From NCBI GenBank assembly GCA_028875875.1, contig JAGWUV010000025.1, positions 1 to 64,000 on the forward strand: DNA of 64,000 nucleotides, written 5' to 3'. Under the pieces are notes generated by a model. That model saw nothing but the letters and a program-made list of their open reading frames with translations. It searched no databases and was not told the origin of the DNA. Positions within the stretch are counted from its first letter, which is position 1. Each line of letters begins with the position of its first letter. Positions 1 to 64,000 of the stretch are shown here, piece after piece. The translations under genes were made by a program, and so were the position numbers. This stretch comes from Bacteroidota bacterium (lineage in GTDB: Bacteria; Bacteroidota; Bacteroidia; Chitinophagales; Chitinophagaceae).

Positions 1-939
1 ATTAACAGTTATGCTTTTATTGTTGTTATTGTATGGTCTTCTTTTAACAGGTTAAGTCCACAATTGATCCATCGGTTGCTTACTTATTTAAAAATAGCGG
101 CTATTTATCTTACAGGAGTAGTGCTGGTAGCGCATTTGCGGGGAGGTATTTCATACAATACGGAAAGTAATTTCGGTTCAAGTAATGGAATGGCGCCGGT
201 ACAACTAAGCGGTTATTTAGGATTGGGAAGTATATTACTCATCTTCTCTTTTTTAAATCCGGAGGAAGCCAAGTATCGGTGGTTAAATATTATTCTGTTC
301 ACTGTTTGTACAACAGTAATGATACTTACCTTCTCAAGAGGAGGTTTGTATTTTCTTGGAATTATTATCATTTTATACGCTTACTTCAACAAAGCAAGCT
401 TGGGTAGTTATGTAAAGTTTTTATTCATTATACCCTTTGGAATCCTCATTTATTATTTCGTGATCAATCAAACACAGGGAACAATAGCCAAACGTTATCA
501 AAAGAAAGGTTCCTCTAACAGGGATGTATTGGTAATGGCAGGTTTCAAACTATTTTTAGATGATCCGGTTATTGGCGTTGGTACAAGTAATTACAGTACG
601 CAGGTGGTTAAACGCCGCTATTTCGACCAGGTTTCTACAGCTCATAATGAGTTTGTGAGAGCCATAGCTGAACATGGGATTATCGGGTTGGTTACTTACT
701 GGGGATTTTTCATTGCTACTTTCATAAACATTTGGAGAAGGCATGGTCCGCAGAAAGAGTTCTCTTTATATTTCCTTGTCTTGTTTTGTTTGATAGTGGT
801 GCATAACGGATTAAAAATATCTATACAACACTTGCTGGTGATGATGGCTGTTGCCAACCCGAATGTTGAGTATATCAGATACAAATTAAAACATGTTAGA
901 AAAGCCGGTACTGCAACTAGCCAGTTACAAACATCTTGA
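1..939 (+). CDS. O-antigen ligase/polymerase (Wzy_C family), 5' truncated
   Basis: The reading frame is open from base 1, so the start lies outside the window; the first internal start-like codon (TTG at 64) is probably not the real start. The product is a polytopic inner-membrane protein with hydrophobic helices separated by short loops. It has an FSRGG motif in a membrane segment and, near the C-terminus, a large loop with GVGTSNYS and AHNEF, then EHGIIGL. That pattern is typical of the Wzy_C domain found in O-antigen ligases and Wzy polymerases, which join lipid-linked oligosaccharides on the periplasmic side. It heads the polysaccharide locus and overlaps the next gene by 47 bases. Ligase and polymerase cannot be told apart by sequence; polymerase is the better guess given the glycosyltransferases that follow. 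Confidence 0.8.
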   Translation: MNSYAFIVVIVWSSFNRLSPQLIHRLLTYLKIAAIYLTGVVLVAHLRGGISYNTESNFGSSNGMAPVQLSGYLGLGSILLIFSFLNPEEAKYRWLNIILFTVCTTVMILTFSRGGLYFLGIIIILYAYFNKASLGSYVKFLFIIPFGILIYYFVINQTQGTIAKRYQKKGSSNRDVLVMAGFKLFLDDPVIGVGTSNYSTQVVKRRYFDQVSTAHNEFVRAIAEHGIIGLVTYWGFFIATFINIWRRHGPQKEFSLYFLVLFCLIVVHNGLKISIQHLLVMMAVANPNVEYIRYKLKHVRKAGTATSQLQTS

Positions 940-1546
940 TGCTATTGCATCGTGCCACATGCAGTGCTTTCCTGAATCTTTATCAACGAGGTTGGGAAAA
1001 AGGTATGTGAAAAAAACGTTTGAATGGTTTTTAACTGGCACAAGCCGTTTTTTATTTTTCCTGGAAGATAATAGAACAGTGGCAGGATATTGTGGCGGAT
1101 ATATTCCTAAAGAAATAGGTGAAGGAAGTAGCAGCGGGATGTTGCAATATGCCTTTACTGAAGCGCTAAAAGGTATTATACGAAAGCCGTGGTTGTTGGT
1201 GCATAAGGAGGTAAGGCCTATGTATCCTTTTCTTTGGAAGAATATTAGTCGTAAAATTTTCAAGCAAAAAGCTAAGCTAAGTGCAACAGATAAAGCGGCG
1301 AGCTACTATACAAAAAGTGCAGGGCTCGTTGTAATTGGGGTTGCTCCTGTTTATCGGGGTACACAAGCTTTTCCTTTGTTGATGAATTTTTTTGATGAAC
1401 AGGTAAAAGCAAATGGTTTATTGCAGTCTCACTTATCTGTAAAGAAGAATAATCCAAGAGCTATTAAGGCATATAAAAAAATGAACTGGCAAATAATAGA
1501 AGATCATTCTTCTACTTATGTCATGCAAAAGCAGTTGATGCATTGA
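893..1546 (+). CDS. GNAT family N-acetyltransferase
   Basis: This 217-residue protein has the GNAT layout: an N-terminal strand-helix start (the HMQCFPESL part), a central strand, and an acetyl-CoA-binding motif A near residues 143-160 (VIGVAPVYRGTQAFPLL). A C-terminal NNPRAIKAYKKMNW segment is the usual GNAT end. The ATG at 893 is kept despite overlapping the upstream gene by 47 bases, because the N-terminal GNAT strand would be lost with a later start. Its place inside the polysaccharide locus suggests that it acetylates an amino sugar or a precursor, possibly the 4-amino sugar made by the downstream genes. That substrate is inferred only. Confidence 0.75.
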   Translation: MLEKPVLQLASYKHLDAIASCHMQCFPESLSTRLGKRYVKKTFEWFLTGTSRFLFFLEDNRTVAGYCGGYIPKEIGEGSSSGMLQYAFTEALKGIIRKPWLLVHKEVRPMYPFLWKNISRKIFKQKAKLSATDKAASYYTKSAGLVVIGVAPVYRGTQAFPLLMNFFDEQVKANGLLQSHLSVKKNNPRAIKAYKKMNWQIIEDHSSTYVMQKQLMH

Positions 1547-2589
1547 ATAATAAGCCAAAAATATTGATAACAGGTTTGTTTCTCTCTCCTGCAAACCAGC
1601 ATAAAATATATCGTACTGCGGCAGATCAGTTAGCTGAAGTTTTATTGTTGCAGGGGTATAGTGTCATTAAAACATCAACTATTGTTACTCCTTTTTTGCG
1701 TTTGTTAGATACGGTAAGCACTATTTTGATTAAAGCAGCACGTTATAATATTGCCATCGTTCCTATGTATGGAAGTATGCGGGGAAAAATATTAGAAGGT
1801 GCAGCTTTATTTTTTTTAAAGCTCTTAAGAAAGAAGATTATTCTTGTATTACATGGAGGTTCTATTCCCGATAAATTAAAAGTTAATCCTGCTCCTTTCC
1901 TAAAGTTGATGCAAAGGGCAGATATTGTAGTATCTCCATCAACTTTCATAGCACAGGCTGTTCAGCCTTATGGTATTGATTGCAGAATAATTGAAAATGT
2001 TGTGAAGCTCGATGATTATATTTTTCACAAAAAAGAGTTGTTCAGGCCAAAGCTTTTCTGGATGCGAACTTTCGAAGATGTATATAATCCATTGATGGCT
2101 GTTCATGTATTTAATTTGTTATACAAAAAATACCCTGAAGCTAGTATGGTAATGGCAGGCCGCGATGTTGGAATGCTGGAGCAAACCAAATTACTGGCAA
2201 AAGAACTGGGGGTATTAGACCAAATCGATTTTCCAGGATATATTTCCCTTGAACAGAAAAATGATTATGCTAACGATTATGATATTTATATCTGCACAAA
2301 TACTATTGATAATGCTCCTGTTACGATAGTAGAAATGATGGCACTAGGATTACCCATTGTGAGTACCAATGCCGGAGGAATACCGCATCTTGTAAAAGAT
2401 GGTGTTGATGCTTTATTGGTAGATATAAATAATCATGAGCAAATGATGAATGCGATCAATGCTATCATTCAATCTAATGTATTTGGGAAACGGCTGGTTC
2501 AGAATGCAAGAGCCACGGCCTATAAGTTTGGTGCATATAAGGTTACTGAAAAATGGGAGCAAGCTTTTAATGAACTTTTAAGCTCCTGA
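1543..2589 (+). CDS. Glycosyltransferase family 4 (GT-B fold)
   Basis: The 348-residue protein has the two-domain GT-B arrangement of the GT4 (GlgA/WaaG-like) retaining transferases. The N-terminal half has a VLHGGSIPDKL motif near the domain junction. The C-terminal half contains the donor-binding EX7E-type region: NAPVTIVEMMALGLPIVST followed by AGGIPHLV. No signal peptide or membrane helix is evident, so it should act on the cytoplasmic face. A TTG start at 1543 overlaps the upstream TGA (TTGA), which is why this start was chosen. The donor and acceptor sugars cannot be read from sequence. Confidence 0.85.
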   Translation: MNNKPKILITGLFLSPANQHKIYRTAADQLAEVLLLQGYSVIKTSTIVTPFLRLLDTVSTILIKAARYNIAIVPMYGSMRGKILEGAALFFLKLLRKKIILVLHGGSIPDKLKVNPAPFLKLMQRADIVVSPSTFIAQAVQPYGIDCRIIENVVKLDDYIFHKKELFRPKLFWMRTFEDVYNPLMAVHVFNLLYKKYPEASMVMAGRDVGMLEQTKLLAKELGVLDQIDFPGYISLEQKNDYANDYDIYICTNTIDNAPVTIVEMMALGLPIVSTNAGGIPHLVKDGVDALLVDINNHEQMMNAINAIIQSNVFGKRLVQNARATAYKFGAYKVTEKWEQAFNELLSS

Positions 2590-2678
2590 CCGATTAATCT
2601 AAGTTTTAGATCCATTCAAATGAATTAAAAACAATAAAAATATAATATAGGCGTTATTTGTTCCAAGAAGTTAAAAAA

Positions 2679-3515
2679 ATGCTGGTATCAGTTCTAATCA
2701 GAAATTTAAATGAAGCACACGCCCTGAATATTTGTCTTAAAGCGTTGCAATTACAAAAGGTAAATTTTGAGTATGAAATAGTAGTGGTGGATAATGAAAG
2801 TGAAGATGATTCTGTTGCCATTGCAAAGAGTTATGGATGCAGGGTGATAACCATGGCCCGTAAAGAATTCACTTATGGGAGGGCAATTAATTTCGGGATA
2901 GAGCAGTGTAAAGGCGAGTTTGTACTTCTACTAAGTTCTCATGTGTTTTTATTGAATGATAATTTTTTGCAGGAAGCGATCATGCATTTTGAAGATAACA
3001 ATATTGCAGGTTTAAGATTTACAAGCTCTGGTAGTCATGGTAGTGTAGGAGGATCATTATTGTATGGACCACGAGTAATTAATTGGGAATCAGAAGAAGG
3101 TGATGTATATAATATCTGGATGTATGGAACAGTAAATAACTGTGCCTTTATAAGGAAAAAAGTATGGGAACAATTTAAATACGATGAAAAAGTTTTTTAT
3201 GCTGAAGATAAAGTGTGGGCTTACCATGTAATGAAAGCAGGCTATTCAATTAAAGTAAATATTCCTTTGTTCTATTTATATCATAAACAAATGACCCGTA
3301 AACAAGTATTGGTGAAAAGAGCACAGGAAGAAGCCTCCTTTATATTAACAACAGGCAAACCTTACAGGGCTTATCCGGATGATGTTGGCCACAGGCTGGC
3401 ACATGTATACAAACAAGTAAGAGGATTTATTTACAGAACTGATGCATATTTCAGAACACGCAGGCTGGTGAAGAAAATTTTGAAAGATGAATTAGACAAT
3501 TTCAATATTGAATAA
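2679..3515 (+). CDS. Glycosyltransferase family 2, SSH variant (paralogue 1)
   Basis: A 278-residue GT-A fold transferase. It has the N-terminal SVLIRNLNE strand, VVVDNESEDDS, and the KEFTYGRAINFG segment found in one GT2 subfamily. At the position where most GT2 enzymes carry the metal-binding DXD there is SSH (LLLSSHVFLL). An acidic AEDKVW motif sits near residue 182. The ATG at 2679 is preferred to an in-frame TTG at 2658, because it gives exactly the same length and N-terminus as the paralogue at 4852-5688. The two copies flank another GT2 gene, which suggests duplication and possibly two similar linkages in the repeat unit. Confidence 0.85.
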   Translation: MLVSVLIRNLNEAHALNICLKALQLQKVNFEYEIVVVDNESEDDSVAIAKSYGCRVITMARKEFTYGRAINFGIEQCKGEFVLLLSSHVFLLNDNFLQEAIMHFEDNNIAGLRFTSSGSHGSVGGSLLYGPRVINWESEEGDVYNIWMYGTVNNCAFIRKKVWEQFKYDEKVFYAEDKVWAYHVMKAGYSIKVNIPLFYLYHKQMTRKQVLVKRAQEEASFILTTGKPYRAYPDDVGHRLAHVYKQVRGFIYRTDAYFRTRRLVKKILKDELDNFNIE

Positions 3516-3533
3516 ATAAAATTTGAGGGTGCT

Positions 3534-4817
3534 ATGTACGCTGATCCTGAACAAATATTTATTCCTTTTGAAATAAAAAATCTTCAGTTGAGAGATTTCC
3601 CTTATCATCTGCCGAAAGATTATTTCAAGGGACCGGTATACTGGAACTTTTGGAATGGAGATGTACCTCTTGGAAGCCTGATGATTCAAAAGTCTGTTTT
3701 TAACGGCGAGAACTTTTTTATGAGTGATATGAAGCGAGTGATCGCTGCAGCCGTACATCATTATCAAGTGAAAAATAAGGCCGAAGAATATTCGTGGGCT
3801 GTAGATTTTGAGCGAAAAGATTTTGATTCTTTCCGGGAATATATTTTGAAAGTAACTGCATGGAGTGAACCCTTACCCTTAGAAAGGGAACTTCCGTTAT
3901 CCGTGATTATATGTACTGCCGGCAGACCATCTGATCTTAGTAATTGTTTAGAATCGTTAGCCTCTATGCATTATGTACCCAAAGAAATAGTTGTGGTAGA
4001 TAATGCACCGGGTAATCCGAAGATGAAGGAAATTACAGGCTTATATCATCATGTAAAATTGATTGAAGAGCCAAGAAGAGGGTTGGATATTGCAAGAAAT
4101 ACGGGATTGCGTTGTGCTTCACAGGAGATCATTACTTATGTTGACGATGATGTGAAAGTTCATCCGATGTGGTTATATCATGTTTGGAAAACTTATGAAG
4201 ATGAAAAAGTAATGGCAGGAACGGGTTTGGTATTACCTGCGGAGATCAAGCATTTTTCTCAATATCTATTTGAGTGTTTCTGGACCTTTAACAGAGGATA
4301 TATTGATCGTTTTTATACACCTGATTTTTTAGAAGAGAATTTATCAGCAGGGCCGCCTGTGTGGAAGATAGGAGCGGGAGCCAATATGAGCTTCAGACGC
4401 TCATTTCTTTTAAGGTGTGGTGGTTTTGATGAGAGATTAGATGCAGGCGCTGCAGGTTGCAATGGAGATTCAGAATGTTGGTTCAGAATATTAAAAAATG
4501 GGGGTAAAATTCATTATAATCCCAGGGCAGTAAACTGGCATTATCACAGGGCTGATAAAACTGCCTACTTTAACCAGATCTATTCTTACATGAAAGGCTT
4601 TACTGCAGCCGCATTGATACAACAGAGACAATTGAGCGATGCAGGATACAAAAAACATTTATTTGTAACCTTACCCAAATTCTATAAACAAGTGCTTACG
4701 GAACGTGGGGAATATTATCAGCTTAGAAAAGTAACTGCATGGTCTGAAATAAAGGGTATTGTAGCTGGAACATGGTATTACATGAGGCATAGAAAGCCTA
4801 AGCTCCTTACTGCATAA
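3534..4817 (+). CDS. Glycosyltransferase family 2 with extra N-terminal domain
   Basis: This 427-residue protein has about 115 residues of unassigned sequence first (aromatic-rich, with KGPVYWNFWNGDVPLG), then a GT2 domain from about residue 118. The GT2 part shows SVIICTAGRP, VVVDNAPGN, the metal-binding motif YVDDDVKV, and a GGFDERLDAGA segment followed by DSECWFR. These are the usual donor, metal and acceptor-side motifs of an intact inverting transferase. It starts 18 bases after the upstream stop and sits between two closely related GT2 genes, so it is surely part of the same operon. The N-terminal domain may bind acceptor or a partner, which is inference. Confidence 0.85.
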   Translation: MYADPEQIFIPFEIKNLQLRDFPYHLPKDYFKGPVYWNFWNGDVPLGSLMIQKSVFNGENFFMSDMKRVIAAAVHHYQVKNKAEEYSWAVDFERKDFDSFREYILKVTAWSEPLPLERELPLSVIICTAGRPSDLSNCLESLASMHYVPKEIVVVDNAPGNPKMKEITGLYHHVKLIEEPRRGLDIARNTGLRCASQEIITYVDDDVKVHPMWLYHVWKTYEDEKVMAGTGLVLPAEIKHFSQYLFECFWTFNRGYIDRFYTPDFLEENLSAGPPVWKIGAGANMSFRRSFLLRCGGFDERLDAGAAGCNGDSECWFRILKNGGKIHYNPRAVNWHYHRADKTAYFNQIYSYMKGFTAAALIQQRQLSDAGYKKHLFVTLPKFYKQVLTERGEYYQLRKVTAWSEIKGIVAGTWYYMRHRKPKLLTA

Positions 4818-4851
4818 GATTGATTGCTTATCATTATTGTAAACTTTTTGC

Positions 4852-5688
4852 ATGCAATTATCTGTTCTGATTAGAAATCTAAATGAAGCTGATGATCTGC
4901 GGATTTGTTTGTGTGCCCTACGTAAGCAGAAAACTAATTTTGATTTTGAAATTATAGTTGTTGATAATGAAAGTGATGATCATTCGGTTGAAGTAGCAAA
5001 ACAGTTCGATTGCAGGATAATTAATCTGCCCCGCAAAGAATTTACTTACGGAAAAGCTTTGAATATAGGGATAGCAGCTTGTACCGGGGAGTTCATTCTT
5101 ATTCAAAGTTCTCATGTGTACTTGCTTAGTGATTATTTTCTTCAAAGTATCCCATTCTATTTTTCTTCAGATAAAACGATCGCAGCATTAAGATTTGTAA
5201 GCACTTCATCTGCGCCAACTATAAAAAATGCAATACAAAATGGAGAGCGTATCATGAGTATGGAATCAGAGAATGGAGATATTGAAAAGATATGGCTACA
5301 TGCTCCTGTAAATAATTGTGCTGCTATTAGAAAAAGTGTTTGGGAAAAATATACTTATAATGAGTCTGTATTTTATTCGGAAGATAAAATATGGGCTTTT
5401 ACTGTTTTGAAAGCCGGGTTTAAAATAAAAACAAATGTTCCTTTATTTTATCAATACCATAAGTTAATGAACAGAGACCAAATGCTGCGTAGGCGTGCTT
5501 TGGAAGAAGTTGCTTTTAAACTGGTAACAGGGAAGGCATATAGGTATTATCCAGGATCTTTTTTTGAGAAAACCAAATACTTGTACCGCCAGTTAAGGGC
5601 AACAATTTTCAGAGTGGGGGCTTTGTTTAAAACACAGGCAATGGTAAAGGAAATCTATCAAAAAGAGAAAGACCGGTTTATTTTCTGA
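4852..5688 (+). CDS. Glycosyltransferase family 2, SSH variant (paralogue 2)
   Basis: A 278-residue GT-A protein that can be aligned end to end with the product of 2679-3515: both share SVLIRNLNEA, VVDNES, RKEFTYG, SSHV, VNNCA, EDK and a C-terminal LVTGK/LTTGK region. As in the paralogue, SSH replaces the DXD motif. No membrane segment is seen. Divergence is spread evenly, so the duplication is old rather than recent. Together with the other GTs it should add one sugar of the repeat unit on the cytoplasmic face. Confidence 0.85.
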   Translation: MQLSVLIRNLNEADDLRICLCALRKQKTNFDFEIIVVDNESDDHSVEVAKQFDCRIINLPRKEFTYGKALNIGIAACTGEFILIQSSHVYLLSDYFLQSIPFYFSSDKTIAALRFVSTSSAPTIKNAIQNGERIMSMESENGDIEKIWLHAPVNNCAAIRKSVWEKYTYNESVFYSEDKIWAFTVLKAGFKIKTNVPLFYQYHKLMNRDQMLRRRALEEVAFKLVTGKAYRYYPGSFFEKTKYLYRQLRATIFRVGALFKTQAMVKEIYQKEKDRFIF

Positions 5689-5712
5689 ACTGCTACTGCT
5701 GCTGCATAAAAT

Positions 5713-7656
5713 ATGACTAATCAACCTTTAGTAAGTGTAATTATTTGCTCTTATAACCACGCAGTTTTCTTACCAGATGCCATTAATAGTATATTGTACC
5801 AGGATTATCCTGCTATTGAAATTATGGTGGTAGATGATGGTTCTACGGATAATACGGCTGAAGTGGTAAAAGCTTTTCCTCTGGTAAAATATTTTTATAA
5901 AACCAATGCGGGTTTAGCAGCAGGAAGAAATACAGGAATAGAAAAAAGTACCGGAGAGTACCTTGTTTTTCTTGATGCTGATGATTGGCTGTTACCGGGA
6001 GCCATTCGTATCAATGCACAAAAGCTTGAAGAAAATCCTGAAGTTGCTTTTGTTTCAGGAGGGCATATTAGTGTAGACATGAATGGTGATGTATTGAGTG
6101 TGGAAAGAAAGAAAATTGAAACAGATCACTTCAAAGCATTAATTCAATTCAATTACATAGGGATGCACGCTACTGTTATGTACAGAAAGTTTGCATTAAC
6201 GTATTATCCTTTTGATCCTGCGTTGAAAGGATGTGACGATTATGATTCCTATTTGGCGGTTGCTGCAAAGTTTCCTGTTTTGCATCATACTCAAATCATT
6301 GCTGCTTACCGCAAGCATGATAACAATATGTCCGGGAATCTTGATTACATGCTGCAAACGGTATTGAATATTCATCAAAAGCATACTGCTAAACTCGCAT
6401 CCTCTTTTAGTGGAACCATTGCAGACGGTAGAAAGAACTGGATCAATTATTACAGTAGTAAAGCATGGAAAAGATTAACAGGTAGTACAGCCTTCTTTAG
6501 TTCAGATAAGCGATCCTCTTTTTTATTTTTAGCAAAATATAATCCTGCTCAAATTAAAAGTTATATCATTGGAACTTATCGCAGAAGCTGGTTGAAAAAG
6601 CAGATAAAGCATATTTTTCCTTTTTTAAAATCGAAAAATAAAAGACATTATATATCTGATGCACGTTCATTGATGAATGAACCACCTATTGTTTTGATGT
6701 ATCATAAAATTGGAGAAACTATTTCTGATCCCTGGAGTTTATGTATTTCTGAGAAGCATTTTGAACAACAACTAGAATGGTTAAAAAAAAATAAAAAAGT
6801 AATTTCTGTTGCTGAGCTTGAAAAGCAACTGGAGAATAATACACTTGAGAATAATACGGTAGTATTAACTTTTGATGATGGATATGAAGATAATTTTTCG
6901 GTTGCTGTTCCTCTACTAAGCAAATATCAATTGCCTGCAACTTTTTTTATTGTATCCGGTATGCTTAACGGAGAAACTGGGGGATATTATTTTTGGGATG
7001 CATTACAAACGATATTTCTGGAAACGGAAAAACTTCCTTCTACTATTGCGATCAAATTGTATAGAGGTACAGTAAAAGTATTGTCTGGTGATGATCTTCC
7101 CGATGAAGCCACAAAGCATTGGTCTGTTTTTTCAAAGCCTTTTAATAAAAGAACCAAAGCCTTCTATAAGTTATGGCTTATGATTCGCAACCTTTCTTTG
7201 CAAGATCAAAAAAATATTGTTGAGCAAGTTTTAAATCAGTTGTCAGGAGAACAGGTATTGGGAGAACAATCATTAATTGCTACACTTCAGCAAGTGCAGG
7301 ATGTTCTCAAAAACCCACTAATAACATTAGGTGCACACACAGTTACCCATCCTGTATTGCCGGCATTTTCATTGCAAGAACAATTGAACCAGTTGAGTAA
7401 TGCAAAAGATGCTTTAGAAAAAATAGTAGGCAAAGAAATTCGCTATTTATCCTACCCTTATGGTGAATGCGATACAGCCACAATAAATATAGCAAGAGAA
7501 GCAGGTTTCAAACTTGCATTTACAACAGCCTGCAATTTTATTAATGGTTCGTCCGATCATTTCGCTATTGGAAGGTTCCAGGTAAAGAACTGGAACGCCA
7601 ACGAGTTAGCAATGCAAATGCAGCATTGGTGTATTAAGCATCGATGTGTTAACTAA
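5713..7656 (+). CDS. Fusion of GT2 glycosyltransferase and polysaccharide deacetylase
   Basis: The 647-residue protein has two catalytic domains. Residues 1 to about 230 are a GT2 domain with SVIICSYNHA, VVDDGSTDNTA and the intact metal motif FLDADDW. From about residue 325 onward is a NodB-type carbohydrate esterase domain. It shows TFDDG at 386-390 (catalytic base and metal Asp), HTVTHP at 542-547 (metal His pair) and YLSYPYGE at 579-585. About 150 residues separate the first two motifs, an insertion seen in some deacetylases of polysaccharide loci. No signal peptide or membrane helix is visible, so both activities appear cytoplasmic. A coupled transfer and de-N-acetylation of one amino sugar is a reasonable inference. 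Confidence 0.85.
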   Translation: MTNQPLVSVIICSYNHAVFLPDAINSILYQDYPAIEIMVVDDGSTDNTAEVVKAFPLVKYFYKTNAGLAAGRNTGIEKSTGEYLVFLDADDWLLPGAIRINAQKLEENPEVAFVSGGHISVDMNGDVLSVERKKIETDHFKALIQFNYIGMHATVMYRKFALTYYPFDPALKGCDDYDSYLAVAAKFPVLHHTQIIAAYRKHDNNMSGNLDYMLQTVLNIHQKHTAKLASSFSGTIADGRKNWINYYSSKAWKRLTGSTAFFSSDKRSSFLFLAKYNPAQIKSYIIGTYRRSWLKKQIKHIFPFLKSKNKRHYISDARSLMNEPPIVLMYHKIGETISDPWSLCISEKHFEQQLEWLKKNKKVISVAELEKQLENNTLENNTVVLTFDDGYEDNFSVAVPLLSKYQLPATFFIVSGMLNGETGGYYFWDALQTIFLETEKLPSTIAIKLYRGTVKVLSGDDLPDEATKHWSVFSKPFNKRTKAFYKLWLMIRNLSLQDQKNIVEQVLNQLSGEQVLGEQSLIATLQQVQDVLKNPLITLGAHTVTHPVLPAFSLQEQLNQLSNAKDALEKIVGKEIRYLSYPYGECDTATINIAREAGFKLAFTTACNFINGSSDHFAIGRFQVKNWNANELAMQMQHWCIKHRCVN

Positions 7657-7696
7657 TTTTTATTTTTAGATTCATCAGTATTAGAATATTATCGTA

Positions 7697-8713
7697 ATGG
7701 AAAAAATAAAGTTCGCAATTATAGGTTGTGGCCGCATTGCACAAAGGCATGCTGAACATATCCATGCATTCGGTTCATTGATTGCGGTTTGTGATATAGT
7801 GGAAGAAAAGGCTAAACAACTGTCTGAAAAATATCACTGCAAATGGTATGCATCGGCGGAAGAAATGTTGAGCAATGAAAAAATGATACAAGTAGTATCG
7901 GTTTGTTCACCTAACGGCTTGCATGCAAAGCACAGCATACAATCATTGCAGGCAGGTTTTCATGTATTGGTAGAGAAGCCCATGGCCTTAACTGTATATG
8001 ACTGTGGTGAAATGATCAAAGCGGCAGAAAAAGCCAACAGGCGATTATTTGCCATTAAACAAAATCGCTTTAATCCACCGGTTGCCGCAGTAAAAGATGC
8101 CATTGATAAAGGAATATTTGGAAGGATATACAGTATTCAGCTTAGTTGTTTTTGGAACAGGAACAAAGATTATTATGAAAACTCATGGAAAGGAACAAAA
8201 ACATTGGATGGGGGTACACTCTTCACACAATTCAGTCATTTTATTGATTTGTTGTATTGGATGATGGGCGATGTGAAAAGAGCGTATGCGCTTACGGGTA
8301 ATTTTGCTCATGAGGGCATTATTGAGTTTGAAGATACAGGCGCCATTGCATTAGAGTTTTATAGCGGCGTTATTGGAACCATTAATTATACAGTGAACAG
8401 TTATAAAAAAAACATGGAAGGCTCACTCACCATATTTGCAGAGAAAGGAACGGTGAAAATTGGTGGGCAATATCTGAACGAATTAGAATACCAGTGTATT
8501 GAAGATTTCGAATTTAAAGATCTTCCTGAAGGTAAGGGGCCTAATAATTATGGCAATTATGTAGGATCGATGAGTAACCATGATAAGGTATATCAAAACC
8601 TGATTGATGTGTTGCAAAACGGTACTTCTATTTCAACCAATTCTTTTGAAGGATTGAAAACAGTTGAGATCATTGATAAAATTTATCAGTCAGCCAAACA
8701 ATTAAATCCATAA
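7697..8713 (+). CDS. Gfo/Idh/MocA family sugar oxidoreductase (WbpB-like)
   Basis: The 338-residue protein starts with the NAD(P)-binding Rossmann motif AIIGCGRIAQRHAEH and carries the family EKP motif in HVLVEKPMALT near residue 100. The C-terminal half is the mixed sheet substrate domain. It overlaps the start of the hexapeptide acyltransferase (TAATG) and is followed by a DegT aminotransferase. This order matches WbpB-WbpD-WbpE, which oxidise, aminate and acetylate the 3-position of a UDP-hexuronic acid. No UDP-GlcNAc 6-dehydrogenase (WbpA) is in the window, so the exact sugar is not settled. Confidence 0.85.
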   Translation: MEKIKFAIIGCGRIAQRHAEHIHAFGSLIAVCDIVEEKAKQLSEKYHCKWYASAEEMLSNEKMIQVVSVCSPNGLHAKHSIQSLQAGFHVLVEKPMALTVYDCGEMIKAAEKANRRLFAIKQNRFNPPVAAVKDAIDKGIFGRIYSIQLSCFWNRNKDYYENSWKGTKTLDGGTLFTQFSHFIDLLYWMMGDVKRAYALTGNFAHEGIIEFEDTGAIALEFYSGVIGTINYTVNSYKKNMEGSLTIFAEKGTVKIGGQYLNELEYQCIEDFEFKDLPEGKGPNNYGNYVGSMSNHDKVYQNLIDVLQNGTSISTNSFEGLKTVEIIDKIYQSAKQLNP

Positions 8714-9174
8714 TGGATCCTAAAATTTACCAGGCATCTGTTCGTGATGTACAATTAGGTGAGCAGGTTACCATCGTAGCACCTTGTAATTTATATGAAT
8801 GTACGATCGGTGCCCATAGTTTTATCGGCCCTTTTACCGAAATACAAAAGGGCGTTGTAATAGGGCAGCACACTAAAGTACAATCACACAGTTTTATTTG
8901 TGAGTTGGTTACTATAGGCAATCATTGTTTCATTGGTCACGGTGTAATGTTCGTGAATGATTTATTTACAAAAGGTGGACCAGCAGGCGGCGATACTTCT
9001 TTATGGAAAAAAACAAATATCGGTAATCATGTTTCCATAGGTAGCAATGCAACGATTCTTCCAGTCAATATTTGCGATCATGTAGTAATAGGTGCAGGTA
9101 GTGTGGTGACAAAGAACATTACAAAGCCTGGTGTTTATGCTGGTAATCCTGCTAAAATGCTGAGAGAATTATAA
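8713..9174 (+). CDS. Hexapeptide-repeat sugar N-acyltransferase (WbpD/QdtC-like)
   Basis: A 153-residue left-handed beta-helix protein with repeated [LIV]-G-x4 turns (for example TIGAHSFIG, VIGQHTKV, TIGNHCFIG, NIGNHVSIG, VIGAGSVVT) and the usual C-terminal GVYAGNPAKMLREL end. Such proteins trimerise and use acetyl-CoA to acylate amino sugars. The ATG overlaps the upstream stop codon, which implies translational coupling. By context it should acetylate the 3-amino group installed by the following aminotransferase. The alternative is an enzyme for a dTDP-3-amino-3,6-dideoxyhexose, as in the Qdt/Fdt pathways. Confidence 0.85.
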   Translation: MDPKIYQASVRDVQLGEQVTIVAPCNLYECTIGAHSFIGPFTEIQKGVVIGQHTKVQSHSFICELVTIGNHCFIGHGVMFVNDLFTKGGPAGGDTSLWKKTNIGNHVSIGSNATILPVNICDHVVIGAGSVVTKNITKPGVYAGNPAKMLREL

Positions 9175-9193
9175 ATTATCCTTATTGAAATAT

Positions 9194-10300
9194 ATGCAAG
9201 TTCCTTTTGTTGATCTGAAGCTGCAATACCAGTCTATCAAGACTGATATTGATGAAGCGATAGAAGTTGTTATAGCGGAAACAGCTTTTATTGGTGGAAA
9301 GTATGTGAATGCTTTTGAAAAAGCTTTTGCTGATTTTTATGGGGTAAAGCATTGCATTAGCTGTGCTAACGGTACTGATTCTTTATACATTATCATGAAG
9401 ATGTTAGGTATTGGTGCTGGTGATGAAGTGATCACTGTTGCAAACAGTTGGATCAGCAGTAGTGAAACCATCTCTCAAACAGGCGCTACACCTGTTTTTG
9501 TAGATAGTCATCCTGATTTTTATTCCATCGATGAATCATTGATAGAAGCAAAGATCACTCCTAAAACCAAAGCTATTCTACCCGTACACCTGCAAGGCCA
9601 GGTTTGTGAGATGGATGCGCTGCTGGCATTGTGTAAGAAGTATAATTTGTATTTGATAGAAGATTGTGCCCAGGCTCACTTATCTGAATACAAAGGCCAG
9701 CGTGCAGGAACGATGGGCATTGCCGCTTCATTCAGTTTTTATCCCGGGAAAAATTTAGGAGCATATGGCGATGCTGGTTGTATTGTTACCAATAATGAGG
9801 CTTTAGCAGAAAAGTGCAGGATGTATGCAAGGCATGGTGCTTTGATAAAACACCAGCACCAGATAGAGGGCATCAACTCAAGGATGGATGGTTTGCAAGC
9901 TGCTATTCTTTCTGCAAAACTTCCTTATTTACAGGAGTGGACTGAGCAACGCATTGCGAATGCAGCCTATTATTACAAAGTATTAGCCAATATTCCACAA
10001 ATTGTTTTGCCTGCAGTTCGCCCCCATTCAAAACACACGTATCATCTTTTTGTTATCAGAGCACAACAAAGGGATGCACTGGCCGCATACTTAAAAGAAA
10101 AAGGTATTGAAACAGTTATTCATTATCCTGTTCCTTTGCCTTTGATGAAAGCTTATGAATATCTTCATTACACAGAAAAGGATATTCCGTTGGCTGCGGC
10201 GTACAAGCATGAAATCCTTTCGATACCTATGTTTCCTGAGTTAACATATGATCAGATGGACTATGTTGCTCACGCTATTCAATCCTTTTATTCGAAATGA
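9194..10300 (+). CDS. DegT/DnrJ/EryC1 family PLP sugar aminotransferase (WbpE-like)
   Basis: The 368-residue protein begins VPFVDLKLQYQ, typical of 3-aminotransferases such as WbpE and QdtB/FdtB. It shows the PLP phosphate-binding region SCANGTDSLYI, the cofactor Asp in LIEDCAQAH, and the Schiff-base lysine in FYPGKNLGAYGDAG. It is a soluble type I fold aminotransferase. The ATG at 9194 is preferred to an in-frame TTG at 9185 because it fits the family N-terminus. Its stop overlaps the next start (ATGA). With the two genes before it, it forms a three-gene nucleotide-sugar module. Confidence 0.85.
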   Translation: MQVPFVDLKLQYQSIKTDIDEAIEVVIAETAFIGGKYVNAFEKAFADFYGVKHCISCANGTDSLYIIMKMLGIGAGDEVITVANSWISSSETISQTGATPVFVDSHPDFYSIDESLIEAKITPKTKAILPVHLQGQVCEMDALLALCKKYNLYLIEDCAQAHLSEYKGQRAGTMGIAASFSFYPGKNLGAYGDAGCIVTNNEALAEKCRMYARHGALIKHQHQIEGINSRMDGLQAAILSAKLPYLQEWTEQRIANAAYYYKVLANIPQIVLPAVRPHSKHTYHLFVIRAQQRDALAAYLKEKGIETVIHYPVPLPLMKAYEYLHYTEKDIPLAAAYKHEILSIPMFPELTYDQMDYVAHAIQSFYSK

Positions 10301-11298
10301 TACTTACAATTATTTGTCCAACATTCAATGAAGAAAAATACATTGAATACACCTTAGAAAGTTTTCTCAGGCAGCAGTATCATTCTTTTGAATTAGAAAT
10401 TTTGATCTGTGATGGAATGAGTACTGATGATACTCGGAATATTGTTACCACATTTGCGGCGAAACATCCTAATGTTAAGCTTGTAGATAATCCCAAACGA
10501 AAAACACCGTTTGCTTTTAACATTGGATTGAAAGAAGCGAAGGGTGAATATGTTGCTATTCTTGGTGCTCACAGTGAATACGATAAAGATTATTTGCAGG
10601 TATGTTTTGATGAACTCCTTAGAACAGGCGCTATTGGCGTATCTGGAAGAGTGATTACTAAATCAGCTTTTCATGGTTTCCAGGCAAAAATGTGTGAGTG
10701 GGTTATGCTAAGCAGTTTCGGTGTATCAGGCAATTCTTTTCGTGTGATGAAAGAAGGCTTTGTACATTCTGTAAACTTTCCTGTTTTTAAAAAACAAGCA
10801 TTGATAGATGCAGGCGGTTACGATGAAACAATGGAACGTAACCAGGATAATGATATGAACCAGCGATTACTGGATGCCGGTCATAAATTATACTGCACCT
10901 GGAAAACAAAATGCTTTTACAGGCCACCATCCAACATCAAAAAACTCCTGCAATATGCTTATCGCGGCGGCTTCTGGAACGCTAAAAGTTTTATTGTACA
11001 CAGGCGTAGTATGCGTTGGCATCATTTCATTCCCTTTGTTTTTGTAGCAGCCCTGTTATCCTTACCTGTATTGGGTTTGGCAGAATATCTGCTGTTTCAT
11101 TCATTTTATTGCTGGATGGGTTTTTCTGTTATCATCATACTGCATTTGTGTGCAGGATTGTTAGCAACGGCTCAATCAATGAAGTACGAGAACGATCCTC
11201 AAAAAATTCTCATGCCATTTGTATTTTTCGCCTTTCATTTTAAATATGGATGGGGCACGTTCAAAGGTTTTTTACAAGCCGGAAAACAAAATAAATAA
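10297..11298 (+). CDS. Glycosyltransferase family 2, ExoA-like, with C-terminal membrane helices
   Basis: A 333-residue GT2 protein. The GT-A domain has TIICPTFNEEKYI, ICDGMSTDDT, and GAHSEYDKDY where DXD usually lies, followed by GGYDETMERNQDNDMNQRL. This arrangement matches the ExoA/succinoglycan-type branch. Two hydrophobic segments follow from about residue 245 (HFIPFVFVAALLSLPVLGLA and a second near CWMGFSVIIILHLC), which would anchor it in the inner membrane. It overlaps the aminotransferase gene by four bases and so belongs to the same transcript. The substrate is unknown. Confidence 0.85.
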   Translation: MILTIICPTFNEEKYIEYTLESFLRQQYHSFELEILICDGMSTDDTRNIVTTFAAKHPNVKLVDNPKRKTPFAFNIGLKEAKGEYVAILGAHSEYDKDYLQVCFDELLRTGAIGVSGRVITKSAFHGFQAKMCEWVMLSSFGVSGNSFRVMKEGFVHSVNFPVFKKQALIDAGGYDETMERNQDNDMNQRLLDAGHKLYCTWKTKCFYRPPSNIKKLLQYAYRGGFWNAKSFIVHRRSMRWHHFIPFVFVAALLSLPVLGLAEYLLFHSFYCWMGFSVIIILHLCAGLLATAQSMKYENDPQKILMPFVFFAFHFKYGWGTFKGFLQAGKQNK

Positions 11299-11302
11299 TT
11301 GT

Positions 11303-11376
11303 GTTACCGGCTGCAGATACCATGTGTAGCGTCGTTGCGTCGCACTCTTCAGGGCCTTGTTCATTATTCAACAAAC
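11303..11376 (+). repeat. Dispersed intergenic repeat, copy 1
   Basis: This stretch begins GTTACCGGCTG, has TTGCGTCGCAC followed by CTTCAG in the middle, and TTGTTC towards the end. It lines up with 39887-39956 over its whole length, with one or two short gaps, and with the reverse complement of 35200-35255. It fills the roughly 100-base gap between the ExoA-like gene and the second aminotransferase. No coding potential, transposase or clear terminal inverted repeat is seen. Confidence 0.7.
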
Positions 11377-11399
11377 TATTTTAATTTCTATCATATCAA

Positions 11400-12617
11400 A
11401 TGAAAATACCTTTCTCTCCACCTTACATAGATGAATCTGTTGAAAACGAAGTATTAGAATCTTTACGTAGCGGCTGGATCACCACCGGTCCTAAGGTAAA
11501 AGCATTGGAAGAAGAGGTTTGTAAATACACGAGTGTAGAAGCAGCTCTGGGAACCAATTCTGCCACATCGGCTATGATGCTTGTGCTGCATTGGTTTGGA
11601 ATTACAAGAGGGGATGAAGTGATCGTTCCTGCTTATACGTATTGTGCAACTGCGTTAGCTGTTATGCATATTGGTGCCAAACCTGTGATGGTGGATGTTG
11701 GGGAAGATTTTAATATCAGCGTTGCCGCAATCGAAGCGGCCATCACAGAAAAAACAAAGGCCATCATCCCTGTTGATTTTGCAGGTTGGCCCTGTGATTA
11801 CGATGCTATCCAGCAATTGGTAAATAAGCCTTCTGTTCTGCAAAAATTCCATCCACAATCAGGGCAACAACAAAAGTTAGGTAGAATACTAATCATGAGT
11901 GATGCTGCTCATTCTTTTGGTGCAGTGTATCAAAACAAACGAACAGGGATACATGCAGATATTACTGTATTTTCTTTTCATGCTGTTAAAAACTTAACTA
12001 CGGCGGAAGGAGGGATGATCTGTTTACATTTGCCTGCACCCTTTAGTAATCATGATATATACAAAACTTTACGTTTGTGGAGTTTGAACGGACAAACAAA
12101 AGACGCATTCTCTAAAAGTCAGGCTGGTGGCTGGCGATATGATATTGTATATGCCGGTTTTAAAATGAATTTGCCGGATGTTTGTGCAGCAATAGGTTTA
12201 GCACAGATACGCAAGTACCAAGATGTTTTACTGCAGGAACGGAAACGTGTGTTCGATTTTTATTCTTCATCATTCAGCAAATATACCTGGGCATGGTTGC
12301 CACCATACGATAGACAAGGAACTTCTTCAAGTTATCATCTATATCCTTTGCGTATTCATACTATTACAGAAGAACAAAGAGACCTGATCATTGAAAAAAT
12401 TGCTTCTGAAGGCGTGGCGGTGAATGTTCATTTTATTCCTATGCCCATGCTTACAGTGTTTAAGAATGCCGGCTACGAGATCGGCAACTATCCTCAATCT
12501 TATAAAAATTATGCTGCGGAAATTTCTTTACCGATTTATCCACAGCTAACACAAGAGGAATGCAATTATATCGTTAACGTTGTGGCTCGGTCTGTTCAAT
12601 TAGTTACCCCCTTATGA
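11400..12617 (+). CDS. DegT/DnrJ/EryC1 aminotransferase (PglE-like, 4-amino sugar)
   Basis: A 405-residue PLP enzyme starting IPFSPPYIDESVENEVLE, with the SGWITTGPKVKALE motif typical of UDP-4-keto-6-deoxyhexose 4-aminotransferases (PglE, ArnB, PseC group). It has the nucleotide and PLP region GTNSATSAM, the cofactor Asp in MSDAAHSFGA, and the lysine in FHAVKNLTTAEGGM. A short insertion around residues 141-158 precedes the Asp motif. It overlaps the next gene by four bases (ATGA). Together with the phosphoglycosyl transferase and 4,6-dehydratase downstream it forms the likely initiating-sugar module. Confidence 0.88.
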   Translation: MKIPFSPPYIDESVENEVLESLRSGWITTGPKVKALEEEVCKYTSVEAALGTNSATSAMMLVLHWFGITRGDEVIVPAYTYCATALAVMHIGAKPVMVDVGEDFNISVAAIEAAITEKTKAIIPVDFAGWPCDYDAIQQLVNKPSVLQKFHPQSGQQQKLGRILIMSDAAHSFGAVYQNKRTGIHADITVFSFHAVKNLTTAEGGMICLHLPAPFSNHDIYKTLRLWSLNGQTKDAFSKSQAGGWRYDIVYAGFKMNLPDVCAAIGLAQIRKYQDVLLQERKRVFDFYSSSFSKYTWAWLPPYDRQGTSSSYHLYPLRIHTITEEQRDLIIEKIASEGVAVNVHFIPMPMLTVFKNAGYEIGNYPQSYKNYAAEISLPIYPQLTQEECNYIVNVVARSVQLVTPL

Positions 12618-13261
12618 GTATATTACGTTTTTTCGACATTATTCTTTCTTTGCTGGCATTAATCATCCTGCTTCCATTACTGTTATTGGTAAGCATATTC
12701 ATTAAATTTACATCTAACGGACCGATATTGTTTGTTCAACAAAGAGTTGGCAAAAACAATATCGATTTTGGATTATTCAAGTTTAGAACAATGCATGTTG
12801 ATGCACATAAAAAAGGTTCGCTAACAGTAGGGGGCAGAGATAAACGTATTACAAAACTGGGCTATTATTTGCGAAAGTTTAAGATAGACGAATTACCACA
12901 GCTGGTAAATGTGCTGAAAGGTGAAATGAGTTTGGTAGGGCCGAGGCCCGAACTGAGGAAGTATGTAAACTACTACACATCCGAACAGAAAAAAGTATTG
13001 AATGTATTACCCGGCATAACAGATTATGCCTCCATATATTTCAGGAATGAGAATGAGTTATTAGGTACCTCAGATAAACCTGAGGATTTCTATATTCAGC
13101 ATGTTATGCCGGAAAAAATCAGGCTTAACTTCTTATTTATTCATAATCGATCTCTTTCCAATTACTTTAAAATCATTTGGCTAACAGCACAAAGTATTGT
13201 TAGAAAGCATGGGCATAAGCCTTCTCTCAACCAGAAAGATCAGAAAGCCATAAATATTTAA
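12614..13261 (+). CDS. Undecaprenyl-phosphate phosphoglycosyl transferase (PglC-like)
   Basis: The 215-residue protein is the short, monotopic form of the bacterial sugar transferase family. One hydrophobic re-entrant N-terminal segment (DIILSLLALIILLPLLLLV) is followed by the catalytic domain. It contains FVQQRVGKNN, FKFRTM, the catalytic Asp-Glu dyad in KIDELPQL, and LVGPRPE. It would move a sugar-1-phosphate from a UDP-sugar to undecaprenyl phosphate and so start repeat-unit assembly. Its position between a PglE-like and a PglF-like gene suggests a 4-amino-4,6-dideoxy-HexNAc as substrate. Confidence 0.9.
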   Translation: MSILRFFDIILSLLALIILLPLLLLVSIFIKFTSNGPILFVQQRVGKNNIDFGLFKFRTMHVDAHKKGSLTVGGRDKRITKLGYYLRKFKIDELPQLVNVLKGEMSLVGPRPELRKYVNYYTSEQKKVLNVLPGITDYASIYFRNENELLGTSDKPEDFYIQHVMPEKIRLNFLFIHNRSLSNYFKIIWLTAQSIVRKHGHKPSLNQKDQKAINI

Positions 13262-13285
13262 TAAGTAATAATTTTTTAATTCCTG

Positions 13286-13293
13286 TACATTTG
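13286..13293 (+). promoter_or_regulatory. Possible promoter -7 element before the 4,6-dehydratase
   Basis: TACATTTG fits the Bacteroidota TAnnTTTG element and lies 55 bases before the GTG start of the dehydratase gene, in an 86-base gap that interrupts an otherwise tightly packed operon. No good TTTG lies 19-21 bases upstream, so this is a weak prediction. Confidence 0.25.
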
Positions 13294-13347
13294 TGTAGTG
13301 ATATTACTACATTATAGTTAGCTTTAAATCCAATCAAACCCTATAAC

Positions 13348-15321
13348 GTGAAAAAATTCAGGTCATTTTTACTGCAAAAAAAAATAGCCCCTAAATGGGC
13401 AATTTTTGCGTTAGACCTGTTGATCACTTGTTTTGCTTTAGCATACGCTTATAGTCTTCGTTTTAATTTTGATTTTACCCTAATTCATATTCCCGATTTA
13501 ATTAAGAATGTATTTCTTATTCTTGTTATTAACTCTACGCTCTTCTATCTTTTTAAAACCTACGAGGGTATTATTCGTTTTTCGGGTTTCCAGGAGGCAT
13601 TCAGGAGTGTGTCTGCCGTATTCTATTCGTTTTTCTTTCTGCTGCTGATCAATCTTTTAATGGCCATTGGCGGCTTGCAGCAGGTTACCCCCATTTCAGT
13701 AGTATTCATTTATTTTTTCGTTTCCGTATTCCTGTTATACGGATATCGTTTACTTGTTAAATATTTATATAAAGCTTCTTCTGATAACAGGGATGCCATT
13801 CACGTGGTTATTTACGGTGCCCAGTTAAATGGAACGATACTTAAAAAAACTATTGAACAAACTTCAGAAAACGAATACCAGGTTGTTGCTTTTATTGATG
13901 CAGATACAGATGTGATCGGCAAAAATATAGACGGAATAAGAGTATACGCCTTTAGTCAGGCTAAGCATGTATTTAAAGATTGGAACATTAAAACCTTATT
14001 TTTTGCTAAGACAGATTTTGAATTAGATGAAAAAAATGCGGTTGTTGATTTTTGCCTGACTCATGGAGTGAAGGTGATGAACATTCCGCCCATGAAAGAC
14101 TGGATACATGGGCATTTGAGCATTAAGCAGCTACGCGAAGTAAATATTGAAGAACTACTGGGAAGGCCCCCAATTAATTTATATAACCAGCATGTGATAG
14201 ATCACCTGAGGGATAAAAGAATTTTAATTACAGGTGCTGCAGGTTCAATAGGTAGTGAGCTGGCCAGGCAACTATCGGCTGTTTATCCAGCTTTACTTAT
14301 TACTTGCGATCAAACGGAAAGTGGTTTGTACCAACTGGAATACGAGCTACAGCAAAAGTACAAGTTAGGCAATGCATTAAGGGTTTACCTGGGCGATGTA
14401 AAAGATGAAGTGGCAATGGATAATCTATTTGCCAAATATCAGCCCCAGGTTGTGTTTCACGCAGCTGCGTACAAGCATGTTCCTATGATGGAGAACCATC
14501 CTTCAGAAGCCATCAGGAATAATGTGTATGGAACAAAAATTTTAGCGGATCTCTCGGAAAAATATGGTGTTGAAAGGTTCTTATTTGTTTCTACGGATAA
14601 GGCTATCAATCCAACAAATGTGATGGGAGCGTCTAAGCGAATTGCAGAGATCTATTGCCAATCTTTGCAAACCAGGGAAGAATTACCTATATGGGATGAT
14701 CGAATTATCAGGATGCATGGCACTCCTAGAAGAACGAAATTTATTACTACCCGTTTCGGAAATGTACTGGGTTCAAACGGTTCTGTAATTCCAAGATTTA
14801 AAGAACAAATAGCGGCTGGTGGGCCTGTTACTGTTACGCATCCCGATATCATTCGTTATTTTATGACCATTCCTGAAGCATGTTCATTAGTATTGGAGGC
14901 AATGACAATGGGAAAAGGTGGCGAGATATTTCTGTTTGATATGGGAGAACCGGTTAAGATTTTAGATCTTGCTAAAAAAATGATTCAGCTTACAGGACTC
15001 GTTCCCGGAAAAGATATTGAGCTGAAATTTACGGGGTTAAGACCCGGAGAAAAATTATTTGAAGAGTTATTGAATAAAGAAGAAGAGGTTATTCCCACCC
15101 ACAATAAAAAAATACTAATTGCAAAGGTGATAGGGTACGATTTTGAGATTATTCAAAAAAGTATAGAAGAACTGGTTGTTCTTGCTGGCAGGAATTTAGA
15201 TGAAGAAGTGGTAAGGCAAATGAAACGCATTGTACCGGAGTATATCAGTAATAACTCCATTTATGAATCAATAGATGGGCAACGATTATCAACATCTCTC
15301 TATTCTTCTTTAGGCAGATAA
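13348..15321 (+). CDS. Membrane-bound nucleotide-sugar 4,6-dehydratase (PglF/CapD/WbpM family)
   Basis: The 657-residue protein has about four N-terminal membrane helices (residues 15-130), a middle CoA-binding-like domain, and a C-terminal SDR domain from about residue 290. The SDR part shows ITGAAGSIGSELARQ (NAD binding), the FHAAAYKHVPMMENHP segment and VSTDKAINPTNVMGASKR. In the last motif Met takes the place of the usual catalytic Tyr of the YxxxK pair, as in WbpM and PglF. The expected reaction is UDP-GlcNAc to UDP-4-keto-6-deoxy-GlcNAc. It starts with GTG. With the PglE-like and PglC-like genes it makes the first sugar of the repeat. Confidence 0.9.
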   Translation: MKKFRSFLLQKKIAPKWAIFALDLLITCFALAYAYSLRFNFDFTLIHIPDLIKNVFLILVINSTLFYLFKTYEGIIRFSGFQEAFRSVSAVFYSFFFLLLINLLMAIGGLQQVTPISVVFIYFFVSVFLLYGYRLLVKYLYKASSDNRDAIHVVIYGAQLNGTILKKTIEQTSENEYQVVAFIDADTDVIGKNIDGIRVYAFSQAKHVFKDWNIKTLFFAKTDFELDEKNAVVDFCLTHGVKVMNIPPMKDWIHGHLSIKQLREVNIEELLGRPPINLYNQHVIDHLRDKRILITGAAGSIGSELARQLSAVYPALLITCDQTESGLYQLEYELQQKYKLGNALRVYLGDVKDEVAMDNLFAKYQPQVVFHAAAYKHVPMMENHPSEAIRNNVYGTKILADLSEKYGVERFLFVSTDKAINPTNVMGASKRIAEIYCQSLQTREELPIWDDRIIRMHGTPRRTKFITTRFGNVLGSNGSVIPRFKEQIAAGGPVTVTHPDIIRYFMTIPEACSLVLEAMTMGKGGEIFLFDMGEPVKILDLAKKMIQLTGLVPGKDIELKFTGLRPGEKLFEELLNKEEEVIPTHNKKILIAKVIGYDFEIIQKSIEELVVLAGRNLDEEVVRQMKRIVPEYISNNSIYESIDGQRLSTSLYSSLGR

Positions 15322-15341
15322 TTTATTCTTAATCATCCTTC

Positions 15342-16082
15342 ATGTTTCCTTTTTTTAAAAGATCTCAGTCGGCAAATATTGATCTTTCTTTCCTTGCTGC
15401 TGATATGCATTCTCATTTATTACCCGGCTTAGATGATGGCCTGGAAACTGTAGATGAAACAATTCATTTTATTCAGCGACTGCATCAGGCTGGGTATAGA
15501 AAATTGATTTGTACACCGCATATCTTCGATGGAATGTATAATAATTCTCCCAGTACTGTTTTACCGGTTTTGGAAAAAGTAAGAGCGGATGTGAAAAAAA
15601 ATAATATTGATATAGTTATTGAAGCTGCGGCAGAATATATGATCGATCATGAGTTTGAACAAACTGTGGCAAACCGAAAGCCTTTGCTCACATTTGGAGA
15701 TCATTATATATTGGTTGAAATGTCTTATATCGCTGCGTCTCCTTTTTTAGAAAAAGTTGTATTCGATCTCAAAGTATTGGGTTTGAAACCAATATTGGCT
15801 CATCCTGAAAGATATACTTACTATCACAATAATTTTGAGCAATATAAAAACCTCAAAGACCGTGGTTGTCTTCTTCAATTAAACCTACTTTCTCTTTCCG
15901 GGTATTATGGTAAACCTGTAAAAAAGATAGCTGAACAGTTATTAGCGGAAAATATGATTGATTTTGCAGGTACCGATATGCATCATCAGGCACATATGGA
16001 TATGCTTTTCCGTTATGTTTCAACAAAAGAGTTTCAGAAATTATTAGGAAATTATCCGCTTAAAAATGCTTCTTTGGTTTAA
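15342..16082 (+). CDS. CpsB/YwqE-type PHP-domain tyrosine-protein phosphatase
   Basis: The 246-residue protein has the PHP metal-binding motifs of the CpsB/CapC/YwqE family: DMHSHLLPGLDDG near residues 21-33, CTPHIFDGMY, the EYMIDHEF region, LAHPERY and GTDMHH near residue 212. These enzymes are metal-dependent phosphatases that dephosphorylate bacterial tyrosine kinases controlling capsule or exopolysaccharide chain length. No BY-kinase is in the window, so its partner should lie upstream of base 1. It is the last rightward gene of the polysaccharide locus; its stop overlaps the stop of the convergent gene by three to four bases. Confidence 0.88.
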   Translation: MFPFFKRSQSANIDLSFLAADMHSHLLPGLDDGLETVDETIHFIQRLHQAGYRKLICTPHIFDGMYNNSPSTVLPVLEKVRADVKKNNIDIVIEAAAEYMIDHEFEQTVANRKPLLTFGDHYILVEMSYIAASPFLEKVVFDLKVLGLKPILAHPERYTYYHNNFEQYKNLKDRGCLLQLNLLSLSGYYGKPVKKIAEQLLAENMIDFAGTDMHHQAHMDMLFRYVSTKEFQKLLGNYPLKNASLV

Positions 16083-17227
16083 TGATTTTCTTCTCCCCAA
16101 ATCCACTTTACCTGTTGCTTGGCATTTGCCTCGTTATTGAATTTTCGAAGCAGAATTTTTCTTCTCTTATCAATTTCACCTTCCTCAAAATTCCGGTTGA
16201 AATGTACTGCAATTTCATCCCTCATTTCTTTTGCGGTATCAGCCATGCAGCATAATTCTTCCAAACCACCACTTCCGGCAACTGTAGCGGCATTTGCAAT
16301 ACAAAATCTACCATTGAACAATGCATTCAAAAGCTTTAACTTAATGCCACTGTAACTGAAAGAAGGTAAGATATTAATATGGGCACGCATGATCATATCC
16401 TGCATTTCCTTTTCTGATGGATTGGCTACTATGCACGTATTTGGATTGCTGTGTGCAAGCCTTTGCAATTTTGAAGAAGGATTTTTTCCTGCAATAACCA
16501 ATGGTAAAGATGTATTACTAAAAACTTCTTCCAAAAGCCAGGTAGCAGCTTTTTCATTAACATCAACACTTAAATCACCGTGATATAAACAGTAGTTTCC
16601 TTTACCCGGTAAGCATTTCACTTGCCATGATGTAGGTAAATAAGGCGGTAAAAGATCAATGGTTGTGCAATGGAACTCTTCCCTGTAGGTCTGAACATCG
16701 TTGTTCGAAACACCCCAAAATGCTGTGGCTTTTGAAACTAATGATTGTTCATATTCTTTTAATAAACTACTCTCTCTTTTATAATAGATTTTTTTTAAGA
16801 TTGAGTTTGATGATTGTGAGAGATAATGATAATACTGGTATTCAACATTATGCAGCCTTACAAATTTTTTTCTCTTTTCAAACCTTGCATCATTCAGCAA
16901 ATAAGTGCAATGAACACCTTCCATTAAAATCGGGTAATCATCTTTCAGTAAATTATTGAAGAGTATTTCATTTTTTCTGCTGGCCACAATGTAGGGTATA
17001 TTGGGAGAAAATGCTTTGTGTCCGCTTTCTCTTTCGTAATACTGTACGGAATGGCAGTATTTATTTAATTCATCCTGCACTGAATTATCTCCGTATTTGA
17101 AGCAATGCAAATGAATATGTATGCCCTGGCTTTGTAAAGCAGATAATTTATAAAACAAATCAAACACACCTCCGTACATTACAGGGTAGGGCACAGTTAA
17201 GCTGATAATGTGAAGATGTTTTTCCAA
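16079..17227 (-). CDS. Glycosyltransferase, GT4-like (mannosyltransferase-type)
   Basis: A 382-residue protein with a GT-B layout. The N-terminal half begins HIISLTVPYPVMYGGVFDLFYKL, with the G-G loop of GT-B enzymes, and the C-terminal half has CLYHGDLSVDVNEKAATWLLEEV, LVIAGKNPSS and HINILPSFSYSGIKLKLLNAL. The E-rich donor motif is less clear than in typical GT4 proteins. It is transcribed leftward, overlapping the GT4 gene upstream of it (17197-18303) by 31 bases, so the two are cotranscribed. It converges on the polysaccharide operon with overlapping stop codons. Confidence 0.8.
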   Translation of the reverse strand: MEKHLHIISLTVPYPVMYGGVFDLFYKLSALQSQGIHIHLHCFKYGDNSVQDELNKYCHSVQYYERESGHKAFSPNIPYIVASRKNEILFNNLLKDDYPILMEGVHCTYLLNDARFEKRKKFVRLHNVEYQYYHYLSQSSNSILKKIYYKRESSLLKEYEQSLVSKATAFWGVSNNDVQTYREEFHCTTIDLLPPYLPTSWQVKCLPGKGNYCLYHGDLSVDVNEKAATWLLEEVFSNTSLPLVIAGKNPSSKLQRLAHSNPNTCIVANPSEKEMQDMIMRAHINILPSFSYSGIKLKLLNALFNGRFCIANAATVAGSGGLEELCCMADTAKEMRDEIAVHFNRNFEEGEIDKRRKILLRKFNNEANAKQQVKWIWGEENH

Positions 17228-18303
17228 AACACTAATAATTTTTGCTGTTCTATGTTCCAGTTAAGTTCTCGTCTTGCAAGCCTGCAATGATAAACCATCC
17301 TGTTATATAAAACAGTATCATTTAATAATTTGTTCATTGCATCAGACAAGGCTTGTGGGGTTGTATTGTTTGTCATCAGCGCAACTTCATATTCTTCATT
17401 GATCCTTGCATATTCCGGGAAGTTTACACATACTTGTGGTATGGCTGCCATGATGTAATCAAAAAAACGGTTAGCTAAAGAATGGTATTGATTCAGGCCT
17501 GTTGCCTCGAATAATGTTAAACCGAATATAGCGTGCTGGGTAATTTTTTGTAACAAATTTGGAGCTATATATCCTTTCAGTATAATCTTTTCCTGCAAAT
17601 CGTATTTTTGGATCAGGCGTTTAGTTTGCTGAAAAAAATTTCCTTCGCCTATGATCACCAATGGAACAGGTACATCTTTCATGGCTGGTACCAATGTTTC
17701 AAAACACCTACCTTCATTAACGGCTCCCTGGTAGAGAATAAATTGTTCGGGAAAACCTTCAATGCTCTCTTTTTCAGTTTCCTGTAAGAAGGGGAGGTTT
17801 CTGATAACAGCATAGTCTGTTCCATATTTTAATAAAAAACTGTCTCGAAGGAATTCATTTACTGTGTACCCGTTTTTGAAATGTGGAACTGTTTGGTTTT
17901 CGATCCAATCCCATATTTTATGAATCATCGGTCGGGTTATTATTTCCTTTTGTTCAGTGAAAAATTCATGGGCATCGTACACCCTGATTTTTTTTCGAAT
18001 TTTTGACATGAGTAAAACCGGCAGAATGGTATCTAAATCTATGGCACAAAATGCGTCTGCCTTTTGTTGACCAAGAAACAGAAACAGCCTAATGCTGAAT
18101 TCCACATAAAAGAGGATGCCTTTTTCAAAGAAACAGGAAAGCCTTTTTTGGGAAAATTGAGCAGATGAAAGCGGGATAGATCTTTTTCTTTTTCTGCCCA
18201 CCAATAAAATGTCATAACCATTTTCAGCCAATGTGCCGCTTATCCTTTGCATGCGCTGATCGTATGTAAGGTCATTGGTAACAGTGAAAATGATACGTTT
18301 CAA
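17197..18303 (-). CDS. Glycosyltransferase family 4-like protein
   Basis: The 368-residue protein starts IIFTVTNDLTYDQRMQRI, which is common in Bacteroidota GT4-type transferases, and has a VYDAHEFFTEQ motif near residue 130. The C-terminal donor domain has ILYQGAVNEGRCFETLVPA, VIIGEGNF, KIILKGYIAP and GLTLFEATGLNQYHSLANR. No membrane helix is obvious. It is the first gene of a two-gene leftward unit at the edge of the polysaccharide locus and probably contributes a sugar to the same or a related glycan. Confidence 0.8.
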   Translation of the reverse strand: MKRIIFTVTNDLTYDQRMQRISGTLAENGYDILLVGRKRKRSIPLSSAQFSQKRLSCFFEKGILFYVEFSIRLFLFLGQQKADAFCAIDLDTILPVLLMSKIRKKIRVYDAHEFFTEQKEIITRPMIHKIWDWIENQTVPHFKNGYTVNEFLRDSFLLKYGTDYAVIRNLPFLQETEKESIEGFPEQFILYQGAVNEGRCFETLVPAMKDVPVPLVIIGEGNFFQQTKRLIQKYDLQEKIILKGYIAPNLLQKITQHAIFGLTLFEATGLNQYHSLANRFFDYIMAAIPQVCVNFPEYARINEEYEVALMTNNTTPQALSDAMNKLLNDTVLYNRMVYHCRLARRELNWNIEQQKLLVFWKNIFTLSA

Positions 18304-18317
18304 AGGTTCTTTTCTTT

Positions 18318-18325
18318 CAAAGATA
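18318..18325 (-). promoter_or_regulatory. Possible -7 element for the leftward GT4 pair
   Basis: On the minus strand this reads TATCTTTG, a TAnnTTTG match. It lies only 15 bases before the ATG at 18303, so the transcript leader would be very short. No clear -33 element accompanies it. Confidence 0.2.
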
Positions 18326-18376
18326 AAAGCAGCGAATACTTATTTTAATAATGAATGAGAAAATTTGTTGGCAAAC

Positions 18377-18408
18377 TGTGAACTTTTCATCTGAATTCCT
18401 TAATTTTG
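18377..18408 (+). promoter_or_regulatory. Likely Bacteroidota promoter of rpsO
   Basis: TGTG at 18377-18380 is followed after 20 bases by TAATTTTG at 18401-18408. This fits the Bacteroidota consensus TTTG-N19-21-TAnnTTTG with one mismatch in the upstream element. It would start transcription about 45 bases before the rpsO start codon. Confidence 0.45.
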
Positions 18409-18460
18409 CCGCCACATTTGAAAGATGAATTTTTTGGATGCATTTTAAAAAGAAATCGAG

Positions 18461-18730
18461 ATGTCATTAACTAAAGAAAAAAAGTCAGCAATTTTTGCAG
18501 AATTTGGTGGTAAAGCAACAAACACAGGCTCTATCGAAGGTCAGATTGCTTTATTAACTGAGCGTATTTCTCACATCAGCAGCCACCTGCAAGCGAACAA
18601 GAAAGATTTCTCAACTCACCGCGGCTTAATGCAGCTGGTAGGTCAGCGTAAAAGATTACTGACTTACATGCAAAAGCACAACCTTACCGGATACCGTGCT
18701 TTGATTGAGAAATTAGGAATCAGAAAATAA
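18461..18730 (+). CDS. rpsO: 30S ribosomal protein S15
   Basis: An 89-residue protein of exactly the usual S15 length. It shows the S15 signature GSIEGQIALLTERISHISSH, then HRGLMQLVGQRKRLLTYMQ. S15 binds the central domain of 16S rRNA early in small-subunit assembly. It is followed by a strong terminator and then pnp, the conserved rpsO-pnp order known from many bacteria. Confidence 0.98.
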   Translation: MSLTKEKKSAIFAEFGGKATNTGSIEGQIALLTERISHISSHLQANKKDFSTHRGLMQLVGQRKRLLTYMQKHNLTGYRALIEKLGIRK

Positions 18731-18752
18731 TCAAACAGGTTATGTATAAAGG

Positions 18753-18792
18753 TATTCCCAACTGAATTTTACACAGTTGGGAATAGTTTTTT
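18753..18792 (+). terminator. Rho-independent terminator after rpsO
   Basis: A perfect 12-bp stem pairs TATTCCCAACTG (18753-18764) with CAGTTGGGAATA (18774-18785) around a nine-base loop and is followed by GTTTTTTG. It separates rpsO from pnp, so pnp needs read-through or its own promoter. Confidence 0.85.
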
Positions 18793-18827
18793 GTAGCCAT
18801 TCTTTCTTGTTAAGCTATTTCTTCACT

Positions 18828-18841
18828 CAGGTGTGCACCTG
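18828..18841. repeat. Short palindrome in the pnp leader
   Basis: CAGGTG-TG-CACCTG is an inverted repeat with 6-bp arms, located between the rpsO terminator and the pnp start. In enterobacteria pnp is controlled through a structured leader; whether this small hairpin plays any role here is unknown. Confidence 0.25.
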
Positions 18842-18883
18842 TGCAACAAAATATGCCGGTGCGTGTCTGCTTAATCTTAAATT

Positions 18884-21064
18884 ATGTTATCACAACCCAT
18901 ACAAGCAAGCTTTAAGCTGCCTAATGGTGCCGAAGTAATTATTGAAACCGGCAAGTTAGCCCGCCAGGCTGATGGTGCAGTTACCGTTCGCCAGGGAAAT
19001 TGTATTTTATTAGCTACCGTTGTAGCAAACAAAGAACCTAAAGAAGGGCAGGATTTTTTCCCCCTTAGCGTAGATTACCAGGAAAAATTTGCATCTGCAG
19101 GCCGTATTCCAGGTTCATTCTTTAAAAGGGAAGCCCGTTTAAACGATTACGAAATTTTAACCAGTCGATTGATAGACAGGGCGTTACGTCCGTTATTCCC
19201 TGAAGATTATTTATGCGATGTTCAGGTATTGGTTACATTGGTTTCCAGCGATCCCGAAATCATGCCTGATGCATTAGCCTGCTTGGCGGCATCTGCGGCA
19301 TTAGCTGTTTCTGATATTCCTATTAAGGAGATCATCAGTGAAGTTAGAATTGGTAAGATTGATGGACAAATGGTGGTTAACCCAACCCGATCTGAATTGG
19401 AAAAATCAGATATGGAGTTTATAATCGCCGCTACCAATAAAAACCTCATGATGGTGGAAGGTGAAGCGAAGGAATGTGCAGAAGAAGACTTGGTTAAAGC
19501 ATTGGAATTGGCACATGATGCCATTCGTGTACAAATTAAAGCCCAGGAAGAGTTGCGTGAGAAAGTGGGAGTAAAAGGGAAAAGGGATTACAAAAAACCT
19601 GAGCAGAACGAAGAAATTCAGCAAAAAGTTATCGCTTTTGCCAAAGAAAGAGTGTACCAGATTTCAAAAAGCGCTTCTGCCAAACATGAACGTAGTGAAG
19701 CATACGATAAGGTTAAAGAAGAATTGATTGCCAGTTTGGGGGAAGAAGCTTCTGATCTCGATAAGAAATTAGCAAAGAAGTACTACGAGGACCTTAAATG
19801 GGAAGTGGTACGTAATATGATCCTGGATGATCGTATTCGTTTGGATGGAAGAAAATTAGATGAGATTCGTCCATTGTCAATGGAAGTTGAACCTCTTCCT
19901 TCTCCACATGGATCAGCTTTGTTTACGAGAGGCGAAACACAATCGCTAACTACGGTTACCCTGGGTACCGCTCTGGATCAGTTGTTAATTGAGAGTGCTG
20001 CCAAGTCCGACTATGCCAAATTCATCCTGCATTACAATTTCCCTCCGTTCTCAACAGGTGAAATCAAAATGATGCGTGGCCCTGGTCGTAGGGAAGTTGG
20101 TCATGGTAACCTGGCCATGCGTTCATTGAAACAAATGATGCCTGGCAATGAATATGCATATACAACAAGAATTGTAAGTGATATTTTAGAAAGTAACGGT
20201 TCTTCTTCAATGGCTACTGTTTGCGCAGGTTCCCTTGCATTAATGGATGCTGGTGTACCTATTCCCAAACACGTAAGTGGTGTAGCTATGGGATTGATTA
20301 CCAGGACTGAAGATGGCAAATACGCCATTCTTACAGATATTTTGGGTGATGAAGATCATTTGGGTGATATGGACTTTAAGGTTACCGGTACCCGTGATGG
20401 TATTTGTGGTGTTCAGATGGATATCAAGGTGGATGGTTTAAGCATGGAAGTGATGCGTGAAGCATTAGAGCAGGCAAGAAAAGGCCGTTTACATATCTTG
20501 GATGCTATGTATGATTGTATTCCAGCTGCTCGTCCTGAAGTAAAACCGCATACTCCACGAATGGAAAAACTGATCATTGATAAAGAATTTATCGGTGCAG
20601 TAATCGGCCCGGGTGGTAAAGTAATTCAGGAGATTCAACGTGTTACAGGAACTACTATTAATATTGAAGAGATTGGCAATTATGGCGAGGTAAGTATCTT
20701 CTCCGCCGATAAAGAAGGTTTAGAGAAAGCACTTGTATGGGTAAAAGGATTGGTTGCAGTTCCTCAAGTAGGTGAAGTTTATGAAGCTACTGTGAAGAGT
20801 ATCAAAGATTTCGGCGCTTTTGTTGAATTTTTACCTAAGAAAGAAGGGTTGTTGCATATTAGTGAAATTAGCTGGAAACGATTAGAGTCAATGGATGGCG
20901 TGTTAAAAGAAGGCGATAAGATCAAAGTAAAATTATTGGGTATTGACCAACGTACCGGTAAATTTAAGCTGAGCCGTAAAGTTCTAATGCCTAAGCCTGA
21001 GCGGCCCCAGGGAGACAGACCTCAACAACCGGGAGAGGAAAATAAACAACCGCAAGCAGAATAA
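18884..21064 (+). CDS. pnp: Polyribonucleotide nucleotidyltransferase (PNPase)
   Basis: The 726-residue protein has the full PNPase plan: a first RNase PH domain, an all-helical linker, a second RNase PH domain (with FTRGETQSLTTVTLGT and MRGPGRREVGHGNLAMRSL), a KH domain (IGAVIGPGGKVIQEI near residue 570) and an S1 domain (VKSIKDFGAFVEFLPKKEG) with a short charged, Gln-rich tail. It degrades RNA 3' to 5' phosphorolytically and acts in mRNA turnover as a trimer. The length is normal. It lies downstream of rpsO and is closed by a terminator at 21091. Confidence 0.98.
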   Translation: MLSQPIQASFKLPNGAEVIIETGKLARQADGAVTVRQGNCILLATVVANKEPKEGQDFFPLSVDYQEKFASAGRIPGSFFKREARLNDYEILTSRLIDRALRPLFPEDYLCDVQVLVTLVSSDPEIMPDALACLAASAALAVSDIPIKEIISEVRIGKIDGQMVVNPTRSELEKSDMEFIIAATNKNLMMVEGEAKECAEEDLVKALELAHDAIRVQIKAQEELREKVGVKGKRDYKKPEQNEEIQQKVIAFAKERVYQISKSASAKHERSEAYDKVKEELIASLGEEASDLDKKLAKKYYEDLKWEVVRNMILDDRIRLDGRKLDEIRPLSMEVEPLPSPHGSALFTRGETQSLTTVTLGTALDQLLIESAAKSDYAKFILHYNFPPFSTGEIKMMRGPGRREVGHGNLAMRSLKQMMPGNEYAYTTRIVSDILESNGSSSMATVCAGSLALMDAGVPIPKHVSGVAMGLITRTEDGKYAILTDILGDEDHLGDMDFKVTGTRDGICGVQMDIKVDGLSMEVMREALEQARKGRLHILDAMYDCIPAARPEVKPHTPRMEKLIIDKEFIGAVIGPGGKVIQEIQRVTGTTINIEEIGNYGEVSIFSADKEGLEKALVWVKGLVAVPQVGEVYEATVKSIKDFGAFVEFLPKKEGLLHISEISWKRLESMDGVLKEGDKIKVKLLGIDQRTGKFKLSRKVLMPKPERPQGDRPQQPGEENKQPQAE

Positions 21065-21090
21065 TTAATTTATAACCTTTGTATATCTAA

Positions 21091-21119
21091 CCCTCGAAAC
21101 TTTTTCGGGGGTTTTATTT
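21091..21119 (+). terminator. Rho-independent terminator after pnp
   Basis: CCCTCGAAA (21091-21099) pairs with TTTCGGGGG (21103-21111), with one T-G wobble and a three-base loop, and is followed by TTTTATTTT. Confidence 0.8.
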
Positions 21120-21126
21120 TAATATT

Positions 21127-21939
21127 ATGGATACGATAGAAGTTAGTATACAGGTACAAAATGAATTGTTGAAAGAGTTATTGATTGCTGAATTGAGCAA
21201 TCTGCAATTTGATGCTTTCGTGGAAGAAGATGCATTGTTGAAAGCTTATATTAAAGCAGACGTTTTTAATGAAACTGAGTTGAACTTTATTTTGAACAAA
21301 AATGATTTAAATTATTCATTATCAATTATTAAAGATCAAAACTGGAATCAATTATGGGAATCTAATTTTGCTCCTGTTATTGTTGATGATTTTGTAGGTG
21401 TAAGGGCGGAATTTCACGAAAAAATTGAAGGCGTGGTGCATGAAATCCTCATTACACCCAAAATGAGTTTTGGTACCGGGCATCATGCAACTACCTTCTT
21501 GGTGATGCAATTAATGAGGAAGATTGATTTTAAGGGCAAGTCCGTATACGATTTTGGAACAGGTACTGGCATTCTTGCTATTCTCGCTGAAAAACTAGGA
21601 GCCGGTAAGGTATTAGCGGTTGATAATGATGATTGGTGTATTGAAAATTCTTTAGAAAATATTCAAAAAAATAATTCTCAAGTAATTGAAATTCATAAAG
21701 TTGAAGATGCCAAATCAAATTTTAAATTTGATACTATTTTGGCTAATATAAATAGAAATATAATAGAAGACAATATCAGCTATTTGGTTGATAGCCTGAA
21801 GAACAACTCTCAATTGATCCTGAGTGGCTTACTTGAGTCCGATGAAGCAGCGATAGTACGTTTATGTGAAAATTATCAGCTTAAGCATATCAAAACAGAA
21901 AAAAAGAATGGCTGGATTGCCATTTTGCTGGAGCGTTAA
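21127..21939 (+). CDS. prmA: Ribosomal protein L11 methyltransferase
   Basis: The 270-residue protein carries an N-terminal substrate-recognition domain and a class I SAM-dependent methyltransferase domain. It has PKMSFGTGHHATT, the SAM motif VYDFGTGTGILAILAEKLGA, and NINRNII, which takes the place of the NPPY-type motif in PrmA. It should trimethylate amino groups of L11. The start lies just after the pnp terminator, so it must be transcribed separately or by read-through. Confidence 0.93.
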   Translation: MDTIEVSIQVQNELLKELLIAELSNLQFDAFVEEDALLKAYIKADVFNETELNFILNKNDLNYSLSIIKDQNWNQLWESNFAPVIVDDFVGVRAEFHEKIEGVVHEILITPKMSFGTGHHATTFLVMQLMRKIDFKGKSVYDFGTGTGILAILAEKLGAGKVLAVDNDDWCIENSLENIQKNNSQVIEIHKVEDAKSNFKFDTILANINRNIIEDNISYLVDSLKNNSQLILSGLLESDEAAIVRLCENYQLKHIKTEKKNGWIAILLER

Positions 21940-22016
21940 AATTTGGAAATTGCAGATACAGAAATTATGATTTACCAACTTCGTAATTATCTTTGTGATT
22001 TCCTAACTTTAACCCA

Positions 22017-22667
22017 ATGAAAGAACTGTTGTTGATAATCACTGCCTACCTGATCGGTTCTATTCCAACATCTGTATGGGTAAGTAAGCGTTTCTTTGGT
22101 ATTGATATAAGAGACTACGGTAGTGGTAATGCCGGTGCTACAAACACATACCGTGTACTAGGTAGCAAATGGGGGACTTTCGTGATGGTGGTTGATATGT
22201 TAAAAGGTGTTATTGCTACTTCTCTATATATTTTCATTCCAGATTATTTAGTCAACGAACTGCACAGAACCAATTTTATGATTGGTTTAGGGTTAGCTTC
22301 GGTTATTGGTCACGTCTTTCCCATTTGGGCTAATTTTAAGGGAGGTAAAGGTGTGGCAACTTTATTTGGTATGGCTTTGGCCATGCAACCTATCGTAGCT
22401 GTATCATGTGTTGGTGTTTTTCTATTGGTTCTTTACCTAACAAGATTCGTATCATTAAGTTCTATTCTGGCTGGTGTTTCTTTTATGGTGTTTATTCTTT
22501 TTATTTTCAATGAAAAAGAAACTCTATACCGAATCTTTGCCGTAATTGTTGCTTTGATGGTGGTTCTTACTCACCAAAAAAATATCACCCGGATCCTGAA
22601 AGGAACCGAAAGTAAAGTTCCTATTTTGAAGTACAGAGACAGGCGTCGCCAGAGAAGGAGAAATTAA
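22017..22667 (+). CDS. plsY: Acyl-phosphate glycerol-3-phosphate acyltransferase PlsY
   Basis: A 216-residue polytopic membrane protein with the three PlsY motifs: GSIPTSVWVSKRFFG near the N-terminus, GSGNAGATNTYRVLG, and GHVFPIWANFKGGKGVAT. It acylates glycerol 3-phosphate with acyl phosphate, the first step of phospholipid synthesis. The C-terminus is basic (RDRRRQRRRN). The upstream gap contains TATCTTTG at 21988-21995, which could be a -7 element, without a good -33 partner. Confidence 0.96.
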   Translation: MKELLLIITAYLIGSIPTSVWVSKRFFGIDIRDYGSGNAGATNTYRVLGSKWGTFVMVVDMLKGVIATSLYIFIPDYLVNELHRTNFMIGLGLASVIGHVFPIWANFKGGKGVATLFGMALAMQPIVAVSCVGVFLLVLYLTRFVSLSSILAGVSFMVFILFIFNEKETLYRIFAVIVALMVVLTHQKNITRILKGTESKVPILKYRDRRRQRRRN

Positions 22668-22740
22668 TCTTACAGATTCACACAGTTATTTAAACTCGGT
22701 ACTAATTTTGATTTGCAATTCAAAGCGAAATCATTTCAGC

Positions 22741-23544
22741 ATGAAAAAAATAGCTTCATTAGTATTATTATTTCCGTTATTAACGGCCTGTCACAGAAAT
22801 GCCATTACCGGGAGGAGCCAGTTAAGTCTTGTTCCGGAAAGCGAGATGCAGGCACTGGCAATAACCCAATACAAACAATTCTTGTCGTCTAATAAAGTTG
22901 TTCCTGCGGCCGATAGCAAAAACGCGGAAATGGTAAAAAGGGTAGGTAGTAGAATTGCAGCTGCCATTACAAAATATTACTCAGAACATGGTATGCCCGA
23001 TGCTTTAAAAGACTACAAATGGGAGTTTAATTTGGTGGAAAGTAAAGAAGTAAATGCATGGTGTATGCCAGGGGGGAAAGTAGTAGTGTATACAGGTTTA
23101 TTACCCATTACCCAAAGTGAAACAGCGTTGGCTATTGTGCTGGGACATGAAATAACCCATGCGGTAGCCGGTCATGGACGGGAAAGGATGAGCCAGCAAC
23201 TATTAGCCCAGGGCATTGGTTTGGTTGGAGATGTGGCCTTAAGTAATAACCCCAGAACAGTAGATATTTTCAACCAGGTTTATGCTCCTTCTGCGCAAGT
23301 GGGCGTTTTACTGCCTAACTCGAGAAAACAGGAATTGGAGGCGGATCATTACGGGTTGATTTTTGCTGCAATGGCAGGATATGACCCTCGTGAAGCTATT
23401 CCCTTTTGGAAACGAATGGCTTCGTTAGGAGGCGAGAAGCCCCCTGTTTTTTTAAGTGACCACCCGGCTGATGAGCTGCGTATTCAAAAACTTCAGGCAT
23501 TGCTTCCTGAGGCAATGACGTACTACCAGCCAGCAAAAAAATAG
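22741..23544 (+). CDS. M48 family zinc metalloprotease, lipoprotein
   Basis: Reading from the ATG at 22741 gives 267 residues with a lipoprotein signal ending LFPLLTAC. An in-frame TTG at 22708 is rejected because it would bury the signal peptide. The zinc motif is HEITHAVAGH near residue 139, and the third ligand is in ELEADHYGL. The NAITGRSQLSLV segment after the Cys is common to the YcaL/LoiP-like M48 group. It should act in the periplasm, anchored to a membrane, in envelope protein quality control. TAATTTTG at 22703-22710 may be its -7 promoter element. Confidence 0.9.
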   Translation: MKKIASLVLLFPLLTACHRNAITGRSQLSLVPESEMQALAITQYKQFLSSNKVVPAADSKNAEMVKRVGSRIAAAITKYYSEHGMPDALKDYKWEFNLVESKEVNAWCMPGGKVVVYTGLLPITQSETALAIVLGHEITHAVAGHGRERMSQQLLAQGIGLVGDVALSNNPRTVDIFNQVYAPSAQVGVLLPNSRKQELEADHYGLIFAAMAGYDPREAIPFWKRMASLGGEKPPVFLSDHPADELRIQKLQALLPEAMTYYQPAKK

Positions 23545-23593
23545 GCTCCATCCGGTAAATTAGACTACATTTTACTGATAATCCTGCAAATAG

Positions 23594-23625
23594 TTTGCAA
23601 ACAAGCGCTATATTTCGTAACTTTG
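23594..23625 (+). promoter_or_regulatory. Bacteroidota consensus promoter before the YdeI-like gene
   Basis: TTTG at 23594-23597, then exactly 20 bases, then TAACTTTG at 23618-23625. Both elements match the Bacteroidota sigma factor consensus fully. The predicted start of transcription is near 23632, about 30 bases before the ATG at 23661, which supports that start over in-frame codons further upstream. Confidence 0.7.
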
Positions 23626-23660
23626 CATTCCATTTACATCACCCTAAATTTATTTTAGGC

Positions 23661-24311
23661 ATGTCTACTCAGAGTTTGTTTGAAAAATTAGAATTGCAAG
23701 ATGAAAAGAACCTGTTGATACAGGGCTTACCCTCTTCTATCGAAAAGCAATTTGCAAAGTTGTCTTACGCAAAAAATGTAACACCTCTTTTAAAGACCAA
23801 AAAAGTTGATTTTGCATTGGTGTTTGCTGTGAACCAGAACCAGTTGAACTCGGTTTTGCGTGAAGTATTCCCGGCGCTGCACCTAAAAAGTAAGCTGTGG
23901 GTGGCTTATCCAAAACAGACCAGTAAGATTGTTAGTGACCTGAACAGGGAGTGTAGCTGGGATTTTCTAACCCAGAATGAATATGAAGGGGTGTCTTTAA
24001 TTGCTTTAGACCATGTTTGGAGTGCAATGCGTTTCACTAAAACTACGGTAGTAGTTTCCAAAAAAACAACTGATAAGTCCGATTGTAAAGAGACTGATTT
24101 CGAAAAAAACCTTGTTGTTACACCTGAGTTGGAGAAAGCTTTCAGCAAGCATATTAAAGCCAAGGAATTTTTCACCTCTCTTTCGGTAAATCATCAGAAG
24201 GAGTATGTAAGCTGGATTGAAACCGCTAAAAAAGCTGAAACAAAACAACGCAGGTTGGAAGTAGTGGTTGAAAAACTGATGGCGGGGAAAAAAACGCCTT
24301 CTGAAAAATAG
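23661..24311 (+). CDS. YdeI/OmpD-associated (OmdA) family protein
   Basis: The 216-residue protein ends in the helical OmdA-type domain: LEKAFSKHIKAKEFFTSLS, then HQKEYVSWIETAKKAETKQRR. This is the segment that defines the YdeI/bacteriocin-protection family. The N-terminal half has a compact alpha/beta pattern (FALVFAVNQNQL, KLWVAYPK) often found in the same proteins and related to DUF3052-like folds. No signal peptide is seen from this start. Function in Bacteroidota is unknown. It precedes a CYTH gene by four bases, so the two are probably cotranscribed. Confidence 0.75.
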   Translation: MSTQSLFEKLELQDEKNLLIQGLPSSIEKQFAKLSYAKNVTPLLKTKKVDFALVFAVNQNQLNSVLREVFPALHLKSKLWVAYPKQTSKIVSDLNRECSWDFLTQNEYEGVSLIALDHVWSAMRFTKTTVVVSKKTTDKSDCKETDFEKNLVVTPELEKAFSKHIKAKEFFTSLSVNHQKEYVSWIETAKKAETKQRRLEVVVEKLMAGKKTPSEK

Positions 24312-24315
24312 TAAG

Positions 24316-24834
24316 ATGCCATTCATCAATATCGAAATAAAAGCAAAATGCTTTCACCCTGAAAAAGTGGAAGCATTTTTGTTTGCGAACCATGCTGAGT
24401 ATAAAGGCATAGATAAGCAAAAAGATACTTACTTTAATGTGCCAGCAGGACGATTAAAACTCAGACAAGGTAATATTGAAAATACACTTATTTATTATCA
24501 TCGTCCTAACCAGGCTGGCCCTAAGCAATCAGATTTTTCCATCACTCAAGTTGGAGATGGGCCAACGATAGAAAACTTGTTGGCTGCCGCATTGGGAGTT
24601 TTAGTAGTAGTGGAAAAGCGCAGGAAGATATTTTACATCAGCAATGTTAAGTTTCATATTGATGAAGTACCCGGGCTTGGCTCTTTTGTAGAGATAGAAG
24701 CCGGCAACATGCTCAATGAATCTTTAACTGAGAAAGATTTACTGGCGCAATGCGAATTGTATATGAGGGCCTTTGAAATTGAAGAAAAGGATTTAATCGA
24801 GAATAGTTACAGTGATATGCTGCTGAATAATTAG
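24316..24834 (+). CDS. CYTH domain protein (class IV adenylate cyclase/ThTPase superfamily)
   Basis: This 172-residue protein starts with NIEIKAKC, the first strand of the CYTH tunnel, and has the order RLKLRQGN, LIYYHRPN, KRRKIFYI, HIDEVPGLGSFVEIEAG. These acidic and basic strands bind triphosphates and metal in the CYTH fold. Members are annotated as class IV adenylate cyclases, but most are likely triphosphatases acting on inorganic triphosphate or thiamine triphosphate. The gene ends four bases from the convergent dnaG stop. Confidence 0.85.
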   Translation: MPFINIEIKAKCFHPEKVEAFLFANHAEYKGIDKQKDTYFNVPAGRLKLRQGNIENTLIYYHRPNQAGPKQSDFSITQVGDGPTIENLLAAALGVLVVVEKRRKIFYISNVKFHIDEVPGLGSFVEIEAGNMLNESLTEKDLLAQCELYMRAFEIEEKDLIENSYSDMLLNN

Positions 24835-24838
24835 ATAA

Positions 24839-26770
24839 TTATTTGATAATTACAGTTCCAAGTTTGGCGGTGAGGTCTCTTTCAACCTGTTTTAAATGTT
24901 TATGCACTTCAATCAGTCGTATTTGTTCTTCTAAAGGGGCGCTAGTCTCCATGTCCCGCTGATTTTCTTCCAGCATCTTTTTAATCTTCCTGAGTTTGTA
25001 GTAATTAACACTCATAAAAACGTCTTCTCGGGATGTATCCCTGTTTACAATATTCATTCCTTCTAATACCTCATCCCATTTCTGACTTAACTCATGCGGG
25101 AAAACGGTAATCGCAACAACAAGGTTTCTTACATTCTCATTTTCGTGGTATAAAAATGTTTTTGCATCAGGCTGATGTCCTTGGTAATATGCCTTTCTGT
25201 ATAACTCGTATATATCTTCAATTTGCGGATTATCAAAATGAAACTGTTCCAACTCTTCAAAAATGTAATCGGCCATTGTTTTATTCTCATCCCAGCTTTT
25301 TAAACCGTATTCCAACAAAACCCTCATTACATTCCGTTCATGTGCTTCATCCTGATTGATCAGTATTATTTCTTCATCCCTGTAAGAAGTTTCGGATGAC
25401 TGTTCCTGGAAATGATTGGCTTCTTCAAAGGGTAATTTTTTTTCCTCTTTGCTGATCCTGTCCCTTTTATATTTATTTACCAGGTTGGTTAAACCGGCTT
25501 CATCAATTTTAAGTAAAGCAGAACATTGTTTGATGTAATCCTGCTGCTTGGTAAAATCTTCAGCTTTATTGATCTTACTTAACGTATCTGCGATCTGGTT
25601 TACCAGATCATTCTTTTTATTTACATCATTGCCAGCTTCTTTCAGCATCACTTCCAACTGAAAGAGAATGAAATCTTTTTTATTTGCTGCAATAAATTCC
25701 TTAAATGCTGTAGACCCAACCTTATTTACATAGCTGTCAGGATCTTCATTGTCAGGAATCAGTACCAGCTTTACGTTCAGGCTTTCTTCCAAAGCCATAT
25801 CAAGTCCGCGTAAGGCTGCCTTTACACCGGCGCTGTCGCCATCATAAATAATGGTTAAGTTGCTGGTATACTTTTTTATGATGCGAAGTTGCTCTGTAGT
25901 AAGTGAAGTACCACCGCTGGCTACCACATTTTCAATACCTGCCTGATGTAAACTGATAACATCGGTATAGCCTTCTACCAGTAAACATTCATCTGCCTTA
26001 TCTATAGCTAATCTCGCAAAATAGGAGCCATAGAGCACTTTGCTTTTTACATAGATTTCGTTTTCGGGGGTGTTGATGTATTTAGGGGCCTTATCGGCCT
26101 TACCAATTACCCTGGCTCCGAACCCAATGATTTTTCCGGTAGTATTGTGAATAGGGAAGATGATGCGGTTACGATAATTATCTACCCACTCTGTTTCGTT
26201 CCTAAGAACCACCAAGCCTGTTCTGGGAAGTAGTTCTTTGCTAAATTGGTTTTGCAGTAAAACTTTCGCCAGTGTATCTCTTTGAGAAGGATTGTAGCCC
26301 AGCTGAAATTTTTTGATAATCTCTTCCCTGAAGCCGCGTTCTTTTAAGTAACTCATACCCACCTGCAGCCCTTCATCGGAGTTGAACAGTTTTTCTTCAA
26401 AAAATTTTTGTGCGAAATTGTTGATGATATAAAGACTATCGGCAGTTTGCTGTAGTTGCTTAACCTCTGGAGAAACCTGGGTTTCTTCAATCTCAATATT
26501 ATAACGGGCAGCCAGCCATTTTAAAGCTTCTGCATAGCTCAGCTTATCGTGGTCCATCAAAAAGGTGATGGTATTACCGCTTTTGCCGCATCCAAAGCAT
26601 TTATATAATTCCTTCGCAGGGGAAACTGTAAAAGAAGGTGTTTTTTCATTATGAAAAGGGCAAAGACCAAGATAATTAGCCCCTCGTTTCTTCAGTTTAA
26701 CATACTCGCCGATCACATCAATAATATCAATGCGATTCTTAATCTGCTCTATCGTTTGTGGGGAAATCAT
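24839..26770 (-). CDS. dnaG: DNA primase
   Basis: The 643-residue protein has the CHC2 zinc-binding domain (GLCPFHNEKTPSF, then YKCFGCGKSG), the primase core with a TOPRIM motif (LLVEGYTDVISLHQAG, with IIYDGDSAG after it), and a C-terminal helicase-binding region. Length and order are normal for DnaG. It makes the RNA primers for replication. It is transcribed leftward and is divergent from a DeoR gene, with 60 bases between the start codons. Confidence 0.97.
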   Translation of the reverse strand: MISPQTIEQIKNRIDIIDVIGEYVKLKKRGANYLGLCPFHNEKTPSFTVSPAKELYKCFGCGKSGNTITFLMDHDKLSYAEALKWLAARYNIEIEETQVSPEVKQLQQTADSLYIINNFAQKFFEEKLFNSDEGLQVGMSYLKERGFREEIIKKFQLGYNPSQRDTLAKVLLQNQFSKELLPRTGLVVLRNETEWVDNYRNRIIFPIHNTTGKIIGFGARVIGKADKAPKYINTPENEIYVKSKVLYGSYFARLAIDKADECLLVEGYTDVISLHQAGIENVVASGGTSLTTEQLRIIKKYTSNLTIIYDGDSAGVKAALRGLDMALEESLNVKLVLIPDNEDPDSYVNKVGSTAFKEFIAANKKDFILFQLEVMLKEAGNDVNKKNDLVNQIADTLSKINKAEDFTKQQDYIKQCSALLKIDEAGLTNLVNKYKRDRISKEEKKLPFEEANHFQEQSSETSYRDEEIILINQDEAHERNVMRVLLEYGLKSWDENKTMADYIFEELEQFHFDNPQIEDIYELYRKAYYQGHQPDAKTFLYHENENVRNLVVAITVFPHELSQKWDEVLEGMNIVNRDTSREDVFMSVNYYKLRKIKKMLEENQRDMETSAPLEEQIRLIEVHKHLKQVERDLTAKLGTVIIK

Positions 26771-26816
26771 AATGTTATAGCTGCGAATATCCTATTTCTT
26801 TGTAGTTTGGAGCCAT

Positions 26817-26824
26817 CAAAAGTA
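26817..26824 (-). promoter_or_regulatory. Probable -7 promoter element of dnaG
   Basis: On the minus strand this reads TACTTTTG (a TAnnTTTG match), 46 bases before the dnaG ATG. A TTTC about 18 bases upstream may serve as the -33 element; it lies inside the start of the divergent DeoR gene. Confidence 0.35.
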
Positions 26825-26830
26825 ACTGTT

Positions 26831-27577
26831 ATGCTCAAGAAAGAAAGACAAGCGTACATTATTCAGCAGATAAATATTCATAACAAAGTACTGTCGTCCG
26901 ATTTATGTGTGCAGTTGAATGTTTCTGAAGATACGGTCCGGAGAGATTTGCAGGAATTGGATGAGGAAGGTAAGCTTACAAAAGTGCATGGTGGTGCACT
27001 TTCCAAATCATTTCACTTCACGCTTCAGAAAAACATCATTTACCAGCAGCCTGAGAAAAAGATCATTGCACAAAAAGCTTCATCCCTGATCAAAGATGGC
27101 ATGTTTGTAGTGCTTTCCGGAGGAACCACTATCATTGAACTGGTAAAAGCTTTACCGCAGGAGCTAAATGCAACGTTTATAACTGTAAGTCTGCCCACGG
27201 CCCTCGAGTTACTGAATCATCCAAACAGCGAAGTGATTTTTTTAGGAAATAAACTTTCCAAAAGTGCACAGATTGCAGTTGGGGCCGAAGTGATATTAAG
27301 GTTGAATGAAATAAGAGCCGATCTGTGTTTTTTAGGTACTAACAGTATTGATGCTGAACATGGTATAACCGATCTTGAATGGGAAGTGATAGAAGTTAAA
27401 AGAGCCATGATCGGCTGTGCCCATACCACGGTTTCAATGGCAATTTCTGAAAAATTGAATACTGTTCAGCGATTACAGGTTTGCAAATTATCTGAAATTG
27501 ATATTCTAATCACCGAACTTAAACCAGAAGACCCTGCTTTAGAGCCTTACAGGCAAAAAGGAATGAAAATACTCTAA
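26831..27577 (+). CDS. DeoR/GlpR family transcriptional regulator
   Basis: From the ATG at 26831 the product is 248 residues, the usual DeoR length. It has an N-terminal winged helix (ERQAYIIQQI, then LNVSEDTVRRDLQELDEEG) and the C-terminal DeoRC sugar-phosphate sensor with SGGTTIIELV, LGNKLSKSAQ, CFLGTNSID and GCAHTTV. A long in-frame extension back to 26651 crosses dnaG and is rejected. It may control a carbon or phosphosugar gene set; its only rightward neighbour is the SusC/SusD cluster, 286 bases away. Confidence 0.92.
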   Translation: MLKKERQAYIIQQINIHNKVLSSDLCVQLNVSEDTVRRDLQELDEEGKLTKVHGGALSKSFHFTLQKNIIYQQPEKKIIAQKASSLIKDGMFVVLSGGTTIIELVKALPQELNATFITVSLPTALELLNHPNSEVIFLGNKLSKSAQIAVGAEVILRLNEIRADLCFLGTNSIDAEHGITDLEWEVIEVKRAMIGCAHTTVSMAISEKLNTVQRLQVCKLSEIDILITELKPEDPALEPYRQKGMKIL

Positions 27578-27636
27578 TACAATCCATCGCTTAATCGAAA
27601 AGTTGCACATTTCCGCAATATTTTTTCACATTATAC

Positions 27637-27652
27637 GAAAATTGCAGTTTTC
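27637..27652. promoter_or_regulatory. Candidate operator palindrome upstream of susC
   Basis: GAAAATTGCAGTTTTC is a 16-base palindrome with one mismatched pair and a TGCA centre. It lies in the 286-base gap between the DeoR gene and the SusC gene. Apart from this, the gap is AT-rich with several TTTG words but no full promoter match. Binding by the DeoR protein is only a guess. Confidence 0.25.
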
Positions 27653-27863
27653 CTGCCGATTTCATCTTTTTAGTTTCAGAATTAATTCGTAATTATGTCC
27701 CACTAACTGATTTGATGGGTTTGATTTTTGCGTCAACTGAATTCCCTTTTCTTGATTTGCGGTTTTGTGCGGAATTTGGTTGTGCAAATTTAAAATGCTA
27801 GTTCGCCGGGATTCAAAACAAATAATAACAAGCAACTTTCAATTTAAACCAAAACACTTGTTT

Positions 27864-30800
27864 ATGAGAAGAATCACTTCTATGATGAAAGTGGTTGTGC
27901 TGCTACTTTTCATTTTTCTTGTACCTGCTTATGGGCAATCTCAAACTGTATCGGGAACCGTTATGGATGGAGACAAACAAGCCCCATTGGTTGGTGCTAC
28001 TGTTAAAATAAAAGGTACCAATACCGCAACACAAACCAATGAAAAAGGCGGTTTTACTATTAAAGCAACTAAAGGACAAACACTTACAATTTCCCACATT
28101 GGCTTTGAAACACAGAATATTGAAGTAACTGGTGGAAGGATTGCCGTTAATTTAAAAGGAACAGCAGCAGAACTGGATGAAGTGGTAGTTGCGATGGATA
28201 TTAAAAGAAAGCCCAGGGAGTTAGGCTATTCTGTTCAAACCGTAAAGGGGAATGAAATACAGGCAACACAACGGGAAAACTTTTTAAATGGCTTACAGGG
28301 AAGGGTGGCCGGTTTAAGTATTACACCTACCAACGGAATGGCAGGAGCTTCTTCCCAAATTATTTTAAGAGGGTTTAACTCTTTGTCGCTGAGCAACCAG
28401 CCATTATTTGTTATCGATGGTGTAATAGCTGATAACTCAACAATGGATGAAACTTCTAATGGTGGTTCACAATTAGGTTTGGCATCAGACAGACCTAACC
28501 GCGGTAACGACTATACGAATAGGATCGCAGATATTAACCCCAGCGATATTGAATCTATTACTATTTTAAAAGGTCCTGAAGCCACAGCTCTATACGGAAG
28601 TCAGGCAAGTTCCGGTGCAGTAGTAATCACCACTAAAAAAGCTCATGCTGTAGGTGGTGGAAAAGTAAATGTCAACTATGATAACAGCTTTAGGATTCAA
28701 AAAATTACAAGATTCCCCGAAGTGAATAATAATTATAGCGCCGGCGGAAGTGGACTACCTTCAACAGCACCTTCATTTATTTATTTCGGCCCGGCTTATA
28801 CTTCATCTACTCAAAAGTTTGATAACGTAGGTGCGTTCTTTAAAACAGGTTTTACACAAACACATAATCTTTCGCTTGACTTCGGTGGTAAAACGTCCAG
28901 TTTCAGGGTATCAGGAAGCTATTTAAAACAAGATGGTGTTGTACCAAGAAATACAGCAGAAAAGAAAAGTTTCAGGATCAGTAATACCACCCGTATTGGT
29001 AAGCTCATTGAGCTTACACCATCTATTGCTTATTCCGATTTTGTTGTTGACAGGCCATTAAGAAGTGGTGGGGGGTATTTGCTTGATTTGTATGCATGGC
29101 CCGTAGATAATGATGCAAGAAATTATCTTGATGCGAACGGTCAGAGAAAAGGAGCTTACCTTACTTCCCCAACCGGGGAGGGTGTTGATAATCCCTTGTT
29201 TAATGCCAATTTCAATCATAGCCAGGATAAAACTTCAAGATGGATCGCCACTATGGGTGTGAATGTAAATTTGAGATCCTGGTTAACTTTAAACGGAAGG
29301 TTTGGATATGATACATATAACACGGTTGGTTATCTTTTCTATCACCCAGAATCAGCTGTGCTAAGTTTATCTACAAGAGGATCGTTGGATAATTACTGGA
29401 GAAATTATTATGGTTACAACCATACTATTACTTTAACAGCTAATAAAAAGTTTGGTGATTTCTCCACCCGTGTGATGGTTGGTAATATGTGGCAGGATTA
29501 TAAAACTGAAATGTATGCCAGTTATGGTACAGGCATCGTTGATTCAATCAATGCTACAGGAATGTATAAGAACGGGGTGCTGGTGAACAATGGTAATTTT
29601 GGTCAGGTAGTGGGGTCTTTTTACGATAGTACCATTACTTCTCCTAAATCAAGAATACGCTTAAACAGGAATGTTTACAACCAGCCAAATGAATTAATTA
29701 ATAGGCAAATGGCATATTTTGCAGAAGTATCTATTGGTTATAAAAACGTAGTGTTTTTAAACTATAGTCATCGCTTTGAAGGAACTTCGGTGCTGCCTTC
29801 ACAAAACAGGAATTATAACTATCCTGCCGGAAGTATTAGTGCTATTTTAACGGATATCTTCCCTGCACTAAAAAAATCAGGTGTGTTAAACTATGCCAAA
29901 CTAAGAGCTTCATTGGCTAGTACTGCAAGGCTGCCGGACCCATACTCAAATCAATCTGTTTTTGGTGCTAACTATGCAAGTGCTGCCGGGCCAGCTTATT
30001 CATACGGATATTTCAATAATAATCCAGACTTAAGACCAGAAAGGCAACACACATACGAAGTTGGTGGTGAGTTTAGAATGTTTAACAATATGCTTTCTTT
30101 AGATGCTGCGTATTATAATACATTGGCTTACGATCAGATTAGCGTTGGTTACAGAGCAAGTTATGGTACAGGTTTTATTTTGAACACACAGAACGCAGCT
30201 ACCACTCGGAATCAGGGTATTGAATTGAGTGCAGATCTCACACCCGTAAGAAAGAAAGATTTCAACTGGAATATTCGTTTCAACTTCAACCATATGTGGA
30301 GCCAAGTTATAGACTTGCCCGCATCAATCGCTTATGAGTATTATATCGCAGATACTTGGGTATATGGTAATGCCAGGGGAGGTTTGATAAGAGGTGCTTC
30401 AACCGGAACAATCACCGGTTATGGCTATTTAAGAAACAATAATGGCGATATCCTTATTAATCCTACCACCGGTTTACCAGTAATTGATGCAAATTTTAGA
30501 GTAAGGGGCGATAGAACTCCGGCCTTTACACTCGGAACAATTAATACGTTCAGATACAAGAACTGGAATCTTAGCTTCTTATGGGATTGGAAAGTTGGTG
30601 GAGACATTTACAATGCTACTGAACAATACCTTACTACAATTGGGAAAAGTGCAAGAACAGCAGATCGCTTAGTACCAAGAGTTATAAAAGGGGTATTGCA
30701 GGATGGAATGCAAAATACGGCCCGCCCAACAGTAAATACAATTGTTGTTACACCATATTATCTGAACAGTTACTATATAAACATGCCGGAAGAAGAATTC

Positions 30801-31070
30801 ATTCAGAAAAATGTGAATTGGTTTAGGCTGCGTGATATTACATTGAGTTACATGCTTCCTCAGAAATTAGTTAATAGGGTTCATGGTTTAAATTCTTTAA
30901 GTGTGTTTGTTACAGGAAATGATTTGATTTTATTCACCAATTATAGGGGAGCAGATCCTGCTACTAACGGAAATACAGCGCTTTCAAAGGGTGTAGGCGG
31001 ATTTGGTTTTGATTATGGAAATCTTCCAACCCCTATTGGCGTAAACTTTGGTTTAAGAGCAGGTTTTTAA
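27864..31070 (+). CDS. SusC/RagA family TonB-linked outer membrane protein
   Basis: Starting at the ATG at 27864 the product has 1068 residues. It has a signal peptide (VVVLLLFIFLVPAYGQ), a carboxypeptidase-like regulatory domain (SGTVMDGDKQAPLVGATV), a TonB box-like stretch before the plug (ELDEVVVAMDIKRK), and a plug with LNGLQGRVAGLSI, QIILRGFNSL and PLFVIDGV. A long beta-barrel follows, ending in an aromatic-rich strand with a terminal Phe. The in-frame extension back to 27765 lacks a signal peptide and is rejected. With the SusD-like lipoprotein it should import an oligomer, glycan or peptide across the outer membrane. Confidence 0.95.
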   Translation: MRRITSMMKVVVLLLFIFLVPAYGQSQTVSGTVMDGDKQAPLVGATVKIKGTNTATQTNEKGGFTIKATKGQTLTISHIGFETQNIEVTGGRIAVNLKGTAAELDEVVVAMDIKRKPRELGYSVQTVKGNEIQATQRENFLNGLQGRVAGLSITPTNGMAGASSQIILRGFNSLSLSNQPLFVIDGVIADNSTMDETSNGGSQLGLASDRPNRGNDYTNRIADINPSDIESITILKGPEATALYGSQASSGAVVITTKKAHAVGGGKVNVNYDNSFRIQKITRFPEVNNNYSAGGSGLPSTAPSFIYFGPAYTSSTQKFDNVGAFFKTGFTQTHNLSLDFGGKTSSFRVSGSYLKQDGVVPRNTAEKKSFRISNTTRIGKLIELTPSIAYSDFVVDRPLRSGGGYLLDLYAWPVDNDARNYLDANGQRKGAYLTSPTGEGVDNPLFNANFNHSQDKTSRWIATMGVNVNLRSWLTLNGRFGYDTYNTVGYLFYHPESAVLSLSTRGSLDNYWRNYYGYNHTITLTANKKFGDFSTRVMVGNMWQDYKTEMYASYGTGIVDSINATGMYKNGVLVNNGNFGQVVGSFYDSTITSPKSRIRLNRNVYNQPNELINRQMAYFAEVSIGYKNVVFLNYSHRFEGTSVLPSQNRNYNYPAGSISAILTDIFPALKKSGVLNYAKLRASLASTARLPDPYSNQSVFGANYASAAGPAYSYGYFNNNPDLRPERQHTYEVGGEFRMFNNMLSLDAAYYNTLAYDQISVGYRASYGTGFILNTQNAATTRNQGIELSADLTPVRKKDFNWNIRFNFNHMWSQVIDLPASIAYEYYIADTWVYGNARGGLIRGASTGTITGYGYLRNNNGDILINPTTGLPVIDANFRVRGDRTPAFTLGTINTFRYKNWNLSFLWDWKVGGDIYNATEQYLTTIGKSARTADRLVPRVIKGVLQDGMQNTARPTVNTIVVTPYYLNSYYINMPEEEFIQKNVNWFRLRDITLSYMLPQKLVNRVHGLNSLSVFVTGNDLILFTNYRGADPATNGNTALSKGVGGFGFDYGNLPTPIGVNFGLRAGF

Positions 31071-31106
31071 TAACAAATCATAATGATCAATTCAAAACTG
31101 AATAAT

Positions 31107-32801
31107 ATGAAATTTAAATTCTTTAAATATATCTACGCTGCCGGTGTTTTATCTCTGTTAGGGTTAACAGGTTGCCAGAAAAAACTGGATGATGCCTATA
31201 AAAATCCCAATGCTCCGGTAGTAGTTCCTGTTGAAACTTTACTACCTAGCTTAATAGGTAGTATTATCGGTAGCTCCGCCGCTGCCGGTAGTGCCTATGG
31301 TATAGCAGGCGATGCTCTACTCATAGGAAGATATGTGCAATATTGGGGTACCTATTCTAATACGGTTGCTCCTGTTTCCTTATCGATATCAAACGCATCG
31401 AATTATGATGTGATGGGCGGAACTGTAGGTAGTAGTGATAACTTAGGTTCTCTTTGGGCTGCTTTTTATTTTGGACATGGAGCCAATCTGAATAGAATGG
31501 TACAATGGGCCGCTGCTGATCAAAAATGGGATTATGTTGGTGTAGGCAGGGCATTGAGAGCCTGGGGATGGTTGGAATTAGCAAATGAATATGCTGATGC
31601 TATTATAGTGAAAGAAGCTTTTGATGCGAGCAGGCAGCAGTTTGATTATGATCCACAATCTTTAGCGTACGATTCTTGCAGAGCAGCCTGTTACGATGCC
31701 ATCAGCTATTTAAGTAGAACAGATGGAAAAGTGAGCCAGGCTAACCTTGCCATTGGGGATGCTTATTTTTATAACGGTGACGTAAATAAATGGAAAAAAT
31801 TTGTTTATGGTATTCTTGCCCGATCTTATGCTTACGTAAGTAATAAATCTTCCTACTCAGCAGATTCAGTAATTAAGTATTGCAATCTTGCTATGACTTC
31901 AAACGCAGACAATGCTACTTGTAAATTTGCGGGTGGCCTCCTATCTGGTCAGAATAGTTACTTTGGTATTTTAAGAGGGAATGTTGGAACCATCAGGCAG
32001 TCGCAATACATTGCCAACCTGTTAACCGGTAATAACTCAACTGCATTCACTGGCGTAGCAGATCCCAGGGCTTTTTATTTACTTAGAGAAAACACCAATG
32101 GTACCATTAAAGGTATTGTGCCCTGGTCTGGTTTAGCAGGATTGTCTACTGCAGATCAACCCTCTAACTTCTGGGGTGGTGCTTATACAGCTACTGTTTC
32201 TCCAAGTAATGAAAACGGATGCAGGTACCTTTTCAGAAACACAGCTGAATTTCCCATAATGACGGCCTCTGAAATGCAATTCTTGCTGGCAGAAGCTGCT
32301 TACAGAAAAGGAGATAAGGCTACTGCTCTTACGGCGTATACAAATGCTATCAGCCTGAACATTGATATGCTCAGAAATAATTATGCTACCAATGTGCCTA
32401 CGGCTAATCTTATCACTGATGCTAATAAAGCTGCTTATCTATCAAATACTCTAGTAGTACCTACTTCTCCCTCAGGCCTAACGCTTACACAAATTATGTT
32501 GCAGAAATATATTGCTTTATATGGATGGGGGGTACAGGAAACGTGGGCAGATATGAGAAGGTTCCATTACACGGATATGGATCCGGTTACAGGGAAACAG
32601 GTATATGCTGATTTTACACCGCCACCAACGGGAACTCTGTTTTCCAATAACAATGGAAAATATGTGTATAGGTGCAGACCAAGATATAATTCTGAGTTTT
32701 TGTATGATATACCTTCTTTAACTAAAGTAGGTGCATTGGATGGAGGAGGCTCTCAGGTGCCCGATTATCATACACAAGAATGTTGGTTTTCTTTGAAATA
32801 A
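31107..32801 (+). CDS. SusD/RagB-like outer membrane lipoprotein (SusD-like_2 type)
   Basis: A lipoprotein of about 564 residues with a signal ending in LSLLGLTGC. After the Cys it has the NPNAPVVVPVETLLPSL segment typical of the SusD-like_2 branch, then a helical TPR-like body (for example MTASEMQFLLAEAAYRKGD) and ends in ECWFSLK. It caps the SusC transporter and binds substrate. An in-frame ATG at 31083 is an alternative start. It lies 36 bases after susC and 24 bases before the DUF4397 gene, so all three are one operon. Confidence 0.93.
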   Translation: MKFKFFKYIYAAGVLSLLGLTGCQKKLDDAYKNPNAPVVVPVETLLPSLIGSIIGSSAAAGSAYGIAGDALLIGRYVQYWGTYSNTVAPVSLSISNASNYDVMGGTVGSSDNLGSLWAAFYFGHGANLNRMVQWAAADQKWDYVGVGRALRAWGWLELANEYADAIIVKEAFDASRQQFDYDPQSLAYDSCRAACYDAISYLSRTDGKVSQANLAIGDAYFYNGDVNKWKKFVYGILARSYAYVSNKSSYSADSVIKYCNLAMTSNADNATCKFAGGLLSGQNSYFGILRGNVGTIRQSQYIANLLTGNNSTAFTGVADPRAFYLLRENTNGTIKGIVPWSGLAGLSTADQPSNFWGGAYTATVSPSNENGCRYLFRNTAEFPIMTASEMQFLLAEAAYRKGDKATALTAYTNAISLNIDMLRNNYATNVPTANLITDANKAAYLSNTLVVPTSPSGLTLTQIMLQKYIALYGWGVQETWADMRRFHYTDMDPVTGKQVYADFTPPPTGTLFSNNNGKYVYRCRPRYNSEFLYDIPSLTKVGALDGGGSQVPDYHTQECWFSLK

Positions 32802-32825
32802 TCTAAATGCATTAAAACAACGAAT

Positions 32826-33605
32826 ATGAATAAGTTTATAAAATATATATTGGTAATCACGGCACTCCCGCTTATTTGGGTATCCTGTACAAAAGACAGG
32901 GCTTATGTAGCAAAGTTTCAGGGAGTAGATAACTATGCCTATCTGCGTATAGTACATATTTCTCCCAATTTCAGGGCTATTTATGGTAAACCGGACAGTA
33001 TGAATCTAATGGTTGATGGAAATAAAATGAATGGCACCTTGGTATCTTTTGGAGCATTGGTCCCTTCTTCTAATACTTCCAATGCTTATTTAGCTGTAAA
33101 CCCCGGTACCAGGGCCATTGAACTGGCGCTGCCTAATAAAGTGGGTACTACTCCAGATTCAACATATGTACTTACTAAAACTAAGAATCTTACGGCAGGT
33201 AGTTATTATTCCTTATACATCACAGATAATGTAATGTCATCTGCCGATGCAAGCCAGATATGGCTTAATGATAATTTTACCACACCATCCGATGGTACAT
33301 TCAGCCTTCGTTTTATACATGGTGTATTGGATGATGCTCCTAATGCTATTGATATTTATTCAATCAGGGCAGCTTCTAATATCTTTTCTGCATACACACC
33401 TGGGCAGGTAAGTAATTTTATTCAATTACCTTATAACACACTTTCTGATACTTTGATTGTTAGAAGGGCCGGAACTACTACTGAACTTGCAAGGATGAAT
33501 GCTGTTTCTTTTTCAAACAGAAGAGTGTATACATTGTACTATAAAGGTTCTATGAATTTAACAGGAGCCAAGGCTAAGGGTTTAGCGTACGATATTAACC
33601 TGTAG
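32826..33605 (+). CDS. DUF4397 domain lipoprotein
   Basis: A 259-residue protein with a lipoprotein signal (ILVITALPLIWVSC) and one DUF4397-like beta-rich region. The recognisable parts are AYLRIVHISPN, SMNLMVDG, NPGTRAIEL, LTAGSYYSLYIT and SLRFIHGVLDDAPNAIDIY. DUF4397 proteins are surface or periplasmic and are thought to bind ligands, but none in this branch has a proven role that I can name. As third gene of the SusC/SusD operon it may serve as an accessory surface lipoprotein. The operon ends in a terminator at 33628. Confidence 0.85.
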   Translation: MNKFIKYILVITALPLIWVSCTKDRAYVAKFQGVDNYAYLRIVHISPNFRAIYGKPDSMNLMVDGNKMNGTLVSFGALVPSSNTSNAYLAVNPGTRAIELALPNKVGTTPDSTYVLTKTKNLTAGSYYSLYITDNVMSSADASQIWLNDNFTTPSDGTFSLRFIHGVLDDAPNAIDIYSIRAASNIFSAYTPGQVSNFIQLPYNTLSDTLIVRRAGTTTELARMNAVSFSNRRVYTLYYKGSMNLTGAKAKGLAYDINL

Positions 33606-33627
33606 AATTTGCTTATTATACTGAGTT

Positions 33628-33658
33628 GGCCGCTTCTGTTGCAGGAGCGGCCTTTTTT
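33628..33658 (+). terminator. Rho-independent terminator after the susCD operon
   Basis: GGCCGCTTCTG (33628-33638) pairs with CAGGAGCGGCC (33642-33652), with one wobble pair and a three-base loop, and is followed by TTTTTTAT. It is the strongest GC-rich stem in the window. Confidence 0.88.
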
Positions 33659-33706
33659 ATCATCCTACTAACAATTTCAATTTTATCTTACGGTCAAATT
33701 TGGTTT

Positions 33707-34471
33707 ATGTTACGTATTTACATTTTCGTTATTGCTGTAGGATTAGTAAGTCAGGCAAAATCGCAGGGATTAGACCAGTTATTGAAGAAAGTGGCCGGTA
33801 AGGATTCTTCTACTGCTGCTAAAGTGGAAGGCATATTTAAAAACATCAGCACAGTAAAGAAGGATAGTTTAACCAATACTGATATTGTTAGCGGATTGAA
33901 AGAAGCCTTGAGTGTGGGGACGCAAAGAAGTGTGCAGCAGCTTTCTGCTTTGGATGGATTTTTTAAGAATGCGGCCATTAAAATTTTAATGCCTCCAGAA
34001 GCTCAAAAAGTAGAGCAAACATTAAGAAGAATAGGATTGAATAAAGAAGTTGATGATGCTATTCTCTCAATGAACCGCGCTGCTGAAGATGCGGCTAAAA
34101 GTGCCGCACCCATTTTTATAAATGCAATCAAAGGCATGTCAATTAAGGATGCGGTAGGTATTTTAAAAGGAGGGGATTCTGCCGCAACAAAGTATCTGCG
34201 AAGTAAAACTTCAACCTCATTAAATCAGGCCTTTCAGCCAATTGTAAAAGAATCATTGGGTAAGGTAGACGCCACGAAATATTGGAATACGGTTACTACG
34301 GCTTACAATAAAATTCCTTTTGTAAAGAGAGTAAATACTGATCTTACAGGTTATGTAACCGATAAAGCTTTATCAGGTATATTTTACCAGGTGGCCTTGG
34401 AAGAACAAAAAATAAGAAAAGACCCCGTTGCAAGAACTACCGATATCTTGAAGAAAGTATTTGGAAAATAA
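33707..34471 (+). CDS. DUF4197 family exported protein
   Basis: From the ATG at 33707 the product has 254 residues: a signal peptide (MLRIYIFVIAVGLVSQAKSQ), then a helical body. It contains TDIVSGLKEALSVGTQRSV, NRAAEDAAKSAAPIF, DAVGILKGGDSAATKYLRS and a C-terminal AYNKIPFVKRVNTDLTGYVTDKAL segment, which together identify DUF4197. A longer frame back to 33626 includes the terminator and is rejected. The family is periplasmic and of unknown function. It converges on the J-domain gene with three bases between them. Confidence 0.88.
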   Translation: MLRIYIFVIAVGLVSQAKSQGLDQLLKKVAGKDSSTAAKVEGIFKNISTVKKDSLTNTDIVSGLKEALSVGTQRSVQQLSALDGFFKNAAIKILMPPEAQKVEQTLRRIGLNKEVDDAILSMNRAAEDAAKSAAPIFINAIKGMSIKDAVGILKGGDSAATKYLRSKTSTSLNQAFQPIVKESLGKVDATKYWNTVTTAYNKIPFVKRVNTDLTGYVTDKALSGIFYQVALEEQKIRKDPVARTTDILKKVFGK

Positions 34472-34474
34472 GCA

Positions 34475-35110
34475 TTAGTGTGTAAAATAAATGAGCATGC
34501 AAATGATGATGGCAATAATCATTGCAAGTAACAATTTGTATTGATCAAAGAATGCATTTCTTTTTTTGTGTTTGAAAAAAGTTTGTAATTGCTGAAGCTG
34601 CTCCTTATTGTTTGCTGTCAGTTGTAAAAGCCGGCTGTGAACTGAAACATATTGCTTGAAAGGCAGTGCCGAACAGCATTGCAGCAAGTTCTTAAAGATG
34701 TTTAGTGCATATGTACTCTTACCACTTTGTAAAATGATTTGTGTGTTTTTGTCCGATAAAATTTCCTGTAGCTGAAATTGAAGCAGATCGTAATCTATCC
34801 TGTCATAGCCAATCGCTTCTATTAATGCATATAGCTCTTTACACTCTTTTTCAATCGTATGTATGGTTACCGTTTTCTGCTGAACATAAGCTCCATGAAA
34901 AAAACGGTAATGGTATTCTTGTCTTCGTTTAGGATCAGCTAATACCTCATACGCTTCTTTTATTTTTTTAAAATGTTCTGTTGTTGCCTCATTATCGCCT
35001 GCTTTATCAGGATGAAATTGCATGGCTAGCCTACGATAAGCTTTTTTAATTTCTTCTGTTGAAGCGGTAGAAGAAACTTGTAAAATGTTATAATAATTTT
35101 GTTCGGGCAT
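34475..35110 (-). CDS. J-domain protein with C-terminal membrane anchor
   Basis: The 211-residue protein has an N-terminal J domain (NYYNILQVSSTASTEEIKKA, then HPDKAGDNEATTEHF with an intact HPD) followed by about 110 residues without a Gly/Phe or zinc-finger region. A single C-terminal helix (LLLAMIIAIIICMLIYFTH) ends the chain. It is thus a tail-anchored type III J protein that would recruit DnaK to the inner membrane. The client is unknown. It is not next to dnaK or grpE. Confidence 0.88.
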   Translation of the reverse strand: MPEQNYYNILQVSSTASTEEIKKAYRRLAMQFHPDKAGDNEATTEHFKKIKEAYEVLADPKRRQEYHYRFFHGAYVQQKTVTIHTIEKECKELYALIEAIGYDRIDYDLLQFQLQEILSDKNTQIILQSGKSTYALNIFKNLLQCCSALPFKQYVSVHSRLLQLTANNKEQLQQLQTFFKHKKRNAFFDQYKLLLAMIIAIIICMLIYFTH

Positions 35111-35199
35111 TTTAGAATGAGCAGCGAAAATAAATTAGTTGCTACTATTTGTTTATAGAGGCTAAAAAATCCATAAAAAATTAAGCCGAATAAGGTTCT

Positions 35200-35255
35200 G
35201 AACGTACAAGTGAGTGACACAACTGTCGCATAATCAGGGCACTACAGCCGGTTAC
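35200..35255 (-). repeat. Dispersed intergenic repeat, copy 3 (degenerate, inverted)
   Basis: On the plus strand this ends CTACAGCCGGTTAC and has GAGTGACACAAC in the middle, the reverse complement of the GTTACCGGCTG and GTTGCGTCGCACTC parts of copy 1 (11303-11376). Several gaps and substitutions are needed, so it is an older or partial copy. It lies in the gap between the J-domain gene and smc. Confidence 0.5.
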
Positions 35256-35350
35256 CGTATTTTTCTCACTACTTCTCCACAAGAACTGTTAATCTATCTG
35301 ATTTCTATGGGTAAATGTGTATGTTCGCAGGTACTAAAATTATTGAGAAC

Positions 35351-38300
35351 GTGCGATTAAAGTCATTAGAGATCAAGGGGTTTAAAAGTTTTGCCGACAA
35401 AACTGTTGTAAGTTTTGATGAAGGCATTACCGGTATCATTGGGCCCAATGGTTGTGGGAAGAGTAACATTATTGATAGTATCCGTTGGGTGATCGGTGAG
35501 CAAAAAATATCGGCACTGCGTAGTGAAAACCTCGAGGCGCTGGTATTTAATGGCTCTAAAACCCGCAGCCCTAGCGGCTTGGCAGAGGTTAGTCTTACGT
35601 TTGAGAATACCCGCAACTTATTGCCCACAGAATTTACAACGGTAACAGTTACCCGTAGGTTTTTTAAAAATGGCGATAGCGAATACCGATTGAATGATGT
35701 ACAATGCCGTTTGAAAGATATTCATAACCTGTTTTTAGATACCGGAGTAAGCAATGATAGTTACGCCATCATTGAATTGGGAATGGTGGATGATATCATT
35801 AAAGATAAAGAGAACAGTCGCCGCAGGATGTTGGAGCAGGCTGCCGGTATCACTATTTACAAAACAAGAAAGAAAGAAGCCAAAAGCAAGCTGGACGCTA
35901 CTGAACAAGATCTGGCACGTATTGAGGATCTTTTGTTCGAGATCAACAACCAGTTAAAAACATTAGAGAACCAGGCTAAAAAAGCAGAGAAATATTTTGA
36001 GATAAAGAAAGACTACAAAGAAGTTTCCATTGAACTGGCAAAGGCTGCATTGGAAGGCTTTAATCTTACCTACAAAGATCTTAATGAGCAACATGAACTG
36101 GAAACAGACAAGAAGGTTCAGTTAGAAGCTGAAATTGCAAATGCAGAAGCTAATGTAGAGCAAGAGAAGGTGGGTTTCATTGAGAAAGAGCGGGCTTTGC
36201 AAAGCATGCAATACGAATTCAATGAACTCTTGCAACGCTTACGCACCAAGGAAAATGAAAAGAACCTGGCCGCTCAGAAACTGCATTACCTGAAAGAGAA
36301 AGAGGGTAGTTTGCAGGATTTTCTGCAAAAAGCGGAAGGCCAGTTAAAAGGTATTGAAGATTCGATTGAGTTTACGCAGTTACAGGTGGGAGAAGAAGAA
36401 GCAAAGTTGATGGATGTGCAGGAAAGGTTGGAATCATCTAAGCAAAGTGTAGAAAACAAGCGAAGCTTGTTTGATGAAAGAAGAGGTTCTGTAGATGCGC
36501 TACGTGGCCAATACCAACAATTGCAGCGCAACCAGTTTGATGCTGAAAAGAAAGTGGCTGTTGCAGATACCTCTATTCAAAACTTGCAAAGGGCACAATT
36601 GCAGATCACGGAAGAAAAGCAGAACCGGGAAGTACAGATTCAGCAATTACATGGTGAATTGCAGGAGAAAGAGGAGTTGCTCGATACCAAACGCATTGAT
36701 CTGCAGCAGTTGCAGGAACAACACGAAAGAACAAAAGAACAAATTTTAGAAACACAAAAGCAGTTGGAAGAACTGCGTAATACATTGGCAGATGAAAACA
36801 GGAAACTGGATGCCAAACGTAATGAACATGATCTGTTGAAGAGCTTGATCGATTCGATGGAAGGTTATCCTGAAAGCGTAAAATTTCTTCATAAAAATCC
36901 TAACTGGAACCACGCTGCGCCTATTCTTTCAGACATCATTTATGTAAAAGAAGAATACAGGGCTGCGGTAGAAAATGTGTTAGAACCGTATTTGAACTAT
37001 TATGTGGTAAACAACCTGCAGGAAGGCTTGCAGGCCGTTCATTTACTGGATGAAAATAAAAAAGGGAAGGCTAATTTCTTCATGCTGGATAAGCTGAATG
37101 AAAGCCGTATTGAAACTCATCAGCCTTCCAATACCATTCCTGCCTTGCAAGTGATTGAAGTTGATGACCAATATAAAAAGCTGGCAGAATATTTATTGGC
37201 CAATGTGTACATTGCCGAAACGGATGATGCCATTAATCAATCCAATGGTGCAGTAGTGCTGGAAAAAACGGGTAAGTATGTAAAAGGTAAATTTACGCTT
37301 ACCGGTGGCAGCGTTGGCCTTTTTGAAGGAAAAAAGATTGGACGTGCCAAGAATCTTGAAAAATTATTTGAAGAGATCACAGACCAGGAGGCTGTAGTGA
37401 ATTTGTTGAAAGCAGATATCCAGCATAACCACAATCGTGTGATCGGCTTCAACGAGCAACTGAAAGAGCAAACGATCAAGCAAACAGAGAATGAGATCAA
37501 CCAGTTGACCAACCAGGTGTTTGCTGCAAAGAATAAGATCGAGAATTTACAATCGGCTCAACAAAATGCTCAACAACGTTTAGATGATATTGAACAACGT
37601 TTGCAGGATGAGCAGGATGCCATTGCTTCTACAAGAGAAGTATTGCATGAGTTAAACGCACAACTGCAACAAACCAGCGAAGAAATGAAAATGCTGGAGC
37701 AGGATTATCAGTTGGCAGAGCAAGATTATAATGCGGCATCTGCTCAATTCAACGAATTGAACTTGCAGGTTACACGCCAGCAAAGCAAGATCACCGCCAT
37801 TAAACAGGAGTTGGTATTCAAGCAAAACCAGTTGCAAAACCTACATCAGCAAATAGAAGCTAATACTTCTCAACTATCAGAAGCATCTTCAGCCATCAAA
37901 GAAGCAGAAGAGTTATTGGCAGATAGCCAGGATGCTTTGGTAGACCTAATGCATCGTAAAGATGAAGAAGAAGTAAAGCTTAATGAAGCAGACCAGGCTT
38001 ATTATAATCTTCGTAATGCATTGCAGGAAAAGGAAAGTGAGCTTCGCATGAAAGTGAAGAGCCGTGAGATGATAGAGCATTTATTGAGTGAGATCAAGGA
38101 TAAGCTGAATGAACTGAAGCTGCAACTGGCCGGAATGAAAGAAAGATTAAGTGTAGAATTTAAAGTTGATCTTGACGAGATATTAGACCAGCCAAGAACT
38201 ACCGATACACCTTTAGAAGAATTGCAGGCTACCAACGACAGGATGAAGAAACGTTTGGAAAATATGGGTGAGGTGAATCCCACCGCTATTGAGGCTTACC

Positions 38301-38869
38301 AGGAAATGAAAAAACGTTACGAATTCATCCTCGAACAAAAGAACGACCTGGTGAATGCAAAAGATAGTTTATTGCAAACCATTCAGGAAGTAGAAGCAAC
38401 GGCTAACCAGCAGTTCCTCGATACGTTCAATAAGGTGAGAGAGAATTTCCAGCGTGTGTTCAAAGCCTTATTTACAGAAGAAGATACGGCCGATATGATA
38501 TTGGAAAATCCCGAAAATCTTGCAGAAACAGGAATTGATATCGTAGCAAAACCAAAAGGTAAACGTCCTTCTTCTATCACGCAGTTGAGTGGGGGAGAAA
38601 AAACATTAACGGCAACGGCCTTATTATTTGCAATCTATTTGATCAAACCTGCGCCATTCTGTATTCTGGATGAGGTGGATGCTCCGTTGGATGATGCCAA
38701 TGTGGGTAAATTCACACAGATGATCAAAAAATTCAGTGAGAACTCGCAGTTCATTATTGTAACACACAACAAACAAACCATGAGTGCTGTAGATGTGATC
38801 TACGGTGTAACCATGCAGGAACCTGGCGTAAGTAAACTGGTGCCTGTAGATTTCAGAAGTTTGAATTAA
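35351..38869 (+). CDS. smc: Chromosome segregation SMC protein
   Basis: The protein has about 1172 residues in the classical SMC plan: an N-terminal Walker A (GIIGPNGCGKSNI), a long coiled coil, a hinge (about residues 510-660, with SLIDSMEGYPESVKFL and TGGSVGLFEGKKIG), a returning coiled coil, and a C-terminal head with the LSGGEKTLTATALLF signature and Walker B (ILDEVDAPLDDANV). It organises and separates chromosomes as a dimer with ScpA and ScpB, which are not in this window. The GTG at 35351 gives the usual VRLKSLEIKGFKSF start; an ATG at 35315 would add 12 residues. Confidence 0.96.
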   Translation: MRLKSLEIKGFKSFADKTVVSFDEGITGIIGPNGCGKSNIIDSIRWVIGEQKISALRSENLEALVFNGSKTRSPSGLAEVSLTFENTRNLLPTEFTTVTVTRRFFKNGDSEYRLNDVQCRLKDIHNLFLDTGVSNDSYAIIELGMVDDIIKDKENSRRRMLEQAAGITIYKTRKKEAKSKLDATEQDLARIEDLLFEINNQLKTLENQAKKAEKYFEIKKDYKEVSIELAKAALEGFNLTYKDLNEQHELETDKKVQLEAEIANAEANVEQEKVGFIEKERALQSMQYEFNELLQRLRTKENEKNLAAQKLHYLKEKEGSLQDFLQKAEGQLKGIEDSIEFTQLQVGEEEAKLMDVQERLESSKQSVENKRSLFDERRGSVDALRGQYQQLQRNQFDAEKKVAVADTSIQNLQRAQLQITEEKQNREVQIQQLHGELQEKEELLDTKRIDLQQLQEQHERTKEQILETQKQLEELRNTLADENRKLDAKRNEHDLLKSLIDSMEGYPESVKFLHKNPNWNHAAPILSDIIYVKEEYRAAVENVLEPYLNYYVVNNLQEGLQAVHLLDENKKGKANFFMLDKLNESRIETHQPSNTIPALQVIEVDDQYKKLAEYLLANVYIAETDDAINQSNGAVVLEKTGKYVKGKFTLTGGSVGLFEGKKIGRAKNLEKLFEEITDQEAVVNLLKADIQHNHNRVIGFNEQLKEQTIKQTENEINQLTNQVFAAKNKIENLQSAQQNAQQRLDDIEQRLQDEQDAIASTREVLHELNAQLQQTSEEMKMLEQDYQLAEQDYNAASAQFNELNLQVTRQQSKITAIKQELVFKQNQLQNLHQQIEANTSQLSEASSAIKEAEELLADSQDALVDLMHRKDEEEVKLNEADQAYYNLRNALQEKESELRMKVKSREMIEHLLSEIKDKLNELKLQLAGMKERLSVEFKVDLDEILDQPRTTDTPLEELQATNDRMKKRLENMGEVNPTAIEAYQEMKKRYEFILEQKNDLVNAKDSLLQTIQEVEATANQQFLDTFNKVRENFQRVFKALFTEEDTADMILENPENLAETGIDIVAKPKGKRPSSITQLSGGEKTLTATALLFAIYLIKPAPFCILDEVDAPLDDANVGKFTQMIKKFSENSQFIIVTHNKQTMSAVDVIYGVTMQEPGVSKLVPVDFRSLN

Positions 38870-38889
38870 TACATCGGATTTAATTGTCA

Positions 38890-38928
38890 AAAAGGATTGA
38901 GGTGATAAAGGCTTCAATCCTTTTTTAT
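38890..38928 (+). terminator. Rho-independent terminator after smc
   Basis: AAAAGGATTGA (38890-38900) pairs perfectly with TCAATCCTTTT (38914-38924), with a 13-base loop and a T-run at the 3' side. Confidence 0.8.
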
Positions 38929-38959
38929 GCAAGCAATTTCATTTCTTACTTTTACCCTC

Positions 38960-38967
38960 TAATTTTG
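38960..38967 (+). promoter_or_regulatory. Possible -7 element overlapping the start of the DUF3592-like gene
   Basis: TAATTTTG matches TAnnTTTG, with TTTC 19 bases upstream (38937-38940). It overlaps the TTG proposed as start codon at 38965, so either the promoter or the start must be wrong. Confidence 0.25.
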
Positions 38968-39402
38968 AACAAGACCGTCATTATACTGTACCTCGTTGTT
39001 TTTGGAACATTCGTTTTATTTACACGTCAACCCGATTATTTCGACGGAGAAATTACAAGTGCTACCATTCATTGGTATAAGGATAGCAGTGCTACCAAGC
39101 CCATACCACATGCGGTTTTTACTATTGGGAAAGATCAGTATGCTTGTATAGCAGATTATATTTTCAGGTCTTTACCCGAAGGGAAAACCGTAAATGTAAT
39201 ATATGAAACTGCACATCCAAAACAGGCTGCTGTTTATAGTTGGTGGGGCTATTGGCTTACGGCAGGAGAACTGGTATTCTCTATTGTTTTAATCATTGTG
39301 CTTTATCAAATAGCAGTTGCGGTTACAAAAAATCCAACGCCAGAAGCAGTGCTGGAGCAAATGGAATATCAACCGGAAAAAAAGAAAAAGTATGTGGATT
39401 AA
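38965..39402 (+). CDS. Small membrane protein, DUF3592-like
   Basis: A protein of about 145 residues with one N-terminal helix (VIILYLVVFGTFVLF), an extracytoplasmic beta-rich part with SATIHWYKDSS, HAVFTIGKDQY and VNVIYETAHPKQAAVYSWWGYWL, and a second helix (FSIVLIIVLYQIAVAV). This topology and the VxYxxxxPxxAxxYSWWG-like pattern resemble DUF3592. The start is uncertain: the frame is open from 38884 but that part is the smc terminator, so a TTG at 38965 is the best candidate. Function unknown. Confidence 0.6.
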   Translation: MNKTVIILYLVVFGTFVLFTRQPDYFDGEITSATIHWYKDSSATKPIPHAVFTIGKDQYACIADYIFRSLPEGKTVNVIYETAHPKQAAVYSWWGYWLTAGELVFSIVLIIVLYQIAVAVTKNPTPEAVLEQMEYQPEKKKKYVD

Positions 39403-39843
39403 TTATTTCAGGTAACGCTTAATTTCTCTCTCGGTATCGCGTTGCTTAATGGTATCCCTTTTATCGTACAATTTCTTACCCTTTGCCAAACCTATCTCTA
39501 CCTTCACAAGGTTTTTATCGTTGATAAATACACGCAGAGGCACTATCGTAAGGCCTTTATCTTTCAACTTTATTTCAAGCCGCTTTAATTCTCTTTTTGT
39601 GAGCAGCAGCTTGCGGTCGTGTACCGCAATATGATTGTTATAGGTACCCAATCCATACTCCGCAATATACAAGCCGCGTAACCAAAGCTCGCCATTATCA
39701 AACAAGCAGAAAGCATCGTTGAAACTCACTTTCCCTTCCCGTATACTTTTCACTTCAGTGCCCAGCAATACAATGCCGGCCACATATTTATCTTCTATGT
39801 AGTAGTTAAAATAAGCCTGCCTGTTGTTCATTTCCTTTGCCAT
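39403..39843 (-). CDS. smpB: SsrA-binding protein
   Basis: The 146-residue protein has the SmpB signatures: NRQAYFNYYIEDKYVAGIVL, LLGTEVKSIREGKVSFNDAF and the YLLTKRELKRLE-like region, and a basic C-terminal tail (KRDTIKQRDTEREIKRYLK) that reaches into the mRNA path. It binds tmRNA and brings it to stalled ribosomes. No tmRNA gene was recognised nearby. A terminator-like hairpin ends two bases before its ATG. Its stop touches the convergent membrane-protein gene. Confidence 0.97.
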   Translation of the reverse strand: MAKEMNNRQAYFNYYIEDKYVAGIVLLGTEVKSIREGKVSFNDAFCLFDNGELWLRGLYIAEYGLGTYNNHIAVHDRKLLLTKRELKRLEIKLKDKGLTIVPLRVFINDKNLVKVEIGLAKGKKLYDKRDTIKQRDTEREIKRYLK

Positions 39844-39845
39844 AC

Positions 39846-39872
39846 AAAAAAATCCCGCAGCTGAGTGCGGGA
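39846..39872 (-). terminator. Terminator-like hairpin directly before the smpB start
   Basis: On the minus strand TCCCGCA (39872-39866) pairs with TGCGGGA (39859-39853) around six bases, and is followed by seven T (39852-39846), then GT and the smpB ATG (39843-39841). It has the form of an intrinsic terminator for accD, but leaves no room for a promoter between it and smpB. Confidence 0.7.
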
Positions 39873-39886
39873 CGGAATTTTATTTT

Positions 39887-39956
39887 GTTACCGGCTGTTA
39901 CACCTATGTTCAGCTTTACTTGCGTCGCACACTTCAGCACTCTGTTCTTTACTGAA
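39887..39956 (+). repeat. Dispersed intergenic repeat, copy 2
   Basis: It begins GTTACCGGCTG, has TTGCGTCGCAC followed by ACTTCAG, then CTGTTC, in the same order and spacing as copy 1 (11303-11376). It fills the gap between the accD stop and the smpB leader hairpin. Confidence 0.7.
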
Positions 39957-39959
39957 CTT

Positions 39960-40883
39960 TTAATTTCTGAATAACAATATCAGTTGATGTAATTTATCTT
40001 TCAGTTGCTTCCTGTCAACAATAAAATCTAAGAATCCGTGTTCCAGTAAAAATTCACTGCGTTGAAAACCTTCCGGCAGATCTTTCTTTATGGTTTCCTT
40101 AATTACACGTGGCCCGGCGAAACCGATCAGTGCACCCGGCTCGGCAATATTAAGATCCCCCAGCATACCAAAACTTGCAGAAATACCACCAAACGTAGGG
40201 TCTGTAAGCATTGAAATGTAAGGAAGCTTTGCATCGCTCAGTTGAGAAAGTTTACCACTTGTTTTGGCGAGCTGCATCAAACTGAAAGCGCTTTCCATCA
40301 TCCTGGCACCACCACTTTTAGAGATCACGAGGTAGGGGAGTTTATGTTCAATGCAATAATCAACAGCCCTGCTGAATTTCTCACCCATCACACTTCCTAA
40401 AGAACCACCGATGAACTCGAAGTCCATACAGGCTACCACCATTTTCTCTCCATTAATCTCACCCACGGCAACACGCATAGAATCTTTCAGGTCGGTTTTG
40501 GAATGGATCTCATCCAAACGTTTCTGGTAAGGTTTCAGATCGGTAAAATGAAGGAAATCGATACTGCGGATATTATCAAAGAGTTCGGTGTACTCGCTGT
40601 TATCAAAGATAATTTCGTAGTATTCTTCGCTACCAATACGATGGTGATAATTGCACTTTACACATACAAATAACTCTTCTTTGAGCTCTTTGGTAGTGGT
40701 AATGTGGTTACAATTCGGACATTTATTCCAAAGCCCTTCCGGGGTTTCCTTTTTATCAGCCGTAGAAGTTAAAATACCCTTTTTCCTTCTCTTAAACCAA
40801 CTTCTTTTACTGTTCTCTTCCTGGTGATTGTCTTCTTCACCAGTGAGGTTATTTTCAAAATCTTCTTCTCGTTCTTTTTTCAT
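39960..40883 (-). CDS. accD: Acetyl-CoA carboxylase, carboxyltransferase subunit beta
   Basis: The product from the ATG at 40883 has 307 residues. The zinc ribbon is CPNC and CVKC (17-19 residues apart), followed by the crotonase-like core with GEINGEKMVVACMDFEFIGGSLGSVMGEKFSRA, KSGGARMMESAFSLMQLAKT and DPTFGGISASFGMLGD. It moves carboxyl groups from biotin to acetyl-CoA to make malonyl-CoA. About 30 charged residues precede the SWFKRRKKG that usually opens the protein. A TATTTTTG element upstream supports this start over a frame extension to 40946. accA is not in the window. Confidence 0.95.
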   Translation of the reverse strand: MKKEREEDFENNLTGEEDNHQEENSKRSWFKRRKKGILTSTADKKETPEGLWNKCPNCNHITTTKELKEELFVCVKCNYHHRIGSEEYYEIIFDNSEYTELFDNIRSIDFLHFTDLKPYQKRLDEIHSKTDLKDSMRVAVGEINGEKMVVACMDFEFIGGSLGSVMGEKFSRAVDYCIEHKLPYLVISKSGGARMMESAFSLMQLAKTSGKLSQLSDAKLPYISMLTDPTFGGISASFGMLGDLNIAEPGALIGFAGPRVIKETIKKDLPEGFQRSEFLLEHGFLDFIVDRKQLKDKLHQLILLFRN

Positions 40884-40913
40884 ACGATCAGTCAATTGGG
40901 GATTTGAAGATAG

Positions 40914-40921
40914 CAAAAATA
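40914..40921 (-). promoter_or_regulatory. Probable -7 promoter element of accD
   Basis: On the minus strand this reads TATTTTTG, matching TAnnTTTG, 30 bases before the accD ATG at 40883. The -33 element is not clear. Confidence 0.4.
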
Positions 40922-41005
40922 AGGGTGTTTGTCCATAGAACAGCATTTCTAAACAAGCACCCCCAATTTAGTCCTGTTATCCACATTTGGCCTTTTTGAA
41001 AAAAA

Positions 41006-42064
41006 TTATGCTATGGAAATGCCCTCATCGAGATACACATCCTGCGTTGCATGTAACAACTCAATTCCCTCATTCATAGGCTTCTGGAATGCTTTTCTTC
41101 CTAGTATCAATCCCATTCCACCGGCTCTTTTGTTAATAACAGCTGTGTAAACTGCTTCCGCCATATCCGAAGCGCCTTTACTTTCACCACCTGAATTAAT
41201 CAACCCAACCCTGCCGCTATAGCAATTCAGTACCTGGTAACGACAAAGATCGATGGGATGATCGGAGGTGAGCTTTTCATATACAAGGGGAGAAGTTTTA
41301 CCATGTTTGGTAGCAAGGTAGCCGCCATTATTGGTAGGTAACTTTTGTTTAATGATATCGGCCTGTAGCGTAACACCTAAGTGATTGGCTTGTCCTGTAA
41401 GATCGGCGGAAGTATGATAATCCACACCATCCACTTTAAAAGCATTATTGCGCAGGTAACACCACAGAATGGTGGCCATACCTAATTCATGAGCCATTTC
41501 AAACGCTTCGGCTACTTCTTTCAGTTGCCTGTTGCTTTCAGCACTGCCCCAGTAAACCGTAGCGCCAACTGCCACTGCTCCCATATTCCAGGCGCTTTTT
41601 ATGGTGCCGAACATGGTTTGATCAAAACGGTTAGGATAGCTCAGAAATTCGTTATGATTGATTTTTACTATGAACGGAATTTTATGTGCATATTTTCTAC
41701 TCATAATTCCTAAAACTCCGAATGTGGATGCCACACCGTTGCACCCGCCTTCTATGGCCAGCTTTACGATATTTTCCGGGTCGAAGTAAATAGGATTGGG
41801 AGCAAAAGCCGAACCGCCACTGTGTTCAATGCCCTGGTCTACCGGAAAGATGCTGCAATAACCTGTGCCGCCAAGCCTGCCGTGGTGTAATAATGATTGC
41901 AAACTATTTAAAGTAGGGTTATTCCTGTTGCTGTTCACCCAAACATCATCAAGATGCGTTGGTGAGGGAAGTGTTAATGATGATTTAGGAACGGTTGTAC
42001 ATTCATGTTCCAATAGATAAGCCGCTTTATCGCCCAGTAGGTCGAGAATTTTTTGATTGGCCAT
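41006..42064 (-). CDS. fbaB: Class I fructose-bisphosphate aldolase (FbaB/DhnA type)
   Basis: From the ATG at 42064 the product is 352 residues, the usual length of the bacterial FbaB group. It has [16 protein letters not shown], the [16 protein letters not shown] barrel segment, [22 protein letters not shown] and a C-terminal [16 protein letters not shown] phosphate-binding region. It forms a Schiff base with its substrate and works in glycolysis or gluconeogenesis. An in-frame extension to 42112 is not supported. The 246-base gap upstream, shared with pcm, is AT-rich and holds no other feature I can support. Confidence 0.9.
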
Positions 42065-42310
42065 AATCAATATTTTAAATGATGCTGTTGTTGCATGCTG
42101 CAATGTAAGCAAACAAATGGGCTGTTACAAGAACCTGTATCAGCTTTTCATATTAAATTTAATTAAGGCTTTGAAAAATACTTTACAGCAGTATTTCATC
42201 ATTATAAATGCGTTAAAACATAGTGGGTAAAACCTTCTTTTAAATTTTTCTTTACACATTATGGTCAGATGTATAAAGGCAAAGCTGATAGCTTTAGTTT
42301 TGTGTGGCTT

Positions 42311-42967
42311 ATGAGACGATACGAAGACACATATCAGCACAAGGGAATGAGACGGCAACTGGTAAAACTGTTGCAGGAAAAAGGTATTACAGATGAGCAG
42401 GTACTGGAGGCCATCAACAATATACCCAGGCATTATTTTTTAGATTCGGCATTTGATAAAATTGCGTATGAAGACAGAGCCTTTCCAATAGGTGAGGGGC
42501 AAACCATCTCCCAGCCTTATACAGTTGCCTATCAAACACAATTATTACAGGTGAAAAAAGGGGATAAAGTACTGGAGATAGGAACAGGCAGTGTTTACCA
42601 GGCTAGTGTTCTTGCCGAGATAGGGGCCTGGATATATACCATAGAGCGGCAAAAGAAATTATACGAAGCCCATAAGAACTTCATTTTTCGTAGTAAATAT
42701 CCCAATATCAAATTTTTTTATGGAGATGGTTTTGAAGGTTTGCCTACTTACGCACCATTCGATAAAGTGATCATAACGGCTGCGGCTCCTTTCATTCCGC
42801 CTAAGCTGTTAGCCCAAATGAAACCCGGTGGGATGATGGTGATACCGGTAGACGAGGGCGAGGTGCAGCGTATGTTACGCATCACCAAGCAAACAGATGG
42901 ATCATTCAAAGAGGAGGCTTTTGACCAGTTTTCATTTGTTCCAATGCTTTCCGGAAAGCAGGGCTGA
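42311..42967 (+). CDS. pcm: Protein-L-isoaspartate O-methyltransferase, variant SAM motif
   Basis: The 218-residue protein starts MRRYEDTYQHKGMRRQLV, as is usual for Pcm in Bacteroidota, and has RHYFLDSAF, YEDRAFPIGEGQTISQPYTV and KVIITAAAPFIP. These identify an enzyme that repairs isoaspartyl residues by methylation. In motif I the normal GTGSGYQ reads GTGSVYQ, with Val95 (codon 42593-42595, GTT) where Gly is expected. The frame is otherwise intact. TAGTTTTG at 42295-42302 could be a -7 element but lies very close to the start. Confidence 0.9.
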   Translation: MRRYEDTYQHKGMRRQLVKLLQEKGITDEQVLEAINNIPRHYFLDSAFDKIAYEDRAFPIGEGQTISQPYTVAYQTQLLQVKKGDKVLEIGTGSVYQASVLAEIGAWIYTIERQKKLYEAHKNFIFRSKYPNIKFFYGDGFEGLPTYAPFDKVIITAAAPFIPPKLLAQMKPGGMMVIPVDEGEVQRMLRITKQTDGSFKEEAFDQFSFVPMLSGKQG

Positions 42968-43004
42968 TAATTAAAATCTGAATATTATTCCTGGTTCAAA
43001 TAAT

Positions 43005-43039
43005 AAAAAGACTACTTATCTCTTGTAAGTAGTCTTTTT
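43005..43039. terminator. Bidirectional terminator between pcm and the PBP gene
   Basis: AAAAAGACTACTTA (43005-43018) pairs perfectly with TAAGTAGTCTTTTT (43026-43039) around seven bases. A- and T-runs on the two sides allow termination of both convergent genes. Confidence 0.88.
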
Positions 43040-43062
43040 ATTGAAATAAACTATATGATTTT

Positions 43063-45495
43063 TTATCTGCCTGTTCTTTTCGGCATAACAGCCTTAGGTT
43101 GTTGGTTAGATTTTATGGCTGGTAATGCTGCAGGTGTTTTGGGTTCCTTGTTTTTTGGGGCAGAAGATTTGACAGGAGGAATAGCTTCCTGTTTTTGTTC
43201 TTCCGGGGTTAGTTGTGATTCAGGGGCAAGATCTTCCGGTTTAATATCAGCCGGCATATAATCTTTGGCCGTGCCATTGCCCATATCTTCTCCTTCACCT
43301 CTCAACGTATCATTGACATTGTTGATATAGTCAAATTCAATATCATTTGTCATAACATCCGGTTTAACAAATGTAGCTTTAGGGTCGATACCCAGTATGT
43401 TTGGATCTCTTAACACTTTTTCATAGAAATAAGCCCAAATAGGCATGGCGGCTCTGGCACCCTGACCATTTAGATCAGCGCTGTTAAAACGTATAAAACG
43501 ATCATCACATCCAACCCATACACCGCCAAGTAACTGGGGCGTATACCCCATAAACCAGGCATCGCTGTTATCGTTGGTGGTACCTGTTTTTCCTGCAATT
43601 TCTCCCTGTACATCGTATGCTAATTTCAGTGCTCTTGCAGTACCAAATTCTACTACACCCTGCATCATTTTTATAACGGAGTAGGCTGTTACGTCGCTGA
43701 TTACTTCTTTACGGAGTGGAGCAAAACTTTCCAGCGTATTTCCATTCCTGTCTTCAATTCTTGTAATAAATAAAGGTTTTACGTTAAAGCCGCGACCGGG
43801 TAGCATACTGTAAGCCTGCATCATTTCATACAAGGAAATTTCGCAGGAACCGATAGCGATAGAAGGATGTGGTTCTATTTTGGTTTGTAAGCCACATTTA
43901 TTTTTTAGAAAATCTACAAAACGTTTGGCTGCGTTGTTACCGGTAGGGTCTAACTGCTTCATGATATAAGCGGTGGCACAGTTTTTTGAAAAAGCGAGTG
44001 CCTCTGCCATTGGAATAGATGCTCCGGAACAGGATCTGGTGGTTGCAGGAACCAAGCCATAGGCCCCGAAGTTTTGCTGCACATCCTGTACGATAGTGTT
44101 GGGTGTAAACCCTGCTTCTTCAATGGCTAAGCTGTATAATAAAGGCTTGATGGTGGAACCTACCTGGCGTTTGGTATTGTAGTTAACGTGATCGAATTTA
44201 TAATTTTTAAAATCGATACCACCCACCCAGGCTCTTACTTCTCCACTTAAAGGATCCATCACCATAAAACCGGCCTGCATCATTTGGCGGGTGTATTTGA
44301 TAGAATCCATGGGTGTCATGACGGTATCTTTTTCACGATCATTGTTCCAGGCAAATACTTTCATGCGAACCGGAACATCGAATGTTTTGCGGATATCATC
44401 ATCATTTGCCCCATCTTTTTTCAGGTTACGCCAGCGATCACTTTGTTTCGCTGCGGCTTCCAGTACATTTTCATACCCTTTCCAAACAGTTCCGTTTTTA
44501 ATATTCGATTGCTGATTCAGCAACTTTTGCATATAGCTCATATGCTTGGCAACTGCTTCTTCTGCATAGAGTTGCATTCTCGGGTTAATGGTGGTATAAA
44601 TCTTAAGACCATCGCGGTAGAGGTCGTAGTTGTCACCGTTGCTCTTTTTATGTTCCTTACACCATTTCTTCATCTCTTCGCCCAAGACCATTCTGAAATA
44701 AGGCCCCAGGCCGGTTGTTTCATCCAGTTTTTTATAGTTCAGATCAATAGGTTTCACTTTCAGCTGGTCAGCATCTGCCTGTGAAATGAACTGGTTGCGA
44801 ACCATTTGATCGATAACTGTATTTCTTCTGTCCAGTGCTTTTTTGGGATTCACACGAGGGTTGTACAGGTAATTGCCCTTGAGCATACCAATGAGCACAG
44901 CTGCTTCCTGTATGTTTAAACGGTCAGGTTCTTTTTGAAAAAACGTTTTTGCTGCATTACGTATGCCGTAAACATTGTCTCCAAAAGGAACGGTATTCAG
45001 GTAGAGTGTTATAATTTCATCTTTTGTGAAATTTCTCTCCAGCTTAATAGCGATAATTCCTTCTTTAAATTTTTGAACGATACGGGCAATAAAGTTTCTG
45101 CTTGGCTTATCAGTAAAAAGGTTTTTGGCCGTTTGCATGGTTATGGTACTGGCCCCGCCATCTCTTCCCAAACCTTTTACAGCTCTTAGAATAGAGCGAA
45201 AATCAATTCCGCTATGGTCGTAAAAACGTTCATCCTCTGTTGCTACCAAAGCATTGATCACATGCTTACTGATATCTTTGAATTCTACATTTACCCTGTC
45301 TTCAAGATAAAATTTACCCATCAGCATCCCATCCTGGGCATATACCTGGCTTGATAGAGAAGCCGAAGGATTTTGAATATCATCTATGGAAGGCATCTTA
45401 CCAAATGCTCCCCAGTTACAGAGCAGTAAAAAAAGAATAAATGCTCCTATGCCTATAAAAAATGTACGCCAAAAATATTTTACCGCTTTGCTCAT
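43063..45495 (-). CDS. Penicillin-binding protein 1A family (class A PBP)
   Basis: An 810-residue bifunctional peptidoglycan synthase. A single N-terminal helix (FFIGIGAFILFLLLCNW) is followed by the GT51 glycosyltransferase domain with ATEDERFYDHSGID, GGASTITMQTAKNLF and KLERNFTKDEIITLYLN. The transpeptidase domain has SXXK in QVGSTIKPLLYSLAI, SXN in AFSKNCATAY and KTG in IAGKTGTTNDNSDAWFMGY. The last 90 residues are Pro-, Lys- and Glu-rich and likely disordered. It polymerises and cross-links peptidoglycan outside the inner membrane. It follows the SprE-like gene in the same direction, 64 bases apart. Confidence 0.94.
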   Translation of the reverse strand: MSKAVKYFWRTFFIGIGAFILFLLLCNWGAFGKMPSIDDIQNPSASLSSQVYAQDGMLMGKFYLEDRVNVEFKDISKHVINALVATEDERFYDHSGIDFRSILRAVKGLGRDGGASTITMQTAKNLFTDKPSRNFIARIVQKFKEGIIAIKLERNFTKDEIITLYLNTVPFGDNVYGIRNAAKTFFQKEPDRLNIQEAAVLIGMLKGNYLYNPRVNPKKALDRRNTVIDQMVRNQFISQADADQLKVKPIDLNYKKLDETTGLGPYFRMVLGEEMKKWCKEHKKSNGDNYDLYRDGLKIYTTINPRMQLYAEEAVAKHMSYMQKLLNQQSNIKNGTVWKGYENVLEAAAKQSDRWRNLKKDGANDDDIRKTFDVPVRMKVFAWNNDREKDTVMTPMDSIKYTRQMMQAGFMVMDPLSGEVRAWVGGIDFKNYKFDHVNYNTKRQVGSTIKPLLYSLAIEEAGFTPNTIVQDVQQNFGAYGLVPATTRSCSGASIPMAEALAFSKNCATAYIMKQLDPTGNNAAKRFVDFLKNKCGLQTKIEPHPSIAIGSCEISLYEMMQAYSMLPGRGFNVKPLFITRIEDRNGNTLESFAPLRKEVISDVTAYSVIKMMQGVVEFGTARALKLAYDVQGEIAGKTGTTNDNSDAWFMGYTPQLLGGVWVGCDDRFIRFNSADLNGQGARAAMPIWAYFYEKVLRDPNILGIDPKATFVKPDVMTNDIEFDYINNVNDTLRGEGEDMGNGTAKDYMPADIKPEDLAPESQLTPEEQKQEAIPPVKSSAPKNKEPKTPAALPAIKSNQQPKAVMPKRTGR

Positions 45496-45559
45496 CAGTA
45501 GCTGTTTATTAAAGTTTGTAAAACTAAGGAACGGATCGACTTTTTATATGAGTCCTTCG

Positions 45560-48505
45560 TTAAAATTTATCGGGGAAAACATCCCTGATGAATTTTTGAT
45601 AGGCTTCTACATCTTTTGTGTTTTTCATGATGGTTAAATTGGTTTCGCTGATGATGCTGAAATTGTATTTGTCCTTACTTAACCATGAAATGATCCTGGA
45701 ACCTGCCAGGGGTTTGGCTCTGTCTACATAGTCCATAGCATTACCCGCATTGGCAAATGGGCCGATCAGGATTAAACTATAATCATCTGTTAGCTTGATC
45801 GGCGTTAATTGCAGTGGCTGGTTGTAATATCTTTCCCTGTTATAACGGTTGAATGCATTTCTTGCTTCGCTGATATACACTTCATCTACCTTGTGTAAGC
45901 TGATCATTACATAATGCTGATCAACCGGATTGAACGTAAAAGTATTGTTGGACGGTAATTTGGCTATGGGTGCAGCTTGTGCCAGTTGTCCGGGTACTTT
46001 AATTTCTTTGGCGATAATGGTATGAGTAGAATCAACTAATGGTTGTAAGGGTTTGTTTACAAGCGTTGTGCTATCAAGATCAACCCTTTTTTCAACAGCC
46101 GTTTCTTCCTGTTCTATTTTTAGATTGGTAAGATATTCTTCTATTTGTTTTCTTCTCTTCAAAACATCTACCATTGTTTTGGCTTTATCGGCAAGCGGTG
46201 TAGTACCAAATTTTGTAATGATACTTTGTAACCTGTTGATGGCGGTGCTGTCTTCTCTTTGTTTTATGTAATATACGGCTTCGATATAGAGCAGTTGAGG
46301 TGTCCAATGAGAACTGCCATATTTCTGATCCGCTTCCAGCTTTGCTTTTTTAGCTTCTTCAAAATTCCCTTCCACAAACAGGTTGTAAATATGTTCGTAT
46401 TGTTGGGTGGCTGCATCTTTACCGAAAGCTGGTGGAGCAATTACAGTGTGTGTCCATTTACTGTTAGGGAAGCCTTGTGTTAAAAGCGTTTTGACTGAAT
46501 CTGATTTTGCAGTAAGGTTTAGTTTCTTGTAACAGTAGATAAGGTTGAATAACACTTCGTCTGCACGGCTGTTTTCAGGATATCTTTTCATCAGCGAATC
46601 GTAGAAAACAATAGCCTGTACATATTCTTCCAGTTGGTTTTGCAGCGTTTGTGCAGTAGTGAAAAGTGAATTGATGATGATGATATTGGCTTCCTCTTTT
46701 TTCTGTTGCGTTAAAGGTATGTTCAACAACATGCCTTCATAGGTAAGTGCCTTGGTATCTTCTTTCTTTTTAGCATCCGGAGGAAGCTGGTCAATATCTA
46801 CCGCATTAATGTTAAAGTTGGTAGGTGCTGCATTGATAGCAGATTGTCTTCGCCAATTATCAACGTTGGGCCTGGTGCCCCACTTTATTTTAAAATCTTT
46901 GGCGCCCTGTGCTTTCAGCGATGCATTATTAAAATAAAAATCGGTACTGCTGCTTTGATTACCGAATAAGCTTGATGCTGCATTGGTATTATCTGCGGCA
47001 GAACCACCGCCAAAATCAATATCGCCATTATCTTTTAACCCTTGCTGTTTGCGTAGCTGACGGTATAACTTTTTTACACTTGCCACACGTTCAGCTTCAG
47101 GCATGGCCGCTAATTGTAGCAAACTATCTTGTAAATGAATACTGTCTGCTTTCTCGGAGATGATCTTCAAAGCAGGTTTTCGTGCATGTACTACCGCTAC
47201 CTCTTCTTTGCTTAATGTGTTTGTATTTAGACTATCATAAAAACGATAAGCTTCTTTAAAGTGAAGCGACCTGTAATACACATCTGCTAATAACAAAGTG
47301 CTTTTTTGTTTTTGAGCAAGATTATCTATGTTGAATTGAATACTCTTTAATAAGTCTCCGATAGCAGCCGGTTTATTTTTTTGTTCCAGTTGCAATGAGG
47401 CCGCTGCGTAATAAATAATATCCCTGTAATCCTGGTAACGGTCTCGTTTTGCCAGCTTGTACAGTTCATTAATATTATTCTGTATTACATTTTCTTTTTG
47501 TGAAGAAGAAGCCAGGCCAACGATATTCAGCCTGGCATACACATCCATATAAGGATCTGTAGCGTGTTGTATGGCCTTCTCGAATAGTTGTATGGCAGCT
47601 GTATTGTTATGTGCTAATTGATAAAGTTGTCCGCATAAGTATTCCCATCTGGCTTGTTCATCTTTTCCTTCTGCATTATCAAGGGCTTTCTGTAAATGCC
47701 AGGCTGCGCTATCATAAAATTCCTGTTTATAAAAATTGTAGGCAATCATCTCATGCAGGTCGGTCAGCAGTCTTTTCGGAAAATTTGGATCACTGCGCAG
47801 GATAGACAATAATCCTGTTGCCTCTGATAGCTTGCCTTGCTCAATATAAGTTCTGGCCTGCCAGATAAAGCTTTCATTCCTGCTCGGTGGAACAGACGTA
47901 AGCTTCTGCAAAGCCTTTCTTTTGTTTTCATTCGTTGCAATTGTAAAAACGCCGTTGGTGTTGCTGGAATTACTTCCTATGGGAATATCATAGCCATCAT
48001 CTTTAGGAGCGTATATGTAGTTGATATACTGAAAAACGGCTGTAGCTGAATCATAATCCTTCCTAAGTAAATAGGCCTTTCCCATTAGCATGTAAAGGTT
48101 ATCGATCCAACTGTTTCGCAGGTCGTGTAAGAGAATGCCTGCGTTGCATTTATAGATGATGGAATCGAGTTCCTGCTTCTCCCTGGAAGTATTATCGAGA
48201 GAATAATTATAAAAGGAAAGAAGATGAGTATAATCGTCTTTATTATAAGATTTAGCTCTTACGATCAGGTCATTTATTTTTTGATTTGCATTGAAATAAT
48301 AATTGTAATGTGTTACCATATTCTGGTACACTTTCCTGGAGAAATTGAATTTCTTTTCTCCTGTTCTTTCTGCACCCAGTTTGCGGTCTTCATACTTTTT
48401 GGGTTTGTCTTTATCCAAATCTATAGACGTATAAGGTTGGCCGTGCAGTACAGAAAAGCAGAGGTTACAAATGAGCAATGGCAAAAGTGTATGCAAAATC
48501 TTCAT
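45560..48505 (-). CDS. SprE/PorW-like TPR protein (type IX secretion/gliding)
   Basis: Starting at the ATG at 48505 gives 981 residues with a signal peptide (ILHTLLPLLICNLCFSVLHG). The N-terminal part has NMVTHYNYYFNANQKINDLI and DNLYMLMGKAYLLRKDYDSA, the conserved opening of SprE/PorW proteins. A long run of TPR-like helices follows, then a C-terminal domain with HYVMISLHKV, NAFNRYNRE, LILIGPFANAGNAMDYV and ISETNLTIMKN that is shared by SprE homologues. SprE and PorW are periplasmic, outer-membrane-associated components needed for type IX secretion. The lipobox expected for SprE is not obvious: the signal has a Cys at residue 12 and another further on. Confidence 0.7.
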   Translation of the reverse strand: MKILHTLLPLLICNLCFSVLHGQPYTSIDLDKDKPKKYEDRKLGAERTGEKKFNFSRKVYQNMVTHYNYYFNANQKINDLIVRAKSYNKDDYTHLLSFYNYSLDNTSREKQELDSIIYKCNAGILLHDLRNSWIDNLYMLMGKAYLLRKDYDSATAVFQYINYIYAPKDDGYDIPIGSNSSNTNGVFTIATNENKRKALQKLTSVPPSRNESFIWQARTYIEQGKLSEATGLLSILRSDPNFPKRLLTDLHEMIAYNFYKQEFYDSAAWHLQKALDNAEGKDEQARWEYLCGQLYQLAHNNTAAIQLFEKAIQHATDPYMDVYARLNIVGLASSSQKENVIQNNINELYKLAKRDRYQDYRDIIYYAAASLQLEQKNKPAAIGDLLKSIQFNIDNLAQKQKSTLLLADVYYRSLHFKEAYRFYDSLNTNTLSKEEVAVVHARKPALKIISEKADSIHLQDSLLQLAAMPEAERVASVKKLYRQLRKQQGLKDNGDIDFGGGSAADNTNAASSLFGNQSSSTDFYFNNASLKAQGAKDFKIKWGTRPNVDNWRRQSAINAAPTNFNINAVDIDQLPPDAKKKEDTKALTYEGMLLNIPLTQQKKEEANIIIINSLFTTAQTLQNQLEEYVQAIVFYDSLMKRYPENSRADEVLFNLIYCYKKLNLTAKSDSVKTLLTQGFPNSKWTHTVIAPPAFGKDAATQQYEHIYNLFVEGNFEEAKKAKLEADQKYGSSHWTPQLLYIEAVYYIKQREDSTAINRLQSIITKFGTTPLADKAKTMVDVLKRRKQIEEYLTNLKIEQEETAVEKRVDLDSTTLVNKPLQPLVDSTHTIIAKEIKVPGQLAQAAPIAKLPSNNTFTFNPVDQHYVMISLHKVDEVYISEARNAFNRYNRERYYNQPLQLTPIKLTDDYSLILIGPFANAGNAMDYVDRAKPLAGSRIISWLSKDKYNFSIISETNLTIMKNTKDVEAYQKFIRDVFPDKF

Positions 48506-48619
48506 CCTCGTAAAAATCGTATAATTCGCTGAATCTGCCATATCTAAAAGTACAGTTATTTTTACAACCTGCATGGCAGAACAGGCTATGTTATGTACCT
48601 TTAAACCTCATTTAACAGC

Positions 48620-49015
48620 ATGGCAAAACTTACAGATAACAGTACTTTTAAGCGTTTGCGGAACCGCTATCGGGTGATATTGATGAATGATGATACCTAT
48701 GAAGAAGTGGTTACGTTTAAGTTATCTAGGTTGAGTGTATATGTGGCCTTCAGTACCATCTTTGTTGTATTGGTAAGTTTTACTGTAGCATTAATCATTT
48801 TTACACCACTCAAATATTATATTCCGGGTTATGGTTCCCGGCAAAGCAGGGCAGAATTGCAATTGCTTAAAATAAGAACCGATTCGTTGGAACAGGCTAT
48901 ATTGTACAAAGATCAATACTTGGAAGGTGTGAAGAAGGTATTAACCGGAACTACGCCTACTCAACGTGATACTGCTGTTATTGTAGTGCCTAAGCAGGAT
49001 GTTACCAATGATTAG
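48620..49015 (+). CDS. Membrane-anchor protein resembling the N-terminus of an M23 peptidase
   Basis: The 131-residue protein has a cytoplasmic N-terminus (RNRYRVILMNDDTYEEVVTFKLS), one membrane helix (VYVAFSTIFVVLVSFTVALII), then FTPLKYYIPGY and a helical stretch with LLKIRTDSLEQAILYKDQYL. This order is that of the anchor region of Bacteroidota M23 (LytM) peptidases, which usually continue into a catalytic domain. Here the chain stops after a short tail, and AtpZ begins four bases later, so no peptidase domain remains. Function unknown. Confidence 0.65.
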   Translation: MAKLTDNSTFKRLRNRYRVILMNDDTYEEVVTFKLSRLSVYVAFSTIFVVLVSFTVALIIFTPLKYYIPGYGSRQSRAELQLLKIRTDSLEQAILYKDQYLEGVKKVLTGTTPTQRDTAVIVVPKQDVTND

Positions 49016-49018
49016 TGT

Positions 49019-49231
49019 ATGAAAAAACAACCTTCATCCAATAACAGGCTTTTGTTTCAATATGCAGGTTTGGCTACGCAATTATTGGTTTCATTGGCCA
49101 TCGCCGTTTATGCAGGATATTGGGTGGATAAAAAAATCGGATGGAACATTCCGTTACTGGTTTGGATTTTACCTTTGTTGGTTGTGATCTCTATCATTGT
49201 TAAAACAGTTAAAGACACGTCTAAAAAGTGA
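49019..49231 (+). CDS. AtpZ/AtpI family small membrane protein
   Basis: A 70-residue protein with two membrane helices (FQYAGLATQLLVSLAIAVYA and IPLLVWILPLLVVISIIV) separated by GYWVDKKIGWN, the AtpZ/AtpI pattern. These proteins assist assembly or ion supply of the F1Fo ATP synthase and normally lie just upstream of atpB. No ATP synthase structural gene follows here. It is translationally linked to the next gene. Confidence 0.8.
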   Translation: MKKQPSSNNRLLFQYAGLATQLLVSLAIAVYAGYWVDKKIGWNIPLLVWILPLLVVISIIVKTVKDTSKK

Positions 49232-49233
49232 CT

Positions 49234-49629
49234 ATGCAACAACCCCAATCTTTTGCAAAGAGAATTATGCCCCTTTTCGTTGTATTCATAATTGTGAATA
49301 GCATTATTCTATTACTGCAAAAGCAGTTTTACCAAAATAATATCGATGCCTTAGTTGTATTTACAGCCAATTATTTGTTATTCATCATGAGCTCTGTTAC
49401 CATTGCCATGCATCTCAAAGCATTCAATAAAAAAAATCCTAATGCTTCGGTTCGAAGTGTAATGGGGGCTACTTTAATGAAGCTTGTGGTTTTGGGTGGC
49501 TCAGCTATTGTTTACCTGGCAATGGCCGGAGCGAACAGGAGCTTAAAAGCGATTTTAGGTGGAATGATTTTATATGTTGTATATACGGTAGTAGAAGTAC
49601 GTATTGCTACAAAGCTTAACGAAAAATAA
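49234..49629 (+). CDS. Four-helix membrane protein of unknown function
   Basis: From the ATG at 49234 the product has 131 residues with four hydrophobic segments (IMPLFVVFIIVNSIILLL, ALVVFTANYLLFIMSSVTIA, MGATLMKLVVLGGSAIVYLA, AILGGMILYVVYTVVEV). A GTG at 49228 that overlaps the AtpZ stop is an alternative start. In Bacteroidota a protein of this size and topology often sits between atpZ/atpI and atpB, so it may be an ATP synthase accessory, but that is only by position. Confidence 0.6.
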   Translation: MQQPQSFAKRIMPLFVVFIIVNSIILLLQKQFYQNNIDALVVFTANYLLFIMSSVTIAMHLKAFNKKNPNASVRSVMGATLMKLVVLGGSAIVYLAMAGANRSLKAILGGMILYVVYTVVEVRIATKLNEK

Positions 49630-49631
49630 CC

Positions 49632-50264
49632 ATGGGGGTTACCGAGCATCCAATGCAGGCACTGGCTGCTTTTCTTCCTGAAAACAGCTTCGAACCGGTT
49701 GTACAATACATTCATCAATACAAAGTTCATTTAACGGTAACACGTAAGCGTAAATCTGTGCTCGGCGATTTTCGTCATGCTGCACAAAATAGCAATCATC
49801 GAATTAGTATTAATGGTAATTTGAATATTTATGAATTCCTAATCACTTTGTTGCACGAACTGGCACATTTACTTACGTTTGAACAGTTCGGTAACAGGGT
49901 AGATGCACATGGAAAAGAATGGAAGCTACATTACAGCAGGCTACTGTTCGATTTTGTACATCGTGGTATTTTTCCACCGGATATTGAAATGGCTTTGCAG
50001 AAAAGCATCAATAACCCTGCAGCTACTGCGAATGGTGAAACTGAGTTATTACTGGTATTGCGGAAATACGATACCCGAAAAAAAGAAGACCATTTTACCG
50101 TGGCGGAATTACCTGAAGGAGCAGTCTTTGCACTGGAGGATGGACGCGTTTTTAAGAAAGGAGTAAAACGTAGAAAAAGATTTGAGTGTATAGAACTGGA
50201 AACGGGACATAAATATTCTTTCAGCCCTTTAAGTGAAGTGAGAATGATAGTGAATGGTGAGTAA
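49632..50264 (+). CDS. SprT-like zinc-binding protein
   Basis: The 210-residue protein has the zincin motif LLHELAHLLTFEQFG near residue 76, with a third potential ligand in DAHGKEWKLHY. This matches the SprT/SprT-like domain. The C-terminal half (VLRKYDTRKKEDHF, GAVFALEDGRVFKKG) is a small beta-rich region that lacks the Cys pairs of a typical zinc ribbon. Bacterial SprT-like proteins have no firmly established role; relatives in eukaryotes are DNA-protein crosslink proteases. It starts three bases after the upstream stop. Confidence 0.8.
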   Translation: MGVTEHPMQALAAFLPENSFEPVVQYIHQYKVHLTVTRKRKSVLGDFRHAAQNSNHRISINGNLNIYEFLITLLHELAHLLTFEQFGNRVDAHGKEWKLHYSRLLFDFVHRGIFPPDIEMALQKSINNPAATANGETELLLVLRKYDTRKKEDHFTVAELPEGAVFALEDGRVFKKGVKRRKRFECIELETGHKYSFSPLSEVRMIVNGE

Positions 50265-50292
50265 TAATAGTAAGTGCCGAAATAAAATAATA

Positions 50293-50318
50293 AAGCCGCT
50301 AACTTTTATTAACGGCTT
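50293..50318 (-). terminator. Terminator of sucC
   Basis: AAGCCGCTAA (50293-50302) and TTAACGGCTT (50309-50318) form a ten-pair stem with one mismatch and a six-base loop. On the minus strand it is followed by TTTATTATTTTATTT, as needed to end sucC; on the plus side the T-run is poor. Confidence 0.65.
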
Positions 50319-50352
50319 CTATCTATCATATGATACTTATCGTTCTCTTTAA

Positions 50353-51564
50353 TTAGGCTACAGCCTTTTTAACAAGGTCTGCAGCTTCGCTGAGTTGAAT
50401 GGCAGACTGTACTTTCAATCCACTCTCATCAATCAGCTTCTTGGCTTCCTCTGCATTGGTTCCCTGTAAACGAACAATGATGGGAATATTAATATTACCC
50501 AGTTTGTTGTATGCTTCAATCACACCGGCAGCAACACGGTCGCAACGAACAATACCACCAAAAATATTGATCAGGATCGCCTTCACATTCGGATCTTTCA
50601 TAATGATACGGAAACCTGCTTCAACAGTTTGGGCATTTGCTGTACCACCCACATCCAGGAAATTAGCAGGCTCACCACCGCTCAATTTGATCATGTCCAT
50701 TGTAGCCATTGCTAAACCCGCACCATTTACCATACAACCTACGTTGCCGTCCAGCTTAACGAAGTTTAGATTGTATTGGCCGGCCTCAACTTCTGTTGGA
50801 TCTTCTTCAGTAATATCCCTCATGGCAGCTAAATCCGGATGACGCATCAAAGAGTTTTCATCCAAATTCATCTTACAATCAACTGCAATAATTTTCTCAT
50901 CGCTTGTTTTGAACAATGGGTTGATCTCTAACATGCTGCAATCCAAACCTACATATGCGTTGTAGAGGTTGGTTACAAATTTTACGCAATTTTTAAAAGC
51001 TTCGCCGCTCAAGCCTAAGTTGAAAGCTATTTTCCTTGCCTGGAAACCTTGTAAGCCTCCGCCTGGATGCACCCATTCTTTAAATATCTTCTCAGGAGTT
51101 TTGTGTGCCACTTCTTCAATATCCATTCCACCTTCAGTACTGTACATGATCACATTCTGGCCTTTTGCCCTGTCTAACAGAATTGATAAATAAAATTCTT
51201 TAACAGGATTAGGACCCGGGTAATAAACATCTTGCGCAACCAGTACTTTATTCACTTTTTTACCTGAAGGGCCTGTTTGAATCGTTACCAGTGTATGGCC
51301 CAAAATATTCTTTGAAATAGTAGTTACATCTTCTAAGCTTTTGGCAACTGCAACACCACGTTGTTCTGTACCCGCAATTTTACCTTTACCGCGGCCACCG
51401 GCATGAATTTGTGCTTTGATAACGGCAAAGTTGTTGCCTGTTTGGTTTTTGATTTGTCTGTAAGCTTCTTCCGCCGCCATTACAGTATCTACAGCGATAC
51501 CTTCCTGAACAGGAACATTGTATTTTTTCAGTAATTCCTTGGCTTGATATTCATGTAAGTTCAT
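50353..51564 (-). CDS. sucC: Succinate-CoA ligase (ADP-forming) subunit beta
   Basis: The 403-residue protein has the ATP-grasp domain (MNLHEYQAKELLKKYNVPV, AQIHAGGRGKGKIAG, LEINPLF, CKMNLDENSL) and the CoA-ligase domain (MVNGAGLAMATMDMIKL, PANFLDVGG, INIFGGIVRCDRVAAGVI). It forms succinyl-CoA synthetase with SucD, running substrate-level phosphorylation in the TCA cycle. sucD is not adjacent, as is common in Bacteroidota. It has its own terminator. The divergent neighbour is a YceI gene. Confidence 0.97.
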   Translation of the reverse strand: MNLHEYQAKELLKKYNVPVQEGIAVDTVMAAEEAYRQIKNQTGNNFAVIKAQIHAGGRGKGKIAGTEQRGVAVAKSLEDVTTISKNILGHTLVTIQTGPSGKKVNKVLVAQDVYYPGPNPVKEFYLSILLDRAKGQNVIMYSTEGGMDIEEVAHKTPEKIFKEWVHPGGGLQGFQARKIAFNLGLSGEAFKNCVKFVTNLYNAYVGLDCSMLEINPLFKTSDEKIIAVDCKMNLDENSLMRHPDLAAMRDITEEDPTEVEAGQYNLNFVKLDGNVGCMVNGAGLAMATMDMIKLSGGEPANFLDVGGTANAQTVEAGFRIIMKDPNVKAILINIFGGIVRCDRVAAGVIEAYNKLGNINIPIIVRLQGTNAEEAKKLIDESGLKVQSAIQLSEAADLVKKAVA

Positions 51565-51670
51565 GCGATGAAAATTTTGTGAGGCGAAGATAAGCCAATC
51601 TCAAATCGACCTCTAATTTTTGTTTTAGGGAAAATTATTTTTTAAGATGCATGTATGTACATCTATATGC

Positions 51671-51678
51671 TATTTTTG
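51671..51678 (+). promoter_or_regulatory. Possible -7 element of the YceI gene
   Basis: TATTTTTG matches TAnnTTTG and lies 47 bases before the YceI ATG at 51726, which supports that start. No good -33 element at 19-21 bases upstream. Confidence 0.3.
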
Positions 51679-51725
51679 CAGTATCAAATTTTTTTAATTG
51701 TAAAAACAGAAAATCTACAAATTGT

Positions 51726-52292
51726 ATGAAGAGAGCTTTTATTGCTGTTGTTAGTGCAGCGTTGTTAACAGGTGTGTATTCATTTATCCCTGCTAAAAAA
51801 ACAGAAGATACCTATGGCGTTTCTGTAGCAGAAAGTAAAGTAACATGGGTTGGATCTAAGAAAGCTGGCTACCATACCGGCTATTTTAACCTCAAAGGCG
51901 GAAATGTTATTATTGAAAATGGGAAGCTTGCCGGAGGAAAATTTGTGATTGATTTAACTTCTGTAAAAACTAGCGATGGTACCGGAGAAAAATTAGAAGG
52001 TCATTTAAAGAGCCCCGATTTTTTTGATGTAGCAAAATTTGGAGAAGCTACCTATGAAATCAAAAGCGTTAAATATTCTTCCGCATCAACAGCAGAGGTA
52101 ACCGGCAACTTAACTTTAAAAGGAGTGACATTACCGGTTAATTTTACTGCTAATATTCGTAACCTCGACGATAAAAAGTTCTTTGGGCAGGCAAACTTTA
52201 CTATCGACAGAACTTTATTTGGTGTGAATTACGGTGTTGGTATGGTAAGTAACGATGTACAGATCGGTGTGTATCTTTTTGCTAATAAATAA
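51726..52292 (+). CDS. YceI family protein, exported
   Basis: From the ATG at 51726 the product has 188 residues: a signal peptide (AFIAVVSAALLTGVYSFIPA), then the YceI lipocalin-like barrel with SKVTWVGSKKAGYHTGYFNLKGG, KLEGHLKSPDFFDVAKF, VTGNLTLKGVTLPV and FTIDRTLFGVNYG. YceI proteins bind polyisoprenoids or related lipids in the periplasm and are often stress induced. The frame extends upstream to 51651 but that part covers the promoter region. A strong terminator follows at 52307. Confidence 0.93.
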   Translation: MKRAFIAVVSAALLTGVYSFIPAKKTEDTYGVSVAESKVTWVGSKKAGYHTGYFNLKGGNVIIENGKLAGGKFVIDLTSVKTSDGTGEKLEGHLKSPDFFDVAKFGEATYEIKSVKYSSASTAEVTGNLTLKGVTLPVNFTANIRNLDDKKFFGQANFTIDRTLFGVNYGVGMVSNDVQIGVYLFANK

Positions 52293-52306
52293 ATCACCTT
52301 TTGAAT

Positions 52307-52345
52307 AATAAAAGAGCCGGCAACTTTATTGTCGGCTCTTTTATT
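52307..52345. terminator. Bidirectional terminator between YceI and DinB genes
   Basis: AATAAAAGAGCCGGCAA (52307-52323) pairs with TTGTCGGCTCTTTTATT (52329-52345), 17 pairs with one wobble and a five-base loop. A- and T-runs flank the GC core on both sides. Confidence 0.88.
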
Positions 52346-52369
52346 TGAAATTATCTTTTTCAGAACTTT

Positions 52370-52882
52370 CTATAAGTATCTTTCCTTTAATATTTGAATA
52401 TGGTGCAATACATGACCGAATGTTATAAATGCAATGGCATTTACGGTAACCGGATTGTTGTTGGCCTTTCCCTGGGTCTGTAACTGCGCTTCAGTGAGTG
52501 ATGCAAAAAAAGTATCAGTTGACTTTCTTACGGCTGTAAATTCTTCTTTAAGTGATTGTAGTGTTCTGTTGTTGGCATTAGCAGTTGCTGCATATTCGTT
52601 CTCATCAAAACCGGGCAGGTTTTTATCATCTTTACGGGCAAAAGTTAAGGCTCGATAGGTGAAAATTCTTTCCGCATCAATCATGTGTTGTAAGAGATCA
52701 TTCACTGTCCATTTGTTCTCTGCATAAGCAAAATGGGCTTTATCATCAGGTATACTTTTTATGAATGCGTTGATCTCATCTGAATATTTTGCAATAAGCG
52801 CTGTTATTGAATCGCAGCCTTCTGTTTTAGCAATATAAGCCTGGTAGAACGAGGCATAATCTCCAATACTTGGTCTGGCCAT
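52370..52882 (-). CDS. DinB-like four-helix bundle protein
   Basis: The 170-residue protein has the DinB/YfiT helical bundle with metal-binding histidines at the expected places: WTVNDLLQHMIDAERIF and GHVLHHIQILKERYL. Such proteins often act as thiol-dependent enzymes (bacillithiol or mycothiol S-transferases) or metal-dependent hydrolases; the substrate here is unknown. Its ATG overlaps the stop of the upstream subtilase gene, so the two are translationally coupled. Confidence 0.88.
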   Translation of the reverse strand: MARPSIGDYASFYQAYIAKTEGCDSITALIAKYSDEINAFIKSIPDDKAHFAYAENKWTVNDLLQHMIDAERIFTYRALTFARKDDKNLPGFDENEYAATANANNRTLQSLKEEFTAVRKSTDTFFASLTEAQLQTQGKANNNPVTVNAIAFITFGHVLHHIQILKERYL

Positions 52883-54594
52883 TAGTTTTGTGTTTTACTG
52901 TTTTTAAATGAAGATGAAGGCAGTTTTTCATTCTTCTTTTTAGATGTTTCGGCGGATGAGTGCTGTAATGAATTACTCAGTGCAAAAGCAGCTTTTACTG
53001 CACCGTAAGCATTGATGATGCCGCCGGATTTTGATAAAGAAGAAAACGTAACCTCATCTTTTGTTCCGGGTTTGTATGTTGTAATATCCATGCCCGGATG
53101 AGTTACGGAAGATTCAATCACTTGCTTTACCTGTTCTGCAGTTAAATTAGGAAAATAAGAACGGATAAGTGCGGCAAGCCCTGCTACAATAGGGGAAGCC
53201 ATACTGGTACCTCTCAGGTTGCCGTAATTATTACCACCCGGAAGGGTTGAATATATTTTAACCCCCGGCGCAAATACATCTACGTTGTGTTCTCCGTAGT
53301 TTGAAAAATCTGCTGCTAATCCCTTTCCCAGCCTGGGATCGCTGCTGGCACCAACAGTAATGAAATTTTCTGCGGTACGCTGGTTCAGGAATTGAGCATT
53401 GGGATAATTTTCCTTTTCATCAATATCTTCCGATTCGTTACCTGCAGCATGTACCAGCAATACATCTTTCATTTCAGCATAATGTACTGCACTGTCAACC
53501 CATCTTTTTTGTGGAGAGAATGGTTTGCCAAAACTCATATTGATCACTTTGGCACCATTGTCTACTGCATAAAAAATACCTAAGGCAACATCTTTGTCGT
53601 ATTCATCGCCATCGGGAACTATCCGCACAGGTAAAATCTTTACATCATCGGCTACACCATCTATGCCTTTACCATTATTACGTTCGGCCGCAATAATACC
53701 GGCTACATGTGTACCATGCATCGGATCAGGCCCCATAACATCAGCATTACCGTAGAACTTGTCTTTAATATCATTGTAATTATCTTTTACAACGGCTGCC
53801 CTGTAGTCGGGTACAGGGTTGCTTCTTGCGTCTATCGCTTCTTTTTTTCCCTGTATATATTCATCCAATTCAGAAAGGGTAGTGGTATTCTTTTCATCTG
53901 CATCCACGCCAATCATTTTCATACAGGTTAAATAACCAAACTTTGCTTCCTTGCCTTGCTTGGTTTTCGGGTCAAAAGCTTCTAATTGATCGGTGGTGTA
54001 TTCATCTTTACCCATTTCTTCACGAATAATTTTATCGTGTTTTTTCAGGGCCTTTGCAGTAACTTCTATCAATGCCAGTTCAACCTGGTCGGTACTACTG
54101 GCGTTTATGTCGTCGTAAGCTCTTTTCCAGGTTTTGTATTGGTATTTTTCCTCCGGTGAAAAGTGGGCAGTATCACAACTATCCTTTGCATATTTTTCCC
54201 TGAACTGGTAATATACTCTTGAGCGTTCATCTCCGGCCTTTTTCAGGTCGCTGCCATTTTTGTTTCCTAAAAAGTTCCAGCCATGTACATCATCAACATA
54301 ACCGTTACCATCATCATCTATACCATTACCAGGAATTTCTTTGGGATTACGCCAAAGTACATCTTTCAGGTCTTCATGGGTGGTATCTATTCCTCCGTCG
54401 AGTACTGCAACAATTACTTGTTGAGGTTTACGGCCTTTTTCCCGAAGAAATTGGTAGGCTTTATTCAGGCTGATACCGTACAATGAATCTTGAGAAACAT
54501 CCATCAGGTGCCATCCTTTCGGAACATCTTTTTGAGCATATCCGAAAGAGGCCAGCGAAAAGCAGCAAGCAAGTAAAACAATCGTTTTTTTCAT
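52882..54594 (-). CDS. S8 family serine peptidase (subtilase), exported
   Basis: From the ATG at 54594 the product has 570 residues with a signal peptide (TIVLLACCFSLASFGYA). The catalytic triad is Asp66 in VIVAVLDGGIDTTHEDL, His293 in MHGTHVAGI and Ser464 in RGTSMASPIVAG; the oxyanion Asn is in HAAGNES. About 175 charged residues are inserted between the Asp and His blocks (roughly 112-285). There is no visible Por-type secretion tail; the C-terminus is Ser/Lys-rich. It is likely periplasmic or secreted. An in-frame ATG at 54621 is less likely. Confidence 0.93.
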   Translation of the reverse strand: MKKTIVLLACCFSLASFGYAQKDVPKGWHLMDVSQDSLYGISLNKAYQFLREKGRKPQQVIVAVLDGGIDTTHEDLKDVLWRNPKEIPGNGIDDDGNGYVDDVHGWNFLGNKNGSDLKKAGDERSRVYYQFREKYAKDSCDTAHFSPEEKYQYKTWKRAYDDINASSTDQVELALIEVTAKALKKHDKIIREEMGKDEYTTDQLEAFDPKTKQGKEAKFGYLTCMKMIGVDADEKNTTTLSELDEYIQGKKEAIDARSNPVPDYRAAVVKDNYNDIKDKFYGNADVMGPDPMHGTHVAGIIAAERNNGKGIDGVADDVKILPVRIVPDGDEYDKDVALGIFYAVDNGAKVINMSFGKPFSPQKRWVDSAVHYAEMKDVLLVHAAGNESEDIDEKENYPNAQFLNQRTAENFITVGASSDPRLGKGLAADFSNYGEHNVDVFAPGVKIYSTLPGGNNYGNLRGTSMASPIVAGLAALIRSYFPNLTAEQVKQVIESSVTHPGMDITTYKPGTKDEVTFSSLSKSGGIINAYGAVKAAFALSNSLQHSSAETSKKKNEKLPSSSFKNSKTQN

Positions 54595-54686
54595 TGAGCG
54601 ATAAAAGTTAAGCATCTGCAAATTTGCTAAATAGGCTGCAAACTTGCGTTACCTGTAAACATATTTAGGGAATTGTTAAGGAGGGT

Positions 54687-55022
54687 TTATTTTTCTGATA
54701 ACTGTTTATAGTCGTCTCTAACCGGGTAGAAAACATCCAGCAGTTTACAATCTGTAATTGCATGGCCCGAGTGTTTAACATTGGAGGGAATAACCACCAA
54801 CTGGTCTTTCTCAAAAACGATTTTCTCGCCATCAAGCGTAAGTTCGAATCTCCCTTCCTGGATAATTGAAACCTGTTCATGTGGATGCGAATGTTCAGGT
54901 AGTGTATTCCCGGCTTTTACTTCCACAAAAGAAAAGGTCATATGTTCTGTATGAATAAGTTTTGAAAAGTAGCCTTTGGCAATTTCTTTGGCGCTGGTAT
55001 TGTGCAAACTGATTAACGACAT
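54687..55022 (-). CDS. Small cupin domain protein
   Basis: The 111-residue protein has both cupin motifs: PEHSHPHEQVSIIQEGRFEL (two His, Glu or Gln side chains of the metal site) and VVIPSNVKHSGHAI. It is a one-domain cupin without a fused enzyme or HTH. It lies 11 bases after the aldehyde dehydrogenase gene in the same direction, so the two are likely one transcript. The ligand is unknown. Confidence 0.88.
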   Translation of the reverse strand: MSLISLHNTSAKEIAKGYFSKLIHTEHMTFSFVEVKAGNTLPEHSHPHEQVSIIQEGRFELTLDGEKIVFEKDQLVVIPSNVKHSGHAITDCKLLDVFYPVRDDYKQLSEK

Positions 55023-55032
55023 GTATTGAATT

Positions 55033-56565
55033 TTAGAAATTGAATTGAATGCCTTGTGCTAAAGGTAACCGATTACCCCAATTGATGGTGTTGGTCTGGC
55101 GGCGCATGTAGGCTTTCCAGGCATCGCTGCCACTTTCGCGGCCGCCACCGGTTTCTTTTTCTCCACCGAAGGCACCGCCAATTTCTGCACCGCTGGTACC
55201 AATATTCACATTAGCTATGCCGCAATCACTTCCGGCATGGGATAAGAATTGTTCCGCTTCTCTCATATTGAGGGTCATGATGGCGGAAGATAATCCCTGC
55301 GGCACATTATTCTGAATAGCAATGGCTTCATCAATGGTGTTGTAACGGATAAGGTACAGGATCGGGGCAAAAGTTTCCTGCTGTACAACAGGCATATGAG
55401 GTTCGGCCTCTGCAATACAGGGTTGTACATAGCAACCGCTTGCATATTCCTTTCCTGTTAGTACGCCACCTTCTACAATAAATTTTCCTCCTTGTGCTTT
55501 GCATTGTTCAATGGCATGAAGATAAAGTTGCACAGCCTGCTGATCGATCAATGGGCCTACATGATTGGCACTATCCAATGGATTGCCGATCCTGATTTGC
55601 CCATAAGCGTTGATGAGCTTCAGTTTAAATTGCTCGTAAATAGATTCATGGATGATGAGCCTTCTGGTGGTTGTACATCTTTGCCCCGCTGTTCCCACTG
55701 CTCCAAAAACGCAGCCGATCAATGCCATATCCAAATCGGCATCTTTGGAAATGATGATGGCATTGTTGCCGCCCAGCTCAAGAATCGTTTTTCCTAACCT
55801 TGCCGCAACGGCACTACTCACAGCTTTACCCATCTTTGTAGAACCGGTAGCACTGATCAGGGCAATCCTTTCGTCATGACTCATCCATTCACCGGCTTCT
55901 TTTCCGCCTTGTATCAGGCAGCTAACTCCTTCCGGTACATTATTCTTTTCGAATATCTCCGTAACAATTTGCTGCACCGCGATGGAGCATAGAGGTGTTT
56001 TATCACTGGGTTTCCAAATGCAGGTATTGCCACACACCCATGCGATGGCTGCATTCCAGCTCCAAACAGCTACCGGAAAATTGAAGGAAGAAATAATGCC
56101 TACCACACCCATGGGATGCCACTGCTCATACATACGGTGTTGAGGCCTTTCGCTGTGCATGGTTAAACCGTATAATTGTCTTGATAATCCAACTGCAAAA
56201 TCGCAGATGTCGATCATCTCCTGTACTTCTCCTAAACCTTCCTGCAAGCTCTTGCCCATCTCATAACTAACCAAACTTCCTAAGAATTCTTTTTTACTTC
56301 GTAAAGCCATGCCTAGTTGTCTTACTATTTCTCCGCGTTTGGGAGCGGGCCACATACGCCATTCGGTAAAGGCCTCTTTCGCCTTTTTAACAATCGCATC
56401 ATAAGTTAGTTGTTCTGTTACATGCACAGCAGCTATCAGTTGTCCGTCTACCGGCGAAAAACTTTCTATCATCCCGGCTTCATCCTTCAGCCAAACAGAT
56501 CCTGTAGATGAACCCTGGTTCATGGGTTTTATACGAAGGGTGTGCAGTATGTCCATAATTTTCAT
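55033..56565 (-). CDS. Aldehyde dehydrogenase, ALDH7 type (aminoadipate-semialdehyde dehydrogenase-like)
   Basis: The 510-residue protein has the ALDH fold with [47 protein letters not shown], the Glu of [10 protein letters not shown] and the catalytic Cys of [12 protein letters not shown]. The C-terminal [20 protein letters not shown] is typical of ALDH7A1 and bacterial AmaB/Pcd, which oxidise 2-aminoadipate-6-semialdehyde in lysine breakdown. Whether lysine is the source here is not shown; no lysine pathway gene is adjacent. An ATG three codons later (56556) is an alternative start. Confidence 0.92.
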
Positions 56566-56754
56566 TAATTTATTAGTCGAAAAAAACGATGCTTTAACAT
56601 TAATTGCAGCACAAGTTACTCAAGCTAAAGAATATCTTTTTCAAATGATTATTATCATTTTTTTCTTTCATGTTATCATTGAATTTGTGCCAGATTTCGA
56701 GCTTGCTATATGACCCTGCAATTCTTTATTAACTATAAAGCAAAAAAGAAAATT

Positions 56755-58614
56755 ATGTTTCAAGAAAGTAAATTTCCTTTTCAGCAAGCTTCACCTGCAA
56801 AAGCCGAATTAGAAACCTGGGTAAACAGTATTGCCCGTTATTGTGAAGCGGAATCAGTTCATTGGTGCGATGGTTCCAAAGAAGAGTACGATAGCATTTG
56901 TGATCTTCTTGTTCAGAAAGGCACTTTTGTTAAACTAAACCCTGTTAAGCGGCCCAACAGTTATGCTTGTTTTAGTGATCCCAGCGATGTGGCAAGGGTA
57001 GAAGATAAAACATTTATCTGCAGCCGAAGAAAAGAAGATGCCGGCCCTACCAATAACTGGATGGATCCTAAAGAAATGAAGAAAACACTGAACAGTTTAA
57101 TGGAAGGCTGTATGAAGGGCCGTACATTGTATGTGATCCCTTTTTGCATGGGGCCTTTAGGATCTCACTTTGCACGATATGGTGTTCAGTTAACTGATTC
57201 GGAGTACGTGGTCGTAAGTACTTACATCATGACAAGAATGGGTGAGAAGGTATTACCCTATTTACATAAAAATGAATTTGTAAAATGCCTTCATACAGTG
57301 GGAGCACCGTTGATGCTGGGAGAAAAAGATGTTATATGGCCTTGTAATCCTGATGTAAAATATATTAGTCATTTCCCTGAAGAAAGACTGATCATTTCTT
57401 ACGGTAGTGGATATGGTGGTAATGCACTGATGGGTAAAAAATGCTTTGCCCTTCGAATTGCTTCAGTGCTGGGAAGGGAAGAAGGATGGCTGGCAGAACA
57501 TATGCTGATCTTAGGCGTAGAATCTCCTGAAAAACAAAAAACATATGTAGCGGCAGCTTTTCCCAGTGCCTGTGGTAAAACCAACTTTGCCATGATGATT
57601 CCTCCCAAAGAGTTAGGAGGATGGAAGGTAACTACTGTAGGTGATGATATTGCTTGGATTCATAAAGGTAGCGATGGCAGGCTTTATGCCATCAATCCAG
57701 AAGCCGGCTATTTTGGTGTGGCACCGGGAACAAATGCCAAAACCAATCCCAATGCGATAGAAAGTATAAAAGCCAATACCATTTTTACCAATGTTGCAAT
57801 TACACCGGATAAGGATGTTTGGTGGGAAGGTCTAACACCCGAACCTCCTGCCGGATTAACAGATTGGCATGGAAAACCATGGGATCCTGCGAGTGGTAAA
57901 CCTGCGGCTCACCCCAACTCAAGGTTTACTGCTCCGGCCCATCAAAACCCTGTTATTGATGAGAACTGGGAAAACCCGGATGGCGTACCCATTGAAGCCT
58001 TTGTTTTCGGGGGTAGAAGAAGTACTGCCGTGCCATTGGTTTACCAGTCTTTCAACTGGAACTTCGGCGTATACCTGGCAGCTACTATGGGCTCAGAAAT
58101 GACAGCCGCTGCTTTTGGTGAAATTGGTAAAGTGCGCAGGGATCCTTTTGCGATGCTGCCTTTCATGGGATACCATATGGGGGATTATGTAAATCACTGG
58201 ATGCAGTTTGGACGTAACCTGCCCAACGCTCCAAGGATATTCAGTGTTAACTGGTTTAGAAAAGATGAAAATGGGAAGTTCATCTGGCCGGGCTTTGGAC
58301 AAAATATGAGAGTATTAAAATGGATTGTGAACCGTTCTCATGGCCAGGCTTCTGCTGTTGAGAGCCCCATTGGATGGATGCCACGTTATGAAGATTTAGA
58401 CTGGACCGGCTGCCCTGATTTTTCAAGGGAAGCTTTTAACCAGGTGATGAGCATCGACAGGGAGCCCTGGAAACAGGAATTATTATCGCATGAAGAACTG
58501 TTCTCAAAAGTGTACGATAAGCTACCTAAAGAATTCTTCTTTATGCGTGAATTGCTTCTTTCTGCATTGTGGCGTTCTCCCGAGCATTGGGAACTGGCTC
58601 CTGAAAGAATTTAG
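56755..58614 (+). CDS. pckG: Phosphoenolpyruvate carboxykinase (GTP)
   Basis: From the ATG at 56755 the product has 619 residues, normal for the GTP-dependent family. It has [22 protein letters not shown], the P-loop kinase-1a motif [13 protein letters not shown] with the reactive Cys, kinase-2 VGDDIAWIH, the [15 protein letters not shown] loop and the [14 protein letters not shown] nucleotide region. It converts oxaloacetate and GTP to PEP, the committed step of gluconeogenesis. The frame extends back to 56710 but without family sequence. A structured terminator follows at 58638. Confidence 0.97.
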
Positions 58615-58637
58615 AATAACTTACTAACACTCAAATA

Positions 58638-58681
58638 AAAAAGGTATTGCCGTGATTGGGAACAATCTGCAATACCTTTTT
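58638..58681 (+). terminator. Two-part hairpin terminator after pckG
   Basis: AAAAAGGTATTGC (58638-58650) pairs perfectly with GCAATACCTTTTT (58669-58681). The 18-base loop itself folds: GATTG (58654-58658) pairs with CAATC (58663-58667) across GGAA, a GNRA-type tetraloop. The A- and T-runs make it likely to work for either strand. The rest of the gap to 58805 is AT-rich with nothing else recognised. Confidence 0.75.
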
Positions 58682-58805
58682 AAATGTAACCCTGCATGAA
58701 AAATATTAGACTAAACTAATAGTACTATAAATACAAAGTAATTGCGAATATGATGTGTATTTGGAATAAGATAGGTGAATACAGTGATTGTATCGGGGAA
58801 AGAGG

Positions 58806-59501
58806 TTATTGCTGTGATAGCTGTAATAATCGCTCATACACATCGGTATAACTGCTTCCTATCGGTATTTCTTTTCCTGCTACCAATAACTTGTTTTTAC
58901 TAAATTTTTCTACTTTGCTTAACGGCACAATATAAGATCGGTGTACCCTTGCAAATTCTTTGGATGGAAGTTTTTCCTGCATCGTTTTTAAAGTCATTAA
59001 AGTAAGTACAGGCATGGGTTTGATGTGAATTTTAATATAATCATCCAGTGCTTCGATCAGATCAATATCTTTTAAATTGATCTTCATCATTTCATAATTC
59101 ACCTTTACATAAATCGAGTTAAGCTGTAAATCCTGCGAGGCTAAAAATTCAAGGTATTCTTTGGCCTTATATACGGCCTTTAGAAAACGGTTATATTCAA
59201 AAGGCTTTAGTAGGTAATCTACAGCATCTACATTAAAACCATCCACTGCATAATCTTTAAATGCCGTGGTGAAAATAACCAGTGGCTGTTTGCTCAGGCT
59301 TTTATAAAACTGAACACCATTGATATCGGGCATTTGAATATCCAGGAAGAGTAGATCTACCTGTTGTTGCTGAAGGTAGGCACCGGCTTCATCGGGATTG
59401 GTGAATACTTTCTCCAGTTGTAAGAAAGGTATCTTTTCGCAATATTGGTGTATAAGCTGCAACGCCAAAGGCTCATCATCTACTGCTATACAGGTTATCA
59501 T
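58806..59501 (-). CDS. LytTR family response regulator
   Basis: The 231-residue protein has an N-terminal receiver domain (CIAVDDEPLALQLI, phosphoacceptor Asp in LLFLDIQMPDING, then the Thr in VIFTTAFKDYAVDGF and Lys in YLLKPFEYNRF) and a C-terminal LytTR DNA-binding domain (YVKVNYEMMKINL, LIEALDDYIKIHI, RVHRSYIVPLSKV). It is the partner of the histidine kinase upstream, with ATGA overlap. Targets cannot be read from the sequence. Confidence 0.95.
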   Translation of the reverse strand: MITCIAVDDEPLALQLIHQYCEKIPFLQLEKVFTNPDEAGAYLQQQQVDLLFLDIQMPDINGVQFYKSLSKQPLVIFTTAFKDYAVDGFNVDAVDYLLKPFEYNRFLKAVYKAKEYLEFLASQDLQLNSIYVKVNYEMMKINLKDIDLIEALDDYIKIHIKPMPVLTLMTLKTMQEKLPSKEFARVHRSYIVPLSKVEKFSKNKLLVAGKEIPIGSSYTDVYERLLQLSQQ

Positions 59502-60640
59502 TTTAAAATTATTTCCAGTTGAACAATAAATTGGTTTTGCTCTTCTTTTACAGAAAGCGTATGTTGATTGGGATACAATAATTCCAGTCTTCTTCTAACG
59601 TTATTGATGCCAATTCCGGTAGTGTCGTGTATGCCGTTACTCGATTTTACAATGGTATTCACAACAGTAAAATCGATCTTATTATCCCAGCTTGCCAGAT
59701 TAATATGAATGGCAGATGGCTCTTTGGTACTCACGCCGTACTTAAAAGCATTTTCTACAAAAGGAATAAATATTAGAGGAGCGATTTGCTGGCTTTCTGT
59801 ATTTCCTTCTACGATAAAATCTAATTGAACTTTATCTGTCAGGCGTACTTTCTGCAATTCTATAAAATCCCTGATAAAATCTATTTCATTTTGCAGTGGT
59901 ACTTTATCGGTTTTGGTTTCCGTTAAAATATACCGCATGATAGAAGATAACTTCATAATGGAAGGAGCGGTTTTATCACTTCCGGTAACGGCTAAAGAAT
60001 AGATATTATTCAGTGTATTAAAAAAGAAATGCGGGTTCACCTGAGATTTGAGAAAGGATAGTTCTGTGCTCAGCATTTCTTTTTCAACCCTTTCCCTGTT
60101 CCGCTCAATCTTTAACCATTGGTCCATGAGGGTAATGCTTGTGCCTACCGCAAATACAAGCAGGAAAACGGCGTAGGAGCCTGGGAAATATTTTTCGGGG
60201 GGCCTTTTCTTTTTATTATTACGGGGTTGAGGCTTTGGCTGTACTTTAGCCGAATCGGCTACCGTAGGTGGTTTAGGTTCCTGCTGTTTCCTGAAACGTA
60301 TAATTTCTTCCCTGATGATATCATCATCTTTACCGCTGATAAGATTCGTAATTTCTTTTGGGGCATATAAAAATGTTGTGAGTAAAGCCGCAATACTAAA
60401 AAAATACCAGAACCATTTTCTTTTGAATAAAAGTTTAGGGATCAGGATTAACGTGTTCAGGTAATAAAAACCCAGCAGGTAACAATTAATCACAATAAAC
60501 AATGCAATGATATACCTGCTTACATCTGTTGGAATGTTGTTGGGTTGCGGTGAAAAAATATAGGGCAGCATAAAAAAGCAGATCCACACTGCAATATGCG
60601 CCACGAGAGTGATGATTTTCCTGTCTTGCTTTACTGTCAT
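59498..60640 (-). CDS. LytS-like sensor histidine kinase (His_kinase family)
   Basis: The 380-residue protein has about four membrane helices in the first 180 residues, broken by a charged, Pro/Lys-rich cytoplasmic loop (about 115-150), then the His_kinase domain with the phospho-accepting His in SFLKSQVNPHFFFNTLNNI. The ATP-binding part has FIPFVENAFKYGV and TGIGINNVRRRLELLYP. It lacks any obvious extracytoplasmic sensor domain, so it may sense a membrane-related signal. It is paired with the LytTR regulator by a four-base overlap. Confidence 0.94.
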   Translation of the reverse strand: MTVKQDRKIITLVAHIAVWICFFMLPYIFSPQPNNIPTDVSRYIIALFIVINCYLLGFYYLNTLILIPKLLFKRKWFWYFFSIAALLTTFLYAPKEITNLISGKDDDIIREEIIRFRKQQEPKPPTVADSAKVQPKPQPRNNKKKRPPEKYFPGSYAVFLLVFAVGTSITLMDQWLKIERNRERVEKEMLSTELSFLKSQVNPHFFFNTLNNIYSLAVTGSDKTAPSIMKLSSIMRYILTETKTDKVPLQNEIDFIRDFIELQKVRLTDKVQLDFIVEGNTESQQIAPLIFIPFVENAFKYGVSTKEPSAIHINLASWDNKIDFTVVNTIVKSSNGIHDTTGIGINNVRRRLELLYPNQHTLSVKEEQNQFIVQLEIILK

Positions 60641-60756
60641 GTCAGATTAAAATGTAAAGCTACAATTACAAATGCAGCTACATTCAAATCTAATGATGAA
60701 CTGTACCCTTCCATGAAAGTTTGGGTGAAAGAAGAATATTAATCGGTAAAGATTCT

Positions 60757-61572
60757 TTAATAAGATTCCGATTGGTTAGGGAATTCTTTTTGTTTAACAT
60801 CCTGTATGTACTGCTGAACTGCGCTGGTTATTTGTTCATGCAGGTTTAAGTACCTGCGTAGGAAACGCGGTTTGAATTCTGTATTGATGCCCAGCATATC
60901 ATGCATTACCAGCACCTGCCCGTCGCAATGCGGACCTGCACCAATACCAATCGTAGGAATGTGCACGGACTCTGTTACTTCTTTGGCCAGTTCTGCCGGG
61001 ATCTTTTCCAGCACAGCAGCAAAACAACCTGCTTCCTGCAGTAAGAGAATATCTTTTTTAAGTTTATCTGCTTCATCGGTGGCTGTGGCCCGAACGGTAT
61101 AAGTGCCGAATTTGTATATACTTTGTGGCGTTAACCCTAAGTGCCCCATCACAGGTATGCCTGCTTTAACGATGCGTTGAATGCTGTCCATCACTTCTTC
61201 ACCACCTTCCAGTTTAATGGCATGAGCACCGGTTTCTTTCATGATACGAATTGCTGAAGCTAAGGCAATGTCGCTGTTAGACTGGTAAGTGCCGAAGGGC
61301 AGATCCACTACTACCAATGATCTTTGCACGGCCCTAACCACAGAAGCTGCATGGTAGATCATTTGATCGAGTGTAATGGGCAAAGTAGTTTCGTGCCCGG
61401 CCATTACATTGCTGGCGCTATCGCCTACAAGTATCACATCCATGCCTGCTTCATCAAACAATTTGGCAAATGAAAAATCGTAGGCAGTAAGCATGGATAT
61501 CTTTTCGCCCTGCATCTTCATTTTTTGCAAAGTATTGGTAGTGATCTTCTTCAGTTCTTTATGAACAGACAT
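60757..61572 (-). CDS. panB: 3-methyl-2-oxobutanoate hydroxymethyltransferase
   Basis: The 271-residue protein is a full-length Pan[74 protein letters not shown] and [20 protein letters not shown]. It adds a one-carbon unit from methylene-tetrahydrofolate to 2-oxoisovalerate, the first step of pantothenate and coenzyme A synthesis. panC and panD are not nearby. It lies downstream of ppx in the same direction, across a 68-base gap with a perfect inverted repeat. Confidence 0.97.
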
Positions 61573-61608
61573 ATTTTTTCTTTTGGAGTGATGTTAAGCA
61601 ATTAGTGA

Positions 61609-61639
61609 AGCGATAAAGGTAGAGCGTTTTTTTATCGCT
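61609..61639. repeat. Perfect inverted repeat between ppx and panB
   Basis: AGCGATAAA (61609-61617) and TTTATCGCT (61631-61639) are perfect 9-bp arms 13 bases apart. On the minus strand the second arm is not followed by a T-run, so it is unlikely to be a normal terminator. A TACCTTTA close to a -7 element lies in the spacer and arm, which would fit an operator at a panB promoter. Confidence 0.45.
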
Positions 61640-61640
61640 G

Positions 61641-62528
61641 TCAAAGTGAATGTTTTAATTCGGCATATAAACTTTGTACAAGCCCGTCGGCCAGCCCGAT
61701 TTTTGGAACATATATTTCCGGTATATCCGCCCAACGCATAACGTTAATGTAGATTTGCAGTGCAGGAACAATCACATCTGCCCGGTCTTCCCTGAGTTTG
61801 TAAACACGAATCCTTTCTTCCAGCGATACACTCGATAGTTCTTTATAATAATCTTTCAAAAGGTCAAGGCTTAGTGGCTTACCTTCTTTTCGTTTACTGA
61901 TTGAAAATATTTTATTGATGTTGCCACCGCTACCAATAGCAATCATGGGCAAAGCACTTTTGGTATTGCGTTTGAGATGCTCTTTCATCTCATCCCAGCT
62001 AGGATCTTCTACAAAACCTTTTAACAACCTGATCGTACCAATATTGAAAGATTCTTTGTATTTCAGTTTTCCTTCGGAAAAAAAAGTAAGTTCTGTACTT
62101 CCGCCACCCACATCAATGTATAAATAGGAGTGAAGTTTGTCGAGGTTTTCGGCGATATGGTTTTCATAAATGAAGGAGGCTTCTTCATCACCGCTGATCA
62201 CTTTAATTTCCAGACCAGTTTCCAGTTTAACTTTCCTAATGATATCCGCACTATTTCTTGCATCCCGCATGGCGCTGGTGGCACAAGCTTTTACATGCTG
62301 TATATCATAGGCTTTTAACAAATGAGCGTAAGCCTTCATGGTTTGCATGATCATCCCCACTTTTTGTTTCGATATTTCCTGCATTTCAAAAACATCGAAA
62401 CCCAGCCTTAAAGGAACACGGATAAGGTTAAGCTTATTGAACTGAGGTTTGCCTTCTTTGGTTTCGATAACCTCGGTAATCAATAATCTTGCTGCATTAC
62501 TTCCAATATCAATCGCTGCTAACCGCAC
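61641..62528 (-). CDS. Ppx/GppA family phosphatase (exopolyphosphatase-like)
   Basis: The 295-residue protein has the actin-like ASKHA fold: phosphate-1 motif AAIDIGSNAARLLI, ATSAMRDARNS, and the phosphate-2 motif YIDVGGGSTELTF, followed by NIGTIRLL and IGSGGNINKIF. It is the short form, without the C-terminal HD-like domains of E. coli Ppx. Expected activity is removal of terminal phosphate from polyphosphate and/or hydrolysis of pppGpp. It starts with GTG and overlaps the ppk stop by 20 bases, so the two are made from one transcript. Confidence 0.92.
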   Translation of the reverse strand: MRLAAIDIGSNAARLLITEVIETKEGKPQFNKLNLIRVPLRLGFDVFEMQEISKQKVGMIMQTMKAYAHLLKAYDIQHVKACATSAMRDARNSADIIRKVKLETGLEIKVISGDEEASFIYENHIAENLDKLHSYLYIDVGGGSTELTFFSEGKLKYKESFNIGTIRLLKGFVEDPSWDEMKEHLKRNTKSALPMIAIGSGGNINKIFSISKRKEGKPLSLDLLKDYYKELSSVSLEERIRVYKLREDRADVIVPALQIYINVMRWADIPEIYVPKIGLADGLVQSLYAELKHSL

Positions 62529-64000
62529 TTTGTACTACTGTTTTTTGATAGAGATAATGATAGGTTTCAATTTGAGACCGTATCTTCTTTTTGCCTGCGA
62601 AAGGTACATAGTTATTGGATAGCTCATTGTTGAGTATCCGGGCTTTAACGTTATCCCTGAGTTGAATGTTAATAATTTCTTTTAGTTCTTCCCTGATGTT
62701 GGCGTCTGTAACCGGAATGGCAGCTTCAACGCGGTGATCGAGGTTACGGACCATCCAGTCGGCAGAAGAAATATAGATTTTTTCCTTACCGCCATTATGA
62801 AAGATCATCACCCTTGCATGTTCAAGATACTCATCTACAATACTGATGGCTGTTGGTTTATGTTTGAATCTTTTATTGTCGGGCAATGCACAGAAAATTC
62901 CGCGTACAATCATTTTGATCTCTACACCTGCTGCGGCAGCTTCATATAATTTATCGATCAGTCTTGTATCACTTAAAGAGTTTACTTTTAGAATGATGAA
63001 GGCTTTTTTTCCGGTTTTTGCCTGCTTGATTTCCCTGGTAATATTGGCTTCTAACTCTTTTCTCATGTTGGTAGGGCAAACCAGCAATGTTTTACAGGCT
63101 TGTAAAGACGCTGTGCCTTGCTGCGAGTGTTCCAGGTATTTGAAAATGCGGTTGATGTCTGCCATCACATTACGGTTACTGGTAAGTAAACAATGATCGG
63201 CATACACTTTGGCCGTACGTTCATTCAGATTGCCCGTGCTTACAAAGCCATACTGTATGGTTTTGTTGTGAACTCTTTTTTTAATGATGCAAAGTTTGGC
63301 ATGTATTTTCATTTTAGGCACACCCAGTAAAACCCTAACGCCTTCTTCTTCCAATACTTTTTTCCATTCCAGGTTGGCTTCTTCATCAAACCTTGCTTTT
63401 AGTTCAAGCATTACCACCACTTCTTTGCCATTCCTGGCCGCATTGATTAGTGCATTGATCACTTTCGAGGCAGGAGCTAAACGATAGGCTGTTATTTTGA
63501 TAGAAGTTACATGCGGGTCCATCGCAGCCTCCCTTAACAGATCGATGACTGAATTAAAGGAGTGATAGGGGAAGTGCAGCATAATATCTTTCTTCACGAT
63601 CTCATCTGTTACGCGTAACGTATGCCTCAATTCAGGATGAGTGAAAGGAGATCTTCGGGTGCTTTTATTGGGAATGATCTCAGGGAAATCCATGAAATGC
63701 CTGAAATTATGAATGCGGCCTCCGGGTAAAATATTGCTTTTGCGTGTAAGACTCAAACGGCGTATAAGATATTCAAGTAAACCTGCATCCATTTCTTTAT
63801 CATACACAAACCTAACGGGCTTCCCTTTACGTCGATTCTTCAGGCCCTTCTCCATTTTTTCAACAAAAGTAGTGGAGAGGTCGTTGTCAATATCCAGTTC
63901 GGCATCTTTGGTAACCTTGAAAATATATGCATCAAAATGATCGTAATCGAAATAAGAGAAGATGTTGGGAAGGTTGAATCGGATCACATCTTCCAGTAAA
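62509..64000 (-). CDS. ppk1: Polyphosphate kinase 1, 5' end beyond the window
   Basis: The frame is open to the last base of the window (the codons read LLEDVIRFNLPNIF), so only about the last 497 of the usual 690-odd residues are seen. It has the PLD-like repeats of PPK1: SIKITAYRLAPASKVINALI, MKIHAKLCII with the histidine that takes the phosphate, GFVSTGNLNERTAKVYADH, and the second set with VMIFHNGGKEKIYISSADW and RNLDHRVEAA. It makes inorganic polyphosphate from ATP, reversibly. It is coupled to the ppx gene, so synthesis and breakdown enzymes are coexpressed. Confidence 0.96.
   Translation of the reverse strand, partial: LLEDVIRFNLPNIFSYFDYDHFDAYIFKVTKDAELDIDNDLSTTFVEKMEKGLKNRRKGKPVRFVYDKEMDAGLLEYLIRRLSLTRKSNILPGGRIHNFRHFMDFPEIIPNKSTRRSPFTHPELRHTLRVTDEIVKKDIMLHFPYHSFNSVIDLLREAAMDPHVTSIKITAYRLAPASKVINALINAARNGKEVVVMLELKARFDEEANLEWKKVLEEEGVRVLLGVPKMKIHAKLCIIKKRVHNKTIQYGFVSTGNLNERTAKVYADHCLLTSNRNVMADINRIFKYLEHSQQGTASLQACKTLLVCPTNMRKELEANITREIKQAKTGKKAFIILKVNSLSDTRLIDKLYEAAAAGVEIKMIVRGIFCALPDNKRFKHKPTAISIVDEYLEHARVMIFHNGGKEKIYISSADWMVRNLDHRVEAAIPVTDANIREELKEIINIQLRDNVKARILNNELSNNYVPFAGKKKIRSQIETYHYLYQKTVVQSAVSSD

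Follow-up and report, generated by a model that had tools for sequence, protein, structure and literature searches.

Intrinsic (Rho-independent) terminators are recognised by a GC-rich stem with a T-run immediately after it. The hairpin described here lies on the minus strand of a 64,000-nucleotide stretch of Chitinophagaceae DNA, referred to below as the window, and shares with such terminators a stem of 7–8 pairs, a 6-nt loop and seven T directly after the stem. However, only two bases separate the T-run in the window from the next start codon, that of smpB, and in some relatives the smpB hairpin shares its DNA with a promoter box.

The housekeeping sigma −7 box in Bacteroidota is TAnnTTTG, which a study on Flavobacterium psychrophilum places at −12 to −5, together with a median 5′ UTR of 24 nt (PMC9723704); a second study gives a 5′ UTR mode of 23 nt and a median of 32 nt in Bacteroides (B. 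thetaiotaomicron) (PMC7366714). The smpB leaders of ten relatives resemble these promoters in carrying an exact TAnnTTTG at the hairpin and in the length of their predicted 5′ UTRs, but the box of the window is degenerate and the start would fall in or at the arm of a terminator. Transcription attenuators likewise have a terminator-like structure before a gene, as smpB does; however, the alternative fold or leader peptide of an attenuator cannot fit in the relatives with the box.

The greater part of the same intergenic gap resembles another described group, the CGTC-tagged REPs, which also have no known transposase (PMC3733652). Compared with the elements treated there, the repeat in the window has CGTC/TGTC on the strand opposite its core, the family forms head-to-head heterodimers, and no associated transposase was found; unlike in them, no 8–9 bp stem was seen within the repeat unit, and it is the two units of a dimer that pair with each other.

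The hairpin between accD and smpB

Both genes are on the minus strand. smpB (39403–39843) encodes 146 aa (PF01668, 1.5e-55) with its ATG at 39843–39841, and its 5′ neighbour is the open reading frame of accD, the acetyl-CoA carboxylase carboxyltransferase beta gene (39960–40946; PF01039, 9.7e-17; PF17848, 1.8e-5). The accD stop ends at 39960, leaving a gap of 116 nt that is made up of two parts, a repeat copy of about 79 nt and the hairpin with its T-run and a GT. The repeat copy (about 39881–39959, minus strand), recognised by blastn copies, is a single unit of a dispersed REP-like family and has its core, AGTGTGCGACGCAA, at 39920–39933. The hairpin, GTCCCGCA-CTCAGC-TGCGGGAT (39852–39873, minus strand), was found by sequence, fold and pattern scan and begins 86 nt from the accD stop on the same strand; its stem consists of seven Watson–Crick pairs (TCCCGCA/TGCGGGA) and one outer G–T pair. 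The seven-T run (39846–39852, minus strand) is followed by GT and then by the smpB ATG.

The initial annotation had described a terminator-like 7-bp hairpin two bases before smpB, and the structure is borne out by the fold of the hairpin alone (39841–39880), at −13.2 kcal/mol with z −3.71; only one of 200 dinucleotide shuffles is equally stable. Longer stretches of the window leader fold ordinarily, with z −0.72 for 136 nt and −1.18 for 101 nt. In the window the stem-plus-T pattern occurs once, with no second match at up to three mismatches and none in 100 shuffles. Across 39000–41200, Rfam returned nothing up to E = 1. The GC-rich stem, the immediate T-run and the position 3′ of the accD stop are those of an intrinsic terminator, in agreement with the initial annotation, and the hairpin recurs in some relatives with compensatory changes.

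The smpB start codon was called by script as the ATG nearest the first residue of the smpB query. In 80 smpB leaders from the family, the scripted start is ATG in 78 and leaves at least four residues before the NR motif in 72, while it gives MNNRQ or MNNKQ in four rows (L107, L189, L221 and L226). In the window, smpB likely starts at MAKE by this comparison; codon 5 may be an alternative start.

Recurrence of the hairpin in the family

smpB is present in 137 of the 147 family genomes searched, the window genome counted, and the genome scan gave at least 80 named smpB loci. The leaders read come from the window, 15 named loci (L106–L119 and L132) and 69 of the 136 other smpB-bearing family genomes, and 80 leaders remain after five duplicate rows were dropped; 65 other named loci, of which L121 and L124 carry Chitinophagaceae in their titles, lie outside this set. 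Among the matches listed, Sediminibacterium ginsengisoli has the smpB nearest to that of the window for a named cultured relative (84%). accD lies upstream of smpB within 400 nt in 70 of the 80 leaders and further off in four, and it was not found on the available sequence piece in six.

By the first scan rule, a hairpin whose T tail ends no more than 15 nt from the smpB ATG is present in 16 of the 80 leaders, compared with 0.55 per set expected from mononucleotide shuffles. By a second rule, a hairpin lies within 15 nt of the start in 13 of the 54 smpB leaders with an accD–smpB gap of 40–160 nt, window included, compared with 6 of 189 other co-directional gaps of equal length. The control gaps were taken from the window genome, G004, G147 and 12 named loci, with nine smpB gaps and duplicates removed. 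The Fisher value for this enrichment is 8e-6, or 2.6e-5 with the window row excluded, both of which overstate it, since orthologues do not count as independent observations and the controls do not come from the leaders' own genomes. The two rules differ in what they detect; L211 was missed by the first and found by the second.

Ten stems, picked for a TCCCG-like base, were compared pair by pair. Starting at the outermost pair, the arms were aligned by hand, since MAFFT misplaced L211 and L112, and hairpins with another base (L110, L228, L229, L231 and others) lie outside this comparison. Pairs 0, 1, 5, 6, 7 and 9 vary on both sides with the pairing retained, the sole exception being one T–T mismatch in the outermost pair (pair 0). 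These changes are compensatory, and therefore the pairing itself has been kept. Terminator-like sites are common around the locus (11 in 8 kb compared with 6.6 ± 2.5 in shuffles) and several near relatives have no hairpin, as a functionless chance inverted repeat would allow; however, a z of −3.7, a clean T-run and the return of the hairpin before smpB in other genera, where the changes preserve the pairing, make such an accident highly improbable.

On the smpB tree, which is built from few columns and poorly resolved at many forks, the hairpin is scattered: 18 hand-labelled rows require 16 label changes, compared with a shuffle mean of 16.4, and 261 of 500 label shuffles are as low as 16. The initial annotation had named absence of conservation in close relatives as grounds against its proposal, and such absence is seen in part: the near relatives L187, L106, L189, L193 and L208 are without the hairpin, whereas L190, about equally close to the window, has it. 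L193 and L208 are weakly supported sisters of the window (81/69). Judged from these leaders, the hairpin before smpB is kept or regained often and is not required.

A promoter box at the base of the hairpin in some relatives

Among the 13 leaders with the hairpin, ten (10 of the 54 with a gap of 40–160 nt) have an exact TAnnTTTG abutting the 5′ arm, where a box was counted as abutting when its end lay −4 to +8 nt from the hairpin start. No abutting box was found in the 189 control gaps, 21 of which have the box elsewhere, and the Fisher value of 1.5e-7 overstates the contrast in the same way as those above. The initial annotation held that there is no room for a promoter, so that smpB could only be transcribed through the hairpin. 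For the family this premise is wrong, because the box abuts the hairpin in ten relatives and a promoter overlapping the hairpin is possible there. As a general arrangement of genes, box, hairpin and ATG in succession are ruled out by the same control gaps under the strict rule; when 1,036 ORFs were scanned by a looser rule, the succession turned up twice, at smpB of L112 and at prmA of the window.

From the published box position, the predicted start is the fifth base after the G of the box, which falls in or at the 5′ arm. The 5′ UTRs predicted from it measure 21–45 nt to the smpB ATG in the ten leaders. Over these leaders the fold energy of the readthrough RNA is −11.9 to −23.4 kcal/mol and that of the RNA from the predicted +1 is −1.2 to −13.4 kcal/mol. 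A start within the 5′ arm would thus leave smpB's own RNA with a weakened hairpin. The extent of the loss differs among relatives: the hairpin is nearly gone in L197, L203 and L228, −10.5 to −13.4 kcal/mol is retained in L112, L202, L211 and L231, and L190 retains −14.0 of −18.5 kcal/mol.

A different placement of the box is seen in L238, L245 and L248 (genomes G148, G090 and G097), where the hairpin before smpB has the stem TAAGAGG/CCTCTTA and TAnnTTTG lies inside its loop. The start is predicted there in or after the 3′ arm, and no hairpin is left in the RNA from the loop box; L245 has a second box upstream, from which the whole stem is retained.

These leaders also bear on a regulatory hairpin of the smpB mRNA, acting as an attenuator or as a block to ribosome binding, which the initial annotation had suggested and which stays unproven. 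The compensatory stem changes and the position right before the ATG in some relatives would suit such a role, as would the large part of the stem that RNA begun at the predicted start retains in several of them. However, 21–45 nt leave no room for a leader peptide or an antiterminator where the box abuts the stem, and neither was found in the ten relatives with the box. Furthermore, the hairpin is absent from several near relatives and scattered on the smpB tree, where an attenuator would call for conservation among close relatives, and the longer stretch of the window leader folds ordinarily (z −0.72). A regulatory role is, on this balance, improbable, and in the window genome no evidence of a regulatory switch was found in the sequence, the folds or the relatives' leaders.

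The box of the window and a parallel before prmA

L197 and L203 have TACTTTTG directly before the same TCCCGC stem, at the place where the window has AAATTCCG, which agrees with TAnnTTTG at three of six positions. Two bases further upstream, TAAAATTC (39875–39882, minus strand) agrees at four of six and is a weak, degenerate candidate −7 box; five 8-mers of the 116-nt gap, this one included, reach that score. The only five-of-six match, TTTTTTTG, is without the A, and its start would fall inside smpB. Near the hairpin of the window no TAnnTTTG was found, the best agreement being four of six. The box of the window is degenerate, and therefore the evidence for the window genome extends to the terminator half of the arrangement only.

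Elsewhere in the window, on the plus strand, the gap between pnp and prmA (Pfam assignments) contains the promoter-like TAACCTTTG (21073–21081), which is one base longer than the box, followed by 7 nt, a hairpin (21089–21113), a T-rich tail and the prmA ATG at 21127, 54 bp overall. This stretch (21065–21126) resembles the smpB leaders of the relatives, and the predicted start precedes the stem there.

The degenerate box is consistent with another account, in which the hairpin is an ordinary accD terminator that lies beside smpB by chance in a compact genome, readthrough or an unrecognised promoter supplies the smpB transcript, and the overlap is without function. The patchy distribution of the hairpin on the smpB tree also agrees with it, as do the terminators that lie equally near a start in 6 of the 189 other gaps. 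However, chance placement does not sit well with a box that abuts the hairpin in ten of 13 hairpin leaders and in none of the control gaps, and this account is regarded as rather doubtful.

The dispersed repeat in the same gap

A single member of a REP-like repeat family fills most of the interval between accD and the hairpin, with approximate boundaries drawn from a column profile of 39 copies. blastn of the repeat against its own genome gave 40 matches, itself and one hairpin-only match included. The core AGNGTGCGACGCAA has 97 exact copies in the window genome, compared with none for the reversed pattern; a second copy in the window lies at 11335–11348 (minus strand). Across the 147 family genomes the core is absent from 66 and reaches 1,608 copies in G077 and 1,602 in G147, with 0–1 for the reversed pattern. 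Copy number also differs within a genus, with 376 in G109 compared with 0 in G003, and 153 in G004 compared with 0 in G110. A second core type, AGTGAGTGACACAA, has 38 copies in the window genome and 813 in G147; one lies at 35209–35222 (plus strand), just upstream of an SMC gene at 35315 (Pfam).

On the opposite strand, core A reads TTGCGTCGCAC and core B TTGTGTCACTC, which gives the CGTC/TGTC tag. The two cores differ at three positions and occur in two states only; in 400 kb of G147, a single intermediate was seen over 187 sites. In the same 400 kb the two cores make 186 sites and form 32 neighbouring pairs within 250 bp, compared with 20.4 expected if spread over all DNA. Thirty of the 32 pairs are head to head, and 22 of these 30 are A–B heterodimers; one dimer is a near-perfect palindrome about its centre. 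The other 122 of the 186 cores lie outside such pairs. In G147, head-to-head dimers thus occur beside singles. A stem of 8–9 bp with a loop of 4–5 nt was not found within the unit, the alifold consensus having only three pairs, and stretches with a single core fold with a mean z of −0.2 to −0.4.

With up to two mismatches allowed, the core count in the window genome rises from 97 to 127, compared with 32 for the reversed control, so that the core hardly decays there. Damaged cores exceed the control by about 311 in G147 (1,959 in all, of which 1,602 are exact, with 46 for the control); in G004 the excess is about 33 (299, 153 and 113, respectively). The flanks vary strongly between copies. In G024 and G121, four copies lie at the same places with exact cores and flanks differing by 3–14%, and in a fifth pair (L317/L318) the core differs only at N. 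At the smpB locus, L197 (G031) has a copy with the same place and orientation, and so does L203 (G079), where the copy is of the second core type; it is therefore not certain that the insertion is shared by descent. L213 (G007) has a reversed, slightly altered copy at smpB.

Repeat copies are mostly intergenic, and cores within ORFs are few: G147, which is 77% coding, has 3 of 116 there, and G004, which is 82% coding, has 6 of 59. This rarity disfavours a DNA uptake sequence. A 5′ UTR RNA element was rejected, given the mixed gene orientation and the unstable folds of single-core stretches. In low-copy genomes an autonomous element was likewise rejected, because the genes between the two inverted cores of G024 and G121, which are separated by 2,258 bp, are ordinary ones, in L305 urocanase and YgbB. 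A Y1_Tnp match is present in 10 of the 13 genomes checked, and no transposase was found to accompany the repeat over these 13 genomes and their 29 Y1_Tnp loci, one of which, in G077 with its 1,608 cores, has core A on both sides. Mobilisation by a RAYT, as for GTAG REPs, is disfavoured by this near lack of flanking and by the absence of a Y1_Tnp match from G000, G147 and G031, all of which bear the repeat. Rfam over 140 kb of G004 gave two tRNAs only, and no published description of a dispersed repeat in Chitinophagaceae, or of its core strings, was found among the open-licence papers listed.

In the 5.08-Mb contig C1 of G004, the cores listed appear by eye to be denser at about 1.5–2.5 Mb than at 0–1 Mb. 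Fifteen stretches of contigs entered as viral in IMG/VR (L325–L339), which may be phage or host DNA, contain the core and part of the right-hand flank.

Interpretation and implications

The favoured reading, to which about an even chance is given, is that the hairpin is a terminator of the accD transcript that shares DNA with the promoter and leader of smpB. The hairpin and T-run would act as an intrinsic terminator of a transcript whose last gene is accD, packed into the same few dozen bp as the promoter and leader of smpB. In the form that recurs in the family, TAnnTTTG ends at the base of the 5′ arm. A polymerase arriving from accD would copy the whole stem and stop, whereas one starting from the smpB promoter would begin in or at the 5′ arm, lose the outer pairs next to the U-run, and pass. 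The hairpin, the order of the genes, the recurrent succession of box, hairpin and ATG and the compensatory changes are observed, whereas the start site, the termination and the escape are inferred. The degenerate box of the window, the patchy distribution of the hairpin, the stable folds left from +1 in L112, L202, L211, L231 and L190 and the upstream box of L245 count against this reading.

A stronger form of this idea, in which a start within the 5′ arm makes the terminator selective, so that polymerases from accD are stopped and those of smpB are not, and in which the arrangement has repeatedly arisen or been kept before smpB in Chitinophagaceae with the box at the arm base or in the loop, is possible and is put forward tentatively. 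In the window genome, where the hairpin is kept and the box is degenerate, smpB would be transcribed from a weak or unrecognised promoter or by readthrough from accD. On the sequence evidence, the hairpin of the window is most likely an ordinary terminator, and the comparison of leaders suggests that the overlap with a promoter belongs to part of the family only. The open-licence papers listed yielded nothing on a terminator, promoter or hairpin of smpB, or on such overlapping terminators.

A hairpin before a start codon is not always an attenuator, and the locus calls for that caution. The repeat family may matter more than the hairpin, with more than 1,000 exact cores in some genomes and none in some congeners. 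If the overlap is real, a single element of about 45 bp would keep a gene of fatty-acid synthesis insulated from one of ribosome rescue in a compact genome, by the simple rule that a start site within the arm of a terminator would make the terminator one-way.
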